Shown here: positions 1 through 64,000 of the stretch, piece by piece
How positions within the stretch are numbered: the stretch's first letter is position 1
Layout of the letters: each line of letters starts with the position of its first letter
Origin: a virus
Strand: one strand, 5' to 3'
IMG/VR virus record: IMGVR_UViG_3300045120_000483
Coordinates: 40,882 to 104,881 of that record
Length of the DNA stretch: 64,000 nucleotides
Translations under genes and position numbers: made by a program
The notes under the pieces: generated by a model
What the model was told of the DNA's origin: nothing
Database searches by the model: none
Seen by the model: only the letters and a program-made list of their open reading frames with translations

Positions 1-1
1 A

Positions 2-202
2 GAATATCTCCCCTATGCCGTTCGAACAATTGATCATATCAACGGCCCCCTGATAGCCCGATTTCATTCAATGTCAGTAGCCGAAGATTTTGCGTTAGAG
101 AGGTCTAGGCGCTATCGAAATCACACATATTTTGTCATCGATACCAACTATAAAGACCCCCATATAACAACGATATTCCGAAATGGAGAAAGCATAACTT
201 AA
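2..202 (+). CDS. C-terminal end of an unidentified protein, cut by the window edge
   Basis: An open frame runs from the first bases to a TAA at 200-202 and gives 66 residues with ordinary amino-acid composition, ending RNGESIT. No start codon is in the window, so this is the 3' part of a longer gene. A promoter-like pair begins 9 bp after its stop. I do not recognise the protein. Confidence 0.55.
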   Translation, partial: EYLPYAVRTIDHINGPLIARFHSMSVAEDFALERSRRYRNHTYFVIDTNYKDPHITTIFRNGESIT

Positions 203-210
203 AATAACAC

Positions 211-239
211 TTGACTTAAGATGCCGAATTTTGTATTCT
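211..239 (+). promoter_or_regulatory. sigma70-like promoter for the 279 gene
   Basis: TTGACT at 211-216 and TATTCT at 234-239 are separated by exactly 17 bp, the spacing seen at most promoters in this window. Confidence 0.6.
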
Positions 240-278
240 CTCATTATCGGAAACGGGATGCAACGGAGGAACAAAATC

Positions 279-614
279 ATGGCAAATCATCTGGTTACCC
301 GCGACACGATGCAGACCCTGGTGAACAACCCGGCTCTTCGGGATCAGGTCATCGGGCGGGCCTTGGTTGTGATCTTCAAAAACCAGACTGCCTCAGAGCG
401 GATGGTCAATACCACTGAGGTAGACAACGGGGTGGGTTTCACCGGAGCGGACGCCAAGTCGGGCTCTATCACCGCCAAGTATTTCATCAAGCATGGAACT
501 TTGTTGGAGTGGCAGGTTGAAAGGTGGATGAAGCCCGGAAAGTCCGGCTTTGCGCGGATCACCAAATACTGGGCCCAATTGGATGAGGCCGCCAAGGCTA
601 AAGCGGCGGCTTAA
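279..614 (+). CDS. small phage protein, 111 aa, unknown function
   Basis: Start chosen at ATG 279 because GGAGG lies 8 bases upstream; an upstream in-frame start at 231 would overlap the promoter. The product is 111 residues, mildly basic, ends in an Ala/Lys-rich tail and has no signal peptide or membrane segment. It is transcribed alone from the promoter at 211 and faces a hairpin terminator. Small proteins of this type are common in phage early regions; function unknown. Confidence 0.75.
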   Translation: MANHLVTRDTMQTLVNNPALRDQVIGRALVVIFKNQTASERMVNTTEVDNGVGFTGADAKSGSITAKYFIKHGTLLEWQVERWMKPGKSGFARITKYWAQLDEAAKAKAAA

Positions 615-619
615 AAAAG

Positions 620-655
620 GAACCGGGTCAGGGAGAACTTACCCCCACCCGGTTC
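620..655. terminator. bidirectional hairpin terminator
   Basis: GAACCGGGT at 620-628 pairs with ACCCGGTTC at 647-655 between the convergent genes ending at 614 and 628. The A-run just before 620 gives a T-run on the minus strand. Confidence 0.6.
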
Positions 656-1128
656 ACTTCTGGCCCTAATATTGTAATCGAAACATTGATATCCTCTTCC
701 TGGATAGGCCAGATGTACTGTTGGAAAACATTACACCAGCGGGTCACTTTCGACCTGTAAATGGCCTGTCCAGGTTCGGCATCCTTCGGAATTGAAAACT
801 TAGTTTGAAAAGATTGTGGAGTGTGCTGCATCGCATAATGATAGGTCGTTGGAGCTTGTTCAAATTGTTGAACGATTGGCAGCATTCCAGGTTTATTCAC
901 ATTAGTAATTAAAAAGCGACGAACGATTCCATCACAATTACGATGTTCTGTGGCCAACCATTTGAAGGTTACTTCTGACCCGGGATAAATCTCCTTGGGA
1001 AAAATATCAACAGAATGAATTGTAATGGCGGGATGTCGATCCGCCAACATGAGAATAGGAGCGGCGATTACACTAATCGAAAATAATGCCGCCAAAATAT
1101 GACACATGATATAACGGGGAATCTTCAT
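628..1128 (-). CDS. membrane-anchored exported protein, 166 aa, unknown
   Basis: Start placed at the ATG ending at 1128 (MKIPRYIM), with a GTAGGA ribosome site just upstream; the longer frame to 1200 lacks one. Residues about 8-30 form one hydrophobic segment (signal anchor or uncleaved signal), followed by an extracytoplasmic-looking domain with two cysteines. Its start overlaps the end of the upstream membrane gene by 4 bases, suggesting coupled translation and perhaps a complex. I do not recognise the family. Confidence 0.7.
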   Translation of the reverse strand: MKIPRYIMCHILAALFSISVIAAPILMLADRHPAITIHSVDIFPKEIYPGSEVTFKWLATEHRNCDGIVRRFLITNVNKPGMLPIVQQFEQAPTTYHYAMQHTPQSFQTKFSIPKDAEPGQAIYRSKVTRWCNVFQQYIWPIQEEDINVSITILGPEVNRVGVSSP

Positions 1129-1376
1129 TTTCCTACCCCCATAAAATGCTGAAGGGCCTCCCATGCTGCATAAAGAGCAACAGGAGCGCCAACAATCCAA
1201 CCAGCCCAGATTCTAACTGAGGCCCATAACCACTCCATTCTTGCATCCGACTCCATAATCTTTCGAAGCTGTTCAACCTCTTTATGGGTAAGTGGCCGGT
1301 GATCATCGGGGTCTCCCTCATATTTGTAGAATGGCCGATGAATTTCCGGATCGATACCCTTCTGTTCCTCAGTCAT
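1125..1376 (-). CDS. small membrane protein, 83 aa
   Basis: Start at the ATG ending at 1376 (MTEEQKGID) lies 9 bases after AAGGGGG; two upstream in-frame ATGs sit too close to that site. The N-terminal half is acidic and charged, and one membrane segment (WAGWIVGAPVALYAAWEAL) lies near the C-terminus. It overlaps the genes on both sides by a few bases, so it belongs to a coupled run. Topology suggests a cytoplasmic N-terminus; function unknown. Confidence 0.65.
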   Translation of the reverse strand: MTEEQKGIDPEIHRPFYKYEGDPDDHRPLTHKEVEQLRKIMESDARMEWLWASVRIWAGWIVGAPVALYAAWEALQHFMGVGK

Positions 1377-1572
1377 CCTGCGCATCCCCCTTAACAAAGG
1401 AAATGCCATTTTGTTCCATAACTTTCTTTCTTTTTAAAAGAAAAGATGAAAACTTTCTACGCTTACCCAAAGCAGGATCATACATAGTCACCGGACCAGA
1501 TGTGGAGGAACTAGCCCCGGCACTACAAGTTGGGGCGTCTTCGTTGATTTCTTTAGATTCGTCTAAGTGCAT
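1369..1572 (-). CDS. small protein, 67 aa, unknown
   Basis: ATG ending at 1572 (MHLDESKEIN) is preceded by AGGGG at good spacing. The product has a Ser/Thr-rich middle and a Lys-rich patch (GKRRKFSSFLLKRKK), with no membrane segment. It overlaps the stop of the upstream gene and the start of the downstream gene. Function unknown; the tight overlaps are the main support for it being real. Confidence 0.5.
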   Translation of the reverse strand: MHLDESKEINEDAPTCSAGASSSTSGPVTMYDPALGKRRKFSSFLLKRKKVMEQNGISFVKGDAQDD

Positions 1573-1945
1573 CAATGATCCCCTGATCCATCCCGATTTC
1601 GTCGGTCCTTATTATTCCCTCTTCCGAAACATTCCTAATAAGCTCCACCATGATCCCCAAATAGACTAAGAAGGGTTTCAGAAGAGACATATGCTGAACC
1701 ATTTTTAGGTAGAGAATTCTACATAATACCTCCGGAGAGAAGACATTATGTAGAACAATCAAATGGTTCAGTATCAGCCTATCTTTCAGTTCTCCTCTTT
1801 CTTGCCACCGGGTTAATAGTTTTTTAATGTACTTTATTCGGTTAACGTCTTCTAAAAATTCCTCCGTTGAGTGACACTGAGGATTGGAGTAGTTCTTGGC
1901 ACAGTATAAAAGAAAATTACGATCATTAAGGACTTCCATAATCAT
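1553..1945 (-). CDS. alpha-helical protein, 130 aa, unknown
   Basis: The start ATG overlaps the TGA of the GIY-YIG gene (ATGA), so the two are translationally coupled; a second ATG six bases on is possible. The product looks fully helical and Leu/Ile-rich, is AT-rich in codon use like the nuclease gene, and has no motif I recognise. The pairing with a homing nuclease suggests it may have arrived with it or been captured behind it (inference). Confidence 0.6.
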   Translation of the reverse strand: MIMEVLNDRNFLLYCAKNYSNPQCHSTEEFLEDVNRIKYIKKLLTRWQERGELKDRLILNHLIVLHNVFSPEVLCRILYLKMVQHMSLLKPFLVYLGIMVELIRNVSEEGIIRTDEIGMDQGIIDALRRI

Positions 1946-2595
1946 GTAACTTTAATATGTAAAAGATCAACTCTATTAGAATATTCAGCTTTTGAGACTC
2001 TCAAAAAATTACCATTAAGGTCATGACAAGGTACTTTACCTTTGTATTTCAAACTATTTCCAGGTTTTAATTTTCCTTTATTACTATTACTAAGCTTAAT
2101 CCGAAGTTCATCAGGACAAGCTTTCCCTTTTAAGGCTTTCGAAAGGTTTAAACAATGTATAATCGACCTCTCTTTTCCTTTCAGTTTATTTGCATATTTG
2201 TTAACCCTTTCGTCTTTTTCTTTTGTCAATCCTTTATTCCAAGGAATTTTTCCTTTATTCACCACCCCTTTGCTTGAAGCACTAATTTTTCTTTTTGTAC
2301 TTTCATCACATTTTGCAAAATTTCCACCACCAGCTAATCGTGTTAAATTATAGTATTTTTTTCCAAGTTCATTCGGATGTATCAGATTAAGCCATTTTTG
2401 TTCAATCTCTCTTATAGTATCTTTTGTTTCAACGTATAATACTATCTTTCTCCTAAAGTCACTGGGTCTTCTTCTATATGAATTTAACATCCATTTTGAA
2501 CTACATACATAACCATCATTTTCCTCCCCCCAATGAGAACCTACATAATACATTCTTCGCTTCTTATCAAACCAAATATACACAAACCCGGACAT
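1942..2595 (-). CDS. GIY-YIG homing endonuclease, 217 aa
   Basis: The N-terminus has the GIY-YIG pattern as FVYIW (residues 4-8) and YYVGSH (16-21), the nuclease fold of I-TevI and SegA. The middle and C-terminal part carry Asn-Lys-Gly repeats (NKGKIPWNKGL and SNSNKGKLKPG) typical of NUMOD3 DNA-binding modules of homing nucleases. The gene is markedly AT-rich compared with its neighbours. It sits between virion-type genes and small early genes and starts directly after the 2596 gene. It is a free-standing selfish element; no intron is evident. Confidence 0.85.
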   Translation of the reverse strand: MSGFVYIWFDKKRRMYYVGSHWGEENDGYVCSSKWMLNSYRRRPSDFRRKIVLYVETKDTIREIEQKWLNLIHPNELGKKYYNLTRLAGGGNFAKCDESTKRKISASSKGVVNKGKIPWNKGLTKEKDERVNKYANKLKGKERSIIHCLNLSKALKGKACPDELRIKLSNSNKGKLKPGNSLKYKGKVPCHDLNGNFLRVSKAEYSNRVDLLHIKVT

Positions 2596-2913
2596 TTAAA
2601 AATCACTTAATGCTACACGCTTAAGAACGTTATTTCCAGTAGCAAAATAAAGATAGGCATCACTGAATAACAAAGTCCCGGCCCCCACATTTAAAGCCGT
2701 GGAATTAGCCGGGTCTGAAATGGTGTTGGTAAAACCTAGATTGGCCGCTCTGATTTGAAGATTAGGGGTATTTGCCAGAAGATTGGCTAAGGTGATAATA
2801 GCCGTCTGAGCGGTAACAGAGTTGGCCGCATTATAGACAAAAAGGATTTTATCGGAAGTGTTTGCCGATGTCTTAACCGGCAACTCACTTGTTTTCTTGG
2901 TTGAGTCGGCCAC
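2596..2913 (-). CDS. putative virion structural protein, 105 aa
   Basis: Begins MADSTKKTSELP and is rich in Ala, Asn, Thr and Leu with beta-strand-like repeats. This composition resembles small fibre or appendage proteins of T4-like phages of marine and soil bacteria, often starting with KTSELPV. It lies 3 bases after the stop of the next upstream structural gene, in the same minus-strand run. The exact virion location is unknown. Confidence 0.6.
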   Translation of the reverse strand: MADSTKKTSELPVKTSANTSDKILFVYNAANSVTAQTAIITLANLLANTPNLQIRAANLGFTNTISDPANSTALNVGAGTLLFSDAYLYFATGNNVLKRVALSDF

Positions 2914-2916
2914 GTA

Positions 2917-3771
2917 TTATGCCTCAGGCAAAATAGAATTTGCCGACGATGCGGTGTTGTTGCTCTGCAATGAAGACATTTCTACTAGGCATTCGTAATG
3001 AACTCTACCCGCACGTCCTCCCAGGACAGAGACGTTTGCAGCCCCGCCAGTGGACGCCTGAAGATTAGCTAGCAAAGTAGCCGATGAACCGTTGGAAGCA
3101 CCACCGTTGGCCGCCAGAACCGCAATAACAACATCCGTATTCGCTTTGGTATTTGCGAAAAGTCCGACGTTGGTCAGAGTAATATCGACATTACCAAAGC
3201 CCCCAATGGAGTTAGTCACCAAGGTGGCAGTGGCATTCACCGTTGCGTTACTTACTCTGATAGTATCGGTATTGTCATAACCCGAACCCCCAGTGACAGT
3301 CAGGTTCTTTAGAAGCTTCTCCCGCTGAAAAGCATAAACCAAACTGGAGTTGTTTGAAAAGATACCGGCCGCTCCGGTATTAACTGCCGCAGAGACAAGA
3401 TTTCCGGTTGCATTGGTTGTTAGAACCACCGTTGCATCAGAAGTGCCGCCACTAATCTTAAGAGTGCTACCATTCGCAAAAAGAGCGCCGTTGGCGACCA
3501 CTACCGTAACAATCGGGCCCTGACCTACCCGCCGAAGGTTCCAGCCCGGAGCGGTCACTTTTGACCCTTCTCCCGTAGTATTTGCCATTTTTGTCGGTGT
3601 TGCCGCCATCACCCCAATTGTCTGGGTATTAACAAAAGCATTAATGGTTGAATTAGCATACAATGCATCGTTATTGGCGCTTTGGTTTGTACGGCCCGAA
3701 CCCTTATTCAGGCTCATTGCGACGAACTTTGGGGCGTTATTAACTAAATCTACACCTTTATAAATTGGCAT
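2917..3771 (-). CDS. putative virion appendage protein, 284 aa
   Basis: A 284-residue protein dominated by Asn, Ala, Thr, Val and Gly with repeated NATVNATATL-like beta stretches and almost no charged residues, as in phage fibre or baseplate-decoration proteins. The C-terminus (HYECLVEMSSL) looks like a conserved anchoring end. A late-promoter-like GATAAATAC on the minus strand (3799-3807) and an AGGAG ribosome site precede it, fitting late expression. Confidence 0.65.
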   Translation of the reverse strand: MPIYKGVDLVNNAPKFVAMSLNKGSGRTNQSANNDALYANSTINAFVNTQTIGVMAATPTKMANTTGEGSKVTAPGWNLRRVGQGPIVTVVVANGALFANGSTLKISGGTSDATVVLTTNATGNLVSAAVNTGAAGIFSNNSSLVYAFQREKLLKNLTVTGGSGYDNTDTIRVSNATVNATATLVTNSIGGFGNVDITLTNVGLFANTKANTDVVIAVLAANGGASNGSSATLLANLQASTGGAANVSVLGGRAGRVHYECLVEMSSLQSNNTASSANSILPEA

Positions 3772-3776
3772 TTTTC

Positions 3777-5522
3777 TTAAACTCCTGATTTCTTTTGTGT
3801 ATTTATCATTTTGGATTCTACATTTAGGGTACTAGCCGACTTCCCCGTCTTATGGACATGGGCAATGGCATCATCCTGATTCTTAAAGACTTTGACCGGT
3901 CCCCCTCCGCCCGGAACGGCATGATACTTACCCTTCCGAAGATGAACATGACCAATCAGAAGACGACCCTTTCGGATACCTAGCTCATTGAGAGTTTCTT
4001 CCTTAGTCAGAAGGGGATGATGAAGACCATAGGTTCCATCGCGGCCTTTGGTAAGCTTTCCCCCTGATACCGGTTTGGGGCGGGCTCTTTTGACAATCGG
4101 CCCATGACCTTTCAACTTATCCCGGGCATCCTTATAGGTCTTGTACTGTTGGGCGTGATCTTTCATCTCCGCTTCAGCATCTCTTTTTTCCTTGGCGGCG
4201 TCCGCATAACGACCCAGATGATAGGCCCTCTGAGCCTGATTATGATGATAATCAGCAACTTTCTTTAGCTTATGATATTCATTTCCAGCCCTTCCGGTTG
4301 CCGCCCGGGCCTTATCACTAGCAGCTTCATACTTGTCTTCATGATGATTTTCGATATCACTTAATCGGCCCTTGCCGGTTAACTCCGAAAGGACATCCTC
4401 CTTCACATACTTCATTGCTTTTTCGTCCCATCTCTTACCCGGGAGTTTAGGCATAGCAAACGGGGGCTTGTCTTCTTTCTTATCATCTAACCGTTGGTTT
4501 TTGAAAGCATTATGAGCGGGCGTTACCTTCAGAAATAATCTCCGACCTTCTTCTAGCTCTTCCTTATTCAACCTCATGACATTCTGAGAATTCTGCTTCT
4601 GATGAGCCATCAACTTCATCAGTTTCTTACTGATAACCGGAGGCTTCTTTGGGGTGATCCAGGAAGGCTTCTTCAGAAGACTTTCATCCACTGCTTCATC
4701 AAAATATCTTTTCTCCAGGTACTTCTTAATCACCGGTAGATGTTCCTTTAGTTTTTTAACTTCATGGTCGGGTGCTTTGTGAATATAATTGGCAAGATGT
4801 TTTTGAGCAAAAGTATGGTGTAAGGATGCAGCTTCCAAAGCCGCCTTATGCTCTGACTCCTTTTTCTGACGGGCCCTATCACTCATTTTTTTAGTATTAA
4901 GTTCATGGTGAATATACTTGGCAAGACCATGCATCTCTTCGGATTGGGTGTTATGTTTCTCAAATTCTTTGACATGTTCATCGGACGTATAGCTACCCAT
5001 CTTCTTGGAGTTTAGAGCGGACTCCGAAAGCCGGTAGTGTTCCATGACCCGCTCAACGACGGTTTTCTTTTTGTCAAGAAGGACTTCCGAATCCTTTGCG
5101 GTCGGGTCAAGGATCACCGGGGTCTTACCTCCCAACTTAACCTTATCATCCTTTTTGGCTTCTTCTTCTTTCATCGTATTCTTTGTCATCTTTCGTAAGG
5201 CTAAGTTCATGGAATTCTTTCGTTTATTTAGCTTTTGGGCGGCATATTCCGGGTTGTCCTTCAGGTTCTTATTCCGCAGACCGGCATGAACGATATAGGG
5301 ACCCAACCGCTGATTTGACATTTCATTGATATTTTCGGCTGTTTTATGAGTTTTCACCAACCATTCAACGGCATCTTTTTTGGATGGATGATCCCTTTTT
5401 AAATTCCAATGAATAGACCGGGCATCCCAACCTTTTTTTCTAGGTTCAAAAATATTTCCTATATGCTTTCCATTGTATCTGACATTATGGACCGACCCGT
5501 CTTGTACTATCTTTACACTCAT
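3777..5522 (-). CDS. large Lys/His-rich phage protein, 581 aa, unknown
   Basis: A highly charged protein: Lys, Glu, His and Asp make up a large share, with long predicted helices and coiled coil over about residues 90-470 and a compact C-terminal domain (KGRLLIGHVHLRKGKYHAV, about 510-530). No enzyme motif is visible. It overlaps the 5519 gene by 4 bases. The position beside appendage genes suggests a virion, scaffold or co-injected role, but this is only inference from context. Confidence 0.7.
   Translation of the reverse strand: MSVKIVQDGSVHNVRYNGKHIGNIFEPRKKGWDARSIHWNLKRDHPSKKDAVEWLVKTHKTAENINEMSNQRLGPYIVHAGLRNKNLKDNPEYAAQKLNKRKNSMNLALRKMTKNTMKEEEAKKDDKVKLGGKTPVILDPTAKDSEVLLDKKKTVVERVMEHYRLSESALNSKKMGSYTSDEHVKEFEKHNTQSEEMHGLAKYIHHELNTKKMSDRARQKKESEHKAALEAASLHHTFAQKHLANYIHKAPDHEVKKLKEHLPVIKKYLEKRYFDEAVDESLLKKPSWITPKKPPVISKKLMKLMAHQKQNSQNVMRLNKEELEEGRRLFLKVTPAHNAFKNQRLDDKKEDKPPFAMPKLPGKRWDEKAMKYVKEDVLSELTGKGRLSDIENHHEDKYEAASDKARAATGRAGNEYHKLKKVADYHHNQAQRAYHLGRYADAAKEKRDAEAEMKDHAQQYKTYKDARDKLKGHGPIVKRARPKPVSGGKLTKGRDGTYGLHHPLLTKEETLNELGIRKGRLLIGHVHLRKGKYHAVPGGGGPVKVFKNQDDAIAHVHKTGKSASTLNVESKMINTQKKSGV
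3799..3807 (-). promoter_or_regulatory. T4-type late promoter element (GATAAATAC)
   Basis: On the minus strand GATAAATAC lies 28 bases before the start at 3771, inside the last codons of the upstream gene. It matches the TATAAATA element used by gp55/gp33 sigma systems; both proteins are encoded in this window. Confidence 0.45.
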
Positions 5523-6058
5523 TGTTTCTTAATCAACTTTCGTATTGTTTTCAAGGTCTTAGAGCCTTGTCCGGGGGTGTCGTTTCGGTAATTCTTTAGA
5601 AGTTCGGGACTACCGGTCATGCGACGGGAGGACATCATTTCCATCTCTGTTAAGTCCCGATCAATATCCGCCCCGGCCAAAAAGCTATTGACCCGGTTGA
5701 ATGCCACATTTTCAGGTGTTAAATGGGAGGGACAATCTTGATTCAGACCCCTATTATAAACTTCCATAATGATTTCAAGAGGATAACCATGCTTATCCGC
5801 CTTGGCTTTTAGATTATCCAGGGCTTCCCGACGCATGTTATCCGCAAGCAAATCAACCCGCAGTCGCGAATACAACTGAGGGTCCTTCAGGACATATTTT
5901 ACAAGAGTTTCAAGGACCTCCGCCGCAAGGTCCCGGGTATAGGAATTGTTAAAAGATGAGCGGGGGTTGGTCAGAACTTGCCGATAATAGGCAATTCGGG
6001 AAATATTTTTTGCAAGTCCAGCCTGAAGTAATGCCGTTATTTTACCGTCTTGTGCCAT
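5519..6058 (-). CDS. phage protein, 179 aa, unknown, likely late or structural
   Basis: A mainly helical 179-residue protein with the segment VAFNRVNSFLAGADIDRDL (about residues 124-142), a pattern I recall in conserved hypothetical proteins of T4-like phages. No catalytic motif is seen. The start ATG at 6058 has only a weak ribosome site. Its stop overlaps the start of the 581-aa gene, so the two are probably co-translated. Confidence 0.65.
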   Translation of the reverse strand: MAQDGKITALLQAGLAKNISRIAYYRQVLTNPRSSFNNSYTRDLAAEVLETLVKYVLKDPQLYSRLRVDLLADNMRREALDNLKAKADKHGYPLEIIMEVYNRGLNQDCPSHLTPENVAFNRVNSFLAGADIDRDLTEMEMMSSRRMTGSPELLKNYRNDTPGQGSKTLKTIRKLIKKQ

Positions 6059-6113
6059 CTCTAGGGTTGCCGTAGCCTTATCTAGGGGGTCAAATTTCCT
6101 ATTATTTATGAAA

Positions 6114-6132
6114 TCTAGCCTTTTCAGCTAGA
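6114..6132 (-). terminator. short hairpin, possible minus-strand terminator
   Basis: TCTAGC at 6114-6119 pairs with GCTAGA at 6127-6132, followed on the minus strand by TTTC. It overlaps the stop of the 31-aa gene at 6128. Weak because the T-run is short. Confidence 0.3.
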
Positions 6133-6223
6133 TACCATGGATAACTAAGAAAATTACGACAACCCAAAGAGCTACTATTGCTAGTTGCAAAGCCCACTGA
6201 GGATCATTTGGACGTGTACTCAT
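6128..6223 (-). CDS. single-span membrane peptide, 31 aa
   Basis: ATG ending at 6223 starts MSTRPNDPQWALQLAIVALW and continues through a hydrophobic stretch to a TAG stop. AGGG-type ribosome sites lie just upstream. The polar N-terminus plus one membrane helix resembles other tiny membrane proteins in this genome (12460, 22834, 32256, 44292). Function unknown. Confidence 0.45.
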   Translation of the reverse strand: MSTRPNDPQWALQLAIVALWVVVIFLVIHGI

Positions 6224-6264
6224 TTCACCCTATCCCTTTTTTAATTATTTATGGCATTTTGCTA

Positions 6265-6293
6265 TTGACAGGGAAATGGCATTTCTGTATAGT
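6265..6293 (+). promoter_or_regulatory. sigma70-like promoter for the 6323 operon
   Basis: TTGACA at 6265-6270, 17-bp spacer, TATAGT at 6288-6293. The spacer core AAATGGCATTTCT is nearly repeated at the 34138 promoter. Confidence 0.75.
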
Positions 6294-6322
6294 CGGGAAA
6301 TCGGAAACAGGAGGAACACCCC

Positions 6323-6598
6323 ATGGCTCTCAAGGTACCGACCATTCACCTCAATGGCACTTCCAAGAAAGACCTGTTGGATGGCTATAAGGCGGCCTAT
6401 CTGGCAGTCGGGGAAGCCCTTGATAAGCTTCAACAAACGGTCCCGCATGGTCGGGATTACTACGTCCAGGGTTCAGCAAGTTCTATCCAAGAGGCAATTG
6501 CTGAACATGTGGTCCGTTGGACCAAGCTGGATGATGTTCGGAAGGAGTTACTGGAGATCGCCATCGCCATTCAAGACCAGGGAAAGGACCGGTCATGA
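6323..6598 (+). CDS. conserved small phage protein, 91 aa
   Basis: Starts MALKVPTIHLNGTSKKDLL, a beginning I recall from conserved hypothetical early proteins of many phages of Gram-negative bacteria. GGAGG lies upstream of ATG 6323. It is helical, with a middle segment (HGRDYYVQGSASSIQEA) preceding a C-terminal helix. It is first in a three-gene plus-strand operon in which each stop overlaps the next start. No enzymatic motif is visible. Confidence 0.8.
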   Translation: MALKVPTIHLNGTSKKDLLDGYKAAYLAVGEALDKLQQTVPHGRDYYVQGSASSIQEAIAEHVVRWTKLDDVRKELLEIAIAIQDQGKDRS

Positions 6599-6861
6599 AC
6601 AAGTTCCCGATGAAGCTCAAGGTCACAGAACTGAAGCTGGGAGATGTTGTTGCCCTGGAATTCAATGGGGGGCCCTGGAACCATGCCATCGTGAGAAACA
6701 TAACCAAAACTGATGTGGTCCTTTGGCGGCCCTACGGGACTACCACCAATTTCTCCTATACGGGAGGGGTCATCTGCCTTATCGGGGTGGAGGATAATAT
6801 CGACTATTCTCTGACAACTGACCAAATCTTTGAAGTTGTCCAGCGGACGGAGTTGAAATAA
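6595..6861 (+). CDS. small beta-rich protein, 88 aa, unknown
   Basis: Starts inside the last codons of the previous gene (ATGA overlap). The sequence alternates hydrophobic and charged residues (LGDVVALEFNGGPWNHAIV), as in small SH3-like or beta-barrel folds. It ends on the TAATG shared with the next gene. Function unknown; co-translation with its neighbours is likely. Confidence 0.65.
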   Translation: MNKFPMKLKVTELKLGDVVALEFNGGPWNHAIVRNITKTDVVLWRPYGTTTNFSYTGGVICLIGVEDNIDYSLTTDQIFEVVQRTELK

Positions 6862-7127
6862 TGATCGTGATTCTCAATAAAGAAAATTTATTGAAAGAAC
6901 TACAAAAGCCCTATCGGGTCTTCGTAGAGGTCAAGAATGTGTGGATGGAAAGTAGATTTACTGGGTTAGGGGCGAAATATCCGCTAGGGTTTCAGGTTCC
7001 GAAAGGAGCAACAATTGAGCTAATTAAAACACACGTCCTTGACGATGCTCTATTCCGGGTCTGCATCGAAAATAATATCTATGTTCGCGTACCCAAAGAT
7101 ACCCTTACGTTCCTGGGACACATCTAG
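6861..7127 (+). CDS. small beta-rich protein, 88 aa, unknown
   Basis: ATG 6861 overlaps the TAA of the gene before it. Like its neighbour it reads as a small beta-rich protein (FVEVKNVWMESRFTG) and has no cysteine motif or membrane span. Its 3' end overlaps by about 20 bases the convergent gene ending at 7105. Confidence 0.6.
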   Translation: MIVILNKENLLKELQKPYRVFVEVKNVWMESRFTGLGAKYPLGFQVPKGATIELIKTHVLDDALFRVCIENNIYVRVPKDTLTFLGHI

Positions 7128-7326
7128 ACACCCGCTTCCGAAATTCAAAAATGGAGTTCCGGAGGGCCCGGAAGGCATCATTAAGACTGTCCCGGTCCCC
7201 ATCATCAAGGTCCAGGACCTCTTCGTGAGTCCGCAGGACAGTATCAAAAACCTTCATCAGGTGTTCGGCATCAATTGCCAGATATTCAGCAAATTCAAGG
7301 GCATAGTCTTTGTTGTCTCTTGACAT
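7105..7326 (-). CDS. small acidic helical protein, 73 aa
   Basis: A helical acidic protein (DLDDGDRDSLNDAFRAL) that starts inside the end of the upstream 72-aa gene and runs convergently into the 6861 gene. Possibly a small regulatory or inhibitor protein, but nothing specific is recognised. Confidence 0.6.
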   Translation of the reverse strand: MSRDNKDYALEFAEYLAIDAEHLMKVFDTVLRTHEEVLDLDDGDRDSLNDAFRALRNSIFEFRKRVSRCVPGT

Positions 7327-7513
7327 AATTTAATTTTTTCCTAATCTCTTTTCGGTCAATTTCCCAGGAGGAAACAGCCTCTTCAACCTCTGAATTATCG
7401 GGGTACTTTTCTCTCAGGTCTATGATTGCTTCATCAATCTCTCTAAGAGTTTGTTCGGCCCGGACAATCCGTTGTTTCCGGGTCAGGACATAATCATCAA
7501 GACAGACCACCAT
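7295..7513 (-). CDS. small coiled-coil-like protein, 72 aa
   Basis: Begins MVVCLDDYVLTRKQRIVRAEQ and forms two charged helices. It follows the 611-aa ligase-like gene with no gap and overlaps the next gene by 32 bases, so all three are probably translated from one message. Function unknown. Confidence 0.6.
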   Translation of the reverse strand: MVVCLDDYVLTRKQRIVRAEQTLREIDEAIIDLREKYPDNSEVEEAVSSWEIDRKEIRKKLNYVKRQQRLCP

Positions 7514-9346
7514 TTACTTCTTTCCTTTGGCCTGTTTCAGAGCAGTTCGCATTGTGACAAACATCCTCTTGGCCTTATTGTCATCTAGGTTAGCCGGGGC
7601 ATTCTTTCGGAAAGCTGGGAAGTCATTAGCCGCTACGGCCCGACGCTGTTTACTGGCGGACACTCCCCCAATTTCCTTGCTAGCCGGGTCTCTGTCCCCT
7701 CCGGAGACAATATTAATCTTTGAAAAATGGAACAATTTACCGGGCTCCGGTCCATTATATTTCGCCACAAGCTTCTTATAGTCCGCAACCCGGTCGGAAC
7801 CCGCCATAATCGTCAAATGTTTAACCCCCGAATGATGCATATGCTTCAACTGGGCGACAAGAGTGGCTTTATCGGGACCTGCGACCGCAACATCAGCCTT
7901 CGGAAACATACTTTTAAGCCATTTCAGTTTATCGGCCGGGGACAAGGGGTTTTTCTTATCTCCCTGAGAGCCTGAGGCGACCACTGATAACTTTCCGCCG
8001 GTTTTGGTAGCTATCCTACCCCCCTGATCAATTAATTGCCTGTGGCCCTCTGTGGGCGGATTAAAACGGCCCCAAACCAGGACGGTCGGGTTATCGGATG
8101 GATTGACCTTCGCATTCCAGTCAAAATTAGCCGCAGAGAAATGATTTCGATCCACCAGCTTGACGGGCTCATGATTTAGAGAAGCAACAAACCCCTCTGG
8201 TTTTGACTTGTTTCCTAGGATAGTCTCATCGTAAGGAGACTTGTGAGATAAAGTATCCACAAGCACGTTTTTAGCATTTTGAAGGTGTTTATGAGCCATA
8301 AACAGAGATTTGAAAGTATCTTCATTCCCCAAAACATTCTTAATCTCCGTATTCAAGTTAGATTTCAAGTTAGATTTACCTGAATCGGTCTTCAGGTCCT
8401 CCATTTTACTATTCATTTGCTTTCGAAGGAAGCTGATATAGCCTGAAACTGTATTTTCTTTCCGATTCTTTACCGCATCATTGATATAGGCCAGAAGGGT
8501 CTTTTCATGGTTCCGAACCGGCTCATGATCCGGAATTTTAGAAAAGACCTTTCGGGCCTTGGTCAGAGCATCACTGAACTTCTTCTGATCCCCGGGCGGA
8601 TAGTAAAAATTCCCCCCCACCTTGGTATTGAACAAATGGACATCTGGAGAATCCTTAAAAGCCCCATGATCAAATTTATATTTGGCTTTTAGAGTTCCAT
8701 CCATTTCGGGTTCATAAGTGGTATGGGGGGCAATCCCGATCTTCGAATCAGCTATTTTCCTGCCCTCCGCTGAGCCCTTCGGAACATGATAGGAAAGGGT
8801 ATTGGGAGAGAATGAATAATGGGAATTGTTAGCAACACCAACATCCTCCGCCGTGTACATCAGATCACCCTGATAAACGCCTTCCTTGGGGGTTATCCCC
8901 TTCAGGTGCTTCAGAGCATTCTTGAGCTTCTTAACCAGACCCGGGCTCTTTCCATGATTGGCCTCAATATCCTTATCCGAAAAGTTGATTTTTGGGCTCT
9001 TGTTGAAAAAAGCCTTGGTGCCTACAAAGAACTTTTTAGTTTCGGGGTGATGTCCCCAGACCAAAGAAGGGCTTCCGTCCATCTTTGTCGTCAAATTAAA
9101 CTTATCGTTCTTCTTGCCGGTCAGAAAATTATGAGTATGGGTCAGAAATTCTGAAGCCTTACTCAGACCATCGGGGTGACGGATTAGCAGGTCTTCAGCA
9201 TGATCTAAGTGCTGGTTTTTGGAAGATTTCTTCTCTTCCCTGGCTCCTTCGGTGAGAAGTTCGGCATCCTCAAAGATAGCCGAAAAATCCGGATCGACTA
9301 GAACGCCCTCCGGGAATAAATGGGTGATTTCATGTAATAATTTCAT
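7514..9346 (-). CDS. ligase-like nucleotidyltransferase fused to an NMNAT-like domain, about 610 aa
   Basis: Numbering counts from the TTG at 9349; ATG 9346 is residue 2. The N-terminal half carries what look like covalent nucleotidyltransferase (polynucleotide ligase) motifs: KMDG with Lys about 89 (motif I), EGFV about 385-388 (motif IV) and VKLV about 396-399 (motif V). The C-terminal part has the cytidylyltransferase/NMNAT signature GRFNPPTEGH (about 427-436) and a late SASKQRRA resembling ISSTxxR. This architecture recalls proteins listed as DUF6267 in T4-like phages. Predicted roles are end-joining or adenylylation plus NAD-type nucleotide synthesis; neither is shown. A GATAAATA element lies 5 bases before the ATG, so the message may be leaderless. 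Confidence 0.8.
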   Translation of the reverse strand: MKLLHEITHLFPEGVLVDPDFSAIFEDAELLTEGAREEKKSSKNQHLDHAEDLLIRHPDGLSKASEFLTHTHNFLTGKKNDKFNLTTKMDGSPSLVWGHHPETKKFFVGTKAFFNKSPKINFSDKDIEANHGKSPGLVKKLKNALKHLKGITPKEGVYQGDLMYTAEDVGVANNSHYSFSPNTLSYHVPKGSAEGRKIADSKIGIAPHTTYEPEMDGTLKAKYKFDHGAFKDSPDVHLFNTKVGGNFYYPPGDQKKFSDALTKARKVFSKIPDHEPVRNHEKTLLAYINDAVKNRKENTVSGYISFLRKQMNSKMEDLKTDSGKSNLKSNLNTEIKNVLGNEDTFKSLFMAHKHLQNAKNVLVDTLSHKSPYDETILGNKSKPEGFVASLNHEPVKLVDRNHFSAANFDWNAKVNPSDNPTVLVWGRFNPPTEGHRQLIDQGGRIATKTGGKLSVVASGSQGDKKNPLSPADKLKWLKSMFPKADVAVAGPDKATLVAQLKHMHHSGVKHLTIMAGSDRVADYKKLVAKYNGPEPGKLFHFSKINIVSGGDRDPASKEIGGVSASKQRRAVAANDFPAFRKNAPANLDDNKAKRMFVTMRTALKQAKGKK

Positions 9347-9350
9347 CAAA

Positions 9351-9358
9351 TATTTATC
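9351..9358 (-). promoter_or_regulatory. late-promoter-like GATAAATA before the ligase/NMNAT gene
   Basis: Minus-strand GATAAATA ends 5 bases before ATG 9346, so transcription would begin at or near the start codon. No ribosome site is visible, fitting a leaderless message. Confidence 0.4.
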
Positions 9359-10720
9359 TCATTTGATCCCGGCAAATAACCCTTTCAGGACTTCCTTCCC
9401 GGCATCCATTACCGGGACACTATCCTTTTCGGGTTTAATGTCGGCAGAAACATCAAAAAGTCGCATCTTATCCAGGTCCAAACCCAGATGAAACCTCAAA
9501 TAGTAGTCCTTACGATTGTAGCGATTCTTAATTTGTTTGATAAAAACCTGTTTCAGAGCATCAAGCTCTTCCGTTCGAACAATTGCCAGAATAATATCAG
9601 CGGCGGCGGCAAGACCAAAGGATTCAGAGATATGATGCATCTCCGGTTCAGAACTCTTAAACCCCTCCCTATTGAACTGAGTGGCAGAAACAATGGGAAC
9701 GTTAAACTCCTTGGCCAACCCCCTGATCTCTTGAGCAATGGCCTGAACATATTCATAGAGACCGACGTTACCAGAAAGTTTAATTCGGGAGGACTTGCAG
9801 ATATTTAGATAGTCGATGTAGATGATATCCGGAACAAACTTCTTCTTCAACTTCAATTCATTGAGAAGATGACGAAAATTATCGGCCCCCGCCGTTGCTT
9901 CATTGTACTCCTGAATAATCAGCTTACCGGGAGTCTTGTCCCACACCTTCTTGATCTTATTATGAAAAGCCGCCTTATCCAGCTTAACAAGATCATTCAG
10001 GGCAACATCCATCAGATTGGCATCGATACGCTCCGCAATAAGCTGTTCGGCCATCTCCATAGTAATGTAGAGGACATTAAATCCCCTGACCAAATTAGCA
10101 GCCGCCATATGACACATGAACAGCGACTTACCGAAACCAACACCCCCCATAAGAATATTAAGGGTCTTTCGAATCAGACCCCCCTTGGTAATCTTGTTCA
10201 TAATCTCTAAATCAAAGGGGATACGAACATGCTTTTCATGAAAAAATGAGTGTCGATCTTCCCAATCTTCAAAATAGTCATGACCAATATGAGAATCAAA
10301 AGAAACAGCTAGAGCATCCGACAAGATTTGGGGGATAGCTCCCCGCCCCAGCGTGTTACCCTTTTTGTTCTCCATAATCGACATGGCCTTGTACAGACCA
10401 TTCTCAATCGCCTTATCCTGACAGAACTTCTCTGAGGCATTGACCAACCAATCCAACTCAAGCTTCTTACCGTCATAGGTGTCAACAATAACCTGACAAC
10501 CCTTGGCGGTTTCTTCCGTCAGGTCCCGTCGATTATCAATTTCAATCTTGACGGCCTGAAGCTCCGGAGACTTATTATACTTATTGACATAATCCCGGAT
10601 GACCTCAAAGGCTATCCGTTCGGAACGATCATGAAAATATTCCGGTTGAATATGAGGAAGAACTTTTCGGGAGAAATCTTCATTCGAAATCAGATTGTGA
10701 AGTATAGTTTGTTCGATCAA
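9359..10720 (-). CDS. 41: replicative DNA helicase, gp41 (DnaB type), 453 aa
   Basis: Hexameric 5'-3' helicase that unwinds the fork and carries the primase. Walker A is GGVGFGKS (about residue 190) within ILMGGVGFGKSLFMCHMAA; the Walker B region reads PDIIYIDYLNI and the H4 region VSATQFNREGF. Length is close to T4 gp41 (475 aa). The start ATG overlaps the TGA of the macro-domain gene. Its loader gp59 and ssDNA-binding gp32 are encoded at 60.6-62.2 kb. Confidence 0.92.
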   Translation of the reverse strand: MIEQTILHNLISNEDFSRKVLPHIQPEYFHDRSERIAFEVIRDYVNKYNKSPELQAVKIEIDNRRDLTEETAKGCQVIVDTYDGKKLELDWLVNASEKFCQDKAIENGLYKAMSIMENKKGNTLGRGAIPQILSDALAVSFDSHIGHDYFEDWEDRHSFFHEKHVRIPFDLEIMNKITKGGLIRKTLNILMGGVGFGKSLFMCHMAAANLVRGFNVLYITMEMAEQLIAERIDANLMDVALNDLVKLDKAAFHNKIKKVWDKTPGKLIIQEYNEATAGADNFRHLLNELKLKKKFVPDIIYIDYLNICKSSRIKLSGNVGLYEYVQAIAQEIRGLAKEFNVPIVSATQFNREGFKSSEPEMHHISESFGLAAAADIILAIVRTEELDALKQVFIKQIKNRYNRKDYYLRFHLGLDLDKMRLFDVSADIKPEKDSVPVMDAGKEVLKGLFAGIK

Positions 10721-11214
10721 TTTTGGGGAATTTCCTCTCTAGAAAGAACATAAACAACCGGTTCGGCATGAAACATCGACTCCTGAATGATCTCTGAAAT
10801 GATCTTCCAATCGCCGCCCCCTAGACCGGCCCCGATCTTTGGCATTGCCACGGCCGTAAAAGCGGGACCTCCAAAGTTTCCATCATAACAGAACGTGTTC
10901 AAACGCCTCATACATTCCCGAATGGCATTGTAATCAACATACTGTTTGTTTTGACGACCATAGAATTCTTGTGTGATGCAGTTCGCAATTGCCTTACCGC
11001 CCGAATAAGCAAAGATGATATCCCCCGGAACGAAAGGAGTTGTATCTTTAAATTCCATTATTTTTTGGGCGTAAGTTCTATAGGCAGATGGAAAAGCTTG
11101 TTTGATAGCTAAGGCGACTCCGGCCCCCATCACACCTTGAGCATTACAGCCATGAGCTATTATCGGCTCCGGAGCTTTTGTCAAATTCCCCACAACATAT
11201 CGAATATTTGTCAT
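10717..11214 (-). CDS. macro-domain ADP-ribose-binding protein, 165 aa
   Basis: ATG 11214 has GGAG six bases upstream; an upstream TTG is less likely. The N-terminus VVGNL..PIIAHGCNAQG followed by VMGAGVALAI is the ADP-ribose-binding core of macro domains, and IGAGLGGGDW is the second phosphate-binding loop. The family binds or hydrolyses ADP-ribose, ADP-ribose 1''-phosphate or ADP-ribosyl groups. In a phage it could reverse defence ADP-ribosylation (as DarG does for DarT) or clear ADP-ribose signals; this is inference. It has its own promoter at 11234-11262. Confidence 0.88.
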   Translation of the reverse strand: MTNIRYVVGNLTKAPEPIIAHGCNAQGVMGAGVALAIKQAFPSAYRTYAQKIMEFKDTTPFVPGDIIFAYSGGKAIANCITQEFYGRQNKQYVDYNAIRECMRRLNTFCYDGNFGGPAFTAVAMPKIGAGLGGGDWKIISEIIQESMFHAEPVVYVLSREEIPQN

Positions 11215-11233
11215 ACACTTCTCCAAAACGACA

Positions 11234-11262
11234 AGTGTAGATCACTCTACTGGGGTTGTCAA
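11234..11262 (-). promoter_or_regulatory. sigma70-like promoter for the macro-domain gene
   Basis: Minus strand: TTGACA (complement of 11257-11262), 17-bp spacer, TACACT (complement of 11234-11239). Confidence 0.7.
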
Positions 11263-12264
11263 GTTTCCCTCCAAACAATATTTCTTCCGAATATGTTCCT
11301 TGAATTTCTCATTTTTGATTAGAACCTCCCAAAAGGAATCATCCTCTTCCAGAGTCTTGCGTTGAGACTTCTTCTCCATTCCTTCACATTGATACCAAGC
11401 CCCCGATTGAGTAATCAGCCCGGACTCTACCCCCTCTTCCAACAAACCCGACCACTTGAAGATGCCAGATTCAAATGAAACTGTAATCGGAATTTTGCTC
11501 TTTTCGCGAACCGTTCGGGATTTATCGATATTAATAATAAACTCATATCCAGACAATTCCTTGCCATCCTTATCCTGTTTACGTCCAATGACCCAAATAT
11601 CATTGCCGTTGTAGTAGCCGCCCCGGCCGCCGCTCACTACTTCTTTGGAATAGGTTTCCTGGGTCTGATAAGTGTGATTGACACAAATCAGAGGAATACC
11701 CTTGAGGGTCAATGACGGCCCAATAATTCGAAACACCGATTTAATTTGTTTTGCCCGGGTCATATCAGCCGCATCATTACCCTTCAGGGCATCGTCAACC
11801 TCTTTCTTTGAGGCGATATTTCCCAGAGAATCCACAAAGATAAAGACCTCATCCCCCTTTTTCATACTCTCAAGCTGAACAGCAATATCATGCTTGAACA
11901 TTTCGATATTAGTAATCGGGGTGTGAATAACCTTATCCATATTGATCTGAAGGGAATTGAAATACCCCTCCGGAGAACCAAACTCCGAATCATAAAACAA
12001 GCAGACCCCTTCGGGATACTTCCGTTGAAACGACTGTAGCATCAAAAGAGCAAAAATCGTTTTGAAATGTTTTGGGGGGCCCGCAATAATGGTCACCCCC
12101 GGTAGCAACCCGCCATCAAGTTCTCCACACAAGGCGACGTTGACCATGGGGACGACCGTTGATATTCGTTCCCGATCAGCAAAGACCGTTGATTCCGATA
12201 GAACGGAGGTCAGTTCGATAGTGGATGCTTTTAAAATACGATCCCGCAGGGTTGTATTAATCAT
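11242..12264 (-). CDS. uvsX: UvsX recombinase (RecA-like), 340 aa
   Basis: Catalyses strand exchange for recombination-dependent replication. Walker A is seen as IIAGPPKHFKT (about residues 55-65) and Walker B as EVFIFVDSLGNI (about 138-149), with the RecA-like L2 region around VSGGRGGYYNGNDI. Length 340 versus 391 in T4. The gene starts within the end of the 68-aa gene and follows the DNA polymerase operon. It would act with UvsW, gp32 and gp46/47, all encoded here. Confidence 0.92.
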   Translation of the reverse strand: MINTTLRDRILKASTIELTSVLSESTVFADRERISTVVPMVNVALCGELDGGLLPGVTIIAGPPKHFKTIFALLMLQSFQRKYPEGVCLFYDSEFGSPEGYFNSLQINMDKVIHTPITNIEMFKHDIAVQLESMKKGDEVFIFVDSLGNIASKKEVDDALKGNDAADMTRAKQIKSVFRIIGPSLTLKGIPLICVNHTYQTQETYSKEVVSGGRGGYYNGNDIWVIGRKQDKDGKELSGYEFIINIDKSRTVREKSKIPITVSFESGIFKWSGLLEEGVESGLITQSGAWYQCEGMEKKSQRKTLEEDDSFWEVLIKNEKFKEHIRKKYCLEGNLTTPVE

Positions 12265-12463
12265 GATTTTTTTCCTTGTATATCTCTATGTCTGTTTGTG
12301 TTTTTTTGAGTTGAATGAAAAGTAAACTTTCTAGCTGTTGAAGGGTCACCTTCAGGGCTTCCGACCCTTTACATTCGGAATATAATGATTGCCAAAGTTG
12401 ACTTTGTAAGTCCAGAGCCGTTTGAAGCCGTTTTTCTTTCTTTACCAAAATATCATATATCAC
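12257..12463 (-). CDS. small helical protein, 68 aa
   Basis: Starts at GTG 12463, whose GTGA overlaps the stop of the tiny upstream gene, and ends overlapping the uvsX start. Two charged amphipathic helices (LQSQLWQSLYSECKG, TLQQLESLLFIQLKK) suggest a dimerising or partner-binding protein. Unknown function; the overlaps at both ends support it. Confidence 0.6.
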   Translation of the reverse strand: MIYDILVKKEKRLQTALDLQSQLWQSLYSECKGSEALKVTLQQLESLLFIQLKKTQTDIEIYKEKNHD

Positions 12464-12540
12464 AGTATGACTACTCCTGTTAGGACTCCTGTTAAAATGA
12501 ATACAACTGCTATCATTAGCAGTAATTTGAGATTATCCAA
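12460..12540 (-). CDS. tiny membrane peptide, 26 aa
   Basis: From TTG 12540, inside the polymerase stop, the frame reads MDNLKLLLMIAVVFILTGVL and ends at TGA 12460. It is almost entirely one membrane helix. The GTGA overlap with the next gene argues that it is translated, but the TTG start lacks a clear ribosome site. Confidence 0.4.
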   Translation of the reverse strand: MDNLKLLLMIAVVFILTGVLTGVVIL

Positions 12541-15052
12541 GAGCCGCGCCCAGTGTTGCTTTCTTCTCCGTATTCCAACCAATAACGCTGGTAATTGACT
12601 GGACCGGGTTTAGAAAAGTCTTCTCCCATTGGGTCACTCTGTCTACATACTTATCGACATTGATTTGCTTGGGAAGAAAGCCCTCATCCGGGAGGGTAAG
12701 AACGTGCGACCGAAAAATGTTGGGCTCTTTCAAATAGACAAACCGTATCTTGTCCCGGGACTTGATCTTGTTGAATTTGTTTTTCAGTTCATACTTATCG
12801 ATTTGTTCGTTATAGACAATTGCCCCTCTGACATGAATGGGGCAATGCGGTTTGAACCGAAACACCGGGTCAAAATAATCCTCAATCCCGTTGACGGTCT
12901 TGGGAAGAGCAATGTCCATAACGGACAATCTCATAAACTCCAGTTTAAACTTCTTCACAAGATCGTGAAGGGCTTTTTCATCCTTGAACATAATGATATT
13001 CAGGGCTTCTTTCATATGGTCCCGACAGGCCTTGGGTTTATCGGAACGGGCAACTTCAATACCCTTATAAAGGAGCTTGGGAGGATCATACCTAACCCCC
13101 TCCTTATCCAGAACGGACATCACATACATCTTCTTGCCGCGCCAAATCGCTTTGGCCGCGATCACTTCCCTCTTCATCTTTACAACATTATTGTAGCTGT
13201 TTAGCATTCGGGCCAAATCAGCACACTGTTTATCGATAAAGGGTTCTAGCTTTTTCTTACAAAGAGCATCAATAAAATCCAATTTCTTTTCCGGAGCAAT
13301 CTCCAGGGCCTTGGTAATAGCTTCGACTTTGATATACAAGCTATCCGTATCCCCCGCGACAATAAAATCCTGTCCCTCTGTCTTCAGAACCTTATTCAGA
13401 TAGATATTGATATTTCGCATTACCCACTTGATATACAACTGACCGGTCAAAGTCACCGACTCAGCCAAATTGATATCAAACCACCGGCAATATTCATTGC
13501 TCAAAGCGCCGTACAAACCATTAGTCAAAATTTTCAATGCATTCTGATAACTATCCAATTGTCCAATTTTGTTCTTGTCGGGATTATCAGACTTTTGCAT
13601 TTCCAGCATTTCTTGTTTAACCACATCTCTATCAGAGATAAACTGATCAACGATGGCCGGGATGAAGCCCCGAATATCTCTCCGATAGACACACTTATTT
13701 GCACATAATGTGAGGTTTTTGTCTTGGAGATATTCGGTAGCTCCATCCCAATTCTCTACGTCGAACTTAGTAAACTCCGGTATTCGATTGAAACCCGCCG
13801 TCAGAAACGTTTCCGGAGAAATGTTATGCTGAGAAATAAGAGAAGGATACAGGGACCTAAAGTCAAAAGAAATCACGTCATGGGAAAGACCAATCTGGGG
13901 GTCCAGAACGAAACCCCCACTAAAGTCCCGAACAGTCTGGGGTTTGTTCTGAGGGATAACAATTCCCCGCTCCAAAAGATAATTGTGAAGGATCACGTCC
14001 CAAGGTTTCACCGTCACAAAGGCATCATTCAAATTGACCTTGGCCTTGTAAGCCATGGCAAAAATCTGTCGAAGAAACCCCAACTTCTCTTCTAATTTTT
14101 GAACCAACACCGCATCATGAATATTGTAGTCATAGTAGCGTTCGGGGTCCTTCTCATACAAGTCATTCAGACTTTCAAACTCTGAATAATCCAGCTTGCG
14201 TTCCCCTAACTCCAGAAAGGCGATGTTGTCTAGTCGATAGGAATCCCGGGAAGAAGACGTGAATTTCTTGTAAAGCTGAATATAGTCAAGCTGACTGATC
14301 CCGGCAATCTCATAGATTTTATCCGTTCGATTCTCAATATTCTTCGAAGAATTAGACGTTGATTTGCCTCTAACCACATCCTTTTCATCTACAATCCGCC
14401 AGGGACTGAGCCGTAACATGGCATCCGTCCCAAGAATTCGTTCAATTCTATTAATAAGATAGGGCATGTCAAAACGGTCGGAATACCAACCGCTTACCAC
14501 ATCACAAACCCATTCATCCGACTCCCAGACATTTAGGAAATCATTCAACATCCTCCTTTCATCCTCATAGAGGACATAGACCACCTTAGGATTCTTCGGG
14601 AGATAATATTTGGTTCCGAAGGTAATAATCTTATCCCCCCGGACTAGAGTGATGGCCGTTACCTCATCCTCCCCTTTCATGGGGTTCGGCATTCCGTTCT
14701 TGGAATCGACCTCAATATCGATAAAATTAATTCGGATCAACCGGGGGTCATAATCCACCTTTCCCGGAAAATGATCGTTGATGAAGGGGTATTTAAAGTT
14801 CGTCATTCCATAGAATGGGATGTTCGAAACCCCTTCGTAATGCTTAATAAAGTCGCGGGCGGCTCCCAGACTATCGAATTCAACCTTTTGAGCGGAGGTC
14901 CCTTCAAGGGTCTTGAATGGCCCGGGGCCCGGTAAGAAGAGGTAGGGCTTATAATCAATTGTCTCTACAATACGCTTGTCCCCAAGGTATCCGATGAGAC
15001 AGATTTTATCACGTTTCTGATAAACGTTGGTATAAAAATACTTACTTGTCAT
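12533..15052 (-). CDS. 43: DNA polymerase, family B (gp43), 839 aa
   Basis: Phage replicase with 3'-5' proofreading. Exonuclease motifs: FIDIEVDS (about 110), WYSDRFDMPY (about 190) and YNIHDAVLV (about 315). Polymerase motifs: DFRSLYPS (about 400), KILTNGLYGALSN (about 510) and GDTDSLY (about 575). The C-terminal region would carry the clamp-binding tail. Length 839 versus 898 in T4. It has its own promoter (15060-15088). The fork partners gp45, gp44/62, gp41, gp59 and gp32 are all in this window. Confidence 0.96.
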   Translation of the reverse strand: MTSKYFYTNVYQKRDKICLIGYLGDKRIVETIDYKPYLFLPGPGPFKTLEGTSAQKVEFDSLGAARDFIKHYEGVSNIPFYGMTNFKYPFINDHFPGKVDYDPRLIRINFIDIEVDSKNGMPNPMKGEDEVTAITLVRGDKIITFGTKYYLPKNPKVVYVLYEDERRMLNDFLNVWESDEWVCDVVSGWYSDRFDMPYLINRIERILGTDAMLRLSPWRIVDEKDVVRGKSTSNSSKNIENRTDKIYEIAGISQLDYIQLYKKFTSSSRDSYRLDNIAFLELGERKLDYSEFESLNDLYEKDPERYYDYNIHDAVLVQKLEEKLGFLRQIFAMAYKAKVNLNDAFVTVKPWDVILHNYLLERGIVIPQNKPQTVRDFSGGFVLDPQIGLSHDVISFDFRSLYPSLISQHNISPETFLTAGFNRIPEFTKFDVENWDGATEYLQDKNLTLCANKCVYRRDIRGFIPAIVDQFISDRDVVKQEMLEMQKSDNPDKNKIGQLDSYQNALKILTNGLYGALSNEYCRWFDINLAESVTLTGQLYIKWVMRNINIYLNKVLKTEGQDFIVAGDTDSLYIKVEAITKALEIAPEKKLDFIDALCKKKLEPFIDKQCADLARMLNSYNNVVKMKREVIAAKAIWRGKKMYVMSVLDKEGVRYDPPKLLYKGIEVARSDKPKACRDHMKEALNIIMFKDEKALHDLVKKFKLEFMRLSVMDIALPKTVNGIEDYFDPVFRFKPHCPIHVRGAIVYNEQIDKYELKNKFNKIKSRDKIRFVYLKEPNIFRSHVLTLPDEGFLPKQINVDKYVDRVTQWEKTFLNPVQSITSVIGWNTEKKATLGAALG

Positions 15053-15059
15053 TCATTCC

Positions 15060-15088
15060 ATGATATCTGAAAACGTCTTCTCTGTCAA
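15060..15088 (-). promoter_or_regulatory. sigma70-like promoter for DNA polymerase
   Basis: Minus strand: TTGACA (complement of 15083-15088), 17-bp spacer, TATCAT (complement of 15060-15065). The -10 ends 8 bases before the start codon, so the leader would be very short. Confidence 0.65.
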
Positions 15089-15091
15089 GAC

Positions 15092-15313
15092 CTAATGTAA
15101 CTTTCTCTCATTAGAAGTTTCGGCGGACGATACCACAAACCGATAACCATCCGGAGAGACCATATAAACCGGTTCCAGACCCGCCTTCTTGAAAATCTCC
15201 CCCCGAATCAGGAGGTTCTTGACATTCAACTCACATGTATAAATGTCCATCTTGGACTTCAACCAATCCTCCGTAACGATATCGTAAGTCGTAAAAACTT
15301 CGTAGGGTATCAT
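15092..15313 (-). CDS. small protein, 73 aa, unknown
   Basis: Start at ATG 15313 (MIPYEVFTTYDIV) with GAGGGAG upstream; the longer frame to 15355 would overlap the divergent spanin start. The product has alternating beta and helix character (AGLEPVYMVSPDGYRFVV) and no membrane span. It is divergent from the spanin gene with only 44 bp between starts. Confidence 0.65.
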   Translation of the reverse strand: MIPYEVFTTYDIVTEDWLKSKMDIYTCELNVKNLLIRGEIFKKAGLEPVYMVSPDGYRFVVSSAETSNERKLH

Positions 15314-15357
15314 TGCTACTCCCTCATTCTCACTTCTGTATTTAGCTAAATACATGT

Positions 15358-15726
15358 ATGTTCGGTCTAAGCATCGGTACCAAGCTCATCATCATCTTAG
15401 GTCTTGTCCTTTCCCTTCTGGGAGCGGCGGGAGGAGGCTATCTGTTCATTCAGCATCAGGCCGCCCAAACTCAACTCTTGAAAGACCAAAAAGCTCAATT
15501 GGAACAAATCGTTGCCCAACAAAACAAAGTCATCGAACAAAATAATGCCATCATGGAACTGGGGGACGCCTCCACCAAGAAATTCTCCGAAGTCATTGAT
15601 ACTCTTAGCTTAAATCATGAAGCCCTGAAGGAATTTCTATCCTCCCCCGAAGCCAACAAAATGGATAGAGGGTCATCCGACCTACTTAAGAAAACCATAG
15701 AAGAATTATCTAAAAAGGGAAAATAA
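15358..15726 (+). CDS. putative i-spanin (Rz-like), 122 aa
   Basis: N-terminal membrane anchor at about residues 8-30 (LIIILGLVLSLLGAAGGGY) followed by a long Gln/Lys-rich periplasmic coiled coil, the layout of an inner-membrane spanin. Spanins fuse the inner and outer membranes in the last step of lysis of Gram-negative hosts. It overlaps the next gene, a lipoprotein, by one base (TAATG), as in separated Rz/Rz1 pairs. No strong ribosome site precedes ATG 15358. Confidence 0.75.
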   Translation: MFGLSIGTKLIIILGLVLSLLGAAGGGYLFIQHQAAQTQLLKDQKAQLEQIVAQQNKVIEQNNAIMELGDASTKKFSEVIDTLSLNHEALKEFLSSPEANKMDRGSSDLLKKTIEELSKKGK

Positions 15727-16031
15727 TGAGAAAAACTATTCTAGCATCTATTTTGGGAACTTCCCTGCTACTTGCCGGTTGTAACGAAAATGACATGGTT
15801 CAACTTCAGACCCAATACAAGGTCGTAATCGCCCCCAACTCCTTGTATAATTGTCCTCAGGTCACTAAATGGCCAAAGGTAAAGACCCTGACAGACTTGC
15901 AGGTCGCCCGGGTCATGGTGCAATTGGCCGAAAGCAATAAGATTTGCGCGGCTAGCCTAAATGCCGTCAAGCAGTTCTATGCTGATGCCAAGGTTCGAAT
16001 TGAGGGTTCCAACCCTACTAAACGAAAGTAG
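15726..16031 (+). CDS. putative o-spanin lipoprotein (Rz1-like), 101 aa
   Basis: Signal peptide with lipobox LLAGC (Cys about 19), so the mature protein should be an outer-membrane lipoprotein. It directly follows the Rz-like gene and its ATG shares the preceding TAA. It is longer and less Pro-rich than lambda Rz1, but context and lipobox together make o-spanin the best call. No endolysin or holin is recognised nearby. Confidence 0.7.
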   Translation: MRKTILASILGTSLLLAGCNENDMVQLQTQYKVVIAPNSLYNCPQVTKWPKVKTLTDLQVARVMVQLAESNKICAASLNAVKQFYADAKVRIEGSNPTKRK

Positions 16032-16176
16032 CCTCTTCGATGAGGGGTTTGTCTGCTAGCTGCATTCCCCGTAGGGACTTCAGAAAGTCGATCACTTCCT
16101 TCATGGAGGTAAAGAGCTTGGACTGATTAATCAGTTGCTTTTGCTCATTTCGATATTGATACGATACCTGAATCAT
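16018..16176 (-). CDS. small protein, 52 aa, unknown
   Basis: ATG 16176 starts MIQVSYQYRNEQKQLINQSK with AGGGG six bases upstream and a promoter at 16212-16240. It ends convergently, overlapping the spanin gene by 14 bases. The frame looks coding (KLFTSMKEVIDFLKSLRGMQ) and non-membrane. Function unknown. Confidence 0.6.
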   Translation of the reverse strand: MIQVSYQYRNEQKQLINQSKLFTSMKEVIDFLKSLRGMQLADKPLIEEATFV

Positions 16177-16211
16177 CCAAATCCCCTATTTCTCTCTCAT
16201 TTAATGCTAAA

Positions 16212-16240
16212 ATTGTACAGCATCTTCAATGAGTTGTCAA
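16212..16240 (-). promoter_or_regulatory. sigma70-like promoter for the 52-aa gene
   Basis: Minus strand: TTGACA (complement of 16235-16240), 17 bp, TACAAT (complement of 16212-16217). Confidence 0.7.
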
Positions 16241-16277
16241 GGGGATTAATTTAACACAAATTCTACCAAAAATGGCA

Positions 16278-16306
16278 TTGACATCCTCCCAGAAATGAAC
16301 TATTAT
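16278..16306 (+). promoter_or_regulatory. sigma70-like promoter for the 16358 gene
   Basis: TTGACA at 16278-16283, 17 bp, TATTAT at 16301-16306; divergent from the promoter at 16212. Confidence 0.75.
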
Positions 16307-16357
16307 TTGCAATACTGAGGGCGACCGCCTTTCAGAGACAACAACCAGGGAGATATC

Positions 16358-16744
16358 ATGACTACATCAAGATTGGCCAAAAAGGCCGGAATTTCCGTGC
16401 AGAACGGAGAGGTTATCAAGCTGAACGTGATCACCACCGGACGCGATAAAGGGGGTGTTCCCATGCAACTTTCCGAAGTGGCGGGAGAAACGACCACTTG
16501 TTTCTACACCTTCACGCATCTTCCCAAGCCAATGAATAAGCTGGATGCCGCGAAGTACCTTCTGACCCTGCGGGAATATCAGGACCCCGCTACCGTTGCG
16601 TACCTACAGGCTGAAATTGCCAAACGGTCCAAGACGGAAATTACGATAAGAGTGGCGACCGACCCGGATACTACTTCTTCCGGTATTGATGCCATCAAGC
16701 AAGCCGTCAAGCAAGTTGTGAGAGAAGCCGCCCGAAAGGATTAA
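16358..16744 (+). CDS. small phage protein, 128 aa, unknown
   Basis: GGGAG precedes ATG 16358, and the gene is monocistronic between its own promoter and a terminator at 16782. The start (MTTSRLAKKAGISVQNGEV) and a Lys/Arg-rich C-terminal helix suggest a small nucleic-acid or protein-binding factor, but no motif is recognised. Its isolated early-promoter arrangement suggests early expression. Confidence 0.75.
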   Translation: MTTSRLAKKAGISVQNGEVIKLNVITTGRDKGGVPMQLSEVAGETTTCFYTFTHLPKPMNKLDAAKYLLTLREYQDPATVAYLQAEIAKRSKTEITIRVATDPDTTSSGIDAIKQAVKQVVREAARKD

Positions 16745-16781
16745 TCCTTATGGCAAATTTGCCCTTCGGGAGCCAAAATGT

Positions 16782-16804
16782 AAGGGGGTCTAATCGGCCC
16801 CCTT
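16782..16804 (+). terminator. hairpin terminator after the 16358 gene
   Basis: AAGGGGG at 16782-16788 pairs with CCCCCTT at 16798-16804. It lies between convergent genes and may act both ways; the T-run is short. Confidence 0.5.
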
Positions 16805-16816
16805 CATCATTCATTT

Positions 16817-17242
16817 TTACTTCTTTCCGCCAATGTTATATTTCGCTACAAGAGTATATTCCGACTTTTGGCTGTAGGGGAGAACCTTAATTTGATTGAG
16901 GGGAAGCTTATCCTTCACAAGCTCCGGATTGATAATCTTCAAAAGCCCCCAATCCTCCAGAAGAGAAACAACCAGATTGCGGCGTAACCGGTCCTCTTCG
17001 GAAAAATTGGTAGGCTTTCCATCAATACCAAACAATTCCTTAAAGTGCAGAATAGCATACTTCCCCTTCTTATGAAGGATATGACAGGACTGACATAGGG
17101 TCTTACTCTGAGTGGAGGGAATACCTACTCTTGTCAATGTTTCTCTGATTTTGAGAAAGGCGTCTCTTAGTTGGTCTTCAGCGGCGGCGTTTTGTGGTAG
17201 GGAAACCGGTACCCCATATCCCCGAAAAGTATCATTTTCCAT
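16817..17242 (-). CDS. regA: RegA translational repressor, 141 aa
   Basis: RNA-binding repressor that blocks translation of many early mRNAs. The core KIRETLTRVGI, then LCQSCHILHKKGKYAILHFK and LLEDWGLL, follows T4 RegA closely (KVKETLTRMGI, YQSCHILQKKG, HFKE). It has about 20 extra N-terminal residues compared with T4 (141 versus 122 aa). It sits next to gp62, gp44 and gp45, the same order as in T4. Confidence 0.92.
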   Translation of the reverse strand: MENDTFRGYGVPVSLPQNAAAEDQLRDAFLKIRETLTRVGIPSTQSKTLCQSCHILHKKGKYAILHFKELFGIDGKPTNFSEEDRLRRNLVVSLLEDWGLLKIINPELVKDKLPLNQIKVLPYSQKSEYTLVAKYNIGGKK

Positions 17243-17264
17243 GATGTATTTCCTTTTATTGTTT

Positions 17265-17654
17265 TTATCCGCCCAACTCCATTGAGGTCTTGATTTGGGC
17301 CAGATCGTTCTTACTCAGTATATTTAGATACTCTTCGGCCTTCTTTCGGTTGACCTGATAATAAGTCATAAGCATTTCAGCCTGTTCAGTTTTTGGCTTC
17401 TTGGGCCATTTGGGATAGCCCCTCTTCATCCTTCGAATGGAATGCCAAAAGTAATCATATTCTTGCTTACCCGGGAGGGGAGCATAGAGGTTCATTTCAT
17501 TGGCGTAGAAGATAGCATCTAGATGCTGGGATAGCCCCCGTCTAGTCAGGAAGGCCATTTTCTCATAATCGGCGGCGTCCTGAGGGGTTTGAACCAGATG
17601 CTCTTTCTTATCGAAAATGGAGTTCAGGAACCGAAAGGGTTTATCATCTGTCAT
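17265..17654 (-). CDS. 62: clamp-loader small subunit gp62, 129 aa
   Basis: Small subunit of the gp44/62 loader that opens gp45. Visible conserved parts are FLTRRGLSQHLDAIFYANEMN (in part), IRRMKRGYPKWPKK and the C-terminal EYLNILSKNDL. Shorter than T4 gp62 (187 aa), as in many non-enteric T4-like phages. Its start overlaps the end of the 95-aa gene. Confidence 0.85.
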   Translation of the reverse strand: MTDDKPFRFLNSIFDKKEHLVQTPQDAADYEKMAFLTRRGLSQHLDAIFYANEMNLYAPLPGKQEYDYFWHSIRRMKRGYPKWPKKPKTEQAEMLMTYYQVNRKKAEEYLNILSKNDLAQIKTSMELGG

Positions 17655-17938
17655 GAGGGGGGGTGCTTGGTCTGAACTATTGCATCATAGACGGCATCTC
17701 TCATTTCATGAGAAAGTCCGAAATCCCATACTTCTTTAGATACTAGAGCAAATCGGTTTATCTCTAGATAATAAAAATCCCTACCATCCAGAGCATCACT
17801 ACCCGGATTGGTGACATCCAGTTTAGTTACACCTATGATATCTGACCAATTTATAGGTCCGGGCCCTCTTCCAACATAATCGTATGGGGCCCTTACAATA
17901 TATCCCGGTACAAGATATTGTGAAACATGATCTGTCAT
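17651..17938 (-). CDS. protein inserted in the clamp-loader operon, 95 aa
   Basis: A beta-rich acidic protein (RAPYDYVGRGPGPINWSD) between gp62 and gp44. It abuts the 17939 gene and overlaps gp62 by 4 bases. No recognised family; non-membrane. Confidence 0.6.
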   Translation of the reverse strand: MTDHVSQYLVPGYIVRAPYDYVGRGPGPINWSDIIGVTKLDVTNPGSDALDGRDFYYLEINRFALVSKEVWDFGLSHEMRDAVYDAIVQTKHPPS

Positions 17939-18127
17939 TTAACCCTCTTTCACAATCTCTCTCTTTTCAAGATCAACAACATGCCACCAGCGTTCTCTCC
18001 GGGAGAATTTCTTTACTATAATAGGATCAAGCATCGCTTCTTCAAGACTATCATAATCTTGATGGAGGTTATCCCATCCTCCCATACTTGATTCATAGAC
18101 ACCCACAAAAAGCAAATATCTCTTCAT
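17939..18127 (-). CDS. small protein, 62 aa
   Basis: Start at ATG 18127 (MKRYLLFVGVYESSMGGWD) with GGAGG upstream inside the end of gp44. It resembles short phage proteins carrying an F-V-G-V-Y-E strand followed by an acidic helix. The WWHVVDLEKREIV tail may be a beta strand. Function unknown. Confidence 0.65.
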   Translation of the reverse strand: MKRYLLFVGVYESSMGGWDNLHQDYDSLEEAMLDPIIVKKFSRRERWWHVVDLEKREIVKEG

Positions 18128-18129
18128 TT

Positions 18130-19065
18130 CTACCTCCATGAGGATTGTATCATTATTTCGACTAGACAAGATGCAAGATTGATCTCTTGATCGACCACAA
18201 AAACCGCCATGTGTTGGTATTTAGCCAGAATTGTCACAAGCTCTGCCACAAAAGACGGGGCGAAATGCTCCGCAGCCGTATCATAGAACTCCCGAAAGAT
18301 TGTTTGAGCATCATTCTGAACATTCTCTCCGACCCATTTCCGGACATTAGTGAAATCCTTATCCTTGAGGAAAGGAATAAGGGCGGTAATACTAGCTCCC
18401 TTCAGATTATTCAGAATGCCGCTGTCAATAGTCCCCGACATAGAATACTTCTGAAGTTCATTCAGGATACGTCGAAAATCAGGAAAGTGTTTATTGATAA
18501 CCCCAATTACCGCTTCCTTTTGGAAGGGAATATTCTCCAGAGTAAGGATTTCACAAACCCGCTTGAAAAAACGGGCGGCGATCTTTGGGCGATCCACTTT
18601 ACGATTGGTAAACTCAACGACAGAACATCGACTCTGAAGGGGAAGAATGATCTTGTTCTGAAAATTAGCTGTTAGGATGAAACCACAATTCTTGGCATAC
18701 CGCTCCATGAAGTTTCGAAGAGCACCTTGAGCCACATACGTAATGGAATCGGCCTCATCCAAGATGACGTATTTTCGTTTTCCTTTAAAAGAAACAGAAG
18801 AGGCAAACTGAGTGATTTGATTTCGGATGGTGTCAATATTGCCATCCAGACCACACGGCACAAAGATGTAATCACAATCCAGTTCCTCCAGAAGGGCTCT
18901 GGCGACTGTGGTCTTCCCCAATCCCGGAGGCCCCACTAAAAGCAGATTGGGGATATTTCCCTGAACAACCATCTGCTTGAAAATCTGGGTAAGGTCTACC
19001 GGTAGAATACACTCTTCAATTGTATGTGGTCTGTATTTTTCCGGCCAGACGAACTGTTCTCTCAT
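18130..19065 (-). CDS. 44: clamp-loader ATPase gp44, 311 aa
   Basis: AAA+ ATPase that with gp62 loads the clamp at primer-template junctions. Walker A is LVGPPGLGKTTVA (about residues 42-54), Walker B is VILDEADSIT (about 100-109), and the SRC arginine-finger region reads LPLQSRCSVVEF. Length matches T4 gp44 (319 aa). Operon with gp45 upstream and gp62, RegA downstream. Confidence 0.95.
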   Translation of the reverse strand: MREQFVWPEKYRPHTIEECILPVDLTQIFKQMVVQGNIPNLLLVGPPGLGKTTVARALLEELDCDYIFVPCGLDGNIDTIRNQITQFASSVSFKGKRKYVILDEADSITYVAQGALRNFMERYAKNCGFILTANFQNKIILPLQSRCSVVEFTNRKVDRPKIAARFFKRVCEILTLENIPFQKEAVIGVINKHFPDFRRILNELQKYSMSGTIDSGILNNLKGASITALIPFLKDKDFTNVRKWVGENVQNDAQTIFREFYDTAAEHFAPSFVAELVTILAKYQHMAVFVVDQEINLASCLVEIMIQSSWR

Positions 19066-19071
19066 AATCTA

Positions 19072-19257
19072 TCACTTTCCTATATCACCAACTTCTAGAT
19101 ATACTCCCGAAGCCTTAACATCAATCGGAAGAATAAAATCTACATGAGGACTAATACCAAAATCAGATACTATATTAGCACAAGGCCCGACCACCCTAAC
19201 ATCAATAATTTGTAGGCTGTGTTTATCGATTGTCAAACTCAAATACTGTTTACTCAT
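19072..19257 (-). CDS. small protein starting MSKQYL, 61 aa
   Basis: Start at ATG 19257 directly after the TGA of the similar gene upstream. Both products begin MSKQYL followed by a threonine-isoleucine beta strand, so the two look like a tandem duplication between clamp and clamp loader. The protein is beta-rich (VDFILPIDVKASGVYLEVGD). Function unknown. Confidence 0.55.
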   Translation of the reverse strand: MSKQYLSLTIDKHSLQIIDVRVVGPCANIVSDFGISPHVDFILPIDVKASGVYLEVGDIGK

Positions 19258-19259
19258 TA

Positions 19260-19445
19260 TCAATCTCCAAGGGTAACAATTCCATTTACCAATTCAACAG
19301 ATTTCAAAATCTTTAAATTTGACGAATATCCCATATTTGGATGGGTATTGGAAACAGGTAAATCAGATAGAAGACGAACAGACGAAAAACCACCACAAGT
19401 ATTACTAATCCTAGGAATCGTAAATTCCAAATATTGTTTACTCAT
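19260..19445 (-). CDS. small protein starting MSKQYL, 61 aa
   Basis: ATG 19445 lies inside the last codons of the clamp gene, so it is translationally coupled. It shares MSKQYLxxTI with the next gene, then diverges. No known motif. Confidence 0.55.
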   Translation of the reverse strand: MSKQYLEFTIPRISNTCGGFSSVRLLSDLPVSNTHPNMGYSSNLKILKSVELVNGIVTLGD

Positions 19446-20124
19446 AGACGCTAGTATCCTCCGTCGCAATGAAATACTTCACATCCTGGGTAGTGAAGAC
19501 CCCAATTCCGACATCCACCCCCTTGATCGGGCCGTAGGTGATATCAATCTGATACTCCCCGGGAATGAGCTTCAGAAACTTATCGGCATTAATAAAGACA
19601 TTAAATTCCTTCTCAGAGGTTCCAACCTGACAAGTATAAGAGTCCCCCGTAGGATTTTCCGGATTGATACCCTCCACATTAACCTTCCCGTCATTAGCTC
19701 TGAGGGAGATTGTTGGAACTTTTAGAAAATTGGCCGCCTTGTTTAAGGCCGTGAAATCCTTTTCAAACAGCTTGAAAGAAGTAATAACCGGGGGTAGCGT
19801 TAGAGTATTTTCCGGATAGGCCGTCACTGCTTCCATATCGGCATAGACAAAGTTCAGCTTACGGGTTTCTTCATAGATCGTCAACATTGTATCAAAGAAC
19901 TCTACCCGGGGGTTCTTAAACAATGATAGCGCCCCCAATAGCCGGGAAAGCTCCCCCACCGCAAATTCCTGCGGAATGGTTTCTACAATAGAGGCTTCCG
20001 CAATAATATCCTGATGATCGGTTATAGTCTTCAGAAGGTTACCCGGCTTAAAGTGTAGAGACGGGTTGATTGCGGAGAAATTCGAAATGATATCCTTGGT
20101 TCTAGAAGAAAATTCAAATGTCAT
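19438..20124 (-). CDS. 45: DNA polymerase sliding clamp gp45, 228 aa
   Basis: Trimeric processivity clamp, also needed for gp55/gp33-dependent late transcription. It is exactly as long as T4 gp45 (228 aa) and has the typical pattern of hydrophobic strands (MTFEFSSRTKDIISNFSAIN at the start, SITYGPIKGV-like strands later). Position upstream of gp44/gp62/RegA confirms it. Confidence 0.92.
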   Translation of the reverse strand: MTFEFSSRTKDIISNFSAINPSLHFKPGNLLKTITDHQDIIAEASIVETIPQEFAVGELSRLLGALSLFKNPRVEFFDTMLTIYEETRKLNFVYADMEAVTAYPENTLTLPPVITSFKLFEKDFTALNKAANFLKVPTISLRANDGKVNVEGINPENPTGDSYTCQVGTSEKEFNVFINADKFLKLIPGEYQIDITYGPIKGVDVGIGVFTTQDVKYFIATEDTSVYE

Positions 20125-20126
20125 AA

Positions 20127-20510
20127 TTATGTCCTCACATGTTCAATGGCTTTATCAATCGGTTGAGTTCGCCAATCCGGCCACTCCCGATTTTCATTCT
20201 TGGTCTGTTTGTATTGTAGCTTTGCTACAATCTCTTCCGGAGAATGTCCGCTTCTCCAGGCAGCATCACAAGCCAGGATGATGACATCAATCCATTCTTC
20301 CAGGTCTTGGCCGTTGACATCCTCAATCTCTTTCAATTCTTTTCGGATATGATCAAGAATTCCCTTGGTTCTATCTCCGGGTCCAAAGGTCTTCTCCGAA
20401 TGAGCTTTCTGACGGTAAAGATGGGCAACCAAATCAAAAACTGGCCTCACAGGATTAAATCCCCCACAATAATAAGTATCTAATACATCAGGGCTTATAG
20501 CAAACGACAT
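20127..20510 (-). CDS. dATP/dGTP pyrophosphohydrolase-like (DUF550, MazG-related), 127 aa
   Basis: Contains HSEKTFGPGDRTKGILDHIR followed by KELKEIE and EEWIDVIILACDAAWRSG, the signature I recall for the DUF550 dATP/dGTP diphosphohydrolase domain of the all-alpha NTP-PPase superfamily. The Glu/Asp residues of KELKEIE and WIDVIILACD would bind magnesium. MazZ, a relative, removes dATP in Z-genome phages, but no PurZ or DatZ is in the window. Start at ATG 20510 with AAAGG upstream. It may shape dNTP pools beside the clamp operon. Confidence 0.8.
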   Translation of the reverse strand: MSFAISPDVLDTYYCGGFNPVRPVFDLVAHLYRQKAHSEKTFGPGDRTKGILDHIRKELKEIEDVNGQDLEEWIDVIILACDAAWRSGHSPEEIVAKLQYKQTKNENREWPDWRTQPIDKAIEHVRT

Positions 20511-20530
20511 AATCAAACCTTTCTTTTCCT

Positions 20531-20746
20531 CTAATACGTATAATTGTTAAATCTCTCAAAGAACGGATCATTCTTTCCTTGAATAGAGACTTCCATTAAG
20601 ACAGTATAATCCTCTCCAAATAGAGTAAAACTCAATTGAGGTTGGCATAATTCATGACAAACCCCTCTCCTAAAGTCCTTAATATCTTCAGGATTTGCAT
20701 CTTTCAATATCTCTTTAAAATGGTCTATCGTTTCAATTTTTGTCAT
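20531..20746 (-). CDS. small acidic protein, 71 aa
   Basis: ATGA overlap with the end of the glycosyltransferase-like gene. A helix-rich acidic N-terminus (DHFKEILKDANPEDIKDFRR) is followed by a beta segment (SFTLFGEDYTVLMEVSI). Function unknown. Confidence 0.6.
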   Translation of the reverse strand: MTKIETIDHFKEILKDANPEDIKDFRRGVCHELCQPQLSFTLFGEDYTVLMEVSIQGKNDPFFERFNNYTY

Positions 20747-21606
20747 TTTTTACTCTTGTTCACTTCTTCGGGATCAGCAGTGGGATTCGCTCCCGCCGCC
20801 GCTAGATCAGCCAAAGACCCACTGAAAATATAGGTCCCGGTGTGTTGAAGCTTCATCCAGGGACAAAGCCATGTCTTCAATCCAATTTCATGGGCTTTCT
20901 GAGAAAACCAATAATCTTCACTCAGATAACGTTCCGTAGCAGGATCAACTTCCGCCTGAAAATACTGCATAATATAACGGGAACCATCGAAAGCCGCCGT
21001 CCGAATATGATCGGGCCGATATTTGTACCGTTCAAAATAAGCATCATGAAACTTATCCATGGTACGGCGGGGCACCATCATAAATCCCGTACCAATCTCC
21101 CGAACCTCCGCAGGCTCATTAATATTGATCGTCTGTTGTCCCGCCGCTGGATTGAATACAAAGTCTCCCACATACTTCTCTAGGTCATTGGGAGTACCTT
21201 TGGGAGGTTCCGCCAACCCCTTATTGACCGCTTGGACGACCTTCTCCCAGGCAATACATTTTTTGGGATAGGCCGCTCCAATAATATCGTAGTTGGGATT
21301 ACGATCAGTCAGGACCATCAAGGCCAAAATATCTCTGGGATTGAAGGTAATGTCCGCATCAATCCACATCAGATGTGTGGCGTCTGACCTCATAAACTCA
21401 TCGGCAATATAATTGCGGGCCCGGGTGATCAACGATTCATTGAACAAAAAATACAATGAAAGGGGGATGCTATATGCCGTACAAATCGCTGTTAGGTCAG
21501 CGGTTGACTTAGTAAATGTCCCGGTACACATACCCCCGAACATCGGGGTTCCAACAAATAACTTGAATTTCTTCAGTTCATCTGCATCAATCTGAATTTG
21601 CGCCAT
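20743..21606 (-). CDS. GT-A type glycosyltransferase-like protein, 287 aa
   Basis: LMWIDADITFNPRDI (about residues 79-93) has the D-x-D metal and sugar-nucleotide motif of GT-A fold glycosyltransferases. An upstream NARNYIADEF-like helix and a downstream GTGFMMVPRR and SEDYWFSQKA (acidic catalytic region) fit the same family. Phage enzymes of this type modify DNA, virion proteins or host surface glycans; the substrate is unknown. It has its own promoter at 21627-21655. Confidence 0.75.
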   Translation of the reverse strand: MAQIQIDADELKKFKLFVGTPMFGGMCTGTFTKSTADLTAICTAYSIPLSLYFLFNESLITRARNYIADEFMRSDATHLMWIDADITFNPRDILALMVLTDRNPNYDIIGAAYPKKCIAWEKVVQAVNKGLAEPPKGTPNDLEKYVGDFVFNPAAGQQTININEPAEVREIGTGFMMVPRRTMDKFHDAYFERYKYRPDHIRTAAFDGSRYIMQYFQAEVDPATERYLSEDYWFSQKAHEIGLKTWLCPWMKLQHTGTYIFSGSLADLAAAGANPTADPEEVNKSKK

Positions 21607-21626
21607 TTGTCTCCATTAAAAGGTAA

Positions 21627-21655
21627 AGAATATCAGAATTAGTTCTTATTGTCAA
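21627..21655 (-). promoter_or_regulatory. sigma70-like promoter for the glycosyltransferase gene
   Basis: Minus strand: TTGACA (complement of 21650-21655), 17 bp, TATTCT (complement of 21627-21632). Confidence 0.7.
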
Positions 21656-21959
21656 GCTCAATTTGTTGTTTTTCGTTAATTTCTTTTTTGTAAAGATAGA
21701 GCAGAAGAAGACCATAATGGAGAACCTTCATGATGTCCCCATACTCTTCGCCCTTTTTCTGCTTCCACCGGGAAGCATATTTCAACATGTTTCCAATTGT
21801 GAAACCTTCCCCATGGCCGGTAGCAAAAATCAGGTCAAGAGTCTGAATATTGTCCTTTCCAACATAATGCTTGCCATAGGTTCCGGCAATGTAATTATGT
21901 AATTCCTTGATGAGGTTTGGCTCATCGTACTTGGCAGGAAAATCCTTGAATTCTGTCAT
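21639..21959 (-). CDS. DUF3310-type phage protein, 106 aa
   Basis: Start at ATG 21959, just after the TAA of the upstream gene. The core YGKHYVGKDNIQTLDLIFAT then GEGFTIGNMLKYASRW and DIMKVLHYGLLLL is the pattern of the phage DUF3310 family (sometimes annotated nucleotide kinase; function unproven). The family is common near phage nucleotide-metabolism genes, as here. Confidence 0.8.
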   Translation of the reverse strand: MTEFKDFPAKYDEPNLIKELHNYIAGTYGKHYVGKDNIQTLDLIFATGHGEGFTIGNMLKYASRWKQKKGEEYGDIMKVLHYGLLLLYLYKKEINEKQQIELDNKN

Positions 21960-21960
21960 T

Positions 21961-22302
21961 TTATCCACCCGCTCCATTGTTGTCGCCATAAGTAATAACC
22001 ACCGGGACTTCTTGTCCAAAAGGTCCGGGATTAGTAATGGTAATGCTAGTAATCCGATTATTCAGAAGTCCAATATAATCGGCCTTATTGGGCTCACAGG
22101 GACACCCAATCTTATCTTCCATTTCCTTGATCTCTTTCAGAAGATCACGATACTCCTTCAACTGTTCCAGGGTCCATTTAGGATGAGGGCCGGGTGTAAC
22201 TGGTTGGGGAATAGTGGGATAAACCGTTGGGTCTACATAAAAGGGGGGATTATGACGGAACGCCCAATCTCCCATACTACAATATGCACAAATAATTTTC
22301 AC
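21961..22302 (-). CDS. Pro-rich protein with coiled segment, 113 aa
   Basis: Overlaps the SLOG gene by 4 bases (ATGA) and abuts the DUF3310 gene. Cysteines at C-x-x-C near the N-terminus (ICAYC) and GCPCEP mid-way could bind zinc; between them lie Pro-rich and charged helical stretches (EYRDLLKEIKEMEDKI). Function unknown. Confidence 0.6.
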   Translation of the reverse strand: MKIICAYCSMGDWAFRHNPPFYVDPTVYPTIPQPVTPGPHPKWTLEQLKEYRDLLKEIKEMEDKIGCPCEPNKADYIGLLNNRITSITITNPGPFGQEVPVVITYGDNNGAGG

Positions 22303-22841
22303 TCCCTATATAAATCAGTTATAGCTTGAATTGCCTCTGGGGATAAATTCTTGGGACGACTGCCAATTCCGGTGTACTTCCCCTGAGGCCTTGTTGGTTT
22401 ATTTATCTCCCAAATCAGCCGATTCTTATCCAAATGAGAAAATTTCTTCCAAACCGTATCGAAGACGTATATTTCGGGCACAGATAGCTGTATAGCCATT
22501 ACAACGGCCCAGGCCGTGCCTCCCTTGGGTCTCCCCTTCTCATCCAACTCAGTGGCGGCATAAACCCGTTCTGTGTCATAGACCTGATAATAATTCCGAC
22601 GAAGTAGGTTATTCACATCAGAGGTCTTGGTCGGAAACGTTCGCTGTAGGAGCTTATTAGCATCCTGAAGGTAGGTATCTGCCACCAACAGGTTTCGAAT
22701 GCTGAGAGGAAAACGATTTTCTATACCTTCATGATGTCCTTCAAAGGAAAAATGAACAACCTTATGACCGGCAGCTTTAGCTAGTTTTCCAAAAAGCTGA
22801 TCGGCCCCCGGGGCTCCTCCTGAAAATAGAATATCAGTCAT
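22299..22841 (-). CDS. SLOG-superfamily nucleotide-binding protein, 180 aa
   Basis: ILFSGGAPGADQLFGKLA at the N-terminus is the glycine-rich GGAxGAD loop of SLOG domains (DprA/LOG-like Rossmann fold), and YTGIGSRPKNLS near the C-terminus is a second SLOG element. SLOG proteins bind nucleotide-derived ligands; Thoeris ThsA uses one to sense a cyclic ADP-ribose. Here it lies in an early metabolic operon with no effector domain, so sensor, sponge or nucleoside-processing roles are all possible. The start could be ATG 22850. Confidence 0.75.
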   Translation of the reverse strand: MTDILFSGGAPGADQLFGKLAKAAGHKVVHFSFEGHHEGIENRFPLSIRNLLVADTYLQDANKLLQRTFPTKTSDVNNLLRRNYYQVYDTERVYAATELDEKGRPKGGTAWAVVMAIQLSVPEIYVFDTVWKKFSHLDKNRLIWEINKPTRPQGKYTGIGSRPKNLSPEAIQAITDLYRE

Positions 22842-22953
22842 CCCAATCATCCTTTTTCCTAAAAACATTCATAATAATAGCCCCCGTAGCTACCAAAATT
22901 GGAAACACCACAAAAATCACCAATATTAGTGCCCCTAAATTAAGCCAGCCCAT
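22834..22953 (-). CDS. single-span membrane peptide, 39 aa
   Basis: ATG 22953 (MGWLNLGALILVIFVVFPIL) has an excellent GGAGAGG ribosome site. One membrane helix is followed by a charged tail (NVFRKKDDWDD). Its stop overlaps the start of the SLOG gene by 8 bases, so the two are coupled and may work together. It is too short for routine gene callers. Confidence 0.6.
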   Translation of the reverse strand: MGWLNLGALILVIFVVFPILVATGAIIMNVFRKKDDWDD

Positions 22954-22965
22954 AATAATCCTCTC

Positions 22966-23373
22966 CTACTGAATAAGATGGGAACCCGAAGACGTGGGTT
23001 CCGGGAGCCTTTCTTCCTCTTCGGGTTTGAAAGGAATTGAAAGATCAAACCCCCCAATAATCTGCTTATCCGCCGCCTGAACAGTCACCATGTTACTCAC
23101 ATTATGAAACAACTTACCATGCAACTGAAGAAAATGAAACGCAATGGCTGGTTTGGCAAACACAGAGCCAAAATCCAGGGGAATGATAATGGCCCTGGGA
23201 GGTTCCTGACTAACAAACAGAACAACCTCTACAATCCAAAACGATACCTTCTTCTCTTCGTCTATAAGTTCCGAAATGTTGTAAACGGCGGACTCATAGA
23301 GAAGCAAATGAAAATTGGGAAGAACAATTTCATTCTTCGGAAGATCATCAATAAGGGGGCTGTGCCATGTCAT
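22966..23373 (-). CDS. protein of unknown function, 135 aa
   Basis: Starts inside the end of the upstream 186-aa gene (MTWHSPLIDDLPKNEIVLPN). Beta-rich with a central hydrophobic strand pair (VSFWIVEVVLFVSQ) and a Pro/Glu-rich C-terminus. I do not recognise it; non-membrane by composition. Confidence 0.6.
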   Translation of the reverse strand: MTWHSPLIDDLPKNEIVLPNFHLLLYESAVYNISELIDEEKKVSFWIVEVVLFVSQEPPRAIIIPLDFGSVFAKPAIAFHFLQLHGKLFHNVSNMVTVQAADKQIIGGFDLSIPFKPEEEERLPEPTSSGSHLIQ

Positions 23374-23908
23374 ATTTTGCTAACACAAGCTCCTTGGAGA
23401 AATAATCAAAGTTAAAGGGGTAAAAACTCTCTCCCCCTTTCAGTCTAGAGTTTTGTTGGGGCTTTATTCGTCTATCAGAAATCACCTTCTCAGCTTCCTT
23501 CCGAAAAACATTAAGATCAAGCAAATGCCATAAAACTAGATGGCCCCCCGCCGCCTTATCTCTCCAATAATACAAAAACTGATCACCATTTCCCTCCATT
23601 ATTTTAGCATACTCCGTAACAATATAAGCATTGGGATAACCCAATCGAATGGTAAATTGACCCAGATAATTCCGATAGGCTTCTTTATAATCCCTACCCC
23701 GGGATGCAATGTTGATTATACATGAAAGATTATCAGCTTCTACGACCCAATCAGTAGCCAATTTCCGGTCTTCATGGCTAGAAGCTTCTCTAATCAACCG
23801 CCCCGGATTTAGCTCCTGTAAAAGTTTTCTAACCCGTAACTTGTAATCTTTTTCAAATGCTTGACGCTGAGTAAACGTATCTTTTTCATAAAGTTTTGTT
23901 GTTATCAT
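23348..23908 (-). CDS. protein of unknown function, 186 aa
   Basis: Mixed alpha/beta protein with DWVVEADNLSCIINIASRGR and DKAAGGHLVLWHLLDLNVFR. The spaced acidic and basic residues recall restriction-type PD-(D/E)xK folds, but no clear D..ExK triad is seen, so this is not claimed. ATGA overlap with the peptide deformylase gene. Confidence 0.6.
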   Translation of the reverse strand: MITTKLYEKDTFTQRQAFEKDYKLRVRKLLQELNPGRLIREASSHEDRKLATDWVVEADNLSCIINIASRGRDYKEAYRNYLGQFTIRLGYPNAYIVTEYAKIMEGNGDQFLYYWRDKAAGGHLVLWHLLDLNVFRKEAEKVISDRRIKPQQNSRLKGGESFYPFNFDYFSKELVLAKYDMAQPPY

Positions 23909-24432
23909 TTGGCGTATTTCATCATCCCTCTGTTGGAGTAATCATACTTACGCTTCTTCGCATCTTTGATAGAGCGGCTAAGTCTCAGCTTAGTAATACC
24001 TTCAAAAAACATCTTACCATCCAAATGACAAAGCTCATGTTGAGCAACCCGGGCGGACATACCCGTTAAGGTCCGGGAAAATGTCTCTCCATTTGGTCCC
24101 TGGAATCGAATACGAACTGAGGTTGAGCGGGGGACCTTGATAATCAGTCCCGGAAAGGATAAACACCCTTCCTCCAGGTTGTCTTTTTCTGGAGCAAAAT
24201 AAACAATCCGGGGGTTGAAGAAAACAAAGTCTTCCTGCGGACCTATCATCGCAAAGCAACGATAGGGAAGACCACACTGATTGGCGGCCAGACCATACCC
24301 ATTTCGGGAGTACATCGTCGCTACTAGATTAGTAGCTAATTCGGCTGGATCAATCGGGGGTTCATTAAAATCAAAATCCGGAACGGGCGTCGTCAGGAAC
24401 TCATCGTTATTCAGAGGGATGTCATATATCAC
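23905..24432 (-). CDS. def: peptide deformylase, 175 aa
   Basis: Removes the N-formyl group from nascent proteins. All three metal-site motifs are intact: GYGLAANQ (residues 45-52), EGCLS (88-92) and QHELCH (131-136). Length is that of bacterial enzymes rather than the shortened cyanophage forms. Together with the initiator-like tRNA and the release-factor-like gene it points to phage control of translation. Overlaps genes on both sides by 4 bases. Confidence 0.93.
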   Translation of the reverse strand: MIYDIPLNNDEFLTTPVPDFDFNEPPIDPAELATNLVATMYSRNGYGLAANQCGLPYRCFAMIGPQEDFVFFNPRIVYFAPEKDNLEEGCLSFPGLIIKVPRSTSVRIRFQGPNGETFSRTLTGMSARVAQHELCHLDGKMFFEGITKLRLSRSIKDAKKRKYDYSNRGMMKYAK

Positions 24433-24689
24433 TTCATCTTCACTTTCGTTGATGGTAGTTTCTTATAATCTTGAGATCGTTCCCTTACGTAATTATACTC
24501 CAAAGGAAACCGGTAAACATCCACAACAGTCCAATTTTCCCAAATCCCCTTCGCATTTCTCATCTCAAGAGGTCTACCAACTTCAGCAAAAACTGCGGGA
24601 ATCCATGAAGTAGTATATATTTGAGGATAAGGACCATCCTTCTCCAAATAACACTGCTTCATCTCATAATTATCCGACAAGGCTACCAA
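24429..24689 (-). CDS. small protein, 77-86 aa, unknown
   Basis: Either TTG 24689 (AAGGA upstream) or ATG 24662 (MKQCYLEKDGPYPQIYTTSW) is the start. The latter gives a natural N-terminus, the former a better ribosome site. Contains aromatic-rich strands (ENWTVVDVYRFPLEYNYV). ATGA overlap with the deformylase gene. Confidence 0.6.
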   Translation of the reverse strand: MVALSDNYEMKQCYLEKDGPYPQIYTTSWIPAVFAEVGRPLEMRNAKGIWENWTVVDVYRFPLEYNYVRERSQDYKKLPSTKVKMK

Positions 24690-24692
24690 AAT

Positions 24693-25067
24693 TCAATTCC
24701 TTCTCTTGATGCTCAAAATACAATATTTGGGGTGAAGAACCGCGGGAGAAAAAGCACAGGGAGCATGTTCAGCAGACGTTATATAAGTAATATTAAATGT
24801 TGCTGTACGTCCCGTGTAGACCTTTTCTCCCCAGTTGTATTCTTGGAGAACCAAGAAATCCCCAATCTTGTAGTCTCTATCCATGACACGAACATCATGG
24901 GTTTTATGACCTGCAAGAGCATCCGGAAACAAGGTTGTCCAAGATTTTACGTAATGAGTATCAGGAGGATACACCTTTTCAAGGTGCTTTTTTCCCCGAC
25001 AACAAGTCCCGGCTATGTTCATTGTATGGGCAAAGACACACCCCGGATCACAACTCAAAATTATCAA
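24693..25067 (-). CDS. DUF3850 (ASCH/PUA-like) protein, about 124 aa
   Basis: HYVKSWTTLFPDALAGHKTH then DVRVMDRDYKIGDFLVLQEY and YTGR..NITYI follow the DUF3850 pattern (H-x-x-K, FE-R-x-NDR-x-F-x-VGD, YTGR), a small PUA/ASCH-fold family thought to bind RNA or modified bases. The start appears to be a TTG overlapping the gp46 stop. Function in phages is unproven. Confidence 0.7.
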   Translation of the reverse strand: MIILSCDPGCVFAHTMNIAGTCCRGKKHLEKVYPPDTHYVKSWTTLFPDALAGHKTHDVRVMDRDYKIGDFLVLQEYNWGEKVYTGRTATFNITYITSAEHAPCAFSPAVLHPKYCILSIKRRN

Positions 25068-26773
25068 CCTCTAATTTGTGAGAAATTTTTGGTTTTTTCG
25101 ACATGAAGAACTCTGGAAAATTTGTCTTCATATGAAGTAACCTTGTGAGAGATCATAACGATATTTTCGCCCATTGTCAAGCTCTGAATCAACTTTAAAA
25201 AGGCTTCCGAACCATCAATGTCCAAACTACCATCAAAAATCTCATCAAAAACTATGAGGTTTACATCTATAGACCCCCGGAGCTTTGCCAGGGCTCTCCA
25301 GGTAAAGAGAATTGCCAAATTCAATCGGGCTTTCTCTCCCTCCGAAAAACTAGCATAAGTGAAGTTATCCCTGAAACGGGATTTGATGGTCTCCTTAAAG
25401 TTCTCATCTAACTGAAACTCCACAAAGAAGTCCAGACAGGCCAGATACTTTTGAATTAGTTGATTGATGATCGGGACATAGGTCTTGATAATCTGAGCCT
25501 TGATGCCGGTATCTTTTAGCATTTGTGAGGCAAACGACATCACATGTTCTTCATCCCTCTTCGCCAAGATGTCCGCCTGAAGCCTGTCCTTCTCAATCAA
25601 CCAATCTACCAATCCGGACGCATCAATCACCTTCTTTTGAGACAGAGTTTCAATTTCCTTTTTGGTATTATCTACCGCCGTCTGATAATACCGAAGACCC
25701 TGTTGTAGCTCAATGATCTTGTTGGATCGAACATTAATCTCATTTTGAATATGAGAAATAGCATTCAGACGTAGTTGAACTTCCTCAAGCAGACCCCGAA
25801 GCTTCTTTAACCCCCCATCGATATCCCCCAGGACCTTACTCTTTTCAAAGGTAGTCTTTTGTTTAAAATCCTCTTCAATTTCTTGATGACAGGTCGGGCA
25901 AGAATCGTTGTTAGTCAAAAATGATACTTCCCTCTTTAGGCTTCCACTCTTTTGCTGCAACTGAGTTTGAATTTTTGTCAATTCGGCTAGCCGGGAATTA
26001 ACCTGTTTCAGGTCCGCCGTATCTTTCGCATATTCCTGAATTTCGTTCTGAAGGGTAGTAATCTGATTTTCCGTCTCCCGAAACTTTATAAAAGTTTCTT
26101 CAATGAACTTCTTCTTGACCTTAATCTGATCCTCATTGTCGATTTTCATTTGTTCGACATGTCGGGTCGTCAGGGTGATTTTCTCTTCCAAAAGCTTCTT
26201 TTCTGCTTCCCATCCCTCAATTAGCTTCTCCGTTTCAGAAACCTGATCCTTAAGGAGGGTATTCATCCGACTGAACACCTTCAGGTCCAAAAGGTCTTCA
26301 ATGATAGCCCGACGCTCCGGGGCCTTTAGAGCCATAAATGGGCTGAAAGTAGCGGACCCCAACATCACAATCTGAGAGAAGGTCTTGTGGTTGACCCGCA
26401 AAATATGCTTCTCAAAGGCATCCTGATAATCCCTAGTATCGGCCGCCTCTGTGATCAGTTCCCCGTCCTTATAGATTTCAAAAAGGGTCGGGCGGATACC
26501 CCTCCGAACCTGAAAATCATGACCATTGATTGAGAAAGCCAACTCCACTAGACACTGATGCTTGTTTAATGATGAAGCAAGTTGGGGCTTGTTGATATCC
26601 CGAAACGGCTTATTGAACAGGGCGAAGGAAATAGCATCAATCAGAGTGCTCTTACCGGCCCCGTTCTTTCCAACTATCAATGTCGTGGCATGTTTATCTA
26701 ACTCTACCTCCGTCCACTGGTTACCAAAGGATAGGAAATTTTGCCACCGGACACTCTTAAGATGTAGTCTCAT
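25064..26773 (-). CDS. 46: recombination endonuclease subunit gp46 (Rad50-like), 569 aa
   Basis: SMC-type ATPase that with gp47 resects DNA ends for recombination and replication. Walker A LIVGKNGAGKST (about residues 32-43), a zinc-hook CPTC flanked by long coiled coils (about 175-400), signature SFSEGEKARL and Walker B NLIVFDEIFDGSLD near the C-terminus. Length close to T4 gp46 (560 aa). gp47 is two genes upstream in the same operon. Confidence 0.94.
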   Translation of the reverse strand: MRLHLKSVRWQNFLSFGNQWTEVELDKHATTLIVGKNGAGKSTLIDAISFALFNKPFRDINKPQLASSLNKHQCLVELAFSINGHDFQVRRGIRPTLFEIYKDGELITEAADTRDYQDAFEKHILRVNHKTFSQIVMLGSATFSPFMALKAPERRAIIEDLLDLKVFSRMNTLLKDQVSETEKLIEGWEAEKKLLEEKITLTTRHVEQMKIDNEDQIKVKKKFIEETFIKFRETENQITTLQNEIQEYAKDTADLKQVNSRLAELTKIQTQLQQKSGSLKREVSFLTNNDSCPTCHQEIEEDFKQKTTFEKSKVLGDIDGGLKKLRGLLEEVQLRLNAISHIQNEINVRSNKIIELQQGLRYYQTAVDNTKKEIETLSQKKVIDASGLVDWLIEKDRLQADILAKRDEEHVMSFASQMLKDTGIKAQIIKTYVPIINQLIQKYLACLDFFVEFQLDENFKETIKSRFRDNFTYASFSEGEKARLNLAILFTWRALAKLRGSIDVNLIVFDEIFDGSLDIDGSEAFLKLIQSLTMGENIVMISHKVTSYEDKFSRVLHVEKTKNFSQIRG

Positions 26774-26990
26774 TCACCCCGCCATATCTAGTTCCAAATG
26801 ATAATGGTGGTACAAAAGATTCCGGTAAATTCTTAAAATGAAGAGGGATGTAAGGACAATAGACAACGACCGCATCAATAATCTGTTTGCCCTTATAATG
26901 CATAATCAGGGGTTGTGCTATACTCTTAAGAGGAGAAGCAACAACCGCTACGGCGGCAAACAGACCCGATAAGAACCCCCGTCTATTCAT
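26757..26990 (-). CDS. small exported protein with twin-arginine signal, 77 aa
   Basis: N-terminus MNRRGFLSGLFAAVAVVASP has the RR-x-F-L pattern and hydrophobic core of a Tat signal peptide; cleavage would leave about 50 residues. It overlaps both neighbours (gp46 start and the DUF3307 gene). The signal closely resembles that of the 32748 gene, suggesting a related origin. Tat export is unusual for phage proteins. Function unknown. Confidence 0.65.
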   Translation of the reverse strand: MNRRGFLSGLFAAVAVVASPLKSIAQPLIMHYKGKQIIDAVVVYCPYIPLHFKNLPESFVPPLSFGTRYGGVNETTS

Positions 26991-27372
26991 ATCCCATTCC
27001 TCTCAACACAAACAAATACAACGTCAGTATCAAGGTAGTTTGATGAATTAACTGATCCAATCCAATCACCACAAAAAAGGAATGGATATCTCCCTTACTA
27101 TAAAAATAAGCTGTTATCCGGCTGGTGATTGCATCTGTTATAAAATGAGCGAACCCATTGAAAAATACAAAACCCAACCACACAAAAGGAAATCCTATAA
27201 AAGCTAGTTCCATGGTCCCTACACCCAGAAGGGCTGTATAGAAAGTCACATGCTCTAATAAAGCATCCCAATTTTTACTCTTATTTTCGGCCTGCCATCG
27301 GGTCTGACAAACAAAATCAGCAAACCAGTGTATGCCTAAAAGACATACAACAATCAATATCACATTTTCCAT
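26983..27372 (-). CDS. DUF3307-type integral membrane protein, 129 aa
   Basis: Start at ATG 27372 with GGAG upstream. Four membrane segments; HWFADFVCQTRWQAENKSKN and NGFAHFITDAITSR are the conserved polar residues of DUF3307 (H..aDF..Q....NK, HxxtD). The family is found in bacteria and phages with no known role. A consensus promoter lies at 27398-27426, within the end of gp47. Confidence 0.75.
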   Translation of the reverse strand: MENVILIVVCLLGIHWFADFVCQTRWQAENKSKNWDALLEHVTFYTALLGVGTMELAFIGFPFVWLGFVFFNGFAHFITDAITSRITAYFYSKGDIHSFFVVIGLDQLIHQTTLILTLYLFVLRGMGYE

Positions 27373-27376
27373 GATC

Positions 27377-28417
27377 TCACTCCATAGCCAAAGCTTGATT
27401 ATACAAATCAACAAACAAGGTGTCAAGCTTGGAATGATCGACTGTGGCGTTTACCGCTTTGGCATAATCCCGCATGATCGTCAGGGTATCTTTAGTATCG
27501 GAAATGATCAGGTCATCAGAGACCTTATCCAGGTTAAGATGATCCTCAACTATCTGAAACTCAATGGGCTTGGCGGCCTCTACTCTAGAAAGGAAATGAT
27601 CATATTTGATTTGATTGTTACGTTCCCTGACAATGACCTTGACGTATTTTCCGGTTATAGCGGCAGGATCGAATTGTCCTCCATCGGCATCGTCATAATG
27701 GACTTTGGCGAAAAGATCATACGGATTACAGATAAACTCAAGTTCTCTAGTGTCAGTATCAAAAATGTGAAAGCCCCTAGCATCACCAAAATCAGTCCAA
27801 GTAAACTGAGAATGACTCCCAAGATAATGGATATTGGCGCGTGAAGACCGGTGATGGAAATGTCCCGTACAGACCATTTCAAATTTTTGATAGATTGCCG
27901 GATCGTCGCCATCATGATTGAACACCCCTCTGAACATCGGAAATCCCGCTAACTCCAAATGACCAAAGACGATTTTGGCGTCTGTGCTATTTAGCAAATC
28001 GACCGTTTTGTCTCTGTTGCCGTCACATATCCAGGGAACGAAAAGAATTTTGGTACCGTTAAAAACAACTTCGGCGGGGTCCTCATAATAGGTCAGATCA
28101 TACTTATCCAGAATTTCAGTAGCAATAGAGATACACATATCTTCTCTGTTGAAGATATCATGGTTCCCCAAGATCAGATGAAAATCATAATCCCGACAAA
28201 GAGGTTCCACAAAATCCTTTCGTAAGCAGGAAAGACTTTTGAAGTTGATGTACTTACGTCGGTCAACGATATCACCCAAATGAACAACGGTCGTTATTCC
28301 CCGCTGTTTCAGGGTCGGAAAGAACACCATATCAAAGAAACGTTTATCGTTCTCTATGAAGACCGGAGCGTCATTCCGGACGCCTGCATGGGTATCAGTT
28401 ATCAAAGCAAGCTTCAT
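27377..28417 (-). CDS. 47: recombination nuclease gp47 (Mre11-like), 346 aa
   Basis: Metallophosphoesterase nuclease partner of gp46. Metal-binding motifs in order: LITDTHAG (about residue 5), HLGDIVDRR (about 46), LGNHDIFN (about 83) and TGHFHHRSS (about 182). Length as in T4 gp47 (339 aa). ATGA overlap with the endonuclease VII gene upstream. Confidence 0.94.
   Translation of the reverse strand: MKLALITDTHAGVRNDAPVFIENDKRFFDMVFFPTLKQRGITTVVHLGDIVDRRKYINFKSLSCLRKDFVEPLCRDYDFHLILGNHDIFNREDMCISIATEILDKYDLTYYEDPAEVVFNGTKILFVPWICDGNRDKTVDLLNSTDAKIVFGHLELAGFPMFRGVFNHDGDDPAIYQKFEMVCTGHFHHRSSRANIHYLGSHSQFTWTDFGDARGFHIFDTDTRELEFICNPYDLFAKVHYDDADGGQFDPAAITGKYVKVIVRERNNQIKYDHFLSRVEAAKPIEFQIVEDHLNLDKVSDDLIISDTKDTLTIMRDYAKAVNATVDHSKLDTLFVDLYNQALAME
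27398..27426 (-). promoter_or_regulatory. consensus sigma70-like promoter for the DUF3307 gene
   Basis: Minus strand: TTGACA (complement of 27421-27426), 17 bp, TATAAT (complement of 27398-27403). Both hexamers are perfect, and it lies inside the gp47 coding end. Confidence 0.75.
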
Positions 28418-29040
28418 GTAAAGGCCGTAGCAAGGCTTGATTTAGGAATAGGCTTATCATCCGGACTGAAATGCGTATAGGTTGGTTCCAATTTAGGATC
28501 AAGAGGTAACATGGGTATGTTTCCATTATTTTCTAAATAATCAGCCATTCTTCGATGTAATTCTGCTTCTTCTCCCAACCTTGTATTACAGCTATGACAC
28601 AACAGACCCCGAATATCTCCTGTATAATGGTCATGATCAGACGCTAATCTTATAATCTTTCCCGATTTTGATCTCATAGACTCAGGCTTATTACAACATT
28701 TACAACGGCCCTCTTGTTCGGCAAATCGCCAAGGATATTCCGCTCTTGCTCTTTTTCGATTTTCAGATGCACACGTCTTGCAAATATTATCCTTCTGATG
28801 ATTGTTGTATCTTATAACTGCGAAACACGCTAATGGTTTGATTTCCTTACATTGTCTACAGGTCAGAGACGCCTTTCCGCCCCTGAATTGTTCATTGTTA
28901 ATCTTGTAAAACCCCTTCCTGATCATTTTATCACAATTCCCATCATTTTGCTGATTTAATTCAAAATTATCATATTGTAACATCATTTCAATGTTAGCTT
29001 CTATCACCTTTTTTACGTCAACTATATTAACATTACTCAC
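28414..29040 (-). CDS. recombination endonuclease VII-type HNH nuclease, 208 aa
   Basis: CRQCKEIKP and CKTC, then CKCCNKPE and LLCHSCNT provide zinc ligands, with ASDHDHYTGDIRGLLCHSCN forming the ββα-metal core of the Endonuclease_7 family, to which T4 gp49 Holliday-junction resolvase belongs. GTG start at 29040 with AAGGAG upstream, overlapping the previous stop (GTGA). Location between gp47 and gp55 suits a recombination or packaging role, but the family also includes homing nucleases and the region is AT-rich. Confidence 0.75.
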   Translation of the reverse strand: MSNVNIVDVKKVIEANIEMMLQYDNFELNQQNDGNCDKMIRKGFYKINNEQFRGGKASLTCRQCKEIKPLACFAVIRYNNHQKDNICKTCASENRKRARAEYPWRFAEQEGRCKCCNKPESMRSKSGKIIRLASDHDHYTGDIRGLLCHSCNTRLGEEAELHRRMADYLENNGNIPMLPLDPKLEPTYTHFSPDDKPIPKSSLATAFT

Positions 29041-29216
29041 TTTCTCCTTGCCTTCTTGGCATACTGTTCCAGGGATGCAATACAGTAATCCCGAATAACC
29101 TCAATCTGTTGAGCATAGGTGTCCCGAACCTCCGGGCGATTGGCCTCAGTAAGTAGCTGAGCTACTCTATCCTGAACAGCGGGGGGAACTAGATGTAAAT
29201 TCTTGATATTCCACAT
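29037..29216 (-). CDS. small helical protein, 59 aa
   Basis: From ATG 29216, one base after the gp55 stop, to TGA 29037 (MWNIKNLHLVPPAVQDRVAQ...). The start Met-Trp-x-x-x-x-L-x-L-VPPAVQ looks like a conserved small T4-type protein. It overlaps the next gene by GTGA. Function unknown; too short for many callers. Confidence 0.6.
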   Translation of the reverse strand: MWNIKNLHLVPPAVQDRVAQLLTEANRPEVRDTYAQQIEVIRDYCIASLEQYAKKARRK

Positions 29217-29217
29217 A

Positions 29218-29739
29218 TTATTTCACTTTCTCTTTTTTCTTACGTAAGTATTCTTCGAACTCCGTTATAACTTTATCGGTGTATTCGTTATCCGTCGAAT
29301 CTCTTGAAAAGTTGCCAGTAACCTCATCAATGGTATGAAGCTCCCGGTAATTCTTGTGTTTTATGTAATTCTGTTTCTTCTCTATATTGATCCTATTTTG
29401 AAAGGCATGGTAGGCAATCATTGTAAAATAATTAAAAATGTTATTGGTCTTGGTAATCTTGGCGGGATCAAACTTCGTAATAGCTCTGCAACAAACCTCA
29501 ATGGCATCATCCACCATTGCCTCTTTCCAATTGTTCGTATAGCGAATGAACTTCGGGTGGTTGGAAAGACCGTTACAAAGGTCAAAAATATACATTCCAA
29601 AAACGTTGGGCTGATTGGGTATGATCTGCCCGTTCTCCCGGCAGAACCGGGCCCTCTCTTGATATTCCAGAACGACTTTTTCTAGGTCTTCTTTTTGAAT
29701 GTAAAATTTGTTGGGATCAGACGGCTTCTTTTTTCTCAT
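29218..29739 (-). CDS. 55: late-transcription sigma factor gp55, 173 aa
   Basis: Minimal sigma subunit that directs RNA polymerase to TATAAATA-type late promoters together with gp33 and the gp45 clamp. The core FIRYTNNWKEAMVDDAIEVC then NIFNYFTMIAYHAFQNRI corresponds to the conserved gp55 sigma region-2-like part. Length 173 versus 185 in T4. Late-type GATAAATA elements are visible in the window. Confidence 0.88.
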   Translation of the reverse strand: MRKKKPSDPNKFYIQKEDLEKVVLEYQERARFCRENGQIIPNQPNVFGMYIFDLCNGLSNHPKFIRYTNNWKEAMVDDAIEVCCRAITKFDPAKITKTNNIFNYFTMIAYHAFQNRINIEKKQNYIKHKNYRELHTIDEVTGNFSRDSTDNEYTDKVITEFEEYLRKKKEKVK

Positions 29740-31189
29740 TAAGTCCTATTTGGTAAAGTTTGTAATCGTATTGTTCTTCATTATAAAGCTTAATTCTCTC
29801 CATGCTATGTTTAATGATAGTATTCGGTCTATCCTTATAAGTCATATCATCAGCAATATCATAAAGTGTACAAGTTTGACCTTTGTATTTCCTCAGACCT
29901 CTTCCGATAGACTGAAGGACCTTGATTTTTGATTTGTAGGGACTACCGAATATGATGTGTTTCAGGGTCGGAGCATCAAACCCCTCCGACACACACCCGT
30001 AACTCCCCAACAAAACAGCATTGGACTGGTTTGCCAGCTTGGCCCTGATAAGCTCCCGCTCATTCAATCCGGTACCTCCATAAATCAAATGAAGGGGACG
30101 ATCCGGGGGAAGGAGCTTCTTCAGGTCCTCATAAAGAATTTTGCCATGTTTATCCACAAGGCGGAAAAGAATTATTGTATTCCCTTTAAGGGATAATGTC
30201 AAGTTGTTTATGTATCTCTTTCGACATTCTTGAGAAAGTATATATTCTAGCTCAGCGGGATAATCCGGATGATATCCCAGACCCTTACAGATAGGGTCCG
30301 GATACCTCAGGGATAGCACTTTTATCTTAAGTTGGGCAACATCTCCCCTGTCCATCAGTTCTTTGGTAGTTACGACCTTATGAATAGGGCCCAGAAGTCC
30401 TTCTATTACCCACTGGTTCATTTCAACATCATCTAGGGTACCGGTGAAGCCATAGCGGTATTCGACGCCCCTACAGGCCTCTAAAACGTTCTTAATAGAT
30501 TGGGACTTCGCTCCATGGACCTCATCGACCATAACCAGTTCAAATTGGTTAAAATATTCCGGGGGTTCCTGATAAATCGACTGCCAAGTGCTGACCACAA
30601 TCGTTTTGTCTGTTTTTTTAGATTGTCCCTCATAGATCGGATGAACTTCCCGGGGGTCCAGGCCATATTCTTTAAAATGCCCAATTAGCTGTTCAACCAA
30701 CCCAATCCGGGGGACGATAATCAGGGTCTTCATTCCCATGAAGTATCGCACCAAAAGATAGATAATCAGGCTTTTACCGGATGCAGTCGGAGAGATATAG
30801 ACCCCCCGCTTCTCCCGGGCGGCCTTGATGAAAGTGTCTAGCTGATAATCTCTAACAGGAAAAGGAAGCTTCAGGGATTTGATGAAATCCTCTGCTTCAA
30901 CAACGGAGAACTCATTCTGAATGATAGGATTGGCAAACTCAACGGAATAACCATTATCCTTCGCGAAATGCTCCAGATGATGACGTAGCCCCGCATAAAG
31001 CCGGGACCTACCCTTCTGGAAAAGATGTAATTTTCCGTCCCAGTTCTTCAGACGGGGCGACCTCTTCCTCATGTGTTCCGCGTTGGGAACATCAAAGGTA
31101 AAGGCGTCGTAAAGCTCCAGGGCTATGTGTTCTTCGCACTCAATTCGATCATAAACTGAATTTACCGAAAATACTTTAATGTCAGACAC
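29717..31189 (-). CDS. uvsW: UvsW DNA/RNA helicase, 490 aa
   Basis: SF2 helicase that resolves R-loops and branched recombination intermediates and helps switch origin modes. Walker A SPTASGKSLIIYL (about residue 130), DEVH box MVDEVHGAKS (about 225), motif III YGFTGTL, and motif VI SIGRGLRKYKG. Length close to T4 UvsW (503 aa). Overlaps gp55 downstream and the ATP-grasp gene upstream. Confidence 0.93.
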   Translation of the reverse strand: MSDIKVFSVNSVYDRIECEEHIALELYDAFTFDVPNAEHMRKRSPRLKNWDGKLHLFQKGRSRLYAGLRHHLEHFAKDNGYSVEFANPIIQNEFSVVEAEDFIKSLKLPFPVRDYQLDTFIKAAREKRGVYISPTASGKSLIIYLLVRYFMGMKTLIIVPRIGLVEQLIGHFKEYGLDPREVHPIYEGQSKKTDKTIVVSTWQSIYQEPPEYFNQFELVMVDEVHGAKSQSIKNVLEACRGVEYRYGFTGTLDDVEMNQWVIEGLLGPIHKVVTTKELMDRGDVAQLKIKVLSLRYPDPICKGLGYHPDYPAELEYILSQECRKRYINNLTLSLKGNTIILFRLVDKHGKILYEDLKKLLPPDRPLHLIYGGTGLNERELIRAKLANQSNAVLLGSYGCVSEGFDAPTLKHIIFGSPYKSKIKVLQSIGRGLRKYKGQTCTLYDIADDMTYKDRPNTIIKHSMERIKLYNEEQYDYKLYQIGLNEKKEAV

Positions 31190-32015
31190 TTACAGTTGTA
31201 TTTACACTCCTATAATTCTCTTCAGCTACTTCACTGACAGCTACAACAATTTTTTCAATATCAGCACAATAATGACCGGCCGAATGAAAGTCACCCATTT
31301 CTATAATTTTCAATTCCCCATCCTCCATCGCTCCAATATCAAGAACCAAAACCAGGGTCGGATTCCACTCTCTTATTCGCTCTTCCGCAAAAGTAATTAC
31401 TTGTGGAGGTACATAAGGACTTTTTCTTAATTGCCCATCTACCCGATAGAGACTTCCGGTAACAACCTTTCCATCCACAATAAACAACCTCCATTCCTGT
31501 TCGATCACCTTAGGTAGGGAAACAGCAATTAAGAGGGACCCATCAAATTCATATCCACCTTTGCAAATTTCTTCAGACCATTTACAAAGGGAATTCACTG
31601 TCATAAGCATCCCATCAAACTGCTTCATATCCCCATTAGGACGAACAAAAACCTTATCATTTTGTCTATATGAAAAAAGTTTTGTTGAAACTACCCCAAG
31701 AGGAAGAATACTGGCATCATGATTGACCATGTACGGACCCCAATGATCTAAATAATTCTTTACCGTAAAAATATTCTCATCAAAAAAAGCCCCCGGGCTC
31801 CATCGGCCGGAATCCACTACATTTTTAATAAAACGGGTAGAACCATAAGCAATAATTGGACCATCATGATTTATAACAAGAAGACCTTCCGGACCCGTGA
31901 ACGGAATTACAACAATACCTTGAAATGATCGACCATGCTTAATACAAGCTGCTTGTATAGCAGCAGAACTATCCTCATTTAGTAAATTAGATTGGACTAC
32001 CCAAAGAGCTTTCAT
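31182..32015 (-). CDS. ATP-grasp domain protein (R2K-type), 277 aa
   Basis: Residues about 120-270 have an ATP-grasp C-terminal layout: KVFVRPNGDMKQFDG, EWRLFIVDGKVVTGSLYR, VLDIGAMEDGELKIIEMG (acidic metal ligands) and FHSAGHY. I recall this as the R2K/DUF4343 ATP-grasp clade found in phages. ATP-grasp enzymes form amide or peptide-like bonds via acyl-phosphates, so a peptide or protein-modifying role is possible; the substrate is unknown. Overlaps the UvsW start by 8 bases. Confidence 0.7.
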   Translation of the reverse strand: MKALWVVQSNLLNEDSSAAIQAACIKHGRSFQGIVVIPFTGPEGLLVINHDGPIIAYGSTRFIKNVVDSGRWSPGAFFDENIFTVKNYLDHWGPYMVNHDASILPLGVVSTKLFSYRQNDKVFVRPNGDMKQFDGMLMTVNSLCKWSEEICKGGYEFDGSLLIAVSLPKVIEQEWRLFIVDGKVVTGSLYRVDGQLRKSPYVPPQVITFAEERIREWNPTLVLVLDIGAMEDGELKIIEMGDFHSAGHYCADIEKIVVAVSEVAEENYRSVNTTVSV

Positions 32016-32016
32016 T

Positions 32017-32259
32017 TCATTTCCCTTCTTTCCAATCCTGCCAAGAAATATATTTTCCTTTCGAAAAAGTCCTTAATTGCTTTCCTCTATCTAAATGATA
32101 GAGGATATCAGTTGGATCATTGAACCACATCTCAAAGAAACACTCCGGATCAGTCGCGTGATTATCCAGACATTCCTGACAAAACCCCAGGCTATAAGGT
32201 GCGGATGTCGCATACACACCAACTATCGGCCGCTCCCTATCACAAATTCCACAGTTCAT
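32017..32259 (-). CDS. small zinc-finger-like protein, 80 aa
   Basis: CGICDRERP and GFCQECLDNHA give two C-x-x-C pairs able to bind one zinc, followed by an acidic/aromatic C-terminus. ATGA overlap with the tiny membrane gene upstream. Probably a nucleic-acid or protein-binding accessory factor; unknown. Confidence 0.65.
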   Translation of the reverse strand: MNCGICDRERPIVGVYATSAPYSLGFCQECLDNHATDPECFFEMWFNDPTDILYHLDRGKQLRTFSKGKYISWQDWKEGK

Positions 32260-32384
32260 TTCTTTCCAAACCTTTTATTCATCCAATCCGATATTAGAAT
32301 AATCAACGAAATTATCATTCTTAAGATAAATTCCACGATTGACCAAAATTTATGTTTTTTATCCCACCGGTACGGCTCACCCAT
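32256..32384 (-). CDS. single-span membrane peptide, 42 aa
   Basis: MGEPYRWDKKHKFWSIVEFI then a hydrophobic Ile-rich helix and a basic tail. It starts inside the end of the release-factor-like gene and overlaps the zinc-finger gene by ATGA, so it sits in a continuous coupled run. Function unknown. Confidence 0.5.
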   Translation of the reverse strand: MGEPYRWDKKHKFWSIVEFILRMIISLIILISDWMNKRFGKK

Positions 32385-32799
32385 TTTTCATCTTCTCTTC
32401 CAGAATCGCATTACGACGGGCCTGAATATGTTCAGAAAAGTCATTATCCAGGTTACTAGCAGAAGTGTGATACCTAGAAAGATGATCCAGGACCCGGTTA
32501 TCGCCAAAATGATAAGTGCGTATGACCTCTTGGTTTTTAACCCTTCCAGGCTGGTCTTTATTGATCTGAGCAACAATCCAGGGCTCCAATAGCTTTCCCA
32601 ACGCCGAAAAGGCCTCAGAGAAGTTCTGCTTCCGGCTGCGTTGCCGCTGTCCGGTGGTTTTCAGACCGGACGGAATGTGAGTGACCCGGCAACAAGCCTG
32701 AGATTTATTCCGGTTTTGGCCGCCGTTCCCTGTTCCGGAAAACCACTCTATCCGGAAGTCTTTTCGGGTGTAACAATATCGTTCGATTCGTTCTGCCAT
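32377..32799 (-). CDS. GGQ-domain release-factor-like peptidyl-tRNA hydrolase, 140 aa
   Basis: Contains GTGNGGQNRNKSQACCRVTH with the universal GGQ (residues 26-28) that drives peptidyl-tRNA hydrolysis, followed by the SGL.....RS..QN and RTYHFGDNRVLDH elements of class I release factors. It has only domain 3, without the stop-codon-reading domain, like rescue factor ArfB/YaeJ and prokaryotic RF-H types. Likely frees stalled ribosomes or aids termination; specificity not shown. Overlaps the Tat-signal gene upstream by 52 bases. Confidence 0.85.
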   Translation of the reverse strand: MAERIERYCYTRKDFRIEWFSGTGNGGQNRNKSQACCRVTHIPSGLKTTGQRQRSRKQNFSEAFSALGKLLEPWIVAQINKDQPGRVKNQEVIRTYHFGDNRVLDHLSRYHTSASNLDNDFSEHIQARRNAILEEKMKNG

Positions 32800-33149
32800 G
32801 GATGCCGTTCCGGGTTAGGTACAACAATGAATTCATGATCACTCACAAAGGAGTATTGAATAATCTGGCTGTCGTCGGGAGGGACAGAATTGTACTTCAC
32901 CCAAGCCACAAATATTCCAATCCCCCGGTCGCGACTAACAACAGAATCATTGATTACTCCTCCCTGTTTAAGTAGGGCCAGAACCAACCAAATCCGACTA
33001 TGAGTGTAAATATCATAGGAATTCTCCACAGCCTCTTTCAAAGCCGTAAAGACCGTAATGCGGGGGTCCTCAGTCGCTAGAGAAAGGCGGGGGAGAAGAC
33101 TTACAAGGGCAGTTGCCGCCACACCCCGAAGCAGATTTCGTCTGTTCAT
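32748..33149 (-). CDS. exported protein with twin-arginine signal, 133 aa
   Basis: MNRRNLLRGVAATALVSLLP is a clear Tat signal (RR plus hydrophobic core, cleavage near LSLA-T). The mature part of about 105 residues is acidic to neutral with no cysteines. AGGAG precedes ATG 33149. The first residues match the 26757 signal (MNRR). The last 52 bases overlap the release-factor-like gene. Function unknown; possibly periplasmic. Confidence 0.7.
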   Translation of the reverse strand: MNRRNLLRGVAATALVSLLPRLSLATEDPRITVFTALKEAVENSYDIYTHSRIWLVLALLKQGGVINDSVVSRDRGIGIFVAWVKYNSVPPDDSQIIQYSFVSDHEFIVVPNPERHPWQNESNDIVTPEKTSG

Positions 33150-33273
33150 TGATCTCTCCTATGACCTGTTCAAGATTATTTCGGGCGTCCTGCACGTCCA
33201 TCACATCACCGAATCGCGTCCTAGCTGTGATTAACTGGTCGATAGCCTCAACTAAATCTCTGGCTACCCTCAT
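33070..33273 (-). CDS. small protein with C-terminal Cys cluster, 67 aa
   Basis: AAGGA seven bases before ATG 33273. An acidic helix precedes SGCGGNCPCKSS, a three-cysteine cluster that may bind metal or iron-sulfur. It overlaps the Tat-signal gene by 80 bases in another frame; both have good ribosome sites, so both are kept. Confidence 0.5.
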   Translation of the reverse strand: MRVARDLVEAIDQLITARTRFGDVMDVQDARNNLEQVIGEINEQTKSASGCGGNCPCKSSPPPFSSD

Positions 33274-33464
33274 TATATATTCCTTTGTGACATAAGGTCA
33301 ATAAGGATTCGAACCGACTGAGCCAGAACTTGAATGCATTCATTCTGAGCTTGAATGACTAAAGCTAGATCGATAATTTTCTGTCCTAGGAATTCTTGTC
33401 GGGCTTTCAAGTCTTCGATTTCTTGGGCCACGCTAAAAATGGTTGGAGATGGTTCGTCTGTCAC
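33273..33464 (-). CDS. small coiled-coil protein, 63 aa
   Basis: A leucine-rich amphipathic helix (EIEDLKARQEFLGQKIIDLA) suggests oligomerisation. Stops on the ATG of the next gene and starts within the preceding one. No similarity recognised. Confidence 0.6.
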   Translation of the reverse strand: MTDEPSPTIFSVAQEIEDLKARQEFLGQKIIDLALVIQAQNECIQVLAQSVRILIDLMSQRNI

Positions 33465-33658
33465 GTAATTTTCCTTCTGTGACTATTGGTATACAACGGT
33501 ACATCCTGGGAAAGGAGGATAAGAGACTTTTCCAAACGATTGTACTTCTCTTCCAACGTTTGATATTGTTCTTTTGTTACAAACCTGTCGTTTAATATCT
33601 CCAGGACAAGTTCGCCTAAACGAATACCCAAAGCCTGAGCTTCTTCTACATGTCCCAT
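33461..33658 (-). CDS. small helical protein, 65 aa
   Basis: ATG 33658 overlaps the stop of the upstream gene (TGATG). Helical N-terminus then coiled coil (QYQTLEEKYNRLEKSLILLS). Related in style to its 33273 neighbour; both may be partner subunits. Unknown function. Confidence 0.6.
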   Translation of the reverse strand: MGHVEEAQALGIRLGELVLEILNDRFVTKEQYQTLEEKYNRLEKSLILLSQDVPLYTNSHRRKIT

Positions 33659-34089
33659 CAATATTGTCCTTCCTTGAATCTCTCATGCTGCATTAGATTG
33701 TTGATGGCTCTGATATGCTCCGCCACCTGTCGAATGACCAGTTTGGCACACTCCACCCTTAATTCCAGGGCTGAGATGTTCTCTACAAGAACCAACACGT
33801 CTTCGTCCGCATCCACATAGGTCGGAACCTCTGTCTTCAGAATCTTTCCGGAGGCTGGCATTTTCCAACCGGGGCGGGCTTTCGCGGGCCCATACATATA
33901 ATGTTCATGCTTTTCCAACCGAAGCTTCTTCATTTGGCCTTCCAGGCCCCGAAGAGAAGCAACCGCTGAAACATATTCTCTTAAATACTTAGCATGAAGC
34001 CGAAGGGCTTCTTCTTGGGATTTTCGATAGTTAGTGGGATCGACAACGGTGTCTTTGTCCCATTGTTCTAATAGATTGGTTAGGTTCAT
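33658..34089 (-). CDS. helical protein, 143 aa, unknown
   Basis: First gene of the minus-strand run, with a promoter at 34097-34125. Two long helices flank a central insert (HYMYGPAKARPGWKMPASGK). No catalytic motif. As the operon's lead gene it is probably early. Confidence 0.65.
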   Translation of the reverse strand: MNLTNLLEQWDKDTVVDPTNYRKSQEEALRLHAKYLREYVSAVASLRGLEGQMKKLRLEKHEHYMYGPAKARPGWKMPASGKILKTEVPTYVDADEDVLVLVENISALELRVECAKLVIRQVAEHIRAINNLMQHERFKEGQY

Positions 34090-34096
34090 GTTATCA

Positions 34097-34125
34097 TTTA
34101 TATCTGAAAATCAACGGCTTGTCAA
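34097..34125 (-). promoter_or_regulatory. sigma70-like promoter for the 34089 operon
   Basis: Minus strand: TTGACA (complement of 34120-34125), 17 bp, TATAAA (complement of 34097-34102). Divergent from the promoter at 34138. Confidence 0.7.
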
Positions 34126-34137
34126 GTGAAAAAAGTC

Positions 34138-34166
34138 TTGACAAGAAATGCCATTTCTACTATTAT
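34138..34166 (+). promoter_or_regulatory. sigma70-like promoter for the 34188 gene
   Basis: TTGACA at 34138-34143, 17 bp, TATTAT at 34161-34166, then GGAGG and ATG 34188. The spacer core AAATGCCATTTCT matches the 6265 promoter. Confidence 0.75.
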
Positions 34167-34187
34167 CCCCAAATCGGAGGAAAACAA

Positions 34188-34652
34188 ATGACCGCCACAA
34201 TCTTCATAATCTCAGTAATGGTCATGAGCTTTCTCCTGGAAAAGGACCATGGCGATAAAGACGTTGCCCTCACCCCGGCTTGGTACCAACATCAGTTTCG
34301 GAGGATTTTCAGAATGAACACCTATACCTACACAACCGTAGATAGCAGGGTCTTTGTCATCCGGAATGGCATTGGTCAAGGCTATATCGATGAGACCCCG
34401 AATTCATATGTGATGGTCATCCATGGCTTTGATTCAACCTTTAATAGCATGAAACCCAAAAGCCTGGATGATGTCAAGAAACTGTTCAATGTCATCCAAT
34501 CCAGCCTGAACCCCCACTTTGGTAGGGACCTTGCCCGGGATGTAGCAAATCTGCCTGTTTCGAAAAATTATAGCAAACTTACCAGTTTCGAAAAAGCATG
34601 TAATGAACGTAGTTCAAGCAGGCCTGAGGCCTGCTTAGGCAAGAGCCTATAA
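34188..34652 (+). CDS. protein with N-terminal membrane/signal segment, 154 aa
   Basis: ATG 34188 has GGAGG upstream; the frame to 34119 crosses the promoter. The first 15 residues (TATIFIISVMVMSFLL) are hydrophobic, so it is anchored or exported. Two cysteines lie near the C-terminus (ACNERSSSRPEACLG). The gene end coincides with a strong hairpin at 34616-34636. Unknown function. Confidence 0.65.
   Translation: MTATIFIISVMVMSFLLEKDHGDKDVALTPAWYQHQFRRIFRMNTYTYTTVDSRVFVIRNGIGQGYIDETPNSYVMVIHGFDSTFNSMKPKSLDDVKKLFNVIQSSLNPHFGRDLARDVANLPVSKNYSKLTSFEKACNERSSSRPEACLGKSL
34616..34636 (+). terminator. hairpin at the end of the 34188 gene
   Basis: AAGCAGGCC at 34616-34624 pairs perfectly with GGCCTGCTT at 34628-34636; a second small stem TAGGC/GCCTA and a T-rich stretch follow. 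Confidence 0.45.
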
Positions 34653-34659
34653 TGTTGTT

Positions 34660-35147
34660 TTTATTACATAATTATTATCTTATTCTTAACAGCAATTGCC
34701 TGTGTTCGGAACGCACTTTTGGCTCCCTGACCAAAAGTGTACTTCCTAGGATAGGTTTTGCCTATGCGTCCCGGAGATAGCACATCGATTTGAACAACTC
34801 TCAAGCGGAGAGGAAAGCGCGGTTGCGCGGCTACTTTTTATGTTCAGGTTTTTCAACCCCAACCTATCATGCCAATCGATCAACAATGATAAGTCCCCGG
34901 GTCGCAAGTGAGACGTTGCCCGGTCGTGCTCCGATAATCAAATCGGAACTTGTCGTAAAGCATCATACCCCAGGCCTTGGGAAGCCTTTTCAAATAGGGA
35001 TAACCGCCGCTTTCGCCCGGGGGAGATTCGATAGATCGTTTTCAAAATACGATCACCACTTCAACATGACACGAAAGTTTCAATTTTTGAATGTATGTTA
35101 CTTATGTACGTATGTGAAATGTTTATATATTTTACTTATGAACGCCT
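34660..35147 (-). ncRNA. gene-poor stretch with promoter and hairpins, possible ncRNA
   Basis: No convincing gene on either strand over about 490 bp. A minus-strand promoter (35148-35176) reads into it. A perfect 9-bp hairpin, CACTTTTGG (34714-34722) with CCAAAAGTG (34731-34739), lies near the far end. The transcript would end at the 34616 hairpins. Proposed as an untranslated RNA; sequence conservation is untested. Confidence 0.3.
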
Positions 35148-35176
35148 ATTAGAACACATCTGGAGGGACGTGTCAA
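35148..35176 (-). promoter_or_regulatory. sigma70-like promoter reading into 34660-35147
   Basis: Minus strand: TTGACA (complement of 35171-35176), 17 bp, TCTAAT (complement of 35148-35153). Confidence 0.55.
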
Positions 35177-35210
35177 GCCTTTATTTATTCTCTATTCAAA
35201 TGTAATACAG

Positions 35211-35741
35211 TTACAGGTCGCTACCTGATTGATAATCCCAATTGATATACGCAAATGTAGCATTACATTTGATGTGCTTGACCCCGGTAGCTGAGCTAGT
35301 GAAGACTATTTTTGACACTGAGATGGGGAAGGCATCGTAGTAGGTTATGTTGAAATTGGCATTCCTAGCCGAATCCAGGACAGAGACAACAATGTCGCTC
35401 TTGACCCCCAGACCGGTCCATTGGGGTTGATCGTCCAGGGCCTTGTATTGCTCAAAGTTATCGGCATGAGAAATGGACCTTATCCAGGAATGAACTTCTA
35501 TCCAGTTTAAAAAATCTTCATCGACCAGAAAGGTGATCGAAAGAGGATCGAAATCCAGATGATCTCCGGGTTCTGGAATGGGGACGAAGGGGGTAGATGC
35601 GGCCGGGGAAGGTAGATTGCAGCCCGGAAGCTCCACGTCTGTACAGAGAAAATTCAGGGTCGGGGTCCTTTTCATCAACACCCTGAAATTGATTTGAGAG
35701 AGCAGATTGGGGTTGATGATGTTATTTTGAAGAGCGGTCAT
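35211..35741 (-). CDS. tail-tube-type protein (gp19-like), 176 aa
   Basis: Contains ELPGCNLPSPAASTPFVPIP then GDHLDFDPLSITFLVDEDFL and SIVVSVLD-type strands, the pattern of gp19 tail-tube monomers of T4-like phages (inner-tube beta barrel). Start at ATG 35741 (MTALQNNIINPN) follows a CTAAATATC late-type element. It is isolated from other structural genes here. It could be a paralogue rather than the main tube. Confidence 0.75.
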   Translation of the reverse strand: MTALQNNIINPNLLSQINFRVLMKRTPTLNFLCTDVELPGCNLPSPAASTPFVPIPEPGDHLDFDPLSITFLVDEDFLNWIEVHSWIRSISHADNFEQYKALDDQPQWTGLGVKSDIVVSVLDSARNANFNITYYDAFPISVSKIVFTSSATGVKHIKCNATFAYINWDYQSGSDL

Positions 35742-35756
35742 AATGATATTTAGCCC

Positions 35757-35784
35757 TTGACAAATCGTATAGATGAGATATTGT
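35757..35784 (+). promoter_or_regulatory. sigma70-like promoter for the 35821 gene
   Basis: TTGACA at 35757-35762, 16 bp, TATTGT at 35779-35784, then GGGAGG and ATG 35821. Confidence 0.55.
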
Positions 35785-35820
35785 GTTATATTCAATTGAT
35801 TTTATGAAAGGGAGGAAATT

Positions 35821-36452
35821 ATGAAATTATACAAGTTGACTGATGAAAATTTTCAGACCAAAAACCAGACTCAATGGGGGGAGAACGTCACCCATGAAAC
35901 TGGTGGGGAAGGTGACCTATGCGGCCCCGGTTGGCTTCATGCCTACCTGAATCCTTATCTGGCGGTCCTTCTCTCCCCTTTACATGTTTTCTTTGAGCAT
36001 CCTGTTCTTTGGGAGGCGGAGGGGGATGGGACATTCAAATACGAACGCCAGCTTAAGGTGGGTTGTACTAAACTAACAACCCTCAAACAGATACCAATGC
36101 CGGTTGTAATGACTGATGATATAGGATCAAATTTGCTATTCTTTGTGCCAAAAAGGTTTGTAATGATGAGAAGTGGAACCTATGGGCCGACAAGTGGTTG
36201 AGCGGGGAAGATAGGAGCAGTGAGGCTACTTATGCTGCCTATGCTGTTAATGCTGCTACTTATGCAGCTAATGCTGCTACTTATGCAGCTAATGCTGCTA
36301 CTTATGCTGCTGCTGCTACTTATGCTGCTGCTGCTGCTAATGCTGCTGCTAATGCTGCTACTTATGCAGCTAATGCCGCTCATTATGCTGTTGGTGCTGG
36401 TGGTGTCCTTTTCGATCTTCTTGAGATTGTCAAGGAAATGTGGTCAGAATAA
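35821..36452 (+). pseudogene. Ala-repeat-tailed phage protein split by a frameshift
   Basis: The first frame (35821-36201) runs MKLYKLTDENFQTKNQTQWG to a premature end; the natural continuation (RIKFAILCAKKVCNDEKWNL...) is in the -1 frame and continues into the Ala/Tyr/Asn/Thr repeat tail ending at 36452. The switch lies at about 36117-36123. I recall intact homologues with this order (WGENVTH.., LKVGCT.., WNKWA.., Ala repeats), listed as DUF7666. The break may be a true mutation, an error or programmed slippage. Confidence 0.6.
36228..36390 (+). repeat. in-frame trinucleotide/hexamer repeat coding Tyr-Ala-Ala-Asn-Ala-Ala-Thr
   Basis: GCTGCT, AATGCTGCT and ACTTATGC units recur about a dozen times and encode the Ala-rich tail of the 35821 gene. 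Such repeats change length easily by slippage. Confidence 0.8.
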
Positions 36453-36472
36453 ATATACGTAGAGGAGTACTC

Positions 36473-37090
36473 ATGACCCGAAAGTTTTCCAGTTTCCTGA
36501 ACGAAGCCGCCCGAAAGTCCCTAAGCCGGGTACAATCTAAATTTGCCAATTCCAACGTGGGAATTATTACGGCCCACCGGGGTAATTACGACGACAAACC
36601 CGCCGAAGAGCACGCAGCCCATAACAATGTTCAGAATGGATACTTAGCTAAAGATATCCGTGCTCATGGTTTTGGGTTCCAACATATTCGGGGTCGTTTT
36701 ATTGAAAAACACGGTACCCCTGCGGCTCATCCGGTCGATGAGCACTCCTTCCTGGTCAGTCATCCCAACGCAAACAAGCTGAAGCACTTCCTAACGAAGC
36801 ACGGGGAGAAGTATGGTCAGGATTCGGTGCTGTTCAAGCACAAGGATTCGGAGCACGCCCACCTGATCGGGACCAAGGAAGGGGCCTTCCCCGGTAAGGG
36901 AGTAGAGCACTCCGTTGGTAAATTCCATGCCAATCGGTTTCCGGAGTTTCATAGTCTATTGCACCGGGGCGGGGATGCCAAGCCGGGGAAGACTGCCTCC
37001 ACCAAAAAAGGCTTTGCCTTTGAGGATTATGAGAACTTTGGGGTCTATATGCCGATTAGTTGGTTTTCCCGCCGGGAAGAACTCTATTAA
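36473..37090 (+). CDS. phage protein, 205 aa, unknown
   Basis: AGAGGAG precedes ATG 36473. Contains VGIITAHRGNYDDKPAEEHA, DIRAHGFGFQHIRGRF, HSFLVSHPNANKLKHFL and YGQDSVLFKHKDSEHAHLIG, an arrangement reminiscent of the DUF3293 family, though this is not certain. His-rich. AATAAATA 17 bases upstream suggests late expression. Function unknown. Confidence 0.65.
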   Translation: MTRKFSSFLNEAARKSLSRVQSKFANSNVGIITAHRGNYDDKPAEEHAAHNNVQNGYLAKDIRAHGFGFQHIRGRFIEKHGTPAAHPVDEHSFLVSHPNANKLKHFLTKHGEKYGQDSVLFKHKDSEHAHLIGTKEGAFPGKGVEHSVGKFHANRFPEFHSLLHRGGDAKPGKTASTKKGFAFEDYENFGVYMPISWFSRREELY

Positions 37091-37107
37091 GAAATAGCAT
37101 TCTCTTC

Positions 37108-37136
37108 TTGACAGAACTGTTTCTTTCTGGTAGTCT
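37108..37136 (+). promoter_or_regulatory. sigma70-like promoter for the 37162 operon
   Basis: TTGACA at 37108-37113, 17 bp, TAGTCT at 37131-37136. Confidence 0.65.
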
Positions 37137-37161
37137 GATTCTCTCTTAAAGGAGGTAAACC

Positions 37162-37368
37162 ATGGTTCAATCAATTCAAGAAAAACGTCAGTATACCGCT
37201 CTATTGGACTGTCCCCACGACGTTCTTCTGCTGAACGTTCGCAACGTCTATTTTTGTCGGGAATGTGGGGGAGAGGTATCGTTTCGGTGTGTGCGTATCG
37301 CGGTGCCGGGACAGGTTCTTCAAGAAGACGATAAGATTACCTTTTGTGAAGGGGAGAAATCCCTTTGA
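37162..37368 (+). CDS. small zinc-ribbon-like protein, 68 aa
   Basis: GGAGG precedes ATG 37162. LDCPHDVLL, YFCRECGGEV and FRCVRI offer Cys/His ligands (C-P-H, C-x-x-C) for one zinc. Probably a small nucleic-acid or protein-binding factor; unknown. Confidence 0.7.
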   Translation: MVQSIQEKRQYTALLDCPHDVLLLNVRNVYFCRECGGEVSFRCVRIAVPGQVLQEDDKITFCEGEKSL

Positions 37369-37391
37369 GCTACTAAAAAGGAGGATATATC

Positions 37392-37634
37392 ATGTTTGGG
37401 AATAGGTCTGACCGGTATGAGGTCGGGGACGTTGTGAAGTTTCGGATATTTGACCCTGATTTTCCGGAACTGGTGGAGTGGGCGGAAGTAGTAGATGCCC
37501 TTCAACAAAATTTGGGGACCAAACCCTACAGGGTAACGAACATAGAGGACACTAAATTCAAAGCTCATCCTCAGTTTCTTACTATCAACGATGCTTTTAC
37601 TTATTCCGGCTGGTGGTTTGAACCGCTTCGATAA
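37392..37634 (+). CDS. small beta-rich protein, 80 aa
   Basis: GGAGG precedes ATG 37392. Begins MFGNRSDRYEVGDVVKFRIF, typical of a small SH3-like barrel. Same operon as the 37162 gene. Unknown function. Confidence 0.65.
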   Translation: MFGNRSDRYEVGDVVKFRIFDPDFPELVEWAEVVDALQQNLGTKPYRVTNIEDTKFKAHPQFLTINDAFTYSGWWFEPLR

Positions 37635-37637
37635 ATA
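37630..37637 (+). promoter_or_regulatory. late-promoter-like GATAAATA before the 37643 gene
   Basis: GATAAATA overlaps the stop of the previous gene and ends 5 bases before ATG 37643; a transcript from it would be leaderless. Confidence 0.4.
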
Positions 37638-37642
37638 GGGAT

Positions 37643-37807
37643 ATGGGAAAGAAAAAAGCAGGACAACATGCCACTACCTGCAAGGCATATAAGGCCGGTA
37701 AGAGACGCGAAAAGAATAAGGTTCTCAAGCTACGGCGGCATTTGAAGCGTTTTGGGGATGATGCGGCGGCCCAGGCTTCTCTTGAAAAATATCAAAAAAT
37801 AGCATAA
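37643..37807 (+). CDS. small strongly basic protein, 54 aa
   Basis: MGKKKAGQHATTCKAYKAGK followed by a Lys/Arg-rich helix; very high net positive charge, so probably nucleic-acid binding or virion-internal. No ribosome site is visible, but GATAAATA just upstream suggests a late leaderless message. Too short for usual ORF cut-offs. Confidence 0.55.
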   Translation: MGKKKAGQHATTCKAYKAGKRREKNKVLKLRRHLKRFGDDAAAQASLEKYQKIA

Positions 37808-37815
37808 AAAGACGC

Positions 37816-37844
37816 TTGACAGGGGGTTCGGTTTAGAGTAGACT
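37816..37844 (+). promoter_or_regulatory. sigma70-like promoter for the structured region 37851-38290
   Basis: TTGACA at 37816-37821, 17 bp, TAGACT at 37839-37844. Confidence 0.6.
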
Positions 37845-37850
37845 CCAAAA

Positions 37851-38290
37851 TATAGAGAGTGATCAAGAGGGGGAGAGATACCCCCGACATCCTAGTCAGG
37901 GGATTAGTCACAACCTGACACAACCCGGAGGCGTGTCATGTAACAAGAATCTCAGCTTTTGGACAGTAGTAATAGATAAAAAGTTGAAGTTTTGTGTTAT
38001 AATTGGTCGGGTGTCAAGTGTATGAGGGGGATGGAGGGCTTTAAGCTTAAGTCCCGACAGAGGCCTGTTGAAGTCCCCCTCTTCTAAAATCAGTATTCTC
38101 AAGCGGGAGGGTGTGGACCTTTACCTCCTTTCAGGTCCACCGGCCCCTAACACCCGGGTAACCACTAGTTAACCACCCTCCTACTTGAGGATATTCTGGA
38201 ATGGAAAGACAGGCCGGTCCTTTCAGCCGGGGCAGACCCTGATGAAATCTTACAATTGAACCGGGGTTCCTGTCTTTCTTTTTGAGGATA
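37851..38290 (+). ncRNA. promoter-driven structured leader or ncRNA
   Basis: No gene over about 440 bp between a promoter and the 38296 start. Nested perfect stems are visible: GGGGG/CCCCC (37869-37885), GAGGGGG/CCCCCTC (about 38023-38082), GTGGACCT/AGGTCCAC (38113-38140) and GAAAGACAGG/CCTGTCTTTC (38204-38278). The last one ends 17 bases before the next start codon, so it may control translation. Confidence 0.4.
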
Positions 38291-38295
38291 TCATC

Positions 38296-38523
38296 ATGAA
38301 ATATGTTAGCATTAATAGCCATACCATCCGGCGAAATAAGAAGCATGGGGAGAATAATCCCCCAATTCGGATAGCCCGAACCCCCTCCGATAAGAAACCG
38401 GTCTATGCCTTTGAAGCGGAGATTGTGGGACCAGCTAAGCTCATTTATAATCCCAAGGCACCAATATTGAAGTGCGGGGCGCGGCTGGTCCTTCAATGTG
38501 AAAAAGTAAATATTCTGAAATAA
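38296..38523 (+). CDS. small protein, 75 aa
   Basis: GAGGAT precedes ATG 38296. Basic N-terminus (SHTIRRNKKHGENNPPIRIA) and beta-rich C-terminus (LKCGARLVLQCEKVNIL). It lies downstream of a long structured leader. Unknown function. Confidence 0.65.
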   Translation: MKYVSINSHTIRRNKKHGENNPPIRIARTPSDKKPVYAFEAEIVGPAKLIYNPKAPILKCGARLVLQCEKVNILK

Positions 38524-38531
38524 GGTACGAA

Positions 38532-38672
38532 ATGCAGCTTCGAAAGAAAAATAAGTTACCACCCCACGTTGTCCCGGTGCATCCAGCATTTGGAGATATT
38601 CGGGCTTGGCAAACTCAGACTCATGAATATTGGATTCACCCTACAAAGGGATTGCGAAAAAGAAGGAAATAA
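38532..38672 (+). CDS. small basic protein, 46 aa
   Basis: AAGG precedes ATG 38532. MQLRKKNKLPPHVVPVHPAF then aromatic and Lys/Arg-rich end (GLRKRRK). Coupled to the 38296 gene at 8 bp distance. Unknown. Confidence 0.5.
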   Translation: MQLRKKNKLPPHVVPVHPAFGDIRAWQTQTHEYWIHPTKGLRKRRK

Positions 38673-39084
38673 GGCATCCAGCCTTAATTGAAAAACTAAA
38701 TAGAGGACTAGGTGAACTAGTTCTTGACATCATGAAATAAAATCTTATATAAGGGTACGATGAAAAACGCCTGTTCCATAAAAGTCAATACGAACCCCGC
38801 CCAAAAGCGGGGAGAGCGGACGTTTTCGAAGTATACTATTTAACTTTTCGGTTGGATCAATCCGGTCCTTCCGCAAAGGAGGGACGAAAGAGATCACAAA
38901 TCTCCCAATCCCTGTTTAAGACGTGGAAATAGGGAAATCCATTACATAAAAGCCCTCACCGGATAGACACAAAAGAATACGAATTGTGTTTATTTTTTCG
39001 GACGTGCCAACCGCAATTTAAATTGCGCTGATAGGGTCATCTCTTGGGGCATACGGATAGAAACGGGTTCGTGTTCAAATTGAA
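38673..39084 (+). ncRNA. gene-poor stretch with promoter and hairpins
   Basis: About 410 bp without a clear gene. After the promoter at 38724 come CCCCGC/GCGGGG (about 38797-38814) and CCTTCC/GGAGGG stems, and later the palindrome CGCAATTTAAATTGCG. A 27-codon frame (MKNACSIKVNTNPAQKRGER) begins near 38760 and might be a peptide. Classified as possible ncRNA. Confidence 0.3.
38724..38751 (+). promoter_or_regulatory. sigma70-like promoter ahead of 38760-39084
   Basis: TTGACA at 38724-38729, 16 bp, TATATA at 38746-38751. Confidence 0.55.
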
Positions 39085-39897
39085 ATGGTAAAGCGCGGCT
39101 CCGACGCTAGTATCGGGCAACAATTACAATTCAGAGGGATTATGCATAAGTTCTGGAAATCGGTTGAAAAGAACTTTAACGTTCAAGACTTGAACAATTT
39201 CAAGAATTGGGAGGATGTCCGCAAGATACCCCTTTACATTGAGCGGGACTGGGTTGACGGCTATTACCCGGACGTAAAGGCGATGATCGAAACCAACCCC
39301 AACAAGGATTGGGAGAAGGTCTATTTAGAACCGGCTCTGGGACATACGCCGGAAAGCCTGCTTCAGGCGGAATTTATTTTTGAAGGAAAAATCAGATCGA
39401 CAGGTTTCCGGTTGAAGTCCATGCATCATGGACTGACCTATGAAACGTTAGCCGGTAAATCGCTCCTCAATTATGATATGATAATTGAGTTTGGGGCGGG
39501 TATCGGAGAGTTAGCAAAAACAATTTTTGAGTTGGGTTATGGGGGTCGCTATGTTGTCGTGGACCTTCCGGTAATATCTCAGATTTCCAGTTTCTATAAT
39601 AACGGGATGACGGAGAGCGTTTCCTCAATTGACCAGATTCTTGGTATCCCGAAGAATACGTTGTTTATCGCAACGTGGTCACTCTCCGAAACTCCCTTTG
39701 GAGTCCGTAAGGTGGTGGCCGAAACTATCAAAGGTATGGACCAGTTGATTCTCTTTCAGAAGAGCTTTTTTGAGATTGAGAATTTTGAATATTTTACGGA
39801 AGAGTGGCCCCTTCTAACTAACACCTTCTTCCGGCTCAAGAAGATTTGGTTTCATGAACATCAGAACGGAAACTATTACTTAGTTTGTAAGTCGTGA
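39085..39897 (+). CDS. SAM-dependent (putative sugar O-) methyltransferase-like protein, 270 aa
   Basis: MIIEFGAGIGELAKTIFELG (about residues 132-151) is a SAM-binding motif I and YVVVDLP the acidic strand end that follows; ATWSLSET lies where motif IV is expected. The arrangement resembles the putative sugar O-methyltransferase family of surface-polysaccharide loci. It may modify glycans; substrate unknown. Weak ribosome site, and ATG at 39142 is an alternative start. Confidence 0.65.
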   Translation: MVKRGSDASIGQQLQFRGIMHKFWKSVEKNFNVQDLNNFKNWEDVRKIPLYIERDWVDGYYPDVKAMIETNPNKDWEKVYLEPALGHTPESLLQAEFIFEGKIRSTGFRLKSMHHGLTYETLAGKSLLNYDMIIEFGAGIGELAKTIFELGYGGRYVVVDLPVISQISSFYNNGMTESVSSIDQILGIPKNTLFIATWSLSETPFGVRKVVAETIKGMDQLILFQKSFFEIENFEYFTEEWPLLTNTFFRLKKIWFHEHQNGNYYLVCKS

Positions 39898-40041
39898 GAG
39901 GGCGTCGTCTTGTCGGTTGGTTTCTTCCATTGTTACCCAATCGGCGGTCATCCGGCAGAGAGAGGATGATAAATGTAAGGGGACAAAAGGTATTTCTCCG
40001 GAGTTGTGTATGTTGAAGTAAACGGAGAGTGTATAGTACAA
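39880..40041 (-). CDS. possible small minus-strand protein, 53 aa
   Basis: A frame from TTG 40041 to TAA 39880 encodes a plausible protein (FNIHNSGEIPFVPLHLSSSL, then MTADWVTMEETNRQDDALSR). AAGGGAG lies immediately upstream but too close. It overlaps the methyltransferase end and sits antisense between it and the tRNA array. Weakly supported. Confidence 0.3.
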   Translation of the reverse strand: MYYTLSVYFNIHNSGEIPFVPLHLSSSLCRMTADWVTMEETNRQDDALSRLTN

Positions 40042-40050
40042 ACTCCCTTA

Positions 40051-40123
40051 TGCTAGTTTAGCTTAAATGGTAGAGCATCTGATTCGTATCCAGATAGGTT
40101 CCTTTTCGATAAGGAAACTAGCA
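40051..40123 (+). tRNA. tRNA-Thr(CGT)
   Basis: 7-bp acceptor TGCTAGT/ACTAGCA, anticodon loop TTCGTAT, encoded CCA (40124-40126). The T-arm has an 8-base loop or 6-bp stem, slightly irregular. Anticodon CGT reads ACG. Confidence 0.8.
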
Positions 40124-40133
40124 CCAATTTAAT

Positions 40134-40206
40134 GCCGATTTATCCTTAGTGGTTAAAGGTCTGCCCTTGTAACGCAGGTACGCGGGTTCGATTCCTGCAA
40201 TCGGCT
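40134..40206 (+). tRNA. tRNA-Thr(TGT)
   Basis: Acceptor GCCGATT/AATCGGC, anticodon loop CTTGTAA, T-arm GCGGG-TTCGATT-CCTGC, discriminator T, encoded CCA. Spaced 7 bp from the previous tRNA. Confidence 0.9.
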
Positions 40207-40217
40207 CCAGTTCAATG

Positions 40218-40289
40218 GGATCATAGTTTAGCGGTCAGAATCCCGCCCTTTCAAGGCGTGAGACCGGGGTTCGAATCCCCGTGGTCCTA
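40218..40289 (+). tRNA. tRNA-Glu(TTC)
   Basis: Acceptor GGGATCA/TGGTCCT, anticodon loop CTTTCAA, T-arm CGGGG-TTCGAAT-CCCCG, encoded CCA. The HNH gene begins 10 bases after the CCA. Confidence 0.9.
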
Positions 40290-40301
40290 CCATTCGAAGA
40301 A

Positions 40302-40688
40302 ATGCATGAAATCATAAATACTTTCATGCGTAATCAAATTAAATTAAAAGAATACAATCGACAACATTATTTGAAAATTCGGGTTTATCGTCGTGATGAA
40401 GTATTGGACCGTCAGCGTTTTATTAGAGGCAGAGTTAGGGAACTTAAAGTTGAACTTGGGTGTTCGCTTTGTGGATACAATAAATGTGCCAGGGCTCTCC
40501 AATTTCATCATTTAAGTGGAAAAGATGAAAATGTAGCAAGAATGGCGGCTCAAGGAAGATCGATGAAGAGAATTCTTGAAGAGATAGATAAGTGTGTTTG
40601 TGTATGTGCTAATTGTCATGCTGAATTACATGATGAAAAAGAGAAAAATAAAGCTCCGAAAGCTAACTTAGTAGAAGCGCCAGTCTGA
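40302..40688 (+). CDS. HNH endonuclease inserted in the tRNA array, 128 aa
   Basis: CSLCGY..ARALQFHHLSG and VCVCANCHAELH form the ββα-metal HNH core with two zinc C-x-x-C pairs; the HH and final H are metal/catalytic residues. ATG 40302 (MHEIINTFMRNQIKL) has only a weak ribosome site. The gene is more AT-rich than its surroundings. Its last 36 bases overlap the tRNA-Phe gene, so it has merged with the array. A free-standing homing nuclease is the likely role. Confidence 0.85.
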   Translation: MHEIINTFMRNQIKLKEYNRQHYLKIRVYRRDEVLDRQRFIRGRVRELKVELGCSLCGYNKCARALQFHHLSGKDENVARMAAQGRSMKRILEEIDKCVCVCANCHAELHDEKEKNKAPKANLVEAPV

Positions 40689-40725
40689 AGAATTGGATGA
40701 GTGGGGGCGGAACCTACACGGGGCA
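40653..40725 (+). tRNA. tRNA-Phe(GAA) with variant T-loop
   Basis: Regular 73-base cloverleaf: acceptor GCTCCGA/ACGGGGC (6 pairs), anticodon arm CCAGT-CTGAAGA-ATTGG, 4-base variable loop, T-stem GTGGG/CCTAC, encoded CCA. The T-loop is GGCGGAA instead of TTCRANY and the D-loop lacks GG. The 5' half lies inside the HNH coding end. Confidence 0.75.
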
Positions 40726-40732
40726 CCATTTT

Positions 40733-40823
40733 TGATCGGTAGCTTAAGCAAAGCGTATCTCACCAAAGGCCATACTGTGGTTTTTGGGGAGGTAAGATGG
40801 AGGTCCAAGCCCTCCCTGATCAG
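40733..40823 (+). ncRNA. tRNA-like RNA with a roughly 15-bp anticodon arm
   Basis: Acceptor TGATCGG/CTGATCA, D-arm, T-arm GGAGG-TCCAAGC-CCTCC, G73 and CCA (40824-40826) are normal. The anticodon arm is not: ATCTC/GAGGT is extended by CCAAAGGCC/GGTTTTTGG with one bulge, closing the 7-base loop ATACTGT. No anticodon identity can be assigned with confidence. Confidence 0.5.
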
Positions 40824-40831
40824 CCAATTTA

Positions 40832-40904
40832 TGTCCGATGTAGCTTAAGCGTAAAGCAGACCTCCAAGGGAGGATCGTTGAGGGTTCAAGCCCCTCCCGG
40901 GCAG
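40832..40904 (+). ncRNA. tRNA-like RNA, degenerate (loop CCAAGGG)
   Basis: Canonical length with T-arm GAGGG-TTCAAGC-CCCTC and acceptor TGTCCGA/CCGGGCA (6 pairs). Four bases separate acceptor and D-stem, base 33 is C, the formal anticodon is AAG, and no CCA is encoded. Probably a decayed or altered tRNA. Confidence 0.4.
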
Positions 40905-40968
40905 AAACAAAACCGTGTAAGCCGGTGGCAAAGAGCGGGTTATCCCGCCGCTAGCTAAATCATTTTAA

Positions 40969-41039
40969 CGCGGGGTAGAGGAGTAGTTCCTTGCCAGCCT
41001 CATAAGCTGGAGACATCGGTGCAAGTCCGGTCCACGCAA
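40969..41039 (+). tRNA. initiator-like tRNA-Met(CAT)
   Basis: CGCGGGG at the 5' end with an unpaired C1 opposite A72, the hallmark of bacterial tRNA-fMet; anticodon arm CCAGC-CTCATAA-GCTGG; T-arm ATCGG-TGCAAGT-CCGGT; A73 and encoded CCA. The three G-C pairs usual in the fMet anticodon stem are not all present, so initiator status is likely but not certain. Confidence 0.8.
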
Positions 41040-41047
41040 CCATTAAT

Positions 41048-41128
41048 GGGCAAGGCGCGGTCTGGGAACCCAGAGAGTCTGTAAAACTCACGCTTATAGC
41101 TAGAGAGGTTCGATTCCTCTTTTGCCCA
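41048..41128 (+). tRNA. tRNA-Tyr(GTA)
   Basis: Class II tRNA: acceptor GGGCAAG/TTTGCCC, anticodon loop CTGTAAA, long variable arm, T-arm AGAGG-TTCGATT-CCTCT, encoded CCA. Confidence 0.9.
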
Positions 41129-41132
41129 CCAT

Positions 41133-41211
41133 TTTCTACTCAGGTTCGAATCCTGACGTTCAAGGACAGTCTATAGGCGAACGAACACTTGCGGAGATCG
41201 GTCAGTAGAAA
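41133..41211 (+). ncRNA. tRNA-like RNA, possibly circularly permuted
   Basis: Closed by TTTCTACT (41133-41140) with AGTAGAAA (41204-41211). A perfect T-arm TCAGG-TTCGAAT-CCTGA comes first, then CGTTC/GAACG as a putative acceptor, then a D-like arm with GG in its loop. Order is T-arm, acceptor, D-arm. No CCA and almost no variable loop. Confidence 0.4.
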
Positions 41212-41220
41212 TTCATTTAT

Positions 41221-41294
41221 GGGACTGTAGCTCAATTGGGAGAGCAACGCTTTTGCAAAGCGAAGGTTGTGGGTTCAAGTCCCACCTGTTTCCA
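41221..41294 (+). tRNA. tRNA-Ala(TGC), copy 1
   Basis: GGGACTG acceptor start, D-arm GCTC/GAGC, anticodon loop TTTGCAA, T-arm GTGGG-TTCAAGT-CCCAC, A73 and encoded CCA. The lower acceptor has mismatches. Confidence 0.85.
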
Positions 41295-41301
41295 CCATTA
41301 T

Positions 41302-41362
41302 GGAGGGGTACCGGCCGCCTCCGGATACGCTGGTCTCAAAGACCGTGAAAAGACCTCCACCA
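41302..41362 (+). ncRNA. two-armed tRNA-like RNA ending in CCA
   Basis: GGAGG (41302) pairs with CCTCC (41354), followed by A and CCA. Inside are only two hairpins (CCGG-CCGCCT-CCGG and GGTC-TCAAA-GACC) and no T-arm. A similar element with the same TTATGGAGGGGT start lies at 51672. The following ORF could in principle begin here, but its better ribosome site is at 41387. Confidence 0.4.
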
Positions 41363-41386
41363 AATTCTTATTATGGGAGAAAAGGA

Positions 41387-41830
41387 ATGAACTGGACGGA
41401 TAATTATCCAGAGTTTACGGATACAGCTAATTGCTTTATACGGGCAACTAGTATAGCCCTAGAGAAATCATATGAAGACTCTTACAAAGAAGTTTCATTT
41501 CTCATTGAAAAGAATAATGATCCGCCAGTGAGCCCCAATCAGGGTGTATATCTAGATGTTATGATTAACTACATGGAATCAGTAGGTTGGAAATGGAATG
41601 GAGTATCCCTCTACAGACCACAACGAAATGATGTTTTAGTGGGGGGTTATCTCAGGGATGTCCCCAAAAAAGGTTGTTTCGTTGTCCTAATTTTTCTTCC
41701 TGATTTGAAACAACCGAAACAACGTTATGATGGTCATGCCCTTGCTGTAATTGATGGCACTATTCATGAACATTCTGTTTTTAAAAAAGTTTTTGATGAG
41801 CACGCCCCTTTGTGGGGATATTTCTCATAG
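41387..41830 (+). CDS. protein with papain-like Cys/His pattern, 147 aa
   Basis: ATG 41387 (MNWTDNYPEFTDTANCFIRA) has GGAG and AAGGA upstream. TANCFIRATSIALEKSYED near the start and YDGHALAVIDGTIHEH near the end give a conserved Cys and His spaced as in papain-like or C39-type thiol hydrolases. I recall phage proteins with DCxIRA..HxxAxxxG. Activity unproven. Confidence 0.65.
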   Translation: MNWTDNYPEFTDTANCFIRATSIALEKSYEDSYKEVSFLIEKNNDPPVSPNQGVYLDVMINYMESVGWKWNGVSLYRPQRNDVLVGGYLRDVPKKGCFVVLIFLPDLKQPKQRYDGHALAVIDGTIHEHSVFKKVFDEHAPLWGYFS

Positions 41831-41848
41831 CAAAGTTTCCACCATTTC

Positions 41849-41920
41849 GCCTCTGTATTTTTAATGGTAGAAGTCATTCTTGGTACGAATGGAGATGGCG
41901 TTCGATTCGCCACTGAGGCA
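41849..41920 (+). tRNA. tRNA-Thr(GGT)
   Basis: Acceptor GCCTCTG/CTGAGGC, anticodon arm CATTC-TTGGTAC-GAATG, T-arm TGGCG-TTCGATT-CGCCA, A73, encoded CCA. Confidence 0.9.
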
Positions 41921-41944
41921 CCATAGAAAAAGGAAAAGTTCAGA

Positions 41945-42024
41945 AGTAGGCAAGGGGGCTAGCCTCCGGTCGGTACTCTAGACCGGTGACCAACACAAAT
42001 CGTTGGTCTGATAAATGGCCCTCA
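41945..42024 (+). ncRNA. structured RNA between tRNAs, two strong hairpins
   Basis: Hairpins CCGGTC/GACCGG and GACCAAC/GTTGGTC lie within a weaker GGGGGC/GCCCTC closure. No T-loop and no CCA; not assignable to a tRNA. Confidence 0.3.
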
Positions 42025-42031
42025 AATTTAA

Positions 42032-42112
42032 GGTGGATGGGGTCCAAGGTGGACACACGGCTTTGAATACCGTCCCTCCGAAAGGATGAGAGTTCGATTC
42101 TTTCATCCACCG
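42032..42112 (+). tRNA. tRNA-Ser(TGA)
   Basis: Class II: acceptor GGTGGAT/ATCCACC, anticodon loop TTTGAAT, variable arm, T-arm GAGAG-TTCGATT-CTTTC, G73, encoded CCA. Confidence 0.88.
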
Positions 42113-42117
42113 CCAGT

Positions 42118-42233
42118 TTCTTCGAAGATCACTGTAGTAGGTGTGGGTTCATGTTCCTTCTAGACTATAAGGAGCTAGCCGTACTAACAGGTGTCTAGAC
42201 CGATGTGGGCGATAATGTTAACCTTTCGAAGAA
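42118..42233 (+). ncRNA. tRNA-like RNA with closing stem, possibly permuted
   Basis: TTCTTCGAA (42118-42126) pairs perfectly with TTCGAAGAA (42225-42233). Inside, a TTCATGT loop on a weak stem is followed by TCTAGAC (42159-42165) pairing with GTCTAGA (42193-42199), the acceptor position in a permuted tRNA. A regular D-arm is not obvious. Confidence 0.35.
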
Positions 42234-42240
42234 TTCAATT

Positions 42241-42319
42241 GCAGATATGGTGAAATGGAAAACACACTACGCTTAGAACGTAGCGCGAAAGCTTGCGGGT
42301 TCAAGTCCTGCTATCTGCA
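42241..42319 (+). tRNA. tRNA-Leu(TAG)
   Basis: Class II: acceptor GCAGATA/TATCTGC, anticodon arm CTACG-CTTAGAA-CGTAG, 11-base variable arm, T-arm GCGGG-TTCAAGT-CCTGC, A73, encoded CCA. Confidence 0.92.
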
Positions 42320-42320
42320 C

Positions 42321-42328
42321 CATAAATA
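42321..42328 (+). promoter_or_regulatory. late-promoter-like CATAAATA before the 42352 gene
   Basis: CATAAATA overlaps the CCA end of tRNA-Leu, 24 bases before ATG 42352. Confidence 0.35.
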
Positions 42329-42351
42329 CTAAAAAAACAGAGGAAAATGAA

Positions 42352-43197
42352 ATGAAAAAATTGAGAGAAATCCTGAATGAAAAATTTATTAAAGATATGT
42401 CCTCTGTGGAACATAAGAGACATCGACAATCTGAAGCTGAAGGGAGCCAGTGGCATCAGGATCACCCCGTAAGTCATGAAAATATAATCAATCATTTTAA
42501 TGCTGCCACTTCGGAGGAGCATCATAATGGGATGAGTTGGTATAAAGATGCTCATCATACGATGAAGGCTTTAGCTCATGACACCAAAACTCCCCATCAT
42601 CAGATGGCGGGTCTAATTTCAAATTATTCGCCCCAGACACATTGGTTTACAAATATCCATACTGCCGCAAAAGTTGCCCGGGAGAAGAAAGCTGTGGGCG
42701 GCCCCGGATCAGGAGTTTTTGCTTCAGGTCAACAAAAACATGCTGCACATAGGATGTTGCAGGGGGAACATTATAATAACGTTCTTGTTGGACATAAGGT
42801 GAGACATTTTGCTCATTTAATTGAGCATGGGGGCAATGAACATCCCGATCACCCCCATGTTGTGTTGGATCGTCATGCACATTCGGTGGCATCAGGAAGC
42901 CGTATTACTGATGCGGCATTTAGTCAAGCCGGACTCAAATCCAAGAAAAAATATGCTGATATGAGTAATGCCTATATAAAAGCGGCTCATCATCTATCGG
43001 AAATTCACAAACAAACAATTCATCCTCATCAAGTTCAGGCTGTAACTTGGCTGGTACGTCAACGGTTGAATGCTCAAGAAGATAAAGGGCAGGCGAAAAA
43101 CAAAAGTAATAAGGCAAAAGATACATGGCACAAATATGCGGAGGAACATCATCCAAGTGTGATTGGTCAAGAGCCCGGAACAGGTTATGGCCATTGA
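42352..43197 (+). CDS. conserved phage protein (DUF7178-like), 281 aa
   Basis: GAGGAAAATGAA precedes ATG 42352. HNGMSWYKDAHHTMKALAHD, AGLISNYSPQTHW, VLVGHKVRHFAHLIEHGG, VVLDRHAHSVASG and HPHQVQAVTWLVRQRLN form a His-rich conserved pattern I recall as DUF7178 in many phages. It may be a DNA glycosylase-like or metal-binding fold, but no activity is established. Late-type element upstream. Sits as cargo between tRNA-Leu genes. Confidence 0.7.
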   Translation: MKKLREILNEKFIKDMSSVEHKRHRQSEAEGSQWHQDHPVSHENIINHFNAATSEEHHNGMSWYKDAHHTMKALAHDTKTPHHQMAGLISNYSPQTHWFTNIHTAAKVAREKKAVGGPGSGVFASGQQKHAAHRMLQGEHYNNVLVGHKVRHFAHLIEHGGNEHPDHPHVVLDRHAHSVASGSRITDAAFSQAGLKSKKKYADMSNAYIKAAHHLSEIHKQTIHPHQVQAVTWLVRQRLNAQEDKGQAKNKSNKAKDTWHKYAEEHHPSVIGQEPGTGYGH

Positions 43198-43206
43198 TTC
43201 AACTAA

Positions 43207-43279
43207 GCTTCACTAGCCCAGCGGTAGAGGCAGCAGATTTAAATCCTGTTAAGGCCGGGTCCGAATCCCGGGTGAAGCA
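43207..43279 (+). tRNA. tRNA-Leu(TAA), class I form
   Basis: Acceptor GCTTCAC/GTGAAGC, anticodon loop TTTAAAT (TAA), T-arm CCGGG-TCCGAAT-CCCGG, A73, encoded CCA. The variable loop is only 5 bases, unlike normal bacterial tRNA-Leu. The upper anticodon stem has one mismatch. Confidence 0.75.
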
Positions 43280-43288
43280 CCATTTAAT

Positions 43289-43361
43289 GGCTCTTTAGAC
43301 AAACCGGCATAGTCGCTTCCCTCAAAAAGAAGAGTTCTGGATTCGAATTCCAGGAGAGCTA
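43289..43361 (+). tRNA. tRNA-Leu(CAA), class I form
   Basis: Acceptor GGCTCTT/GAGAGCT, anticodon loop CTCAAAA, T-arm CTGGA-TTCGAAT-TCCAG, A73, encoded CCA. Short variable loop again. Confidence 0.75.
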
Positions 43362-43373
43362 CCAAAATATCTC

Positions 43374-43402
43374 TTGACATGTTCTGACACTTTGGTTATC
43401 AT
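43374..43402 (+). promoter_or_regulatory. internal promoter of the tRNA array
   Basis: TTGACA at 43374-43379, 17 bp, TATCAT at 43397-43402; it would drive the structured RNAs and tRNAs from 43410 on. Confidence 0.65.
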
Positions 43403-43409
43403 ATTGAAA

Positions 43410-43464
43410 GTGGATGGGAAGCGCGTTGTGTTTTCGTCTTTCAACAAAAGCGGTCCCGTCCATT
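43410..43464 (+). ncRNA. structured RNA directly after the promoter
   Basis: TGGATGGGA near the start pairs with TCCCGTCCA at the end (9 bp). The inner loop has GTTG/CAAC. No tRNA arms are recognised. Confidence 0.35.
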
Positions 43465-43466
43465 CT

Positions 43467-43553
43467 TGTTCTTAATTGTGGAATACCTTGCTGTTCAAGG
43501 GCTTATGCAAGGGATAGACTTTGTAAGAAGGCGGTATTCCACAGTTAAGAACA
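43467..43553 (+). ncRNA. RNA with a 21-bp closing stem
   Basis: TGTTCTTAA-T-TGTGGAATACC (43467-43487) pairs over its full length with GGTATTCCACA-G-TTAAGAACA (43533-43553), with one T.G wobble. The head holds a CCTTGC/GCAAGG hairpin and a second stem. A possible RNase III substrate and processing signal for the adjoining tRNA-like RNA. Confidence 0.45.
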
Positions 43554-43554
43554 T

Positions 43555-43642
43555 GGTGTTCCTGGCTGGCTTAATCTAAGCTTCCCACAAGTCGCTTAGA
43601 ACGTTTTGTGGAACGTAAGGAAGGGTTCGAATCTCTTCGACA
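43555..43642 (+). ncRNA. tRNA-like RNA with Leu(TAG)-type loop on a long anticodon arm
   Basis: Acceptor GGTGTTC/CGACACC, T-arm AAGGG-TTCGAAT-CTCTT and anticodon loop CTTAGAA are regular, but the anticodon arm extends to about 12 positions (CCACAAGTCG with CGTTTTGTGG). No CCA is encoded. The same loop occurs in the normal tRNA-Leu at 42241. Confidence 0.45.
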
Positions 43643-43652
43643 CCATCGTAAT

Positions 43653-43715
43653 AAGAACGGGATGATATCTTAACCCGAATAACGGCGAATCCTTCGGAAA
43701 AGTCGTTTCGTTCTT
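43653..43715 (+). ncRNA. structured RNA with 7-bp closing stem
   Basis: AAGAACG (43653-43659) pairs with CGTTCTT (43709-43715); inside are GGG/CCC and AACGGC/GTCGTT arms. Followed by a T-rich stretch, so it could also act as a terminator. Confidence 0.3.
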
Positions 43716-43725
43716 TCTTTTTAAT

Positions 43726-43798
43726 GCCCCTTTAGCTCAGTGACCAGAGCGGTTGTTTTACATACAACGGGTCGGGAGTTTGATTCTCTCAAGGGGTA
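43726..43798 (+). tRNA. tRNA-Val(TAC)
   Basis: Acceptor GCCCCTT/AAGGGGT, anticodon arm GTTGT-TTTACAT-ACAAC, T-arm GGGAG-TTTGATT-CTCTC, A73, encoded CCA. Confidence 0.92.
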
Positions 43799-43802
43799 CC
43801 AG

Positions 43803-44008
43803 AGATAACGGTGTTGTCGCACCGTAGCCCGGTTTGACGGGCTTAAAGGATAGCAGTAGCGATACTGTCAAAGTAAGGAAGCTTACAGCCTTACACCGGA
43901 GCAATCCGGCCCATTCAAGCAGGTCCGGTTCACCCGAAAGGGCAGTCATACTAGACTGTGGCGGGAAGCAGGACGATGAGGAGACAAGACCCGAAAGGGA
44001 TAAGAATA
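43803..44008 (+). ncRNA. multi-hairpin structured RNA of about 205 nt
   Basis: At least eight successive hairpins, four capped by GNRA loops: CGGTG/CACCG, AGCCCG/CGGGCT, CAGTA-GCGA-TACTG, GTAAGG/GCCTTAC, CCGGA-GCAA-TCCGG, CCC-GAAA-GGG, CAGTC/GACTG and a second CCC-GAAA-GGG. No coding frame of interest. Resembles a compact structured ncRNA rather than tRNA; family unknown. Confidence 0.5.
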
Positions 44009-44009
44009 T

Positions 44010-44080
44010 AGCCTAGTGCCGGAATGGTTACGGGACCGCCTGCAAAGCGGGAGACAGGAGTTCGATCCTCCTCTAGGCTT
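44010..44080 (+). tRNA. tRNA-Cys(GCA)
   Basis: Acceptor AGCCTAG/CTAGGCT, anticodon loop CTGCAAA, T-arm AGGAG-TTCGATC-CTCCT, discriminator T as usual for Cys, encoded CCA. Confidence 0.9.
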
Positions 44081-44083
44081 CCA

Positions 44084-44190
44084 GCACACCGATGAAGATA
44101 TTCGTAGCGTTGTGGACCCGTGGCGAACGAATAAAAATAAGGGAGCAAATTTCAGTACGCGACTGACCCACAAGTTAACGGTTTTCCAAT
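44084..44190 (+). ncRNA. structured spacer RNA
   Basis: Stems ATTCGT/ACGAAT, TTGTGG/CCACAA and TCAGT-ACGCG-ACTGA can form between tRNA-Cys and tRNA-Val. No tRNA identity. Confidence 0.25.
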
Positions 44191-44195
44191 AGAAT

Positions 44196-44267
44196 GCATC
44201 TTTAGCTCAGAGGAAGAGTGTCGCATCGACATTGCGAAGGTCCGGATATCGTAATTCCGAAGATGTA
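44196..44267 (+). tRNA. tRNA-Val(GAC) with variant T-loop
   Basis: Acceptor GCATCTT/AAGATGT, anticodon arm TCGCA-TCGACAT-TGCGA (C33), encoded CCA. T-loop ATCGTAA instead of TTCRANY. Confidence 0.75.
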
Positions 44268-44291
44268 CCACCTTAAACAAAAGGAAACATT

Positions 44292-44441
44292 ATGTTTGAA
44301 GCTCTGTTGATGACAATTTTAATTGCTGTTGTTATTGTGGTTATAGCGGAATGGTTTTCTCCGGATGCCCGTCTTACATGGATTGTTCGTTTGTTGGTTT
44401 TTGTTTGGTTGATTTACAAGCTTCTTCCGTTTTTGAAGTAA
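44292..44441 (+). CDS. two-span membrane peptide, 49 aa
   Basis: AAGGAAACATT precedes ATG 44292. MFEALLMTILIAVVIVVIAE is one membrane helix and LLVFVWLIYKLLPFL a second, joined by a short polar loop. A small membrane protein between tRNA genes, of unknown role. Confidence 0.6.
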   Translation: MFEALLMTILIAVVIVVIAEWFSPDARLTWIVRLLVFVWLIYKLLPFLK

Positions 44442-44448
44442 AGTTAAT

Positions 44449-44524
44449 GTGGGAGTAGGGGAGTCTGGCCGTCCCCTCTTGCCTTGGAAGCAAGAAATCG
44501 TGAGTTCGAATCTCACTTCCCGCA
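44449..44524 (+). tRNA. tRNA-Pro(TGG)
   Basis: Acceptor GTGGGAG/TTCCCGC, anticodon arm CTTGC-CTTGGAA-GCAAG, T-arm GTGAG-TTCGAAT-CTCAC, A73, encoded CCA. Confidence 0.92.
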
Positions 44525-44541
44525 CCATTTAGGAGTTGATA

Positions 44542-44730
44542 ATGTTTTGGAAAAGCCTTACACCCCCTGAAGCCGTTGAGTATTATAATCTTCTACAAAA
44601 GATTAGCATTTGGTCGGGCCACTGTGAGACTTGTCGAAAGGCAAAGTCTCCGGTACAAGAAGACTTGCGACCAACGGACCAAGAGTTTATGCGTTGGAAT
44701 GAACTGTTCTGGAAATTTTGGACAAAATAA
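44542..44730 (+). CDS. small protein, 62 aa
   Basis: AGGAG precedes ATG 44542. Trp-rich and charged with two cysteines (GHCETCRKAKSP, a C-x-x-C). Cargo gene between tRNA-Pro and tRNA-Ile. Unknown function. Confidence 0.6.
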   Translation: MFWKSLTPPEAVEYYNLLQKISIWSGHCETCRKAKSPVQEDLRPTDQEFMRWNELFWKFWTK

Positions 44731-44770
44731 AACATAATTCTAGCTAATCGGAGAAGCGACGTTAGTTTAT

Positions 44771-44844
44771 GGGGGTATAGTTCAAAGGTAGAATAGGCGC
44801 TTGATAGGCGTTTGATCGTTCGGGTTCGATTCCCCGTATCCCTA
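44771..44844 (+). tRNA. tRNA-Ile(GAT)
   Basis: Acceptor GGGGGTA/TATCCCT, anticodon arm GGCGC-TTGATAG-GCGTT, T-loop TTCGATT, A73, encoded CCA. Confidence 0.88.
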
Positions 44845-44866
44845 CCAGTTTTTTAAAAGCAATCGT

Positions 44867-45199
44867 CTATTTAGCGTCGTCTGGCGACGTGGAATAATCG
44901 TCTGGAGACAACTCCACAAGAGGTTGGGGTGGCGCTTCGGGAGTGTGCTCTGTCTGAATCCTAGCCATTGCCAGGGCATCGGAAGTTGATCGTAAAGTAA
45001 AAGCTAGCTTAGCTAGGTCTTTGTTATATTTACTAATACCGGCCTCAATGCCTTTGTCAATTTCTTTCTGGATGTCAACCCTGTCTTCTTGACAGTTTTT
45101 ATAGTATAAATCGTCACACTCCCGGTCCCTTCGGGCTAGTTCTCTATCATGCAGGATAATTGCTTCTAGGGTGGCGACGATCATTTGTCGAAAGTTCAT
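44867..45199 (-). CDS. helical minus-strand protein, 110 aa
   Basis: GAGGG precedes ATG 45199. Charged helices (RELARRDRECDDLYYKNCQE) and a Pro/acidic tail. Antisense to the surrounding tRNA array. A partial duplicate of the segment coding LYYKNCQ lies upstream at about 45200-45250. Confidence 0.6.
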   Translation of the reverse strand: MNFRQMIVATLEAIILHDRELARRDRECDDLYYKNCQEDRVDIQKEIDKGIEAGISKYNKDLAKLAFTLRSTSDALAMARIQTEHTPEAPPQPLVELSPDDYSTSPDDAK

Positions 45200-45231
45200 T
45201 TAATTTCCCTCTCTAAATCAATATTTATCGC

Positions 45232-45260
45232 TTGACATTCCTTATAATATAAAGTATCAT
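45232..45260 (+). promoter_or_regulatory. sigma70-like promoter for the HD-domain gene
   Basis: TTGACA at 45232-45237, 17 bp, TATCAT at 45255-45260. The predicted start site falls on or next to ATG 45268. Confidence 0.7.
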
Positions 45261-45267
45261 TATTGGA

Positions 45268-45825
45268 ATGAATAGAGATTTTACCAGAATCAACGATGCC
45301 TGTATGTACGCCGGTCTGGCCCATGCATCCATTGGGCAGGTACGTAAGTACAGTAAAGAGTCCTATATCGTTCATCCCATGCGGGTTTGCCGCCTTCTTG
45401 ATGAAGTGGGGGAAACCGATGATGTTCTTATTGGCGCTCTTCTTCATGATGTGGTAGAAGATACGCCGATTACGTTGGCGGAAATTCAGGCCAAATTTGG
45501 GATGGAAATTGCCAAATATGTGGAAGGGATGACAGATGTCTCTAAACCTGAGGATGGTAACAGAGCCGTTCGTAAAACGATTGATAGGGAGCATTCTTGG
45601 GAAGCGTGTGGAGAATCCCAGACGATCAAGTGTGCGGACCTTATCGACAACACAGAGGACATTACTTCCCACGATAAAGATTTCTCTCAGGTTTACCTCC
45701 GGGAAAAGAGACTACTTCTTCCGGGTCTGACCAAAGCCAATCCAGCCCTTATTCAAAAGGCCTGGGAGACATTGGAAGCCGCTGAAATCAAAATTTTTGG
45801 AATTATTCAAGGAGAAAGAACATGA
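45268..45825 (+). CDS. (p)ppGpp-hydrolase-like HD protein (MESH1 type), 185 aa
   Basis: Follows the stand-alone alarmone-hydrolase pattern: AGLAHASIGQVRKYSKESYI then HPMRV (H36), ALLHDVVEDT (HD 60-61, ED 64-65) and KCADLIDN (final Asp), all manganese-site residues of the SpoT/MESH1 HD fold. No synthetase domain. It may remove host alarmones or related signal nucleotides. The promoter's -10 is 7 bases before the ATG, so the mRNA is probably leaderless. Confidence 0.85.
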   Translation: MNRDFTRINDACMYAGLAHASIGQVRKYSKESYIVHPMRVCRLLDEVGETDDVLIGALLHDVVEDTPITLAEIQAKFGMEIAKYVEGMTDVSKPEDGNRAVRKTIDREHSWEACGESQTIKCADLIDNTEDITSHDKDFSQVYLREKRLLLPGLTKANPALIQKAWETLEAAEIKIFGIIQGERT

Positions 45826-46052
45826 AGGTTGACGTGAAGGTGACTAGTGCGGGGAACGGCTCCCGGGCATATCCTAAAATTAGAAGGAGTATTGCCTACC
45901 AATACTTGGTTTGGTTCTCCACCCCTACAGTGGGGATAGTTGTATCCCAAGGTACGGGAACACAACTTCCCGGAAAATATTCAAATGATTGGGCCCCGGA
46001 GTGTTTTGAAGAGTGGACGGGAGAGGTCGTTTTAACGCTGACACAGGAGTAA
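45822..46052 (+). CDS. small beta-rich protein, 76 aa
   Basis: ATGA overlap with the HD gene and AAGGAG upstream. A beta-rich protein with no charged helices (YQYLVWFSTPTVGIVVSQ). It may be co-translated with the HD protein. Unknown function. Confidence 0.65.
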   Translation: MKVDVKVTSAGNGSRAYPKIRRSIAYQYLVWFSTPTVGIVVSQGTGTQLPGKYSNDWAPECFEEWTGEVVLTLTQE

Positions 46053-46055
46053 ATC

Positions 46056-46307
46056 ATGACATTGAGAGTCAAAGCTACAGAGGCCGAAGCTAAGAAAGCT
46101 GAGTTAGCGTTTCCCTGCCTGATGAGGTCCAAGAGCGATGGTTGGATTATGTTAGTTACGGGGGTAGAGAATAATATTGTTAGTGGTATGGTTGTTTCCG
46201 ATCCTAATAAGTATTGGTCTTCTCCGATCTTGAGATATTCGAATCGAATGACCGCTATTTCGACTCTTGAACCCTGGGTTGGTAAGGTAGAGTTTATTTC
46301 AGAGTAA
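46056..46307 (+). CDS. small protein, 83 aa
   Basis: Starts 3 bases after the previous stop with CAGGAG upstream. Helix then beta (LMRSKSDGWIMLVTGVENNI). Third gene of the HD operon. Unknown function. Confidence 0.65.
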   Translation: MTLRVKATEAEAKKAELAFPCLMRSKSDGWIMLVTGVENNIVSGMVVSDPNKYWSSPILRYSNRMTAISTLEPWVGKVEFISE

Positions 46308-46317
46308 GCCGGATGGT

Positions 46318-46416
46318 GGACAGTGAGGATGCATTCCCTGAGTGGTCAAAAGGGCCGGTCTTTTAAACCGATGCGAAAGCTACGTGGGTTCGAATCCCCC
46401 TGCATCCTCACTGTCC
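46318..46416 (+). ncRNA. class II tRNA-like RNA with UUU loop and 16-bp acceptor stem
   Basis: Core 46327-46407: acceptor GGATGCA/TGCATCC, Ser/Leu-type D-arm, anticodon arm CGGT-CTTTTAA-ACCG (the exact loop of tRNA-Lys UUU), long variable arm with GCGAAAGC, T-loop TTCGAAT. GGACAGTGA before and TCACTGTCC after extend the acceptor to 16 perfect bp. No CCA is encoded. Confidence 0.55.
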
Positions 46417-47250
46417 ATTATCATATAATTTATAGAGGTCTTTGATTTTAAGACCGGTTTTGTTTTCTACATAACTGAAAACCTCCTGGAGGTCCGGTAG
46501 ATAAAGAATTTGGATGGGTTCTGTTACTCCTGAAAGTTTAAAGTCATCAACGGGAGATTTGAAGCCTTTGATTTCGATTAATTTTCCGTTTACCCGAAAG
46601 TCTGGGTAAAAGTTATGTTCTCTTTGAGTTATAGGATTGAAGTATAGATAAGGGGCCTTGTTTCTAGTAATGGAAATTTGGTGTTCTGTGCAAAAAATAT
46701 AGTAAGCTATTTCGTATGTGGAATTACAAAAAAATCCTTGATAGTATCCCTGTTTTCCTCTCCCCGCCCGGTGTCGAAAGCATCCAGGTTTTCCTTTTTT
46801 AGTTATGCTGATATTCTTCGCAGAAAGCGCCTTATTGCACTTAAGAGAACATGTCTTTAAACGTCGGTGTGTATATGGAAGAGGTACCTTGCATTCTTGA
46901 CATATTGAGGGAGATTGCAAATAAAGCTTTTTTGTGATTAAAGATTTTTGTTGTCCTGATATTCTAGAAATTTCCGAAAGACGTTTTTTAGTTTCTGATG
47001 AATGTTGCCACCCGCTTTCTTCTCTCTTTTTCATATTAGCTTTAGCTCCACAAGATTTAGAACAATACCGATATAAGCGACTTTTGTAGGAAATAGGATT
47101 CTGACAAAATTCACAGATTTTTGGGTTTAAAGCGTATTTTTGTTGACTACGCTCAGAAAGCCTGATACCATGGCAAGTAGGAGAACAAATTTTACTTCGC
47201 GGGTCTTGAGGGGTAAAAGGGGCTGAACAAACAAGACAAGAAATTGTCAT
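46408..47250 (-). CDS. zinc-finger/PD-(D/E)xK putative homing endonuclease, 280 aa
   Basis: N-terminal half holds several C-x2-C...C-x3-C units (CLVCSAPF, CSPTCHG, CEFCQNP, CSKSCGA, CQECKVP, CSLKCNK). The C-terminal half has FYPDFRVNGKLIEIKGF, a PD-(D/E)xK nuclease core (D..ExK). This arrangement fits homing or restriction-type nucleases. AT-rich and antisense within the tRNA array. Its final codons (46408-46416) form one arm of the extended stem of the tRNA-like RNA at 46318. Confidence 0.8.
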   Translation of the reverse strand: MTISCLVCSAPFTPQDPRSKICSPTCHGIRLSERSQQKYALNPKICEFCQNPISYKSRLYRYCSKSCGAKANMKKREESGWQHSSETKKRLSEISRISGQQKSLITKKLYLQSPSICQECKVPLPYTHRRLKTCSLKCNKALSAKNISITKKGKPGCFRHRAGRGKQGYYQGFFCNSTYEIAYYIFCTEHQISITRNKAPYLYFNPITQREHNFYPDFRVNGKLIEIKGFKSPVDDFKLSGVTEPIQILYLPDLQEVFSYVENKTGLKIKDLYKLYDNGQ

Positions 47251-47310
47251 TTCTAGAATTAACTCCGGAGTTGATAGGTTACAACTCTATTTATCTTCCA
47301 AAATATAGAT

Positions 47311-47384
47311 GGATCAATGGCTAGACTGGCAATGCAACGGACTCTTAATCCGTCCCCATGGGGGTTCGATTCCCCCTTGATCCT
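47311..47384 (+). tRNA. tRNA-Lys(CTT)
   Basis: Acceptor GGATCAA/TTGATCC, anticodon arm ACGGA-CTCTTAA-TCCGT, T-arm GGGGG-TTCGATT-CCCCC, discriminator T, encoded CCA. Confidence 0.9.
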
Positions 47385-47393
47385 CCAAAATTA

Positions 47394-47458
47394 TGCGGAG
47401 TTCCGATCTGGAAGTAACAAGAACTAATAGGATTTATCCTGATTAGTCCTCCGCACCA
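47394..47458 (+). ncRNA. two-armed tRNA-like RNA ending in CCA
   Basis: TGCGGAG (47394) pairs perfectly with CTCCGCA before CCA. Inside are only a D-like TTCC-GATCT-GGAA and a 10-bp hairpin (ACTAAT..AGGA-TTTA-TCCT..ATTAGT). No T-arm or anticodon loop. Confidence 0.4.
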
Positions 47459-47463
47459 AGTTT

Positions 47464-47536
47464 ACCCGTAGATGCTGCTAGTTGTGGCAGAATGATTGTC
47501 AATCATTTGAGTGGAGGGCAGAACTCCATACGGGTG
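47464..47536 (+). tRNA. tRNA-Asp(GTC) with variant T-loop
   Basis: Acceptor ACCCGTA/TACGGGT, anticodon arm AATGA-TTGTCAA-TCATT, T-stem TGGAG/CTCCA with loop GGCAGAA, G73 as expected for Asp, encoded CCA. D-loop without GG. Confidence 0.8.
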
Positions 47537-47544
47537 CCATTTAA

Positions 47545-47601
47545 GGGGTCGGGTATATTGGTACCAGATAAGATGCGGTAAAAGTCCGTCTCACCCCACC
47601 A
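47545..47601 (+). ncRNA. tRNA-like RNA without an anticodon arm, CCA end
   Basis: GGGGT..ACCCC acceptor, D-like hairpin GGTA-TATTGG-TACC, an 8-base linker, T-like hairpin GCGG-TAAAAGT-CCGT, A73 and CCA. 57 nt in all. Confidence 0.4.
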
Positions 47602-47606
47602 AGTCA

Positions 47607-47675
47607 GGAAGAAACATCGGTGCAAATCCGGTACAGATAACGGTTTCTGTTCGTCCAGTAGACTAGGACGCTTCC
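47607..47675 (+). ncRNA. circularly permuted tRNA-like gene 1
   Basis: Order along the strand: GGAAG (39-43 position), AAAC, T-arm ATCGG-TGCAAAT-CCGGT, 3' acceptor strand ACAGATA, ACGG, 5' acceptor strand TTTCTGT, TC, D-arm GTCC-AGTAGACTA-GGAC, G, CTTCC (27-31 position). CTTCC pairs with GGAAG, so all four stems form but the chain is opened at the anticodon loop. The T-arm is almost identical to that of the initiator-like tRNA. Confidence 0.6.
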
Positions 47676-47683
47676 GCTCCTAC

Positions 47684-47757
47684 CTGGGTATAGCTTTCCC
47701 CTAAGAGTGGTTTCTGGGGGTAAAGGGTGAGCGTCCCATAAAAAACGGAACCCACTA
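47684..47757 (+). ncRNA. structured RNA between the two permuted genes
   Basis: TGGGT/ACCCA closure, a long CTTTCCCC/GGGG..AAAG arm and GGG-TGAGCGT-CCC. Not assignable to a standard tRNA. Confidence 0.25.
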
Positions 47758-47765
47758 ATTTTGAG

Positions 47766-47846
47766 CTAGGGGGAGATACGGTTCGATTCCGATACTAGTC
47801 GCGCGTGAAAGCTAGTTGGACCTAATGGATATGGTCGCCCCCGTTA
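47766..47846 (+). ncRNA. circularly permuted tRNA-like gene 2
   Basis: Order: GGGGG (47769-47773), AGAT, T-arm with canonical loop TTCGATT, 3' acceptor strand ACTAGTC, 9-base linker, 5' acceptor strand AGCTAGT, TG, D-arm GACC-TAATGGATAT-GGTC with canonical GG, G, CCCCC, GTTA. CCCCC pairs with GGGGG. The next tRNA starts at 47847, so the 5' half ends with GTTA. No CCA. Confidence 0.65.
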
Positions 47847-47934
47847 CCCGTCTAGAACTGGTGTTCAGAGGAGCCTTATAAACTCTTTGCTCCGGACTGG
47901 AGTCTTTGGCGCGGATCGTAACCGTGAGGCGGGA
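47847..47934 (+). tRNA. class II tRNA with anticodon TAT
   Basis: Acceptor CCCGTCT/AGGCGGG, anticodon loop CTTATAA, variable arm CTCC-GGACT-GGAG, T-stem CGCGG/CCGTG with loop ATCGTAA, A73, encoded CCA. TAT reads Ile AUA, but a long variable arm is foreign to tRNA-Ile, so amino-acid identity is uncertain. Confidence 0.65.
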
Positions 47935-47953
47935 CCAATTTAAGGAGTCTGTT

Positions 47954-48121
47954 ATGGAAGATGAAGAGGAAATATTCTACCGGGTTAAGTGTGTTCATTG
48001 CGGTCGTTTCATGTCGTCCAAAGACGCCCGTTATCACTTTATTCCGGATAGTCATTTTGGACCGGAAGAGGGATGGTGGGAGCATCGGGGATACTGTAAT
48101 GAAAATATATCTAAAGTTTGA
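47954..48121 (+). CDS. small zinc-finger-like protein, 55 aa
   Basis: AAGGAG precedes ATG 47954. VKCVHCGRFM and a later HFIPDSHFG and YCNEN give C-x-x-C plus His/Cys ligands. The rusA-like gene starts inside its 3' end. Unknown function. Confidence 0.65.
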   Translation: MEDEEEIFYRVKCVHCGRFMSSKDARYHFIPDSHFGPEEGWWEHRGYCNENISKV

Positions 48122-48491
48122 TGAGAATGTCTTTCCCCCGAAGCTGACGCTTTCTGTCAAAGGTGCTCCCCATTCCCGTCAACACCGGGCAATTTTTAAG
48201 ACTTATCGAAATGCAATCTGGGAAGCTTGGGAGAAGGCAGGTTATAATCATCAGATTGATTATCCCATTGACCTGGACGTAATTTTTTGTGATCCGGCAT
48301 CACCAGATTTAGACCATACCCTAATGGCGCTCTATTCTGCTATTGATGGCAAGTCCACGCTGAAGGGTAATAAGAATGACAAGAGTCCAAGGCACCCGGC
48401 TCTGATGACGGATGATGGATATATTTCAGAAATTCGAATGCGAAACTTCTGGCCTAACGAAGCTACCAGAGCCGACAACCGAATCTATTAA
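48099..48491 (+). CDS. rusA: RusA-like Holliday-junction resolvase, 130 aa
   Basis: ATG 48099 with GGGGAT upstream, overlapping the previous gene. SPDLDHTLMALYSAIDG followed by ALMTDDGYISEIRMR matches the RusA core (PDxDN..k..lDaL and DD..V), whose aspartates bind magnesium. It cuts four-way junctions; a second resolvase besides the endonuclease VII-type gene. N-terminal strand LTLSVKGAPHSRQHR fits the family. Confidence 0.82.
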   Translation: MKIYLKFDENVFPPKLTLSVKGAPHSRQHRAIFKTYRNAIWEAWEKAGYNHQIDYPIDLDVIFCDPASPDLDHTLMALYSAIDGKSTLKGNKNDKSPRHPALMTDDGYISEIRMRNFWPNEATRADNRIY

Positions 48492-48505
48492 CAGGGAGAG
48501 AGATT

Positions 48506-48820
48506 ATGCAAGCAGAGATCAAGACCAAGTGGGCGAACGCTCTTCGTTCCGGAAAGTATGCCCAGGGCACCGGGGGCCTTAAGAAAGATAATGCCTTTTG
48601 TTGTTTGGGAGTCCTTTGTGATATTATTAATCCCGATGGTTGGGAGGATAGTACCATACCATCCCAAAGATTTACTTATGGAGGAGAAAGTTCTTATTGT
48701 TCCTTACCCGAAAGCCTAAAGACAGAGCTTGGGTTTAAAGCTACTCTGAGGTTCATTGAAATGAATGATCAACAAGGACGATCTTTCGACTATATTGCAG
48801 ATTATGTGGAGAACCTATGA
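48506..48820 (+). CDS. CCLGVLC-family phage protein, 104 aa
   Basis: WANALRSGKYAQGTGGLKKD then FCCLGVLCDI and a C-terminal FDYIADYVENL. The same pattern is in the 54016 gene and, more distantly, the 63468 gene, so it is a paralogous family within this genome. I recall such proteins in many phages; function unknown. GGGAG upstream. Confidence 0.7.
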   Translation: MQAEIKTKWANALRSGKYAQGTGGLKKDNAFCCLGVLCDIINPDGWEDSTIPSQRFTYGGESSYCSLPESLKTELGFKATLRFIEMNDQQGRSFDYIADYVENL

Positions 48821-49005
48821 CCGTCCTGGAGCAATTTATAGAAACTTTTGGGGAAGCTTGTGATATGGATTCGCCGGACAGACTGTTTGTCTTCAAATCA
48901 ATTCTTCTTGAGTTTGCCACCTTGGCTATAAATGATAAGGACTTTCAAGAAGAAGTGCTTTCCGAAGCAAAGAAGGTCAATGAAATTTTAGCTAAAATGA
49001 CATAA
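48817..49005 (+). CDS. small helical protein, 62 aa
   Basis: ATGA overlap with the CCLGVLC-type gene. Entirely helical and acidic (EQFIETFGEACDMDSPDRL). The tRNA-Arg begins at the next base after its stop. Unknown function. Confidence 0.6.
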   Translation: MTVLEQFIETFGEACDMDSPDRLFVFKSILLEFATLAINDKDFQEEVLSEAKKVNEILAKMT

Positions 49006-49078
49006 GCCTACGTAATTCAATGGATAGAAATCATGCCTTCGAAGCATGAAGTTGCGGGTCCGAATCCTGCCGTAGGTT
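49006..49078 (+). tRNA. tRNA-Arg(TCG)
   Basis: Acceptor GCCTACG/CGTAGGT, anticodon arm CATGC-CTTCGAA-GCATG, T-arm GCGGG-TCCGAAT-CCTGC, encoded CCA. Begins at the base following the upstream stop codon. Confidence 0.9.
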
Positions 49079-49100
49079 CCACCTTAAAAAAGGATATATT

Positions 49101-49448
49101 ATGAAGCAACATAGTTTTCGTTATATTCTGCTTGAGCTTTTTGATGGAAATAATGTTTATTGGGATTATGGGTCGCCGCTCATTCTGAGAAAAGATGAAA
49201 CTTTTACATTTTTTGCGGCTTATTCTGCCAAAGATTTTCCGGAGTTTGAGGACCGACTAGCCATCAATTCTATGATACTTCCTAAAAAAGTAGTCTGGAA
49301 ATGGGATGATCTAGGTTCTAAAAAAGAGGCGGCCGGTACTTTCTCCTTGAGAGAGAAGCTTCCAGATTTTGCGCGCAGACTATCTGTCAAAGGTGTTAAT
49401 GATCCAACAGCCCTTAAAGCTGAAGGTCGGGTCCTGACCAAAGACTAA
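49101..49448 (+). CDS. protein of unknown function, 115 aa
   Basis: AAGGATATATT precedes ATG 49101. Mixed alpha/beta, aromatic-rich (FRYILLELFDGNNVYWDYG). No motif recognised. Single cargo gene after tRNA-Arg. Confidence 0.65.
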   Translation: MKQHSFRYILLELFDGNNVYWDYGSPLILRKDETFTFFAAYSAKDFPEFEDRLAINSMILPKKVVWKWDDLGSKKEAAGTFSLREKLPDFARRLSVKGVNDPTALKAEGRVLTKD

Positions 49449-49474
49449 ATTCACTTGTAGTCATACAACACTAT

Positions 49475-49939
49475 TTACTTGCATTCGTCAAAAATCTGAA
49501 ATGCCACAATTTGATCTGCCATCATGTAGCTGACTTTAGGCGTCAGGGGTCGTCTAGTGTCGATGAATGCCTGGACGATCTCCGGATAGAATCTTCGAAT
49601 TAGCATATCAGTTAGTTCGGGTTCCGGAACACTCCCTCTAGGGGTCTGGGTAGATGCCAAATGAAAACCAAAGCTGGCCCGGGGAGTCACACAGACTTGT
49701 TCCTTGGGAAGCATCAGAACAAGGGTACAGGCAGAGACACACCAGCCATCGATTTTGACCGGGGCATGAGAGGCCAGAAGGCGTTTATACCATTTGTTAT
49801 ATTCATCGACTTCGCCACCCCAATCATCTGCAATGGTGAAGTAGGTCTGACCGGAAGAGATAGAGGAAGTAGCAGGTTGGGCAAAACAGGTGGAGATTGT
49901 CAGAAAAAGAGCAAAAAAAGTCGAAAGAAATCTTGACAT
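49475..49939 (-). CDS. exported ClpP-like-fold protein (COG3904-like), 154 aa
   Basis: N-terminal signal peptide (FLSTFFALFLTISTCFAQ). WCVSACTLVLMLPKEQVCVT then ASFGFHLA resembles COG3904-type predicted periplasmic proteins with a ClpP/crotonase fold, in which Ser and His may be catalytic and the cysteines form a disulfide. Antisense within the array and host-like in style, so probably acquired from a bacterium. Substrate unknown. Confidence 0.7.
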   Translation of the reverse strand: MSRFLSTFFALFLTISTCFAQPATSSISSGQTYFTIADDWGGEVDEYNKWYKRLLASHAPVKIDGWCVSACTLVLMLPKEQVCVTPRASFGFHLASTQTPRGSVPEPELTDMLIRRFYPEIVQAFIDTRRPLTPKVSYMMADQIVAFQIFDECK

Positions 49940-49961
49940 GGGGCCTCTCTCTTGATAAGAT
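49933..49961 (+). promoter_or_regulatory. sigma70-like promoter for the 50081 operon
   Basis: TTGACA at 49933-49938, 17 bp, TAAGAT at 49956-49961. Confidence 0.6.
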
Positions 49962-50080
49962 ACTAGGCATATTTAGCAAATTAGGAATTAGCCCGGAAGT
50001 AAGGCAATTCCTGATACCGAAGAAGGGGACTAACGTATTCCTCTTTTTCACCCCAATTTTCTGTGAAAAGGAACTTTATT

Positions 50081-50428
50081 ATGTCAGAGGTAGAGAAAGT
50101 CGTTCTGTCCCCCGAACAAATTCTGAATAGGGCAGCCGACCTGATTGATAAGAATGGTTTGGCCAAGGCAAGCTTTTGTACGGCGGACTTAGGAAACGAT
50201 TGGACGGAACAGGATTGTTTCTGTATAGCGGGGGCTATTGCTTTTGCTTCTGGTTATTCTGGTTCGCCCCGGTCTCCAATAAAATTACATAAGGCTTATA
50301 GTATTCCCCTTGAGAAGGAGTTTAGAGACTCTACTGAGGCCTTTGAATGGAATGATGACCCCAAAACCACCAAAAAAATGGTAGTCAATTGTTTGAGAGA
50401 TATGGCAAAGAAGGAGACGAAATCATGA
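50081..50428 (+). CDS. DUF6197-like phage protein, 115 aa
   Basis: ATG 50081 follows AAAGGA. ILNRAADLIDKNGLAKASFC and DCFCIAGAIAFA: an N-terminal helix, then a Cys-rich G-A-I motif, as in the DUF6197 group. Paralogous to the next gene and, in outline, to the 51249 gene. Function unknown. Confidence 0.65.
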   Translation: MSEVEKVVLSPEQILNRAADLIDKNGLAKASFCTADLGNDWTEQDCFCIAGAIAFASGYSGSPRSPIKLHKAYSIPLEKEFRDSTEAFEWNDDPKTTKKMVVNCLRDMAKKETKS

Positions 50429-50748
50429 GCACTCTGAAGGATGTCTATCTAAAAGCGGCGGAATTGATTGAGAAGAATGGCCTCTACACGGCCGGGGGAT
50501 ATGCCAATAAACCTCTTTATTGTTGTAAAGAAAATGATTGTGTTTGTATAGCCGGGGCAGTTGTGATTGCTAAGGGGTTGTTGCTTGGTAAAGATGAATT
50601 CGATAATTATGCTAAAGAAGCAACAAAACCTTTGTTTTGTTATTTTGACCCGGATGGTCAATATGATAAACTGTTTGATTGGAATGACAGTCAAGGTACC
50701 AAGGAAGCAGCTATAGCAATCCTGAAAGAGATTGCCGAAACACTGTGA
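50425..50748 (+). CDS. DUF6197-like phage protein, 107 aa
   Basis: GGAG precedes ATG 50425, which overlaps the previous stop. YLKAAELIEKNGLYTAGGYA and DCVCIAGAVVIAKG repeat the pattern of its neighbour, so the two arose by tandem duplication. Function unknown. Confidence 0.65.
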   Translation: MSTLKDVYLKAAELIEKNGLYTAGGYANKPLYCCKENDCVCIAGAVVIAKGLLLGKDEFDNYAKEATKPLFCYFDPDGQYDKLFDWNDSQGTKEAAIAILKEIAETL

Positions 50749-51026
50749 GTTTTAGTCCACATGAAGCATTTGCCGCATGGTGGAACGCTCATTCCCATGA
50801 GGATCGACAAAGGTTAGTAACTGATAATGTACATATTGCTCTTGGAACGTGGGAGAGGATCGAAGGCCGGGATGTTTATATACGACAAATAGGTCAAAGT
50901 TACAGAGTTTGCCCGATCAGTATATTTTCGGAGCCATTAATTGGTGGTCCCGAATCGGGCACCAGTTCAAGCGGGAGTAGTTCAATGACAGAACATTGCT
51001 TTGCCAAGGCAAATACGGGGGTTTGA
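50745..51026 (+). CDS. small protein running into tRNA-Gly, up to 93 aa
   Basis: GTG start at 50745 overlapping the previous stop. MSFSPHEAFAAWWNAHSHED looks like a genuine N-terminus, but the last 18 codons run through tRNA-Gly, and a CCA-ended hairpin (TGGTG/CACCA, about 50943-50964) also lies inside. The C-terminus is therefore probably not selected as protein. Confidence 0.45.
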   Translation: MSFSPHEAFAAWWNAHSHEDRQRLVTDNVHIALGTWERIEGRDVYIRQIGQSYRVCPISIFSEPLIGGPESGTSSSGSSSMTEHCFAKANTGV

Positions 51027-51041
51027 TTCCCCCTTTCCGCT
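50971..51041 (+). tRNA. tRNA-Gly(GCC)
   Basis: Acceptor GCGGGAG/TTTCCGC, anticodon loop TTGCCAA, T-arm with loop TTTGATT, discriminator T, encoded CCA. Confidence 0.88.
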
Positions 51042-51050
51042 CCAGTTTAT

Positions 51051-51134
51051 GGAAATGTCAACTAGCGGGGAGCTAGCACTGTTTGGAAAACAGTTGAGAC
51101 CGAAAGGTTGAGGGATCGTTTCCCTGAGTTTCCG
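51051..51134 (+). tRNA. tRNA-Ser(GGA) with variant T-loop
   Basis: Class II: acceptor GGAAATG/AGTTTCC, anticodon arm ACTGT-TTGGAAA-ACAGT, variable arm, T-loop ATCGTTT, G73, encoded CCA. Confidence 0.8.
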
Positions 51135-51146
51135 CCATTTTAAGTA

Positions 51147-51219
51147 GGGCCTGTAGTGATAGAAGGTAGCATTCCGCACTTGCAATGCGGGGGACACGGG
51201 GCAGTACCGTGCTGGTCCA
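51147..51219 (+). tRNA. tRNA-Ala(TGC), copy 2, with variant T-loop
   Basis: Acceptor GGGCCTG/CTGGTCC, anticodon arm CCGCA-CTTGCAA-TGCGG, T-stem CACGG/CCGTG with loop GGCAGTA, A73, encoded CCA. The same anticodon as the canonical copy at 41221. Confidence 0.8.
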
Positions 51220-51248
51220 CCATTTAACATAATGAAAGGAAATACATC

Positions 51249-51716
51249 ATGGAAGCGTCAGAGGTTTTGAAGATTGTTGCTAACGGACTGGCCTCTCAGG
51301 GGGGCCCGGCTTATGAAAGTGGAGCGTGTCTTTATCGGGCTTCGGGAGGTCGAAAGTGTGCGGCCGGATGGATCATTACCGATGAAGAGATTATGAGGGG
51401 CGTTCGGAGTATGAATTTATCTAGCTTGAAACATGAAGGAACCCTTCCAAAGAGTTGTGAGGAACATTTTAGTCTATTAGAATTATTGCAAGAAGTTCAT
51501 GATAGTTGTGCTTTGAATTATTCATATGTTTCAGTAACAAAACCCGAACCGGATCAATTGGCTATGTGGAAGAATGTCCATGGACCATGCGGTATTGCAA
51601 CCAAACTGAGAAGGGTTGCCCGGGAAAATGATCTTGATCCGGAGATTGTGACTGAAGCGTTCAAAAATTATGGAGGGGTCACGGCCGATTCCGATGATGC
51701 TAGAAATAGCGAATAA
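51249..51716 (+). CDS. Cys-containing phage protein related in outline to DUF6197, 155 aa
   Basis: AAAGGAAATACATC precedes ATG 51249. Helix (ASEVLKIVANGLASQGGPAY), then CLYRASGGRKCAAGWIITDE, the Cys-G-W pattern of the same broad family as 50081. The last 45 bases also form the 5' part of a tRNA-like RNA (51672-51727). Function unknown. Confidence 0.65.
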   Translation: MEASEVLKIVANGLASQGGPAYESGACLYRASGGRKCAAGWIITDEEIMRGVRSMNLSSLKHEGTLPKSCEEHFSLLELLQEVHDSCALNYSYVSVTKPEPDQLAMWKNVHGPCGIATKLRRVARENDLDPEIVTEAFKNYGGVTADSDDARNSE

Positions 51717-51727
51717 AACCTCCGCCA
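51672..51727 (+). ncRNA. two-armed tRNA-like RNA ending in CCA, copy of the 41302 type
   Basis: GGAGG (51672) pairs with CCTCC (51719), then G and CCA. Two inner hairpins: CGG-CCGATT-CCG and GCTA-GAAA-TAGC. Starts TTATGGAGGGGT exactly as the 41302 element, so the two are related. Overlaps the end of the 51249 gene. Confidence 0.4.
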
Positions 51728-51736
51728 AATTTTAAT

Positions 51737-51808
51737 GACTTGGTAGCTCAGTGACAGAGCGGGAGTCCGTTAAACTCTTGGTCGGGGGTTTGATTCCCTC
51801 CCTTGTCT
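51737..51808 (+). tRNA. tRNA-Asn(GTT), copy 1
   Basis: Acceptor GACTTGG/CCTTGTC (two mismatches), anticodon arm GGAGT-CCGTTAA-ACTCT (C33), T-loop TTTGATT, discriminator T, encoded CCA. Confidence 0.8.
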
Positions 51809-51825
51809 CCAAATTAAAAATTTAT

Positions 51826-51903
51826 TCCCACGAAGGCGAAGCAAGGTGCATTCGCGTCCGCTGTTAACGGAAGATTAGGCAGGTTCGATTCCTGCGGTGG
51901 GAG
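51826..51903 (+). tRNA. tRNA-Asn(GTT), copy 2
   Basis: Acceptor TCCCACG/GGTGGGA, long D-arm (GCGAA/TTCGC), anticodon loop CTGTTAA, T-arm GCAGG-TTCGATT-CCTGC, G73 as usual for Asn, encoded CCA. Confidence 0.85.
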
Positions 51904-51912
51904 CCAATTTTT

Positions 51913-51984
51913 GGGGTATTCGTCTAGCGGTCAGGATGCTGCTTTCTCAATGCAGTGACAGGGATTCAACTTCCCTATACCCTA
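51913..51984 (+). tRNA. tRNA-Glu(CTC)
   Basis: Acceptor GGGGTAT/ATACCCT, anticodon loop TTCTCAA, T-arm AGGGA-TTCAACT-TCCCT, A73, encoded CCA. Confidence 0.88.
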
Positions 51985-51993
51985 CCAGTTCAT

Positions 51994-52067
51994 ACTCTAG
52001 TAGCTCAGTGGAATAGAGCGTCACCCTGCGAAGGTGAGGGTCGGAAGTTCGAATCTTCCTTAGAGTG
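51994..52067 (+). tRNA. tRNA-Arg(GCG)
   Basis: Acceptor ACTCTAG/TTAGAGT, anticodon arm TCACC-CTGCGAA-GGTGA, T-arm GGAAG-TTCGAAT-CTTCC, G73, encoded CCA. Confidence 0.92.
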
Positions 52068-52078
52068 CCATAGAAAAA

Positions 52079-52096
52079 GGGAGCCGTTAAGCTCCC
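52079..52096. terminator. hairpin terminator between the array and a minus gene
   Basis: GGGAGC (52079-52084) pairs with GCTCCC (52091-52096); an A-run precedes and T-rich bases follow, so it can act on both strands. Confidence 0.6.
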
Positions 52097-52122
52097 TTCC
52101 CCAACTCTTATTGAAAAGGTTA

Positions 52123-52314
52123 TTAACCTTTTACAGATACGTCCAAAGCGTCGGCCGCGTCATGAAGCTTGGTTGTCAGTTCGACAACTGCGGCTTTGTC
52201 ACCGCCTGCTGCGGCGATCTGGTCGGCAAGGTCCTTGAACTTTACGACGGCAAGACCGACTTCGGTTACCATACGGTCAACTTCAGTAGATAGGGCATCG
52301 AATTCTACGCTCAT
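52123..52314 (-). CDS. small helical protein, 63 aa
   Basis: AAGGAATATAAAAT precedes ATG 52314. Ala/Val/Asp-rich amphipathic helices (VVKFKDLADQIAAAGGDKAA), typical of small coiled phage proteins. A late-type GATAAATA (52369-52376) lies upstream on the minus strand. Unknown function. Confidence 0.65.
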   Translation of the reverse strand: MSVEFDALSTEVDRMVTEVGLAVVKFKDLADQIAAAGGDKAAVVELTTKLHDAADALDVSVKG

Positions 52315-52368
52315 ATTTTATATTCCTTCTTTTGTTTGTTGTTGCAACAATAATAACGTCATGTGTAC

Positions 52369-52376
52369 TATTTATC
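52369..52376 (-). promoter_or_regulatory. late-promoter-like GATAAATA for the 52314 gene
   Basis: Minus-strand GATAAATA, 54 bases before the start codon. Confidence 0.4.
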
Positions 52377-52389
52377 TTTCAAATTTCTT

Positions 52390-52461
52390 GGGGAATTAGC
52401 ATAACGGCTAGTGCATTCGGCTCTGACCCGAAAGGTGGGGGATCATTCCCCTCATTCCCTT
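52390..52461 (+). tRNA. tRNA-Gln(CTG) with variant T-loop
   Basis: Acceptor GGGGAAT/ATTCCCT, anticodon arm TTCGG-CTCTGAC-CCGAA, T-stem GGGGG/CCCTC with loop ATCATTC, discriminator T, encoded CCA. Confidence 0.8.
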
Positions 52462-52472
52462 CCATTTTCTTC

Positions 52473-52501
52473 TTGACAACCCCTCTTTCATTCAATATAA
52501 T
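52473..52501 (+). promoter_or_regulatory. consensus sigma70-like promoter
   Basis: TTGACA at 52473-52478, 17 bp, TATAAT at 52496-52501; perfect hexamers, driving the 52541 operon. Confidence 0.8.
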
Positions 52502-52540
52502 GTGAAAATTGAACATGACAACAAAAAGGATATTTTCGTC

Positions 52541-52765
52541 ATGAATGACCGTCCGCAACTTAGTATAAAGCCCCGTAATTGGCCCGAAGCGGTATCTATG
52601 GGTAAGGAAAAAAGTTCCAAGTGTACCAAGCCTTATCGGAATACCGATGGGGGCAAGCTGGGACGTAAGCAGGCCAATTTGAGTCGCCGCCGCAACGACC
52701 ATGCCGCGACTATTAAGGCCGCCCGTGATCCTCAGGCATATAAGACACCGGGGAGCATGAAGTAG
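52541..52765 (+). CDS. small basic protein, 74 aa
   Basis: ATG 52541 (MNDRPQLSIKPRNWPEAVSM) with AAGGAT upstream; the frame from 52502 would start before the transcript. Lys/Arg-rich (GGKLGRKQANLSRRRNDHAA), so probably nucleic-acid binding. First gene after a perfect promoter. Unknown function. Confidence 0.65.
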   Translation: MNDRPQLSIKPRNWPEAVSMGKEKSSKCTKPYRNTDGGKLGRKQANLSRRRNDHAATIKAARDPQAYKTPGSMK

Positions 52766-52954
52766 ATGATGTCTCCCTATGAGATGAAACATCTTCATGA
52801 TTTTCGAATTTCCTGGTTCCGGGTTCTTGTGAATGGGACTAATGAAATTCTTCTGAATCATATGAAACTTCGGGAACCTACCGCTGAAATGGCGGAGTTC
52901 AATTTTCGAAGAGAATATCCGAAAGTTGATGATTATGAACTGGTGGAAATATGA
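52766..52954 (+). CDS. small protein, 62 aa
   Basis: Starts directly after the previous TAG. Helical, mildly acidic (EPTAEMAEFNFRREYPKVDD). ATGA overlap with the next gene. Unknown function. Confidence 0.55.
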   Translation: MMSPYEMKHLHDFRISWFRVLVNGTNEILLNHMKLREPTAEMAEFNFRREYPKVDDYELVEI

Positions 52955-53184
52955 GATATGTAGCCCTTACAAAATGGACCTTTTCTAAAAAGGTCATATG
53001 GCGACAATATATTTCCTTTCATGGTGGGTATACGGAGTATACCTGGATATTCTTGGATCGTTATAAGGAATATAGGGGAGAGTCTTTTCATATTAATGCA
53101 GAGGTTTATGTATCGGGAAGTATTACCCCCGATATTGGTCCGTGGTATGATGCGTTGAAGAGACATCCTTTCACCGTGTTTTAA
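52951..53184 (+). CDS. small aromatic-rich protein, 77 aa
   Basis: Overlaps the gene before it by ATGA. Tyr/Trp/Phe-rich strands (RQYISFHGGYTEYTWIFLD). Unknown function. Confidence 0.6.
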   Translation: MRYVALTKWTFSKKVIWRQYISFHGGYTEYTWIFLDRYKEYRGESFHINAEVYVSGSITPDIGPWYDALKRHPFTVF

Positions 53185-53204
53185 TTTAAATGGAGGAACA
53201 ACAA

Positions 53205-53348
53205 ATGGACGTAAAGACCTACTTGTTGCAAGACCGACAATGGCCCCGGGAGTTGCGTATCGCCCATGCTCAATTTCAGTTGAAGAAGGTTACTGTTCCG
53301 GAGGAATTTGATTTCTGGAAGGCCGTTCTGGAGGCAAACGAATCATGA
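53205..53348 (+). CDS. small protein, 47 aa
   Basis: GGAGG precedes ATG 53205 (MDVKTYLLQDRQWPRELRIA). Helical; ends AFWKAVLEANES-like and overlaps the next start (ATGA). Too short for common ORF cut-offs. Unknown function. Confidence 0.6.
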   Translation: MDVKTYLLQDRQWPRELRIAHAQFQLKKVTVPEEFDFWKAVLEANES

Positions 53349-53629
53349 AATCACTTGGTGGAGACAAACGAATCATGAAATCAACATTTGTACAGGCTCA
53401 AGAACCGATTAAACCGGAATACCCTTGCTTCAAAAGGTTTTCTAGATACATGGATGGGGAATCGGAGGTTAGGCCGGGGGACCAATACATCGTTTTTTTT
53501 ACTTCTCCGGGAAATGGGGTAGTAGTTCAGAAGAATGAAGATGTTGTGTTTTATATTGGATATACATCTAATTGTTGGATGGAATCCCGTTTTGATAAGG
53601 TTCACGGTGTTATCACTCTAGAGTTTTAA
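53345..53629 (+). CDS. small protein, 94 aa (or 84 from the second start)
   Basis: ACGAATCATGAAATCA occurs twice (around 53338 and 53368), giving two in-frame starts, MKSLGGDKRI and MKSTFVQAQE. The second may be the original and the first a duplication. Body is beta-rich (DQYIVFFTSPGNGVVVQK). Unknown function. Confidence 0.6.
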   Translation: MKSLGGDKRIMKSTFVQAQEPIKPEYPCFKRFSRYMDGESEVRPGDQYIVFFTSPGNGVVVQKNEDVVFYIGYTSNCWMESRFDKVHGVITLEF

Positions 53630-53705
53630 ACCCTTGTATGCCGCCACACTTCTAATGTGGAGAAAGCTAACTGGAAACATGCGGGTTCGAATCCTGCCAA
53701 GGGTG
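53630..53705 (+). tRNA. tRNA-Arg(TCT) lacking a D-arm in the normal place
   Basis: Acceptor ACCCTTG/CAAGGGT, anticodon arm CCACA-CTTCTAA-TGTGG, T-arm GCGGG-TTCGAAT-CCTGC, G73, encoded CCA. Only 7 bases (TATGCCG) separate acceptor and anticodon arm, while 20 bases containing CTGG lie between anticodon arm and T-arm. Confidence 0.7.
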
Positions 53706-53712
53706 CCACTAA

Positions 53713-53785
53713 ACCCCAGTACCGGTCTTGTTTCCTAAACAAGATACCGTAAGGGACTATAGGGGTCCGACTCCCCTCTGGGGTT
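53713..53785 (+). tRNA. tRNA-Arg(CCT) lacking a D-arm in the normal place
   Basis: Acceptor ACCCCAG/CTGGGGT, anticodon arm CTTGT-TTCCTAA-ACAAG, T-arm AGGGG-TCCGACT-CCCCT, discriminator T, encoded CCA. Six to seven bases precede the anticodon arm and about 17 follow it, the same layout as the adjacent tRNA-Arg(TCT). Confidence 0.7.
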
Positions 53786-53812
53786 CCACTGTTAACAAAG
53801 GAAAGAGATTTT

Positions 53813-54013
53813 ATGAAAAAAGGAATCTGTCTTATCTATTTTTTGGGAGTTGTAGTAGTATTCGGCTATTCCTGGAAATATGATTGTGTTCTTGATAGTA
53901 GTAGTGTCTTTGTCGTCAGGAAGAGTGATCAAATTTTTTGTTCGACAGGAAATGCGTTGGCTTGGCCCATTATACTTCCCCTGAAGGCTTCGATTTGGGT
54001 TTGGAGTAAGTGA
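53813..54013 (+). CDS. signal-anchored small protein, 66 aa
   Basis: AAAGGAAAGAG precedes ATG 53813. Hydrophobic N-terminus (GICLIYFLGVVVVFGYSW) then a short domain with two cysteines (YDCVLD, FCSTG) that could form a disulfide outside the cytoplasm. Unknown function. Confidence 0.6.
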   Translation: MKKGICLIYFLGVVVVFGYSWKYDCVLDSSSVFVVRKSDQIFCSTGNALAWPIILPLKASIWVWSK

Positions 54014-54015
54014 TC

Positions 54016-54333
54016 ATGGATCAAGATATCAAAGACAGGTGGGTTGCCGCCCTCCGTAGTGGAGAATATGCTCAGGGACATACCAGACTCCGGACTGATG
54101 ATGATATTCCAAAATATTGTTGTTTGGGGGTCCTTTGTCGGATCGTTGGGCTTCCAATAAGTGAAGATGGGATGTCTATAGACGGGGAGAAGTTTGGGGG
54201 TTATTGGGCTCTGGGAAGGTTTATGTCGAACGAACAGATGACAGTTCTTTGGAACATGAATGACGGATTAGATACTTGTACTAGGGTCCATAGTTTCGAA
54301 GAGATTGCGGACTACATAGAGAAGAATTTATAA
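54016..54333 (+). CDS. CCLGVLC-family phage protein, 105 aa
   Basis: ATG 54016 with GGAG upstream. DRWVAALRSGEYAQGHTRLR then YCCLGVLCRIVG and a C-terminal FEEIADYIEKNL, clearly paralogous to the 48506 gene. The tRNA-Ser(GCT) begins at the base after its stop. Function unknown. Confidence 0.7.
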   Translation: MDQDIKDRWVAALRSGEYAQGHTRLRTDDDIPKYCCLGVLCRIVGLPISEDGMSIDGEKFGGYWALGRFMSNEQMTVLWNMNDGLDTCTRVHSFEEIADYIEKNL

Positions 54334-54416
54334 AGAAAGCTAACCAGATGGGTTCTGGACACGCCTGCTAAGCGTTGTGTCCCTGAGGGGGTGTGGGTCG
54401 GGACCACAGTTTTCTG
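54334..54416 (+). tRNA. tRNA-Ser(GCT) with variant T-loop
   Basis: Class II: acceptor AGAAAGC/GTTTTCT, anticodon loop CTGCTAA, variable arm, T-stem TGTGG/CCACA with loop GTCGGGA, G73, encoded CCA. Confidence 0.8.
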
Positions 54417-54436
54417 CCAACTTAAAGGATAGATAA

Positions 54437-54625
54437 ATGAAATTCAATTATGAACAGTTTGTTGTCGATATCAAAGCAGTCTGCGATCAACATGGTGTTG
54501 AGATCGCCGGTACATGTGATAGTGAAGGAATCTATGGAGAAATTACCATAGAACGTAAAGGGGATGCTACTTATAAAGGGTGGAATGAACGTAAATTTAA
54601 TTTTTCTGAAGGAACCACTCTATAA
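54437..54625 (+). CDS. small protein, 62 aa
   Basis: AAAGGATAGATAA precedes ATG 54437. Mixed helix and strand (FVVDIKAVCDQHGVEIAGTC). Ends 4 bases before tRNA-Gly. Unknown function. Confidence 0.65.
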   Translation: MKFNYEQFVVDIKAVCDQHGVEIAGTCDSEGIYGEITIERKGDATYKGWNERKFNFSEGTTL

Positions 54626-54629
54626 TAAT

Positions 54630-54700
54630 GCGTGGCTGGTATATTGGCAGTGCCTTAGCCTTCCAAGCTTTTGATAGGGGTTCGATTCCCCTGCTACGCT
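54630..54700 (+). tRNA. tRNA-Gly(TCC)
   Basis: Acceptor GCGTGGC/GCTACGC, anticodon loop CTTCCAA, T-arm AGGGG-TTCGATT-CCCCT, discriminator T as usual for Gly, encoded CCA. Confidence 0.88.
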
Positions 54701-54703
54701 CCA

Positions 54704-54711
54704 GATAAATA
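54704..54711 (+). promoter_or_regulatory. late-promoter-like GATAAATA before the 54738 gene
   Basis: GATAAATA one base after the CCA of tRNA-Gly, 26 bases before ATG 54738. Confidence 0.4.
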
Positions 54712-54737
54712 CTCTTACAAATAGAAGGAAATTAAAT

Positions 54738-54908
54738 ATGACTGCGTTTGTTGCTGTTTTGCTTTTGGCCACCGTTCTGGGACATTCCAATGTCTCTCCC
54801 CGGGTTCATTCTACATCTGCCGTTCATGATGTATATGTCGGCGGTAAGTATGTTGGGTCTGATCCGGACGTGAGGGTCCGTAGGGAACTGGCCAGAGATC
54901 AATATTAA
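54738..54908 (+). CDS. small exported protein, 56 aa
   Basis: GAAGGAAATTAAAT precedes ATG 54738. MTAFVAVLLLATVLGHSNVS is a signal-like hydrophobic start; the rest is charged (DPDVRVRRELARDQY). Too short for usual cut-offs. Unknown function. Confidence 0.55.
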   Translation: MTAFVAVLLLATVLGHSNVSPRVHSTSAVHDVYVGGKYVGSDPDVRVRRELARDQY

Positions 54909-54956
54909 ATAGCCCTGATAGACGGCCCCCTAGGTAATAGTCTATCTCTAATTTAA

Positions 54957-55027
54957 TGTGGTTTCGTCCAGTGACAGGGCCGGGGTCTTTGAAGCCTCAG
55001 ACGTAGGTTTGATTCCTACAACCACTG
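54957..55027 (+). tRNA. tRNA-Gln(TTG)
   Basis: Acceptor TGTGGTT/AACCACT (first pair mismatched), anticodon arm GGGGT-CTTTGAA-GCCTC, T-arm GTAGG-TTTGATT-CCTAC, G73, encoded CCA. Confidence 0.85.
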
Positions 55028-55036
55028 CCATTTTAA

Positions 55037-55105
55037 TGCTCTTGTACCGGCGTACAACTTTCTTTCATACGGAAGGTTTGGCGGGATCGACCCCCGCAAG
55101 AGCTA
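55037..55105 (+). tRNA. tRNA-Met(CAT)-like, irregular
   Basis: Acceptor TGCTCTT/AAGAGCT, short D hairpin GTAC-CGGC-GTAC, 8-bp anticodon stem AACTTTCT/GGAAGGTT with loop TTCATAC, T-stem GCGGG/CCCGC with loop ATCGACC, A73. No CCA: the tRNA-His begins 2 bases later. Confidence 0.6.
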
Positions 55106-55106
55106 C

Positions 55107-55177
55107 GCTACCGTAGCCCAAAAGTAAGGCGTCTGACTGTGAATCAGGATAATTAGGGGCGGTACCTAACGGTAGTA
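55107..55177 (+). tRNA. tRNA-His(GTG) with variant T-loop
   Basis: Acceptor GCTACCG/CGGTAGT, D-stem GCC/GGC without GG in the loop, anticodon arm TCTGA-CTGTGAA-TCAGG, T-stem TTAGG/CCTAA with loop GGCGGTA, A73, encoded CCA. Confidence 0.78.
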
Positions 55178-55186
55178 CCATTTAAT

Positions 55187-55258
55187 GCGTTGGTAGTGTA
55201 ACGGCAACACATCGGCCTCCAAACCCGTAAAATGGGCGTTCGAATCGCTCCCAACGTG
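55187..55258 (+). tRNA. tRNA-Trp(CCA)
   Basis: Acceptor GCGTTGG/CCAACGT, anticodon loop CTCCAAA, T-arm GGGCG-TTCGAAT-CGCTC, G73 as usual for Trp, encoded CCA. Last clear tRNA of the main array. Confidence 0.9.
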
Positions 55259-55301
55259 CCAGCTTTTCTCAATTTGAACACGAATCCGAAAGAAACAGAT
55301 A

Positions 55302-55403
55302 ATGCCCATAATCCTATTACTCTCTTTCCTGCTTGTCGGTTGCGGCGGACCTGGAGCTTGTCCCGCTAGCGATCCCGCCTGTACATATCCCACCCAAAAA
55401 TAA
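55302..55403 (+). CDS. tiny lipoprotein, 33 aa
   Basis: MPIILLLSFLLVGCGGPGAC has a perfect lipobox (LVGC, Cys 14), giving a mature lipopeptide of 20 residues with two further cysteines. Weak ribosome site. Such mini-lipoproteins occur as lysis or superinfection-exclusion factors, but no function is shown. Confidence 0.55.
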   Translation: MPIILLLSFLLVGCGGPGACPASDPACTYPTQK

Positions 55404-55420
55404 TTGGAGTAATCTTGATC

Positions 55421-55639
55421 ATGGCCGATACCATAGATAAAATCTATATCGCGATAGCTCTGGTCCGTCATATTGCTAAACGATATGATATGTATAACGA
55501 CCGGAAAGAACCCGGGGATTTGCATCTCCTGGGAAAGGAAATTGGTGATACCTTGGAACATCTGGAAAGTTTGAAACATTATCAATGCTCCTGTCGGGAA
55601 CCAACTTGGGTTGAGGATCGAAAAGAGAATTTATCATGA
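55421..55639 (+). CDS. small helical protein, 72 aa
   Basis: ATG 55421 with GGAG upstream (MADTIDKIYIAIALVRHIAK). Helical with a C-terminal C-x-C (YQCSCREP). ATGA overlap with the transporter gene, so the two are coupled. Confidence 0.6.
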   Translation: MADTIDKIYIAIALVRHIAKRYDMYNDRKEPGDLHLLGKEIGDTLEHLESLKHYQCSCREPTWVEDRKENLS

Positions 55640-56940
55640 CAATGGCATATGAAAAATTCTTTGCCGCTAATCGCAACGTCGGGTTGTTGGTTGGCGGCCT
55701 TACGGTATGTGCCTCTTGGCTGTGGGGGATTGCTCTTTTAGTATCCTCTCAACAAGCATTTGTGGGAGGTATAGCACAGTTCCTGTGGTTTGCTGTTCCT
55801 AATGCCTTGGCCCTTCTTCTCTTTGCATTTTTGACCATTCGAATCCAGAAGGTTATGCCGAACGGTTACACCGTTATGGATGTGATTGATAATGGAGAAC
55901 GGGTTTCTCCTAAATCCCTAACCCTATCCTTTTGGGGTATTACCCTTCTCACCGAAGTATATTCCTTTACGGTTCAATTGACAGCCGCCACCCTGCTTTT
56001 TAGTTTTCTTTTTTCGACCGTTCCGGCATGGGTAGTAGCTTCGAATTTGGCGGGTCTCATGTATATTACTGTTCGCTGGGGAGGATTAAATGTAATTACC
56101 AAGTATGCCGATCTTTTCAAGATGGGGTTGATCCTGATCCTTTTGGGAGCGATTGGATATTCTTTTTATGATCTAAGTACCATGGCTCTTACGGAAAACC
56201 CGATGGCAAACGCCTTAAACTTTGGGGACCTATTTAACTGGCACCCCGCCATTGATTTTGGTCTTCCCATTTCCATTTCTCTTCTGTCGGGGGTGGTGAT
56301 CGGTAATCAGGTCTGGCAACGAAACACTGCCCTGTCTCCCAAAAATGTACAATCTTCCTTCATTCTAGGAGCTTGTATTTGGTGGGTTGTTGTTTTTGGT
56401 CTGGGAATGTTGGGGTTACTTGCATCTGGTATTTTTCTTGATGTGTGGAATACCCAATTGGTCGGGGTCTTTACCCTCTCCCGTTTTCTCCCAAACCTCA
56501 CCATTGGGCTTGTGTCCGCATTTATCGGGGTTCTGGTGGTGTCCGGGGCTAGTGCCCTCTCATCCTTCGCTTCTTTGATAGCGGCTGATGTCAGTCATGG
56601 AATAGAGACAAAGATAAGTGCTATTCTTCTGGGCCGGATTAGCATTTTTGTGGTGGGTATAGTCGGTTATTTTTTGACCCTTCTACAAATTCCTTTAGTC
56701 ACCATGCTTCAATTCCTGGGGGTTCGCGCCGCCTTCTTTATTCCATTTCTCATAATTCTTTATTCTAAACCTGATACCAAATTCACTTTCGACTTGACAT
56801 TGGCCATTTGGTTCGGTATACTGGTTTACATGATATTATTCTTTGGAACGGACCTGAAGGCCTTTGCTGGTTTGGCGGCCCTTCTCCTTCCCGGATATGT
56901 CTTCCTCAACAAATCGTTAATAGCGGAGAGATCAACATGA
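55636..56940 (+). CDS. sodium:solute symporter-like membrane transporter, 434 aa
   Basis: About 11-12 membrane segments. FFAANRNVGLLVGGLTVCAS then WLWGIALLVSSQQAFVGGIA resembles the first helices of the SSS family (LeuT fold, Dur3-like), and SGASALSSFASLIAADVSHG lies where the sodium site of TM8 is expected. It is somewhat short for the family (450-550 aa). A complete transporter is rare in phages and is probably host-derived. Substrate unknown. Confidence 0.72.
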   Translation: MTMAYEKFFAANRNVGLLVGGLTVCASWLWGIALLVSSQQAFVGGIAQFLWFAVPNALALLLFAFLTIRIQKVMPNGYTVMDVIDNGERVSPKSLTLSFWGITLLTEVYSFTVQLTAATLLFSFLFSTVPAWVVASNLAGLMYITVRWGGLNVITKYADLFKMGLILILLGAIGYSFYDLSTMALTENPMANALNFGDLFNWHPAIDFGLPISISLLSGVVIGNQVWQRNTALSPKNVQSSFILGACIWWVVVFGLGMLGLLASGIFLDVWNTQLVGVFTLSRFLPNLTIGLVSAFIGVLVVSGASALSSFASLIAADVSHGIETKISAILLGRISIFVVGIVGYFLTLLQIPLVTMLQFLGVRAAFFIPFLIILYSKPDTKFTFDLTLAIWFGILVYMILFFGTDLKAFAGLAALLLPGYVFLNKSLIAERST

Positions 56941-56956
56941 ATGTCGGGGTGAAATA

Positions 56957-57226
56957 ATGGGGCCTGAGATTGGAATTATAGCGTTAATAGTTTTGGGGGT
57001 CGCGGGGCTTTCCCTCTACCTTCTTACCCGCCCTCCTAGGAAGACAGAGGACCTTATTGCAAGAGAAGATGCATTAAAGACTCTTTTAATGGAAGACGAT
57101 CAAATAGCAAAATATGCTCAACAGATTAGTAAAGATGTTGCTACAAAGCGTATTTTGAAAGAAAGGAAACAGGAGTTACCCGGTCTTAACACTCAGCCTT
57201 GGTATCCTCCGGAGAACCCCCAATAA
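56957..57226 (+). CDS. membrane-anchored helical protein, 89 aa
   Basis: N-terminal membrane helix (IGIIALIVLGVAGLSLYLLT) followed by a charged cytoplasmic helix. It lies 16 bp after the transporter gene and may be an accessory subunit. Unknown function. Confidence 0.65.
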   Translation: MGPEIGIIALIVLGVAGLSLYLLTRPPRKTEDLIAREDALKTLLMEDDQIAKYAQQISKDVATKRILKERKQELPGLNTQPWYPPENPQ

Positions 57227-57233
57227 GACAAAA

Positions 57234-57572
57234 ATGATGAGAATTCTATTTTGTATAAACTGTGGATGGTGGATTAGTGGGGCTGGGATGGCGATGAAAC
57301 CTGTCTGTCCGGATTGTGAACATGGGCTTAGTTTTGTTAATTATGAACCGGAAGAGCAGGATGAAGTAGATCGCATTTTAGAAGGATACAAAATGACAAA
57401 TGAGACAGTCGAATTTACCAGAGAGCTTACACGCTTATTAAATAGGTACTGTAAAGATCATGAGTGTAAGACACCGGACTATATTCTGGCCGAACACATT
57501 GTCAATTATCTAAAGGTCTATCGGGATACTTTGCAACTGAATGCCGGGTGGCATCAATGGAAGGTCTTGTAA
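57234..57572 (+). CDS. zinc-ribbon protein, 112 aa
   Basis: ILFCINCGWWI and PVCPDCEHGL form a two-pair zinc ribbon (C-x2-C...C-x2-C); the rest is helical and acidic. ATG 57234 or 57237. TAATG shared with the next gene. Probably nucleic-acid or protein binding. Confidence 0.65.
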   Translation: MMRILFCINCGWWISGAGMAMKPVCPDCEHGLSFVNYEPEEQDEVDRILEGYKMTNETVEFTRELTRLLNRYCKDHECKTPDYILAEHIVNYLKVYRDTLQLNAGWHQWKVL

Positions 57573-57784
57573 TGACAACAATCAAAGATTGGACTGTTAA
57601 AGAAGTTGTCGATGAAATGAATTCCGAAACAACTTTGAATAACGTCCGCCGTCTATTTGCTTTTGGGTCAGCGAAGATTGAGAACGCCAACGCCCAAAAA
57701 ACACCACTCAATATCATTGAAATGAGAAAGATGGAATTTGAAATTGCTCAGAAGATTATTAATCTTGTAAGGGCGGCCGTATGA
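57572..57784 (+). CDS. small helical protein, 70 aa
   Basis: ATG 57572 overlaps the previous stop with GGAAGG upstream. Helical (NIIEMRKMEFEIAQKIINLV). Overlaps the next gene by ATGA. Unknown function. Confidence 0.6.
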   Translation: MTTIKDWTVKEVVDEMNSETTLNNVRRLFAFGSAKIENANAQKTPLNIIEMRKMEFEIAQKIINLVRAAV

Positions 57785-57975
57785 AAATTAGCATTCGAAT
57801 CGCCCATGAAACGGGATGGTCTACGTTTATAGGGAATGTTCCGGATGGAAGTGATGAAGAATGTTATAGACTTCCGAAGGTTGAGGGGGAAGCAGCCTCT
57901 AGAGCGGAATTTTGGTCGGCCCAGACGGGTTTAAATATCCCGGAAGGTCGGGGATTAATTTGGGAAGTGGTATAA
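57781..57975 (+). CDS. small protein, 64 aa
   Basis: Last gene of the transporter run. Beta-rich N-terminus (ISIRIAHETGWSTFIGNVPD). Followed by a hairpin at 57982. Unknown function. Confidence 0.6.
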   Translation: MKISIRIAHETGWSTFIGNVPDGSDEECYRLPKVEGEAASRAEFWSAQTGLNIPEGRGLIWEVV

Positions 57976-57981
57976 AATAAA

Positions 57982-58007
57982 ATTCCTCTTTATCTGTCAA
58001 GAGGAAT
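57982..58007 (+). terminator. hairpin after the transporter operon
   Basis: ATTCCTCTT (57982-57990) pairs perfectly with AAGAGGAAT (57999-58007). No clear T-run, so termination efficiency is uncertain. Confidence 0.45.
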
Positions 58008-58011
58008 GTGA

Positions 58012-58019
58012 GATAAATA
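58012..58019 (+). promoter_or_regulatory. late-promoter-like GATAAATA before the 58031 RNAs
   Basis: GATAAATA directly after the 57982 hairpin and 12 bases before the tRNA-like RNA at 58031. Confidence 0.35.
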
Positions 58020-58030
58020 TGATTGTTGCT

Positions 58031-58091
58031 AGATGAAATAGCTACTAGGTAGCAGGATACCCGGGGCGCGACCCCCCGGCATCTCCACCAA
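58031..58091 (+). ncRNA. tRNA-like RNA without an anticodon arm, CCA end
   Basis: AGATG/CATCT acceptor, D-arm-like TA-GCTAC-TAG-GTAGC, T-arm-like CCGGGG/CCCCGG, then A and CCA. 61 nt, same plan as the 47545 RNA. Confidence 0.4.
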
Positions 58092-58172
58092 GGGCTCACT
58101 AGGCTTCCTGTACAAGGTTCTGATCAAACCTCCAGGTAAGAGCTTCGAAATTAGACTACTAGTGAGCCTTTG
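58091..58172 (+). ncRNA. tRNA-like RNA with Ile(GAT)-type loop inside a 13-bp stem
   Basis: AAGGGCTCACTAG (58091-58103) pairs with CTAGTGAGCCTTT (58160-58172), one wobble. Inside is a perfect anticodon-type arm AGGTT-CTGATCA-AACCT. D- and T-arms are not recognisable. No CCA. Confidence 0.45.
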
Positions 58173-58370
58173 GGGGGGATGAGCAGGTTCGATCTTGTAC
58201 TGAAAAGGTTGTGGATAGCGACTCACTGGCCAAGTGGCCGTAAACTAACCGGCAACACTCTTGTAGCCGATAATGACAACTCTTTCGGTGAGCTTGCGCT
58301 TGCTGCCTAAGTTGGCATAATCTGGGGTCTGGAACCGTACCTTATTACCCAAACGGTTCACTTCCCTCTT
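58173..58370 (+). ncRNA. gene-free stretch with further stems
   Basis: GGCC-AAGT-GGCC, CTCAC/GTGAG and a CTTGTAC able to pair back to GTACAAG at 58111 are visible; a TTCGATC loop lies at about 58199. Probably the rest of the same RNA unit. Confidence 0.25.
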
Positions 58371-58388
58371 TTCAAAAGGAAATTATAC

Positions 58389-58580
58389 ATGGTATATACG
58401 CTTGTTATTTTGGCTTGCCTAATAGCTGCTAAGGATAGTTGTGAGGTTGTCTACACGCCCCCTACGACTTATGCGACTTTAGAGGCTTGTGAAACAACGG
58501 TAGAAGTGTTTAAGGATAATTGGGCCCCGCTGCCAGGGTATGTATTTGTGAGTTCTTGTTCCAAAATCACAGGACCATAA
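58389..58580 (+). CDS. small exported Cys-containing protein, 63 aa
   Basis: AAAAGGAAATTATAC precedes ATG 58389. Signal-like start (MVYTLVILACLIAAKDSCEV), then a small domain with conserved cysteines (LEACETT, VSSCSK). Paralogue of the next gene. Unknown periplasmic role. Confidence 0.6.
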   Translation: MVYTLVILACLIAAKDSCEVVYTPPTTYATLEACETTVEVFKDNWAPLPGYVFVSSCSKITGP

Positions 58581-58581
58581 T

Positions 58582-58770
58582 ATGTCATTTACCTTAGTAG
58601 TCTTTATTTGTACCTCCCTGACTTTTGGTTGTCAGGTTCGTCCCATTATGTCTTTTAAGACCGAATCTCAATGTAATCTTGCCGCTTTAACGTATGCAGA
58701 AGGTATTATTAAGGACCTTGACCCAGAAAGAAAAGACGGAACAGAAGTTAGGGCCATTTGTTTTCGATGA
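58582..58770 (+). CDS. small exported Cys-containing protein, 62 aa
   Basis: MSFTLVVFICTSLTFGCQVR then a domain with ESQCNLAALTYAEGI and a final ICF, the same layout as the 58389 product; tandem duplication. The gp33 gene starts at its stop. Confidence 0.6.
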   Translation: MSFTLVVFICTSLTFGCQVRPIMSFKTESQCNLAALTYAEGIIKDLDPERKDGTEVRAICFR

Positions 58771-59009
58771 TCGAATTTGATAATCTAGACATTTCCCACA
58801 CATTTTTTTCCGAAGTTGAAGAACTGGTCAAGGCGACCGACAACTCCTATATAGATGTCATCTGTTCTTGGTGCGACCGCAATTGTATTGAGCTTGAGGT
58901 TGTGGCCAAAATCATTCAGTCCAACCCGGCGTGGTTAGCCAAGCTTCAGATTGAGGGAGAAAAACTCCACATGGTTGCGAAGAGTGGGAAGAAGAGGTTG
59001 CCGTTATGA
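58767..59009 (+). CDS. 33: late-promoter co-activator gp33-like, 80 aa
   Basis: YIDVICSWCDRNCIELEVVA then KIIQSNPAWLAKLQIEGEKL matches the short gp33 of T4-like phages (YxEAIxxYCExNxIExExVAKLI...LKxKIxxEAExL). gp33 bridges RNA polymerase and the gp45 clamp during late transcription; its partner gp55 is at 29218. ATG 58767 overlaps the preceding TGA. Confidence 0.75.
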   Translation: MIEFDNLDISHTFFSEVEELVKATDNSYIDVICSWCDRNCIELEVVAKIIQSNPAWLAKLQIEGEKLHMVAKSGKKRLPL

Positions 59010-59180
59010 CATTTTGGTTTTTATTATGGTATCTAATAGGGTGCGGTAAGTTTTTTCTATTGGTATAACAGAGAACATGATTTTACTACATCAGATATTT
59101 GTCCCATGCTTTGTATAAGCCTCTTAGGCCCGTTTATGTTTATTGCGGGATGGTTTATTTTTGGTAAACCCCCTTCCTAA
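59006..59180 (+). pseudogene. small membrane protein split by a +1 frameshift
   Basis: ATG 59006 overlaps the gp33 stop and reads MTFWFLLWYLIGCGKFF, then hits a stop. The +1 frame after the T6 run at 59051-59056 continues as YWYNREHDFTTSDICPMLCI and a second membrane helix to 59180. Joined, it looks like a normal two-span protein of about 55 aa. Confidence 0.4.
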
Positions 59181-59209
59181 AAAGATATTGATTAAGAAAA
59201 GACAGAAGA

Positions 59210-59272
59210 ATGTTTGAACTAGGAATGTTAATATATTATCTATTCGTCCTCTGGCTTTTGGTAATGCCGTGA
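59210..59272 (+). CDS. tiny membrane peptide, 20 aa
   Basis: MFELGMLIYYLFVLWLLVMP ends at a TGA that overlaps the GTG start of the dCMP deaminase gene (GTGA). The coupling is the main support. Confidence 0.3.
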   Translation: MFELGMLIYYLFVLWLLVMP

Positions 59273-59799
59273 ATCATTGGGACCTGAAATATCTTGATCT
59301 ATGCCGGAAGGTGGCGTCCTGGAGTAAAGACCCCTCCACAAAATGTGGGGCCTGGATTGTCGATGATGAGCACCGCCCCCTTTCTTTTGGTTTCAATGGC
59401 TTCCCCCGGGGCGTAGATGACCGCCCAGAGCTTTATCTGGATAGAGAGGCCAAATACGCCCGGGTCGAACATGCCGAAAAGAATGCCCTTTGGAATTGTA
59501 ATTTAAGACCGGTCGGGGCAACCCTGTATGTTTGGTCTTCCACCGGATGGGCGGTTTGTAATGAATGTGCCAAAGGTATTATTCAGACCGGTATCAGGCG
59601 TGTCGTTATGCCATCTGTTTTTACCTCCCCCAACCGGTCTCAATCTCAAGTTAAAGTTGCATTAGAAATGATGATACAACGGGGGTTGCAAGTGACTGAA
59701 TATTTCCCAGGGCTAAATATTCCGGACTACACCATTTGGGGGCCGGTTACCTATGAGGATTGCTCTTGTAAATGTACCGGAGAAGATAACAAGCACTGA
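59269..59799 (+). CDS. cd: dCMP deaminase, 176 aa
   Basis: Zinc deaminase converting dCMP to dUMP for thymidylate synthesis. Zinc and catalytic motif VEHAEKNAL (His, Glu) and second zinc pair VCNECAKG (C-x-x-C). SWSKDPSTKCGAWIVDD is the conserved N-terminal part. Length near T4 Cd (193 aa). GTG start 59269. Its end overlaps the zincin gene by 47 bases. Confidence 0.9.
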   Translation: MNHWDLKYLDLCRKVASWSKDPSTKCGAWIVDDEHRPLSFGFNGFPRGVDDRPELYLDREAKYARVEHAEKNALWNCNLRPVGATLYVWSSTGWAVCNECAKGIIQTGIRRVVMPSVFTSPNRSQSQVKVALEMMIQRGLQVTEYFPGLNIPDYTIWGPVTYEDCSCKCTGEDNKH

Positions 59800-60259
59800 A
59801 ATCAGGCAAGCCATTGATTTCTTTAATAAATATCTGCTAACCGAACGGCTTGCTCAAGAAATAGCATTAAATATTACATTTGTCCCGGGATTGCGAAAAG
59901 AGCAAAAATGTGTCGCTCAGTGTTATCCGGCAGCAGATGCGACAGCTAAGCGACCCCGGTCCTTTCGGATGGATATCGATCCCAAGATACCCCGGATGAA
60001 AATTATAAAAACTCTAGCCCATGAGTTAATACATGTGCGACAATGGGCAAAGGGTTATCTCTACGACTATGCTAATCATCAGGAGTCCAGGTGGAAAGGA
60101 CAAATTCATCGATACTCCCTGAAAGAGACCTTTGAAGAATACTATATGTTTCCCTGGGAGTGGGAAGCCTACGGGGGGGAACTATGTCTTATGAGACTCT
60201 ATGCCAAAGAGCGAAAACGGATAAAACGGAAAATTCGTAATGGAACAAGCAAACAGTGA
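59753..60259 (+). CDS. HExxH zinc metallopeptidase-like (SprT-type) protein, 168 aa
   Basis: KTLAHELIHVRQWAKG (about residues 86-101) holds the HExxH zinc-peptidase motif; a Glu-rich segment (FEEYYMFPWEWEAYGGE) downstream may give the third ligand. The C-terminus is basic. The family includes SprT-like DNA-protein-crosslink proteases; target unknown. Starts inside the dCMP deaminase gene. Confidence 0.72.
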   Translation: MRIALVNVPEKITSTEIRQAIDFFNKYLLTERLAQEIALNITFVPGLRKEQKCVAQCYPAADATAKRPRSFRMDIDPKIPRMKIIKTLAHELIHVRQWAKGYLYDYANHQESRWKGQIHRYSLKETFEEYYMFPWEWEAYGGELCLMRLYAKERKRIKRKIRNGTSKQ

Positions 60260-60422
60260 GGGGGTCTTTACCCCGGATATCTATTTGAAACCAGACCGAC
60301 CAACGTGTAAATGTGGTAGTGGTAAAGAGATAACATGTTTGGTTTCTATGAAAGAGGGTGGATGGGTTATGCGATGTGAGGAGTGTGCCAATGAAGAATT
60401 TGAAAAACGGAAGTCTGGTTGA
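60240..60422 (+). CDS. small zinc-finger-like protein, 60 aa
   Basis: PTCKCGSGKEITC and MRCEECANEE give four to five Cys ligands for one zinc. Overlaps genes on both sides. Unknown function. Confidence 0.65.
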   Translation: MEQANSEGVFTPDIYLKPDRPTCKCGSGKEITCLVSMKEGGWVMRCEECANEEFEKRKSG

Positions 60423-60600
60423 GGCCTTTCATATTTCCGGAAAGAGGTATGGTAAGATAGTCGGAAGGATGTTAGCAATAGAATGTTGGATGGTGGATTT
60501 TGGAGAGGAATTTTCAACGGATTATCCCTTTTCGGTCGTTCTTTTTGACGATGATAGTGTACGTCCCCTGAAGCTTCAAACAAAACCAGATTGGTCATGA
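60391..60600 (+). CDS. small beta-rich protein, 69 aa
   Basis: ATG 60391 with GAGGAG upstream (MKNLKNGSLVEAFHISGKRY). SH3-like strand pattern. Overlaps gp59 by ATGA. Unknown function. Confidence 0.65.
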   Translation: MKNLKNGSLVEAFHISGKRYGKIVGRMLAIECWMVDFGEEFSTDYPFSVVLFDDDSVRPLKLQTKPDWS

Positions 60601-61163
60601 ACGGCCCCGAAGCCTATGGCCTCTACATGGCCTTACGCCTTCATTTTTCAGTTAAGAGCTATGATGCCAAAAAGTTCAATTTCAAGACAAAACATAGATA
60701 TGAAGGACGGGCCGACAACTATCTGTTTGTTAAGCTAGCAAAGCACCGCGACCCTCAGGGCCTCATGATTGCTAACTTCTCTCATGATCCAGGAATGTGG
60801 TTCGGTCAACTGTTCTCCGCTGAGGCTCAAAAACGATATACCAATTGGGCGGGCTATCGGGAAGCGATGCCCTATTTCTTTTCTCAAGAGCTTAATAAGC
60901 TGGATAGGGATGACTTCCGGGCAGATAGCCAACATCCCCCGGCTCTTCGGAAGTTCTTCCGAAAAGAAATAACCCTTGATACCCTGACGATCTGTAATGA
61001 TTTCATTCGGTTTTCAGAGGTCTGGAAAAGGGGGCTAGGAAATGATCCGACATGGAAGGAGGTTCACCACTTAATTCAAAAAAACAAAACCTTTCTGGAC
61101 TATGATAAAGAAAAGTTCAAAACTATTTTAGCTAAATGGCTAGAAAACTGCTTGACATCATGA
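60597..61163 (+). CDS. 59: helicase loader gp59, 188 aa
   Basis: Loads gp41 onto gp32-coated forks. MNGPEAYGLYMALRLHF, SYDAKKFNFKTKHRY and FVKLAKHRDPQGLMIANFSH follow the conserved gp59 N-terminal domain. Length 188 versus 217 in T4. Immediately upstream of gp32, with a promoter between them. Confidence 0.9.
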   Translation: MNGPEAYGLYMALRLHFSVKSYDAKKFNFKTKHRYEGRADNYLFVKLAKHRDPQGLMIANFSHDPGMWFGQLFSAEAQKRYTNWAGYREAMPYFFSQELNKLDRDDFRADSQHPPALRKFFRKEITLDTLTICNDFIRFSEVWKRGLGNDPTWKEVHHLIQKNKTFLDYDKEKFKTILAKWLENCLTS

Positions 61164-61180
61164 TAAATATCAGTTACAAT
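61152..61180 (+). promoter_or_regulatory. sigma70-like promoter for gp32
   Basis: TTGACA at 61152-61157, 17 bp, TACAAT at 61175-61180; a GATAAATA (61162-61169) lies within the spacer, so early and late use are both possible. Confidence 0.65.
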
Positions 61181-61242
61181 CTGTTTTTTATGATCGCAAG
61201 TGGATAAACAACATACATTAACATAAGGAAATAAGTACATAC

Positions 61243-62220
61243 ATGTCTACATTTCTAGAACTTAAGAAAAATCGCGAACTAGCTTCCAAGCAAAGAATGG
61301 CTGCAATGGCCAAGACGGCGGCAGGAAAATCCAAGGGAGACGATGACACCTATTGGGCTCCCACAATCGATACGGAAGGAAATGGCGAAGCTCTTATTCG
61401 CTATCTTACCGCTCCGGAGGGAGAAGACCTTGCCCTAATTCCCTATTGGGACCATGTTTTTAATGGTCCGGGAGGCTGGTTTTTCGAAAAATCCCTAACA
61501 ACTCTTGGACAGACTGGCGAACCTTTCGATTCTCTTCGGGAAATTTTCGGGTCTGATGATCCCGTTACGGAATACAATTCCATGCTCTGGAACAGAAATG
61601 GTCCGGGAGATCGGGAGAGAGTGTCGGGACAACCCCTTAAGAAAATTCCGGGAACAAAGCGTAAGCTTCATTATGTCTCCAATGTCTACATTATCAATGA
61701 TCCCGCCAAACCTCAGATGAATGGTACGGTCAAGCGATATAAGTACGGAGCCAAACTTTTTGGGATTTTAAATAACGCAGCAAACCCAAAGTTTGCAAGT
61801 CAAAGGCCGTGTGATCCCTTTAATATGTGGGATGGAGCAAATCTCCGAATCCGCGTCATGAAGGACGCGGGATGGCCCAGCTATTCTTCAAGCGTTCTGG
61901 AAACACCGGGTCCCCTGGTTGTCGGGAGCGATGGTCAGGCCGATGATGCCGCTATTGAGGCTATCTGGAAACAATGCCATTCTTTGCTGGCTGTTGTTGC
62001 CCGTTCGGAATTTAAAAGTTACGCGGTTCTGAAAGCCCGAATGAATAAGGTCCTAGGATTGACAGGAGATGTTGGAACACCGACTCCTGCTACGGCTCCA
62101 GTAACTATTCCGGGTACTGTTGCTCTTGATCCACAGGCTGCAACAGCATCAGAAGCTCCTTGGGATGAAGACACTAAAGTAGATGATGATTTGGACGGCT
62201 TTCGGGCCCTGGCGAACTAA
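61243..62220 (+). CDS. 32: single-stranded DNA-binding protein gp32, 325 aa
   Basis: Coats ssDNA in replication and recombination. Begins MSTFLELKKNRE (the LAST-type N-terminus used for cooperative binding), then YWAPTIDTEGNGEALIRYLT and the OB-fold core (YNSMLWNRNG, RKLHYVSNVYIINDPAKP), with an acidic C-terminal tail (DEDTKVDDDLDGF). The cysteines of the T4 zinc module are absent around residues 75-110. Length near T4 (301 aa). Confidence 0.93.
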   Translation: MSTFLELKKNRELASKQRMAAMAKTAAGKSKGDDDTYWAPTIDTEGNGEALIRYLTAPEGEDLALIPYWDHVFNGPGGWFFEKSLTTLGQTGEPFDSLREIFGSDDPVTEYNSMLWNRNGPGDRERVSGQPLKKIPGTKRKLHYVSNVYIINDPAKPQMNGTVKRYKYGAKLFGILNNAANPKFASQRPCDPFNMWDGANLRIRVMKDAGWPSYSSSVLETPGPLVVGSDGQADDAAIEAIWKQCHSLLAVVARSEFKSYAVLKARMNKVLGLTGDVGTPTPATAPVTIPGTVALDPQAATASEAPWDEDTKVDDDLDGFRALAN

Positions 62221-62231
62221 GGAGATAGATC

Positions 62232-63272
62232 ATGAAGCAGTACATCGGTTTGGTCCGTGACAAGAGTATCTCTATGCGCGGACATGCTAAGAAGGCCTTG
62301 GAAGACTACAATTCCAACATCGATATCATTAAGCGAAACGCCGCAACATTTGATATTGATACCATAGTCTCTGTGGTTGATTGTGGGGGCCCGGGAGTCA
62401 AGGATGCCGTCATTAACTCAAGCGTCAATAGCCTGAAGGTATTGACAACATATGATACTCCGGGAGGTTCTACTCCACTCTATGATTCTATCGGGCGGGT
62501 TATTGATATTCTTAAATCTGTTCCCGATAAAGATGACAAAAATGTTTCTTTTCTGGTCATGGTCATTACAGATGGGGAAGAAAATGCTTCCATAAAGTGG
62601 AATAATTATAGCTTAGGGGGGGCCATCCAGGGTCTTCAGAACTCTGATCGTTGGACTTTTACGTTCAGAGTACCTAGGGGTTATGGCCAAAACATTGTTA
62701 ATAATTTGAATATTCCGATTGGTAATGTGGTTGAATGGGAACAGACGGAAAAGGGTTGGAGAGAAGCAACGACCGTTAATCAAGACTCTGTTGCAGCTTA
62801 TTATCATACCCGTTCTACCGGACAAACCGCCACCCGAAACTTCTTTACCAATATCGATACCGGTAAGATGAAGACGGATATCAAGAAGCTCCAGGATTTT
62901 TCGGACGAAATCAAGAGCTATACGGTAACAATCCGGGATGCCATTAAAAAGTCTGCAAAGGGGGTGGCTTGTATTGATATCCTTCCCTTTGTGGAGAAGA
63001 AGACTAAGAAGCCTTACGTTCAAGGAACGGCCTTTTATCAACTCCTGAAGAAGGAAGAGGTCCAGGTCGGAAAGCGGATTTTGATCCGAAATAAGAATGG
63101 TAAGGTTTTTGGAGGTACTCAGGCCAGAGACGTACTGGGTCTTCCCAAGAAGGAAAGTATCAAGCTGTTTCCCGGTTATCATGGGGATTATGATATATTT
63201 GTTCAGTCAACGTCTGTGAACAGATTACTTCCGGTCGGGACAGAATTGTTGTATTGGCCGACATCTGTCTAA
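62232..63272 (+). CDS. von Willebrand A-domain protein, 346 aa
   Basis: The metal-ion site is visible as DKSISM (about residues 10-15), a Thr/Ser-Pro-Leu-Tyr-Asp loop (GGSTPLYDSI, about 79-88) and ITDGEEN (about 115-121). vWA domains bind proteins through a metal ion. A C-terminal domain of about 150 aa has no recognised motif. Follows gp32 by 11 bp, so is co-expressed with it. Known in other large phages with unknown role. Confidence 0.78.
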   Translation: MKQYIGLVRDKSISMRGHAKKALEDYNSNIDIIKRNAATFDIDTIVSVVDCGGPGVKDAVINSSVNSLKVLTTYDTPGGSTPLYDSIGRVIDILKSVPDKDDKNVSFLVMVITDGEENASIKWNNYSLGGAIQGLQNSDRWTFTFRVPRGYGQNIVNNLNIPIGNVVEWEQTEKGWREATTVNQDSVAAYYHTRSTGQTATRNFFTNIDTGKMKTDIKKLQDFSDEIKSYTVTIRDAIKKSAKGVACIDILPFVEKKTKKPYVQGTAFYQLLKKEEVQVGKRILIRNKNGKVFGGTQARDVLGLPKKESIKLFPGYHGDYDIFVQSTSVNRLLPVGTELLYWPTSV

Positions 63273-63302
63273 AGCGAAATGATCGGGAGAGTACCAACAG
63301 GG

Positions 63303-63359
63303 CCATCGGACGATCAGAAGGGTTAGGACTGTCCGATGGAGTCTCCTAAGCCTAACCTT
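63303..63359 (+). promoter_or_regulatory. H-type pseudoknot in the leader of the 63468 gene
   Basis: Stem 1 CCATCGGAC (63303-63311) with GTCCGATGG (63331-63339). The loop segment AAGGGTTAGG (63318-63327) pairs with CCTAACCTT (63351-63359) with one bulged G. A second hairpin CTCAAAAC/GTTTTGAG follows at 63404-63437. Confidence 0.5.
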
Positions 63360-63467
63360 CAACTCAAGAAGAAATGACCGGAATATTGGTTTAAGGTCTA
63401 TGGCTCAAAACCGACCATTCAACTTCCAAGTTTTGAGATTTTAAACAAATCAACAGGAGAAGAAATT

Positions 63468-63875
63468 ATGAAGAGATCATGGGCAAGAAAATGGGCATCG
63501 TATTTGGAAAAGCCCTATGTACGTCAGGCTCAAGAGTGTCTGATGAGTGGAAAAGACACACGTTGTTGTCTGGGTCATGCGGAGGTCGTGGCCGGGAAGA
63601 AGTTCTACCGTTCCAAGAACGTTTTTAACGGCAAAGCATCATATGTAGTTAGGGATGAGGATCGGGACATAGAAAAGGAAGACCTTTTGACAGATGATAC
63701 CAAGCATTTGTTTGAAATGGCAACCAATAATGGTCAGTTTGAAGGATATGTTAGGGTAGAAGGATTTACCCCTGATGATGAACGGGGATATGGTAGTCTT
63801 GCAGAAATGAACGACGCGGGCGTCCCTCTCAAAACTATCGCCAAGATCATCCGAAAGAAGTACAAGGAACTCTAG
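63468..63875 (+). CDS. divergent CCLG-family phage protein, 135 aa
   Basis: AGGAG precedes ATG 63468. RCCLGHAEVVAG near residue 37 and a C-terminal GSLAEMNDAGVPLKTIAKII echo the CCLGVLC proteins at 48506 and 54016, as third paralogue. Leader contains a pseudoknot, suggesting post-transcriptional control. Function unknown. Confidence 0.65.
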   Translation: MKRSWARKWASYLEKPYVRQAQECLMSGKDTRCCLGHAEVVAGKKFYRSKNVFNGKASYVVRDEDRDIEKEDLLTDDTKHLFEMATNNGQFEGYVRVEGFTPDDERGYGSLAEMNDAGVPLKTIAKIIRKKYKEL

Positions 63876-63926
63876 GCTTGAATGGAGTCGGATAGGCTAG
63901 AAGAATATAAGTGCTTGATCCGATAT

Positions 63927-63952
63927 GGATAAAGGAGGGGAGGGCCTTTATC
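63927..63952. terminator. hairpin terminator, bidirectional
   Basis: GGATAAAGG (about 63927) pairs with CCTTTATCC (about 63944-63952) between convergent genes. Confidence 0.5.
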
Positions 63953-64000
63953 CGTTCAGTTTGCCATAGGCGTGAATTCCAAGAATAGCTCCAAACGCAA
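63948..64000 (-). CDS. C-terminal end of an unidentified minus-strand protein
   Basis: The minus-strand frame entering at the window edge reads AFGAILGIHAYGKLNG and stops at TAA 63948, inside the terminator hairpin. Too short to identify; the hydrophobic character suggests a membrane protein. Confidence 0.35.
   Translation of the reverse strand, partial: AFGAILGIHAYGKLNG

What the first reader, a model, noticed from the sequence alone, without database searches (positions are those of the whole stretch)
47607..47675. Second circularly permuted tRNA-like gene next to the first
GGAAG, AAAC, T-arm ATCGG-TGCAAAT-CCGGT, acceptor strand ACAGATA, only four linker bases (ACGG), acceptor strand TTTCTGT (6 of 7 pairs), D-arm GTCC-AGTAGACTA-GGAC, G, CTTCC. 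CTTCC pairs with GGAAG. The T-arm is nearly that of the initiator-like tRNA at 40969, so it may derive from it. The acceptor is capped by ACGG, so charging would need cleavage there. Two such genes 90 bp apart argue against chance.
Basis: partly seen in the sequence, partly recalled or inferred. Interest (0 to 1): 0.85.

Follow-up and report, generated by a model that had tools for sequence, protein, structure and literature searches.

The report
Phage tRNA mimic with sealed acceptor
A phage RNA gene copies three arms of a tRNA in rotated order with the amino-acid end sealed shut; this is the layout of the tRNA-like part of bacterial Y RNAs, so it is more likely a tRNA look-alike than a scrambled working tRNA gene.

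Summary
The structure is there as described. 47607-47675 folds alone into the stated four-way junction (-20 kcal/mol, z -2.0). A scan for tRNAs opened at the anticodon loop ranks it first in the 105-kb phage record (49.3) and the neighbouring 47769-47842 second (39.2). No shuffle reached 49.3 (1,253 of the record, 7,098 of the array). Its 3' half matches the phage's own initiator-like tRNA at 22 of 25 bases.

The reading "permuted tRNA gene" is only partly supported. The arm order, connector lengths and capped acceptor are those of the tRNA-like module of the bacterial Y RNA YrlA (Rfam RF02553). The same rotated module occurs in many other phages, with strong covariation, usually inside an outer stem; 8 of 10 records carrying it encode a Ro60-type protein (TROVE or DUF2828), against 2 of 15 controls.

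The window's copy differs: no outer (Ro-binding) stem, and no Ro60 gene in its partial record. So I call it a YrlA-like tRNA mimic, not a proven Y RNA. No U33 or anticodon can be assembled at its open end, which argues against a decoding tRNA. No close relative was found, so its own pairs could not be tested by covariation.

The parts
47607..47675 (+). whole tRNA-like module in permuted order (the finding)
   Evidence: folds as a four-way junction; top of the record in the permuted-tRNA scan, 49.3
47607..47611 (+). anticodon-like stem, 3' strand (tRNA positions 39-43), GGAAG
   Evidence: pairs with 47671-47675
47612..47615 (+). 4-base connector AAAC (variable region; C48 present)
   Evidence: same length as in the YrlA consensus
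47616..47632 (+). T-arm ATCGG-TGCAAAT-CCGGT (G53, U54, C56, R57, A58, C61 kept; U55 is G, as in the phage's own initiator-like tRNA)
   Evidence: 22 of 25 bases shared with tRNA-Met 40969-41042 over connector plus T-arm
47633..47650 (+). acceptor hairpin ACAGATA-ACGG-TTTCTGT, capped: no free 3' end and no CCA
47651..47652 (+). TC connector (U8 kept)
   Evidence: two-base connector as in YrlA
47653..47669 (+). D-arm GTCC-AGTAGACTA-GGAC (G10, A14, R15, G18, A21 kept; G19 not)
   Evidence: 47645-47675 is 87% identical to a phage tRNA-Glu over 31 bases (E 0.2)
47671..47675 (+). anticodon-like stem, 5' strand (positions 27-31), CTTCC
   Evidence: pairs with 47607-47611
   Evidence: second in the record, 39.2; weaker, as its minimum-energy fold alone is not the cloverleaf
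40969..41042 (+). initiator-like tRNA-Met, probable source of the module's 3' half
   Evidence: ARAGORN; alignment

Best explanation
47607-47675 encodes a tRNA mimic of the YrlA type. A strand of the anticodon-like stem, the T-arm, an acceptor hairpin sealed by a short loop, the D-arm and the other strand of the anticodon-like stem follow one another, so the RNA shows the elbow and acceptor arm of a tRNA but has no amino-acid-accepting end and no anticodon. Most likely it is transcribed with the tRNA array, folds without cutting or joining, and is bound by proteins that recognise the tRNA elbow (shown for YrlA: DusA and TruB modification; Y RNA tethering of Ro60/Rsr to PNPase). It would work either as the effector half of a Ro60-type particle or as a decoy for tRNA-attacking or tRNA-handling enzymes. 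Shown here: the sequence, fold, statistical excess, tRNA ancestry of the 3' half, and identity of layout with YrlA and with a covarying phage RNA family. Inferred: transcription, protein binding and function.
For: Layout: the Rfam YrlA consensus runs anticodon-like stem, 4-base connector, T-arm, capped acceptor hairpin, UA, D-arm with 9-base loop, stem; the finding has the same order and connector lengths. Family: scanning found like modules in G001, Sinorhizobium phage phiM12 (two) and at least 14 further IMG/VR elements, several hit by RF02553 below its cut-off (31-37 bits, E 2e-5 to 2e-3). On seven of them 96% of cells are paired, 14 of 18 pairs change on both sides, 0 of 500 shuffles as high, and slid controls collapse. 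Ro link: in G001 the module lies about 190 bases upstream of a DUF2828/DUF7788 gene; 8 of 10 module records encode TROVE or DUF2828 against 2 of 15 controls (one-sided Fisher about 0.0015, by hand). Nearly all those modules have flanks that pair with each other. Not a decoding tRNA: neither U33 nor an anticodon can be put together from CTTCC|GCTCC and AAGTCA|GGAAG.
Against: The finding has no flanking Ro-type stem: flank pairing z +1.3 for it and +0.3 for the second module, while all 20 comparison modules have negative z, -0.3 to -7.7. No TROVE, DUF2828 or DUF2828-like protein in the 105-kb record, though the record is partial. RF02553 does not hit it even at E 10, and a covariance model from seven phage modules does not list it. 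No relative with the same element was found.
Confidence: 0.6

Rival explanations
1. A true circularly permuted tRNA gene as in red algae and Thermofilum: the precursor's ends in the anticodon loop are joined, then the acceptor cap is cut out by RNase P and another nuclease, CCA is added and the tRNA is charged.
For: Order of halves and most conserved tRNA positions fit; a phage with a permuted tmRNA-like gene at 58027-58310 may live in a host used to such maturation; T4-like phages often carry RNA ligases (general knowledge).
Against: No U33 and no evident anticodon at the break. The 34 permuted tRNA genes listed in the 2014 review are all from algae and one archaeon and depend on a BHB-cutting splicing endonuclease (PMC3978253). 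RtcB and PF09414 ligases not found in the record. The cap is only 4 bases. The same architecture elsewhere in phages goes with Ro60-type genes and outer stems.
Confidence: 0.12
2. Debris of tRNA array recombination: a head-to-tail joint of two tRNA copies (3' half of one, 5' half of another) that has lost its outer halves and is decaying or not transcribed as a functional RNA.
For: The 3' half resembles the phage's Met tRNA and the 5' half resembles Gln/Glu-type tRNAs; the array is full of divergent and D-arm-less tRNAs; no conservation could be tested for lack of relatives.
Against: A chance chimera would not pair its acceptor (6 of 7) and anticodon (5 of 5) strands; these pairs join segments of different origin, so they look selected. 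Two such elements lie 93 bases apart, and no shuffle gave two.
Confidence: 0.2
3. Part of a full Y RNA whose Ro-binding stem uses unusual or more distant flanks, with the Ro60 gene in the missing part of the genome.
For: CTCACCC 47590-47596 can pair with GGGTGAG 47725-47731, and the second module has a 12-bp G-U-rich candidate (P 0.03); the record is a fragment; phiM12, also a phage of an alphaproteobacterium, carries DUF2828 beside such modules.
Against: The first helix is no better than shuffled flanks (P 0.53) and uses the acceptor strand of a neighbouring CCA-ended element. No CAGCAA motif anywhere in the array.
Confidence: 0.08

Closest known systems
YrlA, the bacterial Y RNA with a tRNA-like domain (Rfam RF02553)
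   Same: Order anticodon-like stem, connector, T-arm, capped acceptor hairpin, two-base connector, D-arm, stem; U8, A14, G18, A21, G53, U54, C56, A58 kept; lies in a phage tRNA array, where related modules also occur.
   Different: No Ro-binding outer stem found, no Ro60/Rsr gene in the available 105 kb, not hit by the Rfam model; divergent T-loop (UGCAAAU) and D-loop (no G19).
Phage YrlA-like modules beside TROVE or DUF2828 genes (phiM12, G001, several IMG/VR records)
   Same: Rotated module with a 4-10 base acceptor cap, in or near tRNA arrays.
   Different: Those have flanks that pair with each other, several with a CAGCAA-type motif, and near-canonical T- and D-arms; the window's copy has neither.
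Circularly permuted tRNA genes (Cyanidioschyzon merolae and other algae; Thermofilum pendens)
   Same: 3' half precedes 5' half.
   Different: Those yield a functional anticodon loop through BHB splicing and a charged tRNA; here no anticodon, no BHB evidence, no ligase found.
Permuted (two-piece) tmRNA (RF04321)
   Same: Rearranged tRNA-like RNA; one candidate is present in this very phage (58027-58310).
   Different: tmRNA keeps an open CCA end and an mRNA-like part; the finding has neither.

Membership tests
YrlA-type Y RNA | tRNA-like module in the order stem, T-arm, capped acceptor, D-arm, stem | tested here: met
   against the consensus
YrlA-type Y RNA | conserved T-loop and D-loop positions that allow a tRNA-like elbow | tested here: met
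   most semi-invariant positions kept; G19 and U55 not
YrlA-type Y RNA | stem formed by the RNA's 5' and 3' ends that binds Ro60/Rsr | tested here: not met
   flank pairing no better than shuffles (z +1.3, P 0.93), single-helix test P 0.53-0.96
YrlA-type Y RNA | Ro60/Rsr-type gene in the same genome | tested here: inconclusive
   none in 105 kb but the record is partial
YrlA-type Y RNA | match to Rfam model RF02553 | tested here: not met
   no match at E up to 10; true phage modules score only 31-37 bits against a cut-off of 69, so the model is weak for phages
YrlA-type Y RNA | binding to Ro60/PNPase, dihydrouridine and pseudouridine in its loops | not testable with these tools
   needs experiment
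circularly permuted tRNA gene | 3' half encoded before 5' half | tested here: met
circularly permuted tRNA gene | ends join to give a 7-base anticodon loop with U33 | tested here: not met
   read directly: CTTCC|GCTCC and AAGTCA|GGAAG give no U33 in any 7-base join
circularly permuted tRNA gene | BHB motif or other splicing/ligating machinery | tested here: inconclusive
   RtcB and PF09414 not found; BHB and other ligase families not searched
circularly permuted tRNA gene | mature, charged tRNA | not testable with these tools
   needs RNA from infected cells

The most novel reading that the evidence does not exclude
The two adjacent modules are free-standing tRNA mimics without a Ro-binding stem: sealed, uncleavable tRNA look-alikes made by a phage to occupy tRNA-attacking or tRNA-modifying enzymes, a form of YrlA cut loose from Ro60. 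(A true phage permuted tRNA gene, matured by end joining, would be more novel still but I give it about 0.12.)
Probability: 0.3. Interest if true: 0.7.

Novelty: new variant of a known kind. Interest (0 to 1): 0.42.

Why it matters
If true, it shows a tRNA-mimic module used by phages both inside Ro60 particles and on its own, next to their tRNA arrays. That would tie Y RNAs to the contest over host tRNAs; a decoy role against an anticodon nuclease has been suggested for Salmonella YrlA (PMC7790460). It also warns that 'permuted tRNA genes' seen by eye in phage genomes are likely to be Y RNA modules, which standard tRNA finders miss or list as odd long tRNAs.

Tried and rejected
Degenerate ordinary tRNA (outer stem as acceptor, first hairpin as D-arm): rejected, since the outer stem is only 5 bp with no CCA, the first hairpin has a T-loop and not a D-loop, and the last hairpin has a 9-base loop unlike a T-loop. 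Two halves of neighbouring ordinary tRNAs read across a joint: real in tandem arrays (e.g. G001 45924-46005), but here no ordinary tRNA owns either half and the linker is not NCCA. Exact-sequence and protein searches for close relatives in INPHARED, IMG/VR and GTDB found none. A covariance model from seven phage modules (R1) is dominated by canonical T and D sequence and mostly finds joints of tandem tRNAs in the window, so its silence on the finding is a poor test. TROVE does not match the G001 protein at Pfam level although DUF2828 does. Candidate third module near 41134-41212 (orphan T-arm) lacks a convincing D-arm and was not pursued.

Full report
The window is part of a 104,881-base IMG/VR virus record (G000:C1:40882-104881) with T4-like replication genes, a DNA polymerase about 39% identical to cyanophage ones, and a large tRNA array at 40-56 kb with 26 genes found by ARAGORN. 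No near relative was found in INPHARED, IMG/VR or GTDB contigs, so the element's own conservation could not be tested.

Observation. I wrote a scan for tRNAs opened in the anticodon loop, scoring T, acceptor, D and anticodon pairing plus semi-invariant tRNA bases. None of 1,253 shuffles of the record (one strand each) and none of 7,098 shuffles of the array reached 49.3, and none of the latter gave two hits of 39.2 or more. With pairing alone and no sequence preference, the margin is small (48 against a shuffle maximum of 47 in six shuffles). The 3' half matches the phage's initiator-like tRNA at 22 of 25 bases (0 of 300 shuffled queries), the 5' half best matches Gln(UUG) (P 0.02), and a database search with the whole element returns a phage tRNA-Glu for 47645-47675 (E 0.2). 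So both halves are tRNA-derived and in rotated order.

What it is. The closest long relative by capsid protein, G001 (about 60% identical), has a canonical module of the same kind with a 4-base cap (L087:8150-8218, score 49.9). Rfam names it YrlA (RF02553; 31.2 bits, below the cut-off of 69; E 7e-4 in a 5.4-kb search, 2e-5 in a short one). The printed YrlA consensus has the finding's order and connector lengths. Just downstream of the G001 module is a gene with DUF2828 and DUF7788 domains and a vWA signal; a relative in Ochrobactrum phage OC is annotated as Ro sixty-related, and 682 INPHARED phages encode relatives. In Sinorhizobium phage phiM12 two modules lie upstream of the DUF2828 gene, each inside a 21-bp outer stem. 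A pattern scan of IMG/VR gave many more. Seven aligned modules show strong covariation. Of 10 records with modules, 2 encode DUF2828 and 6 encode TROVE; of 15 control records, 0 and 2. Ro60 homologues in jumbo phages (PMC7824862, PMC7765460) and YrlA in phages (PMC7765460, citing a review I could not read) are known in the literature.

Where the finding differs. Its flanks do not pair with each other (z +1.3; single-helix P 0.53-0.96), whereas all 20 comparison modules have negative z, some only weakly. The conserved CAGCAA motif is absent from the array. No TROVE or DUF2828 gene is in the 105 kb, though the record is partial. RF02553 and my own model R1 do not list it. I therefore do not file it as a Y RNA; I call it a YrlA-like tRNA mimic.

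Mechanism. In YrlA the tRNA-like domain resembles the D, T and acceptor arms, is modified by DusA and TruB, and the basal stem tethers Rsr while the effector domain binds PNPase (PMC8394870). A role of the tRNA-like domain as competitive inhibitor of an anticodon nuclease has been proposed (PMC7790460). For the finding, a sealed acceptor and a missing anticodon fit a mimic that is neither charged nor decoded. The alternative, a permuted tRNA gene as in algae and Thermofilum (PMC3978253), needs a usable anticodon loop, and none can be formed from the flanks. These functional steps are inferred; only sequence, fold, statistics and family resemblance are shown.

Noticed in passing
window 58027-58310: Candidate permuted tmRNA (RF04321, 48.1 bits, just above the cut-off of 47), unusual for a phage.
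   Followed up: no
window 46312-46422: tRNA-Lys(UUU) has its acceptor stem extended by leader-trailer pairing to 22 bp.
   Followed up: no
window 43467-43553: A perfect 21-bp stem encloses 45 bases inside the tRNA array, the length of the outer stems of phiM12 Y RNA candidates but without the CAGCAA motif.
   Followed up: partly
window 47395-47458, 47547-47603, 41301-41362: CCA-ended small RNAs with closed acceptor-type stems and no recognisable anticodon arm.
   Followed up: partly
window 47463-47540, about 51050-51138, 53630-53708, about 53714-53790, about 54340-54420: Divergent tRNAs missed by ARAGORN, read by hand as Asp(GUC), Ser(GGA), D-arm-less Arg(UCU) and Arg(CCU), Ser(GCU).
   Followed up: partly
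window 41134-41212: Orphan T-arm CAGGTTCGAATCCTG inside an 8-bp outer stem; possible third permuted module with a poor D-arm.
   Followed up: partly
L222:7896-8138 (Cronobacter phage S13): 'tRNA-Ser' of 121 nt and 'tRNA-OTHER' of 113 nt next to the DUF2828 gene look like unpermuted tRNAs with a Y-RNA-type hairpin (AAACTgacaAGTTTGTATTCAGCA) in place of the anticodon, while L222:8185-8270 is the permuted form.
   Followed up: partly
L087:5703-8410 (phage G001): A row of about eight repeats (variable stem, TTNCAGCAA, insert, stem, CTGTTG) just upstream of the Ro60-like gene: a cluster of Y RNA candidates, one holding the permuted tRNA-like module.
   Followed up: partly
window 62232-63272: 346-aa protein with a vWA-like start (RDKSISM) beside the gp32-like gene; no Pfam match over cut-off.
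   Followed up: partly
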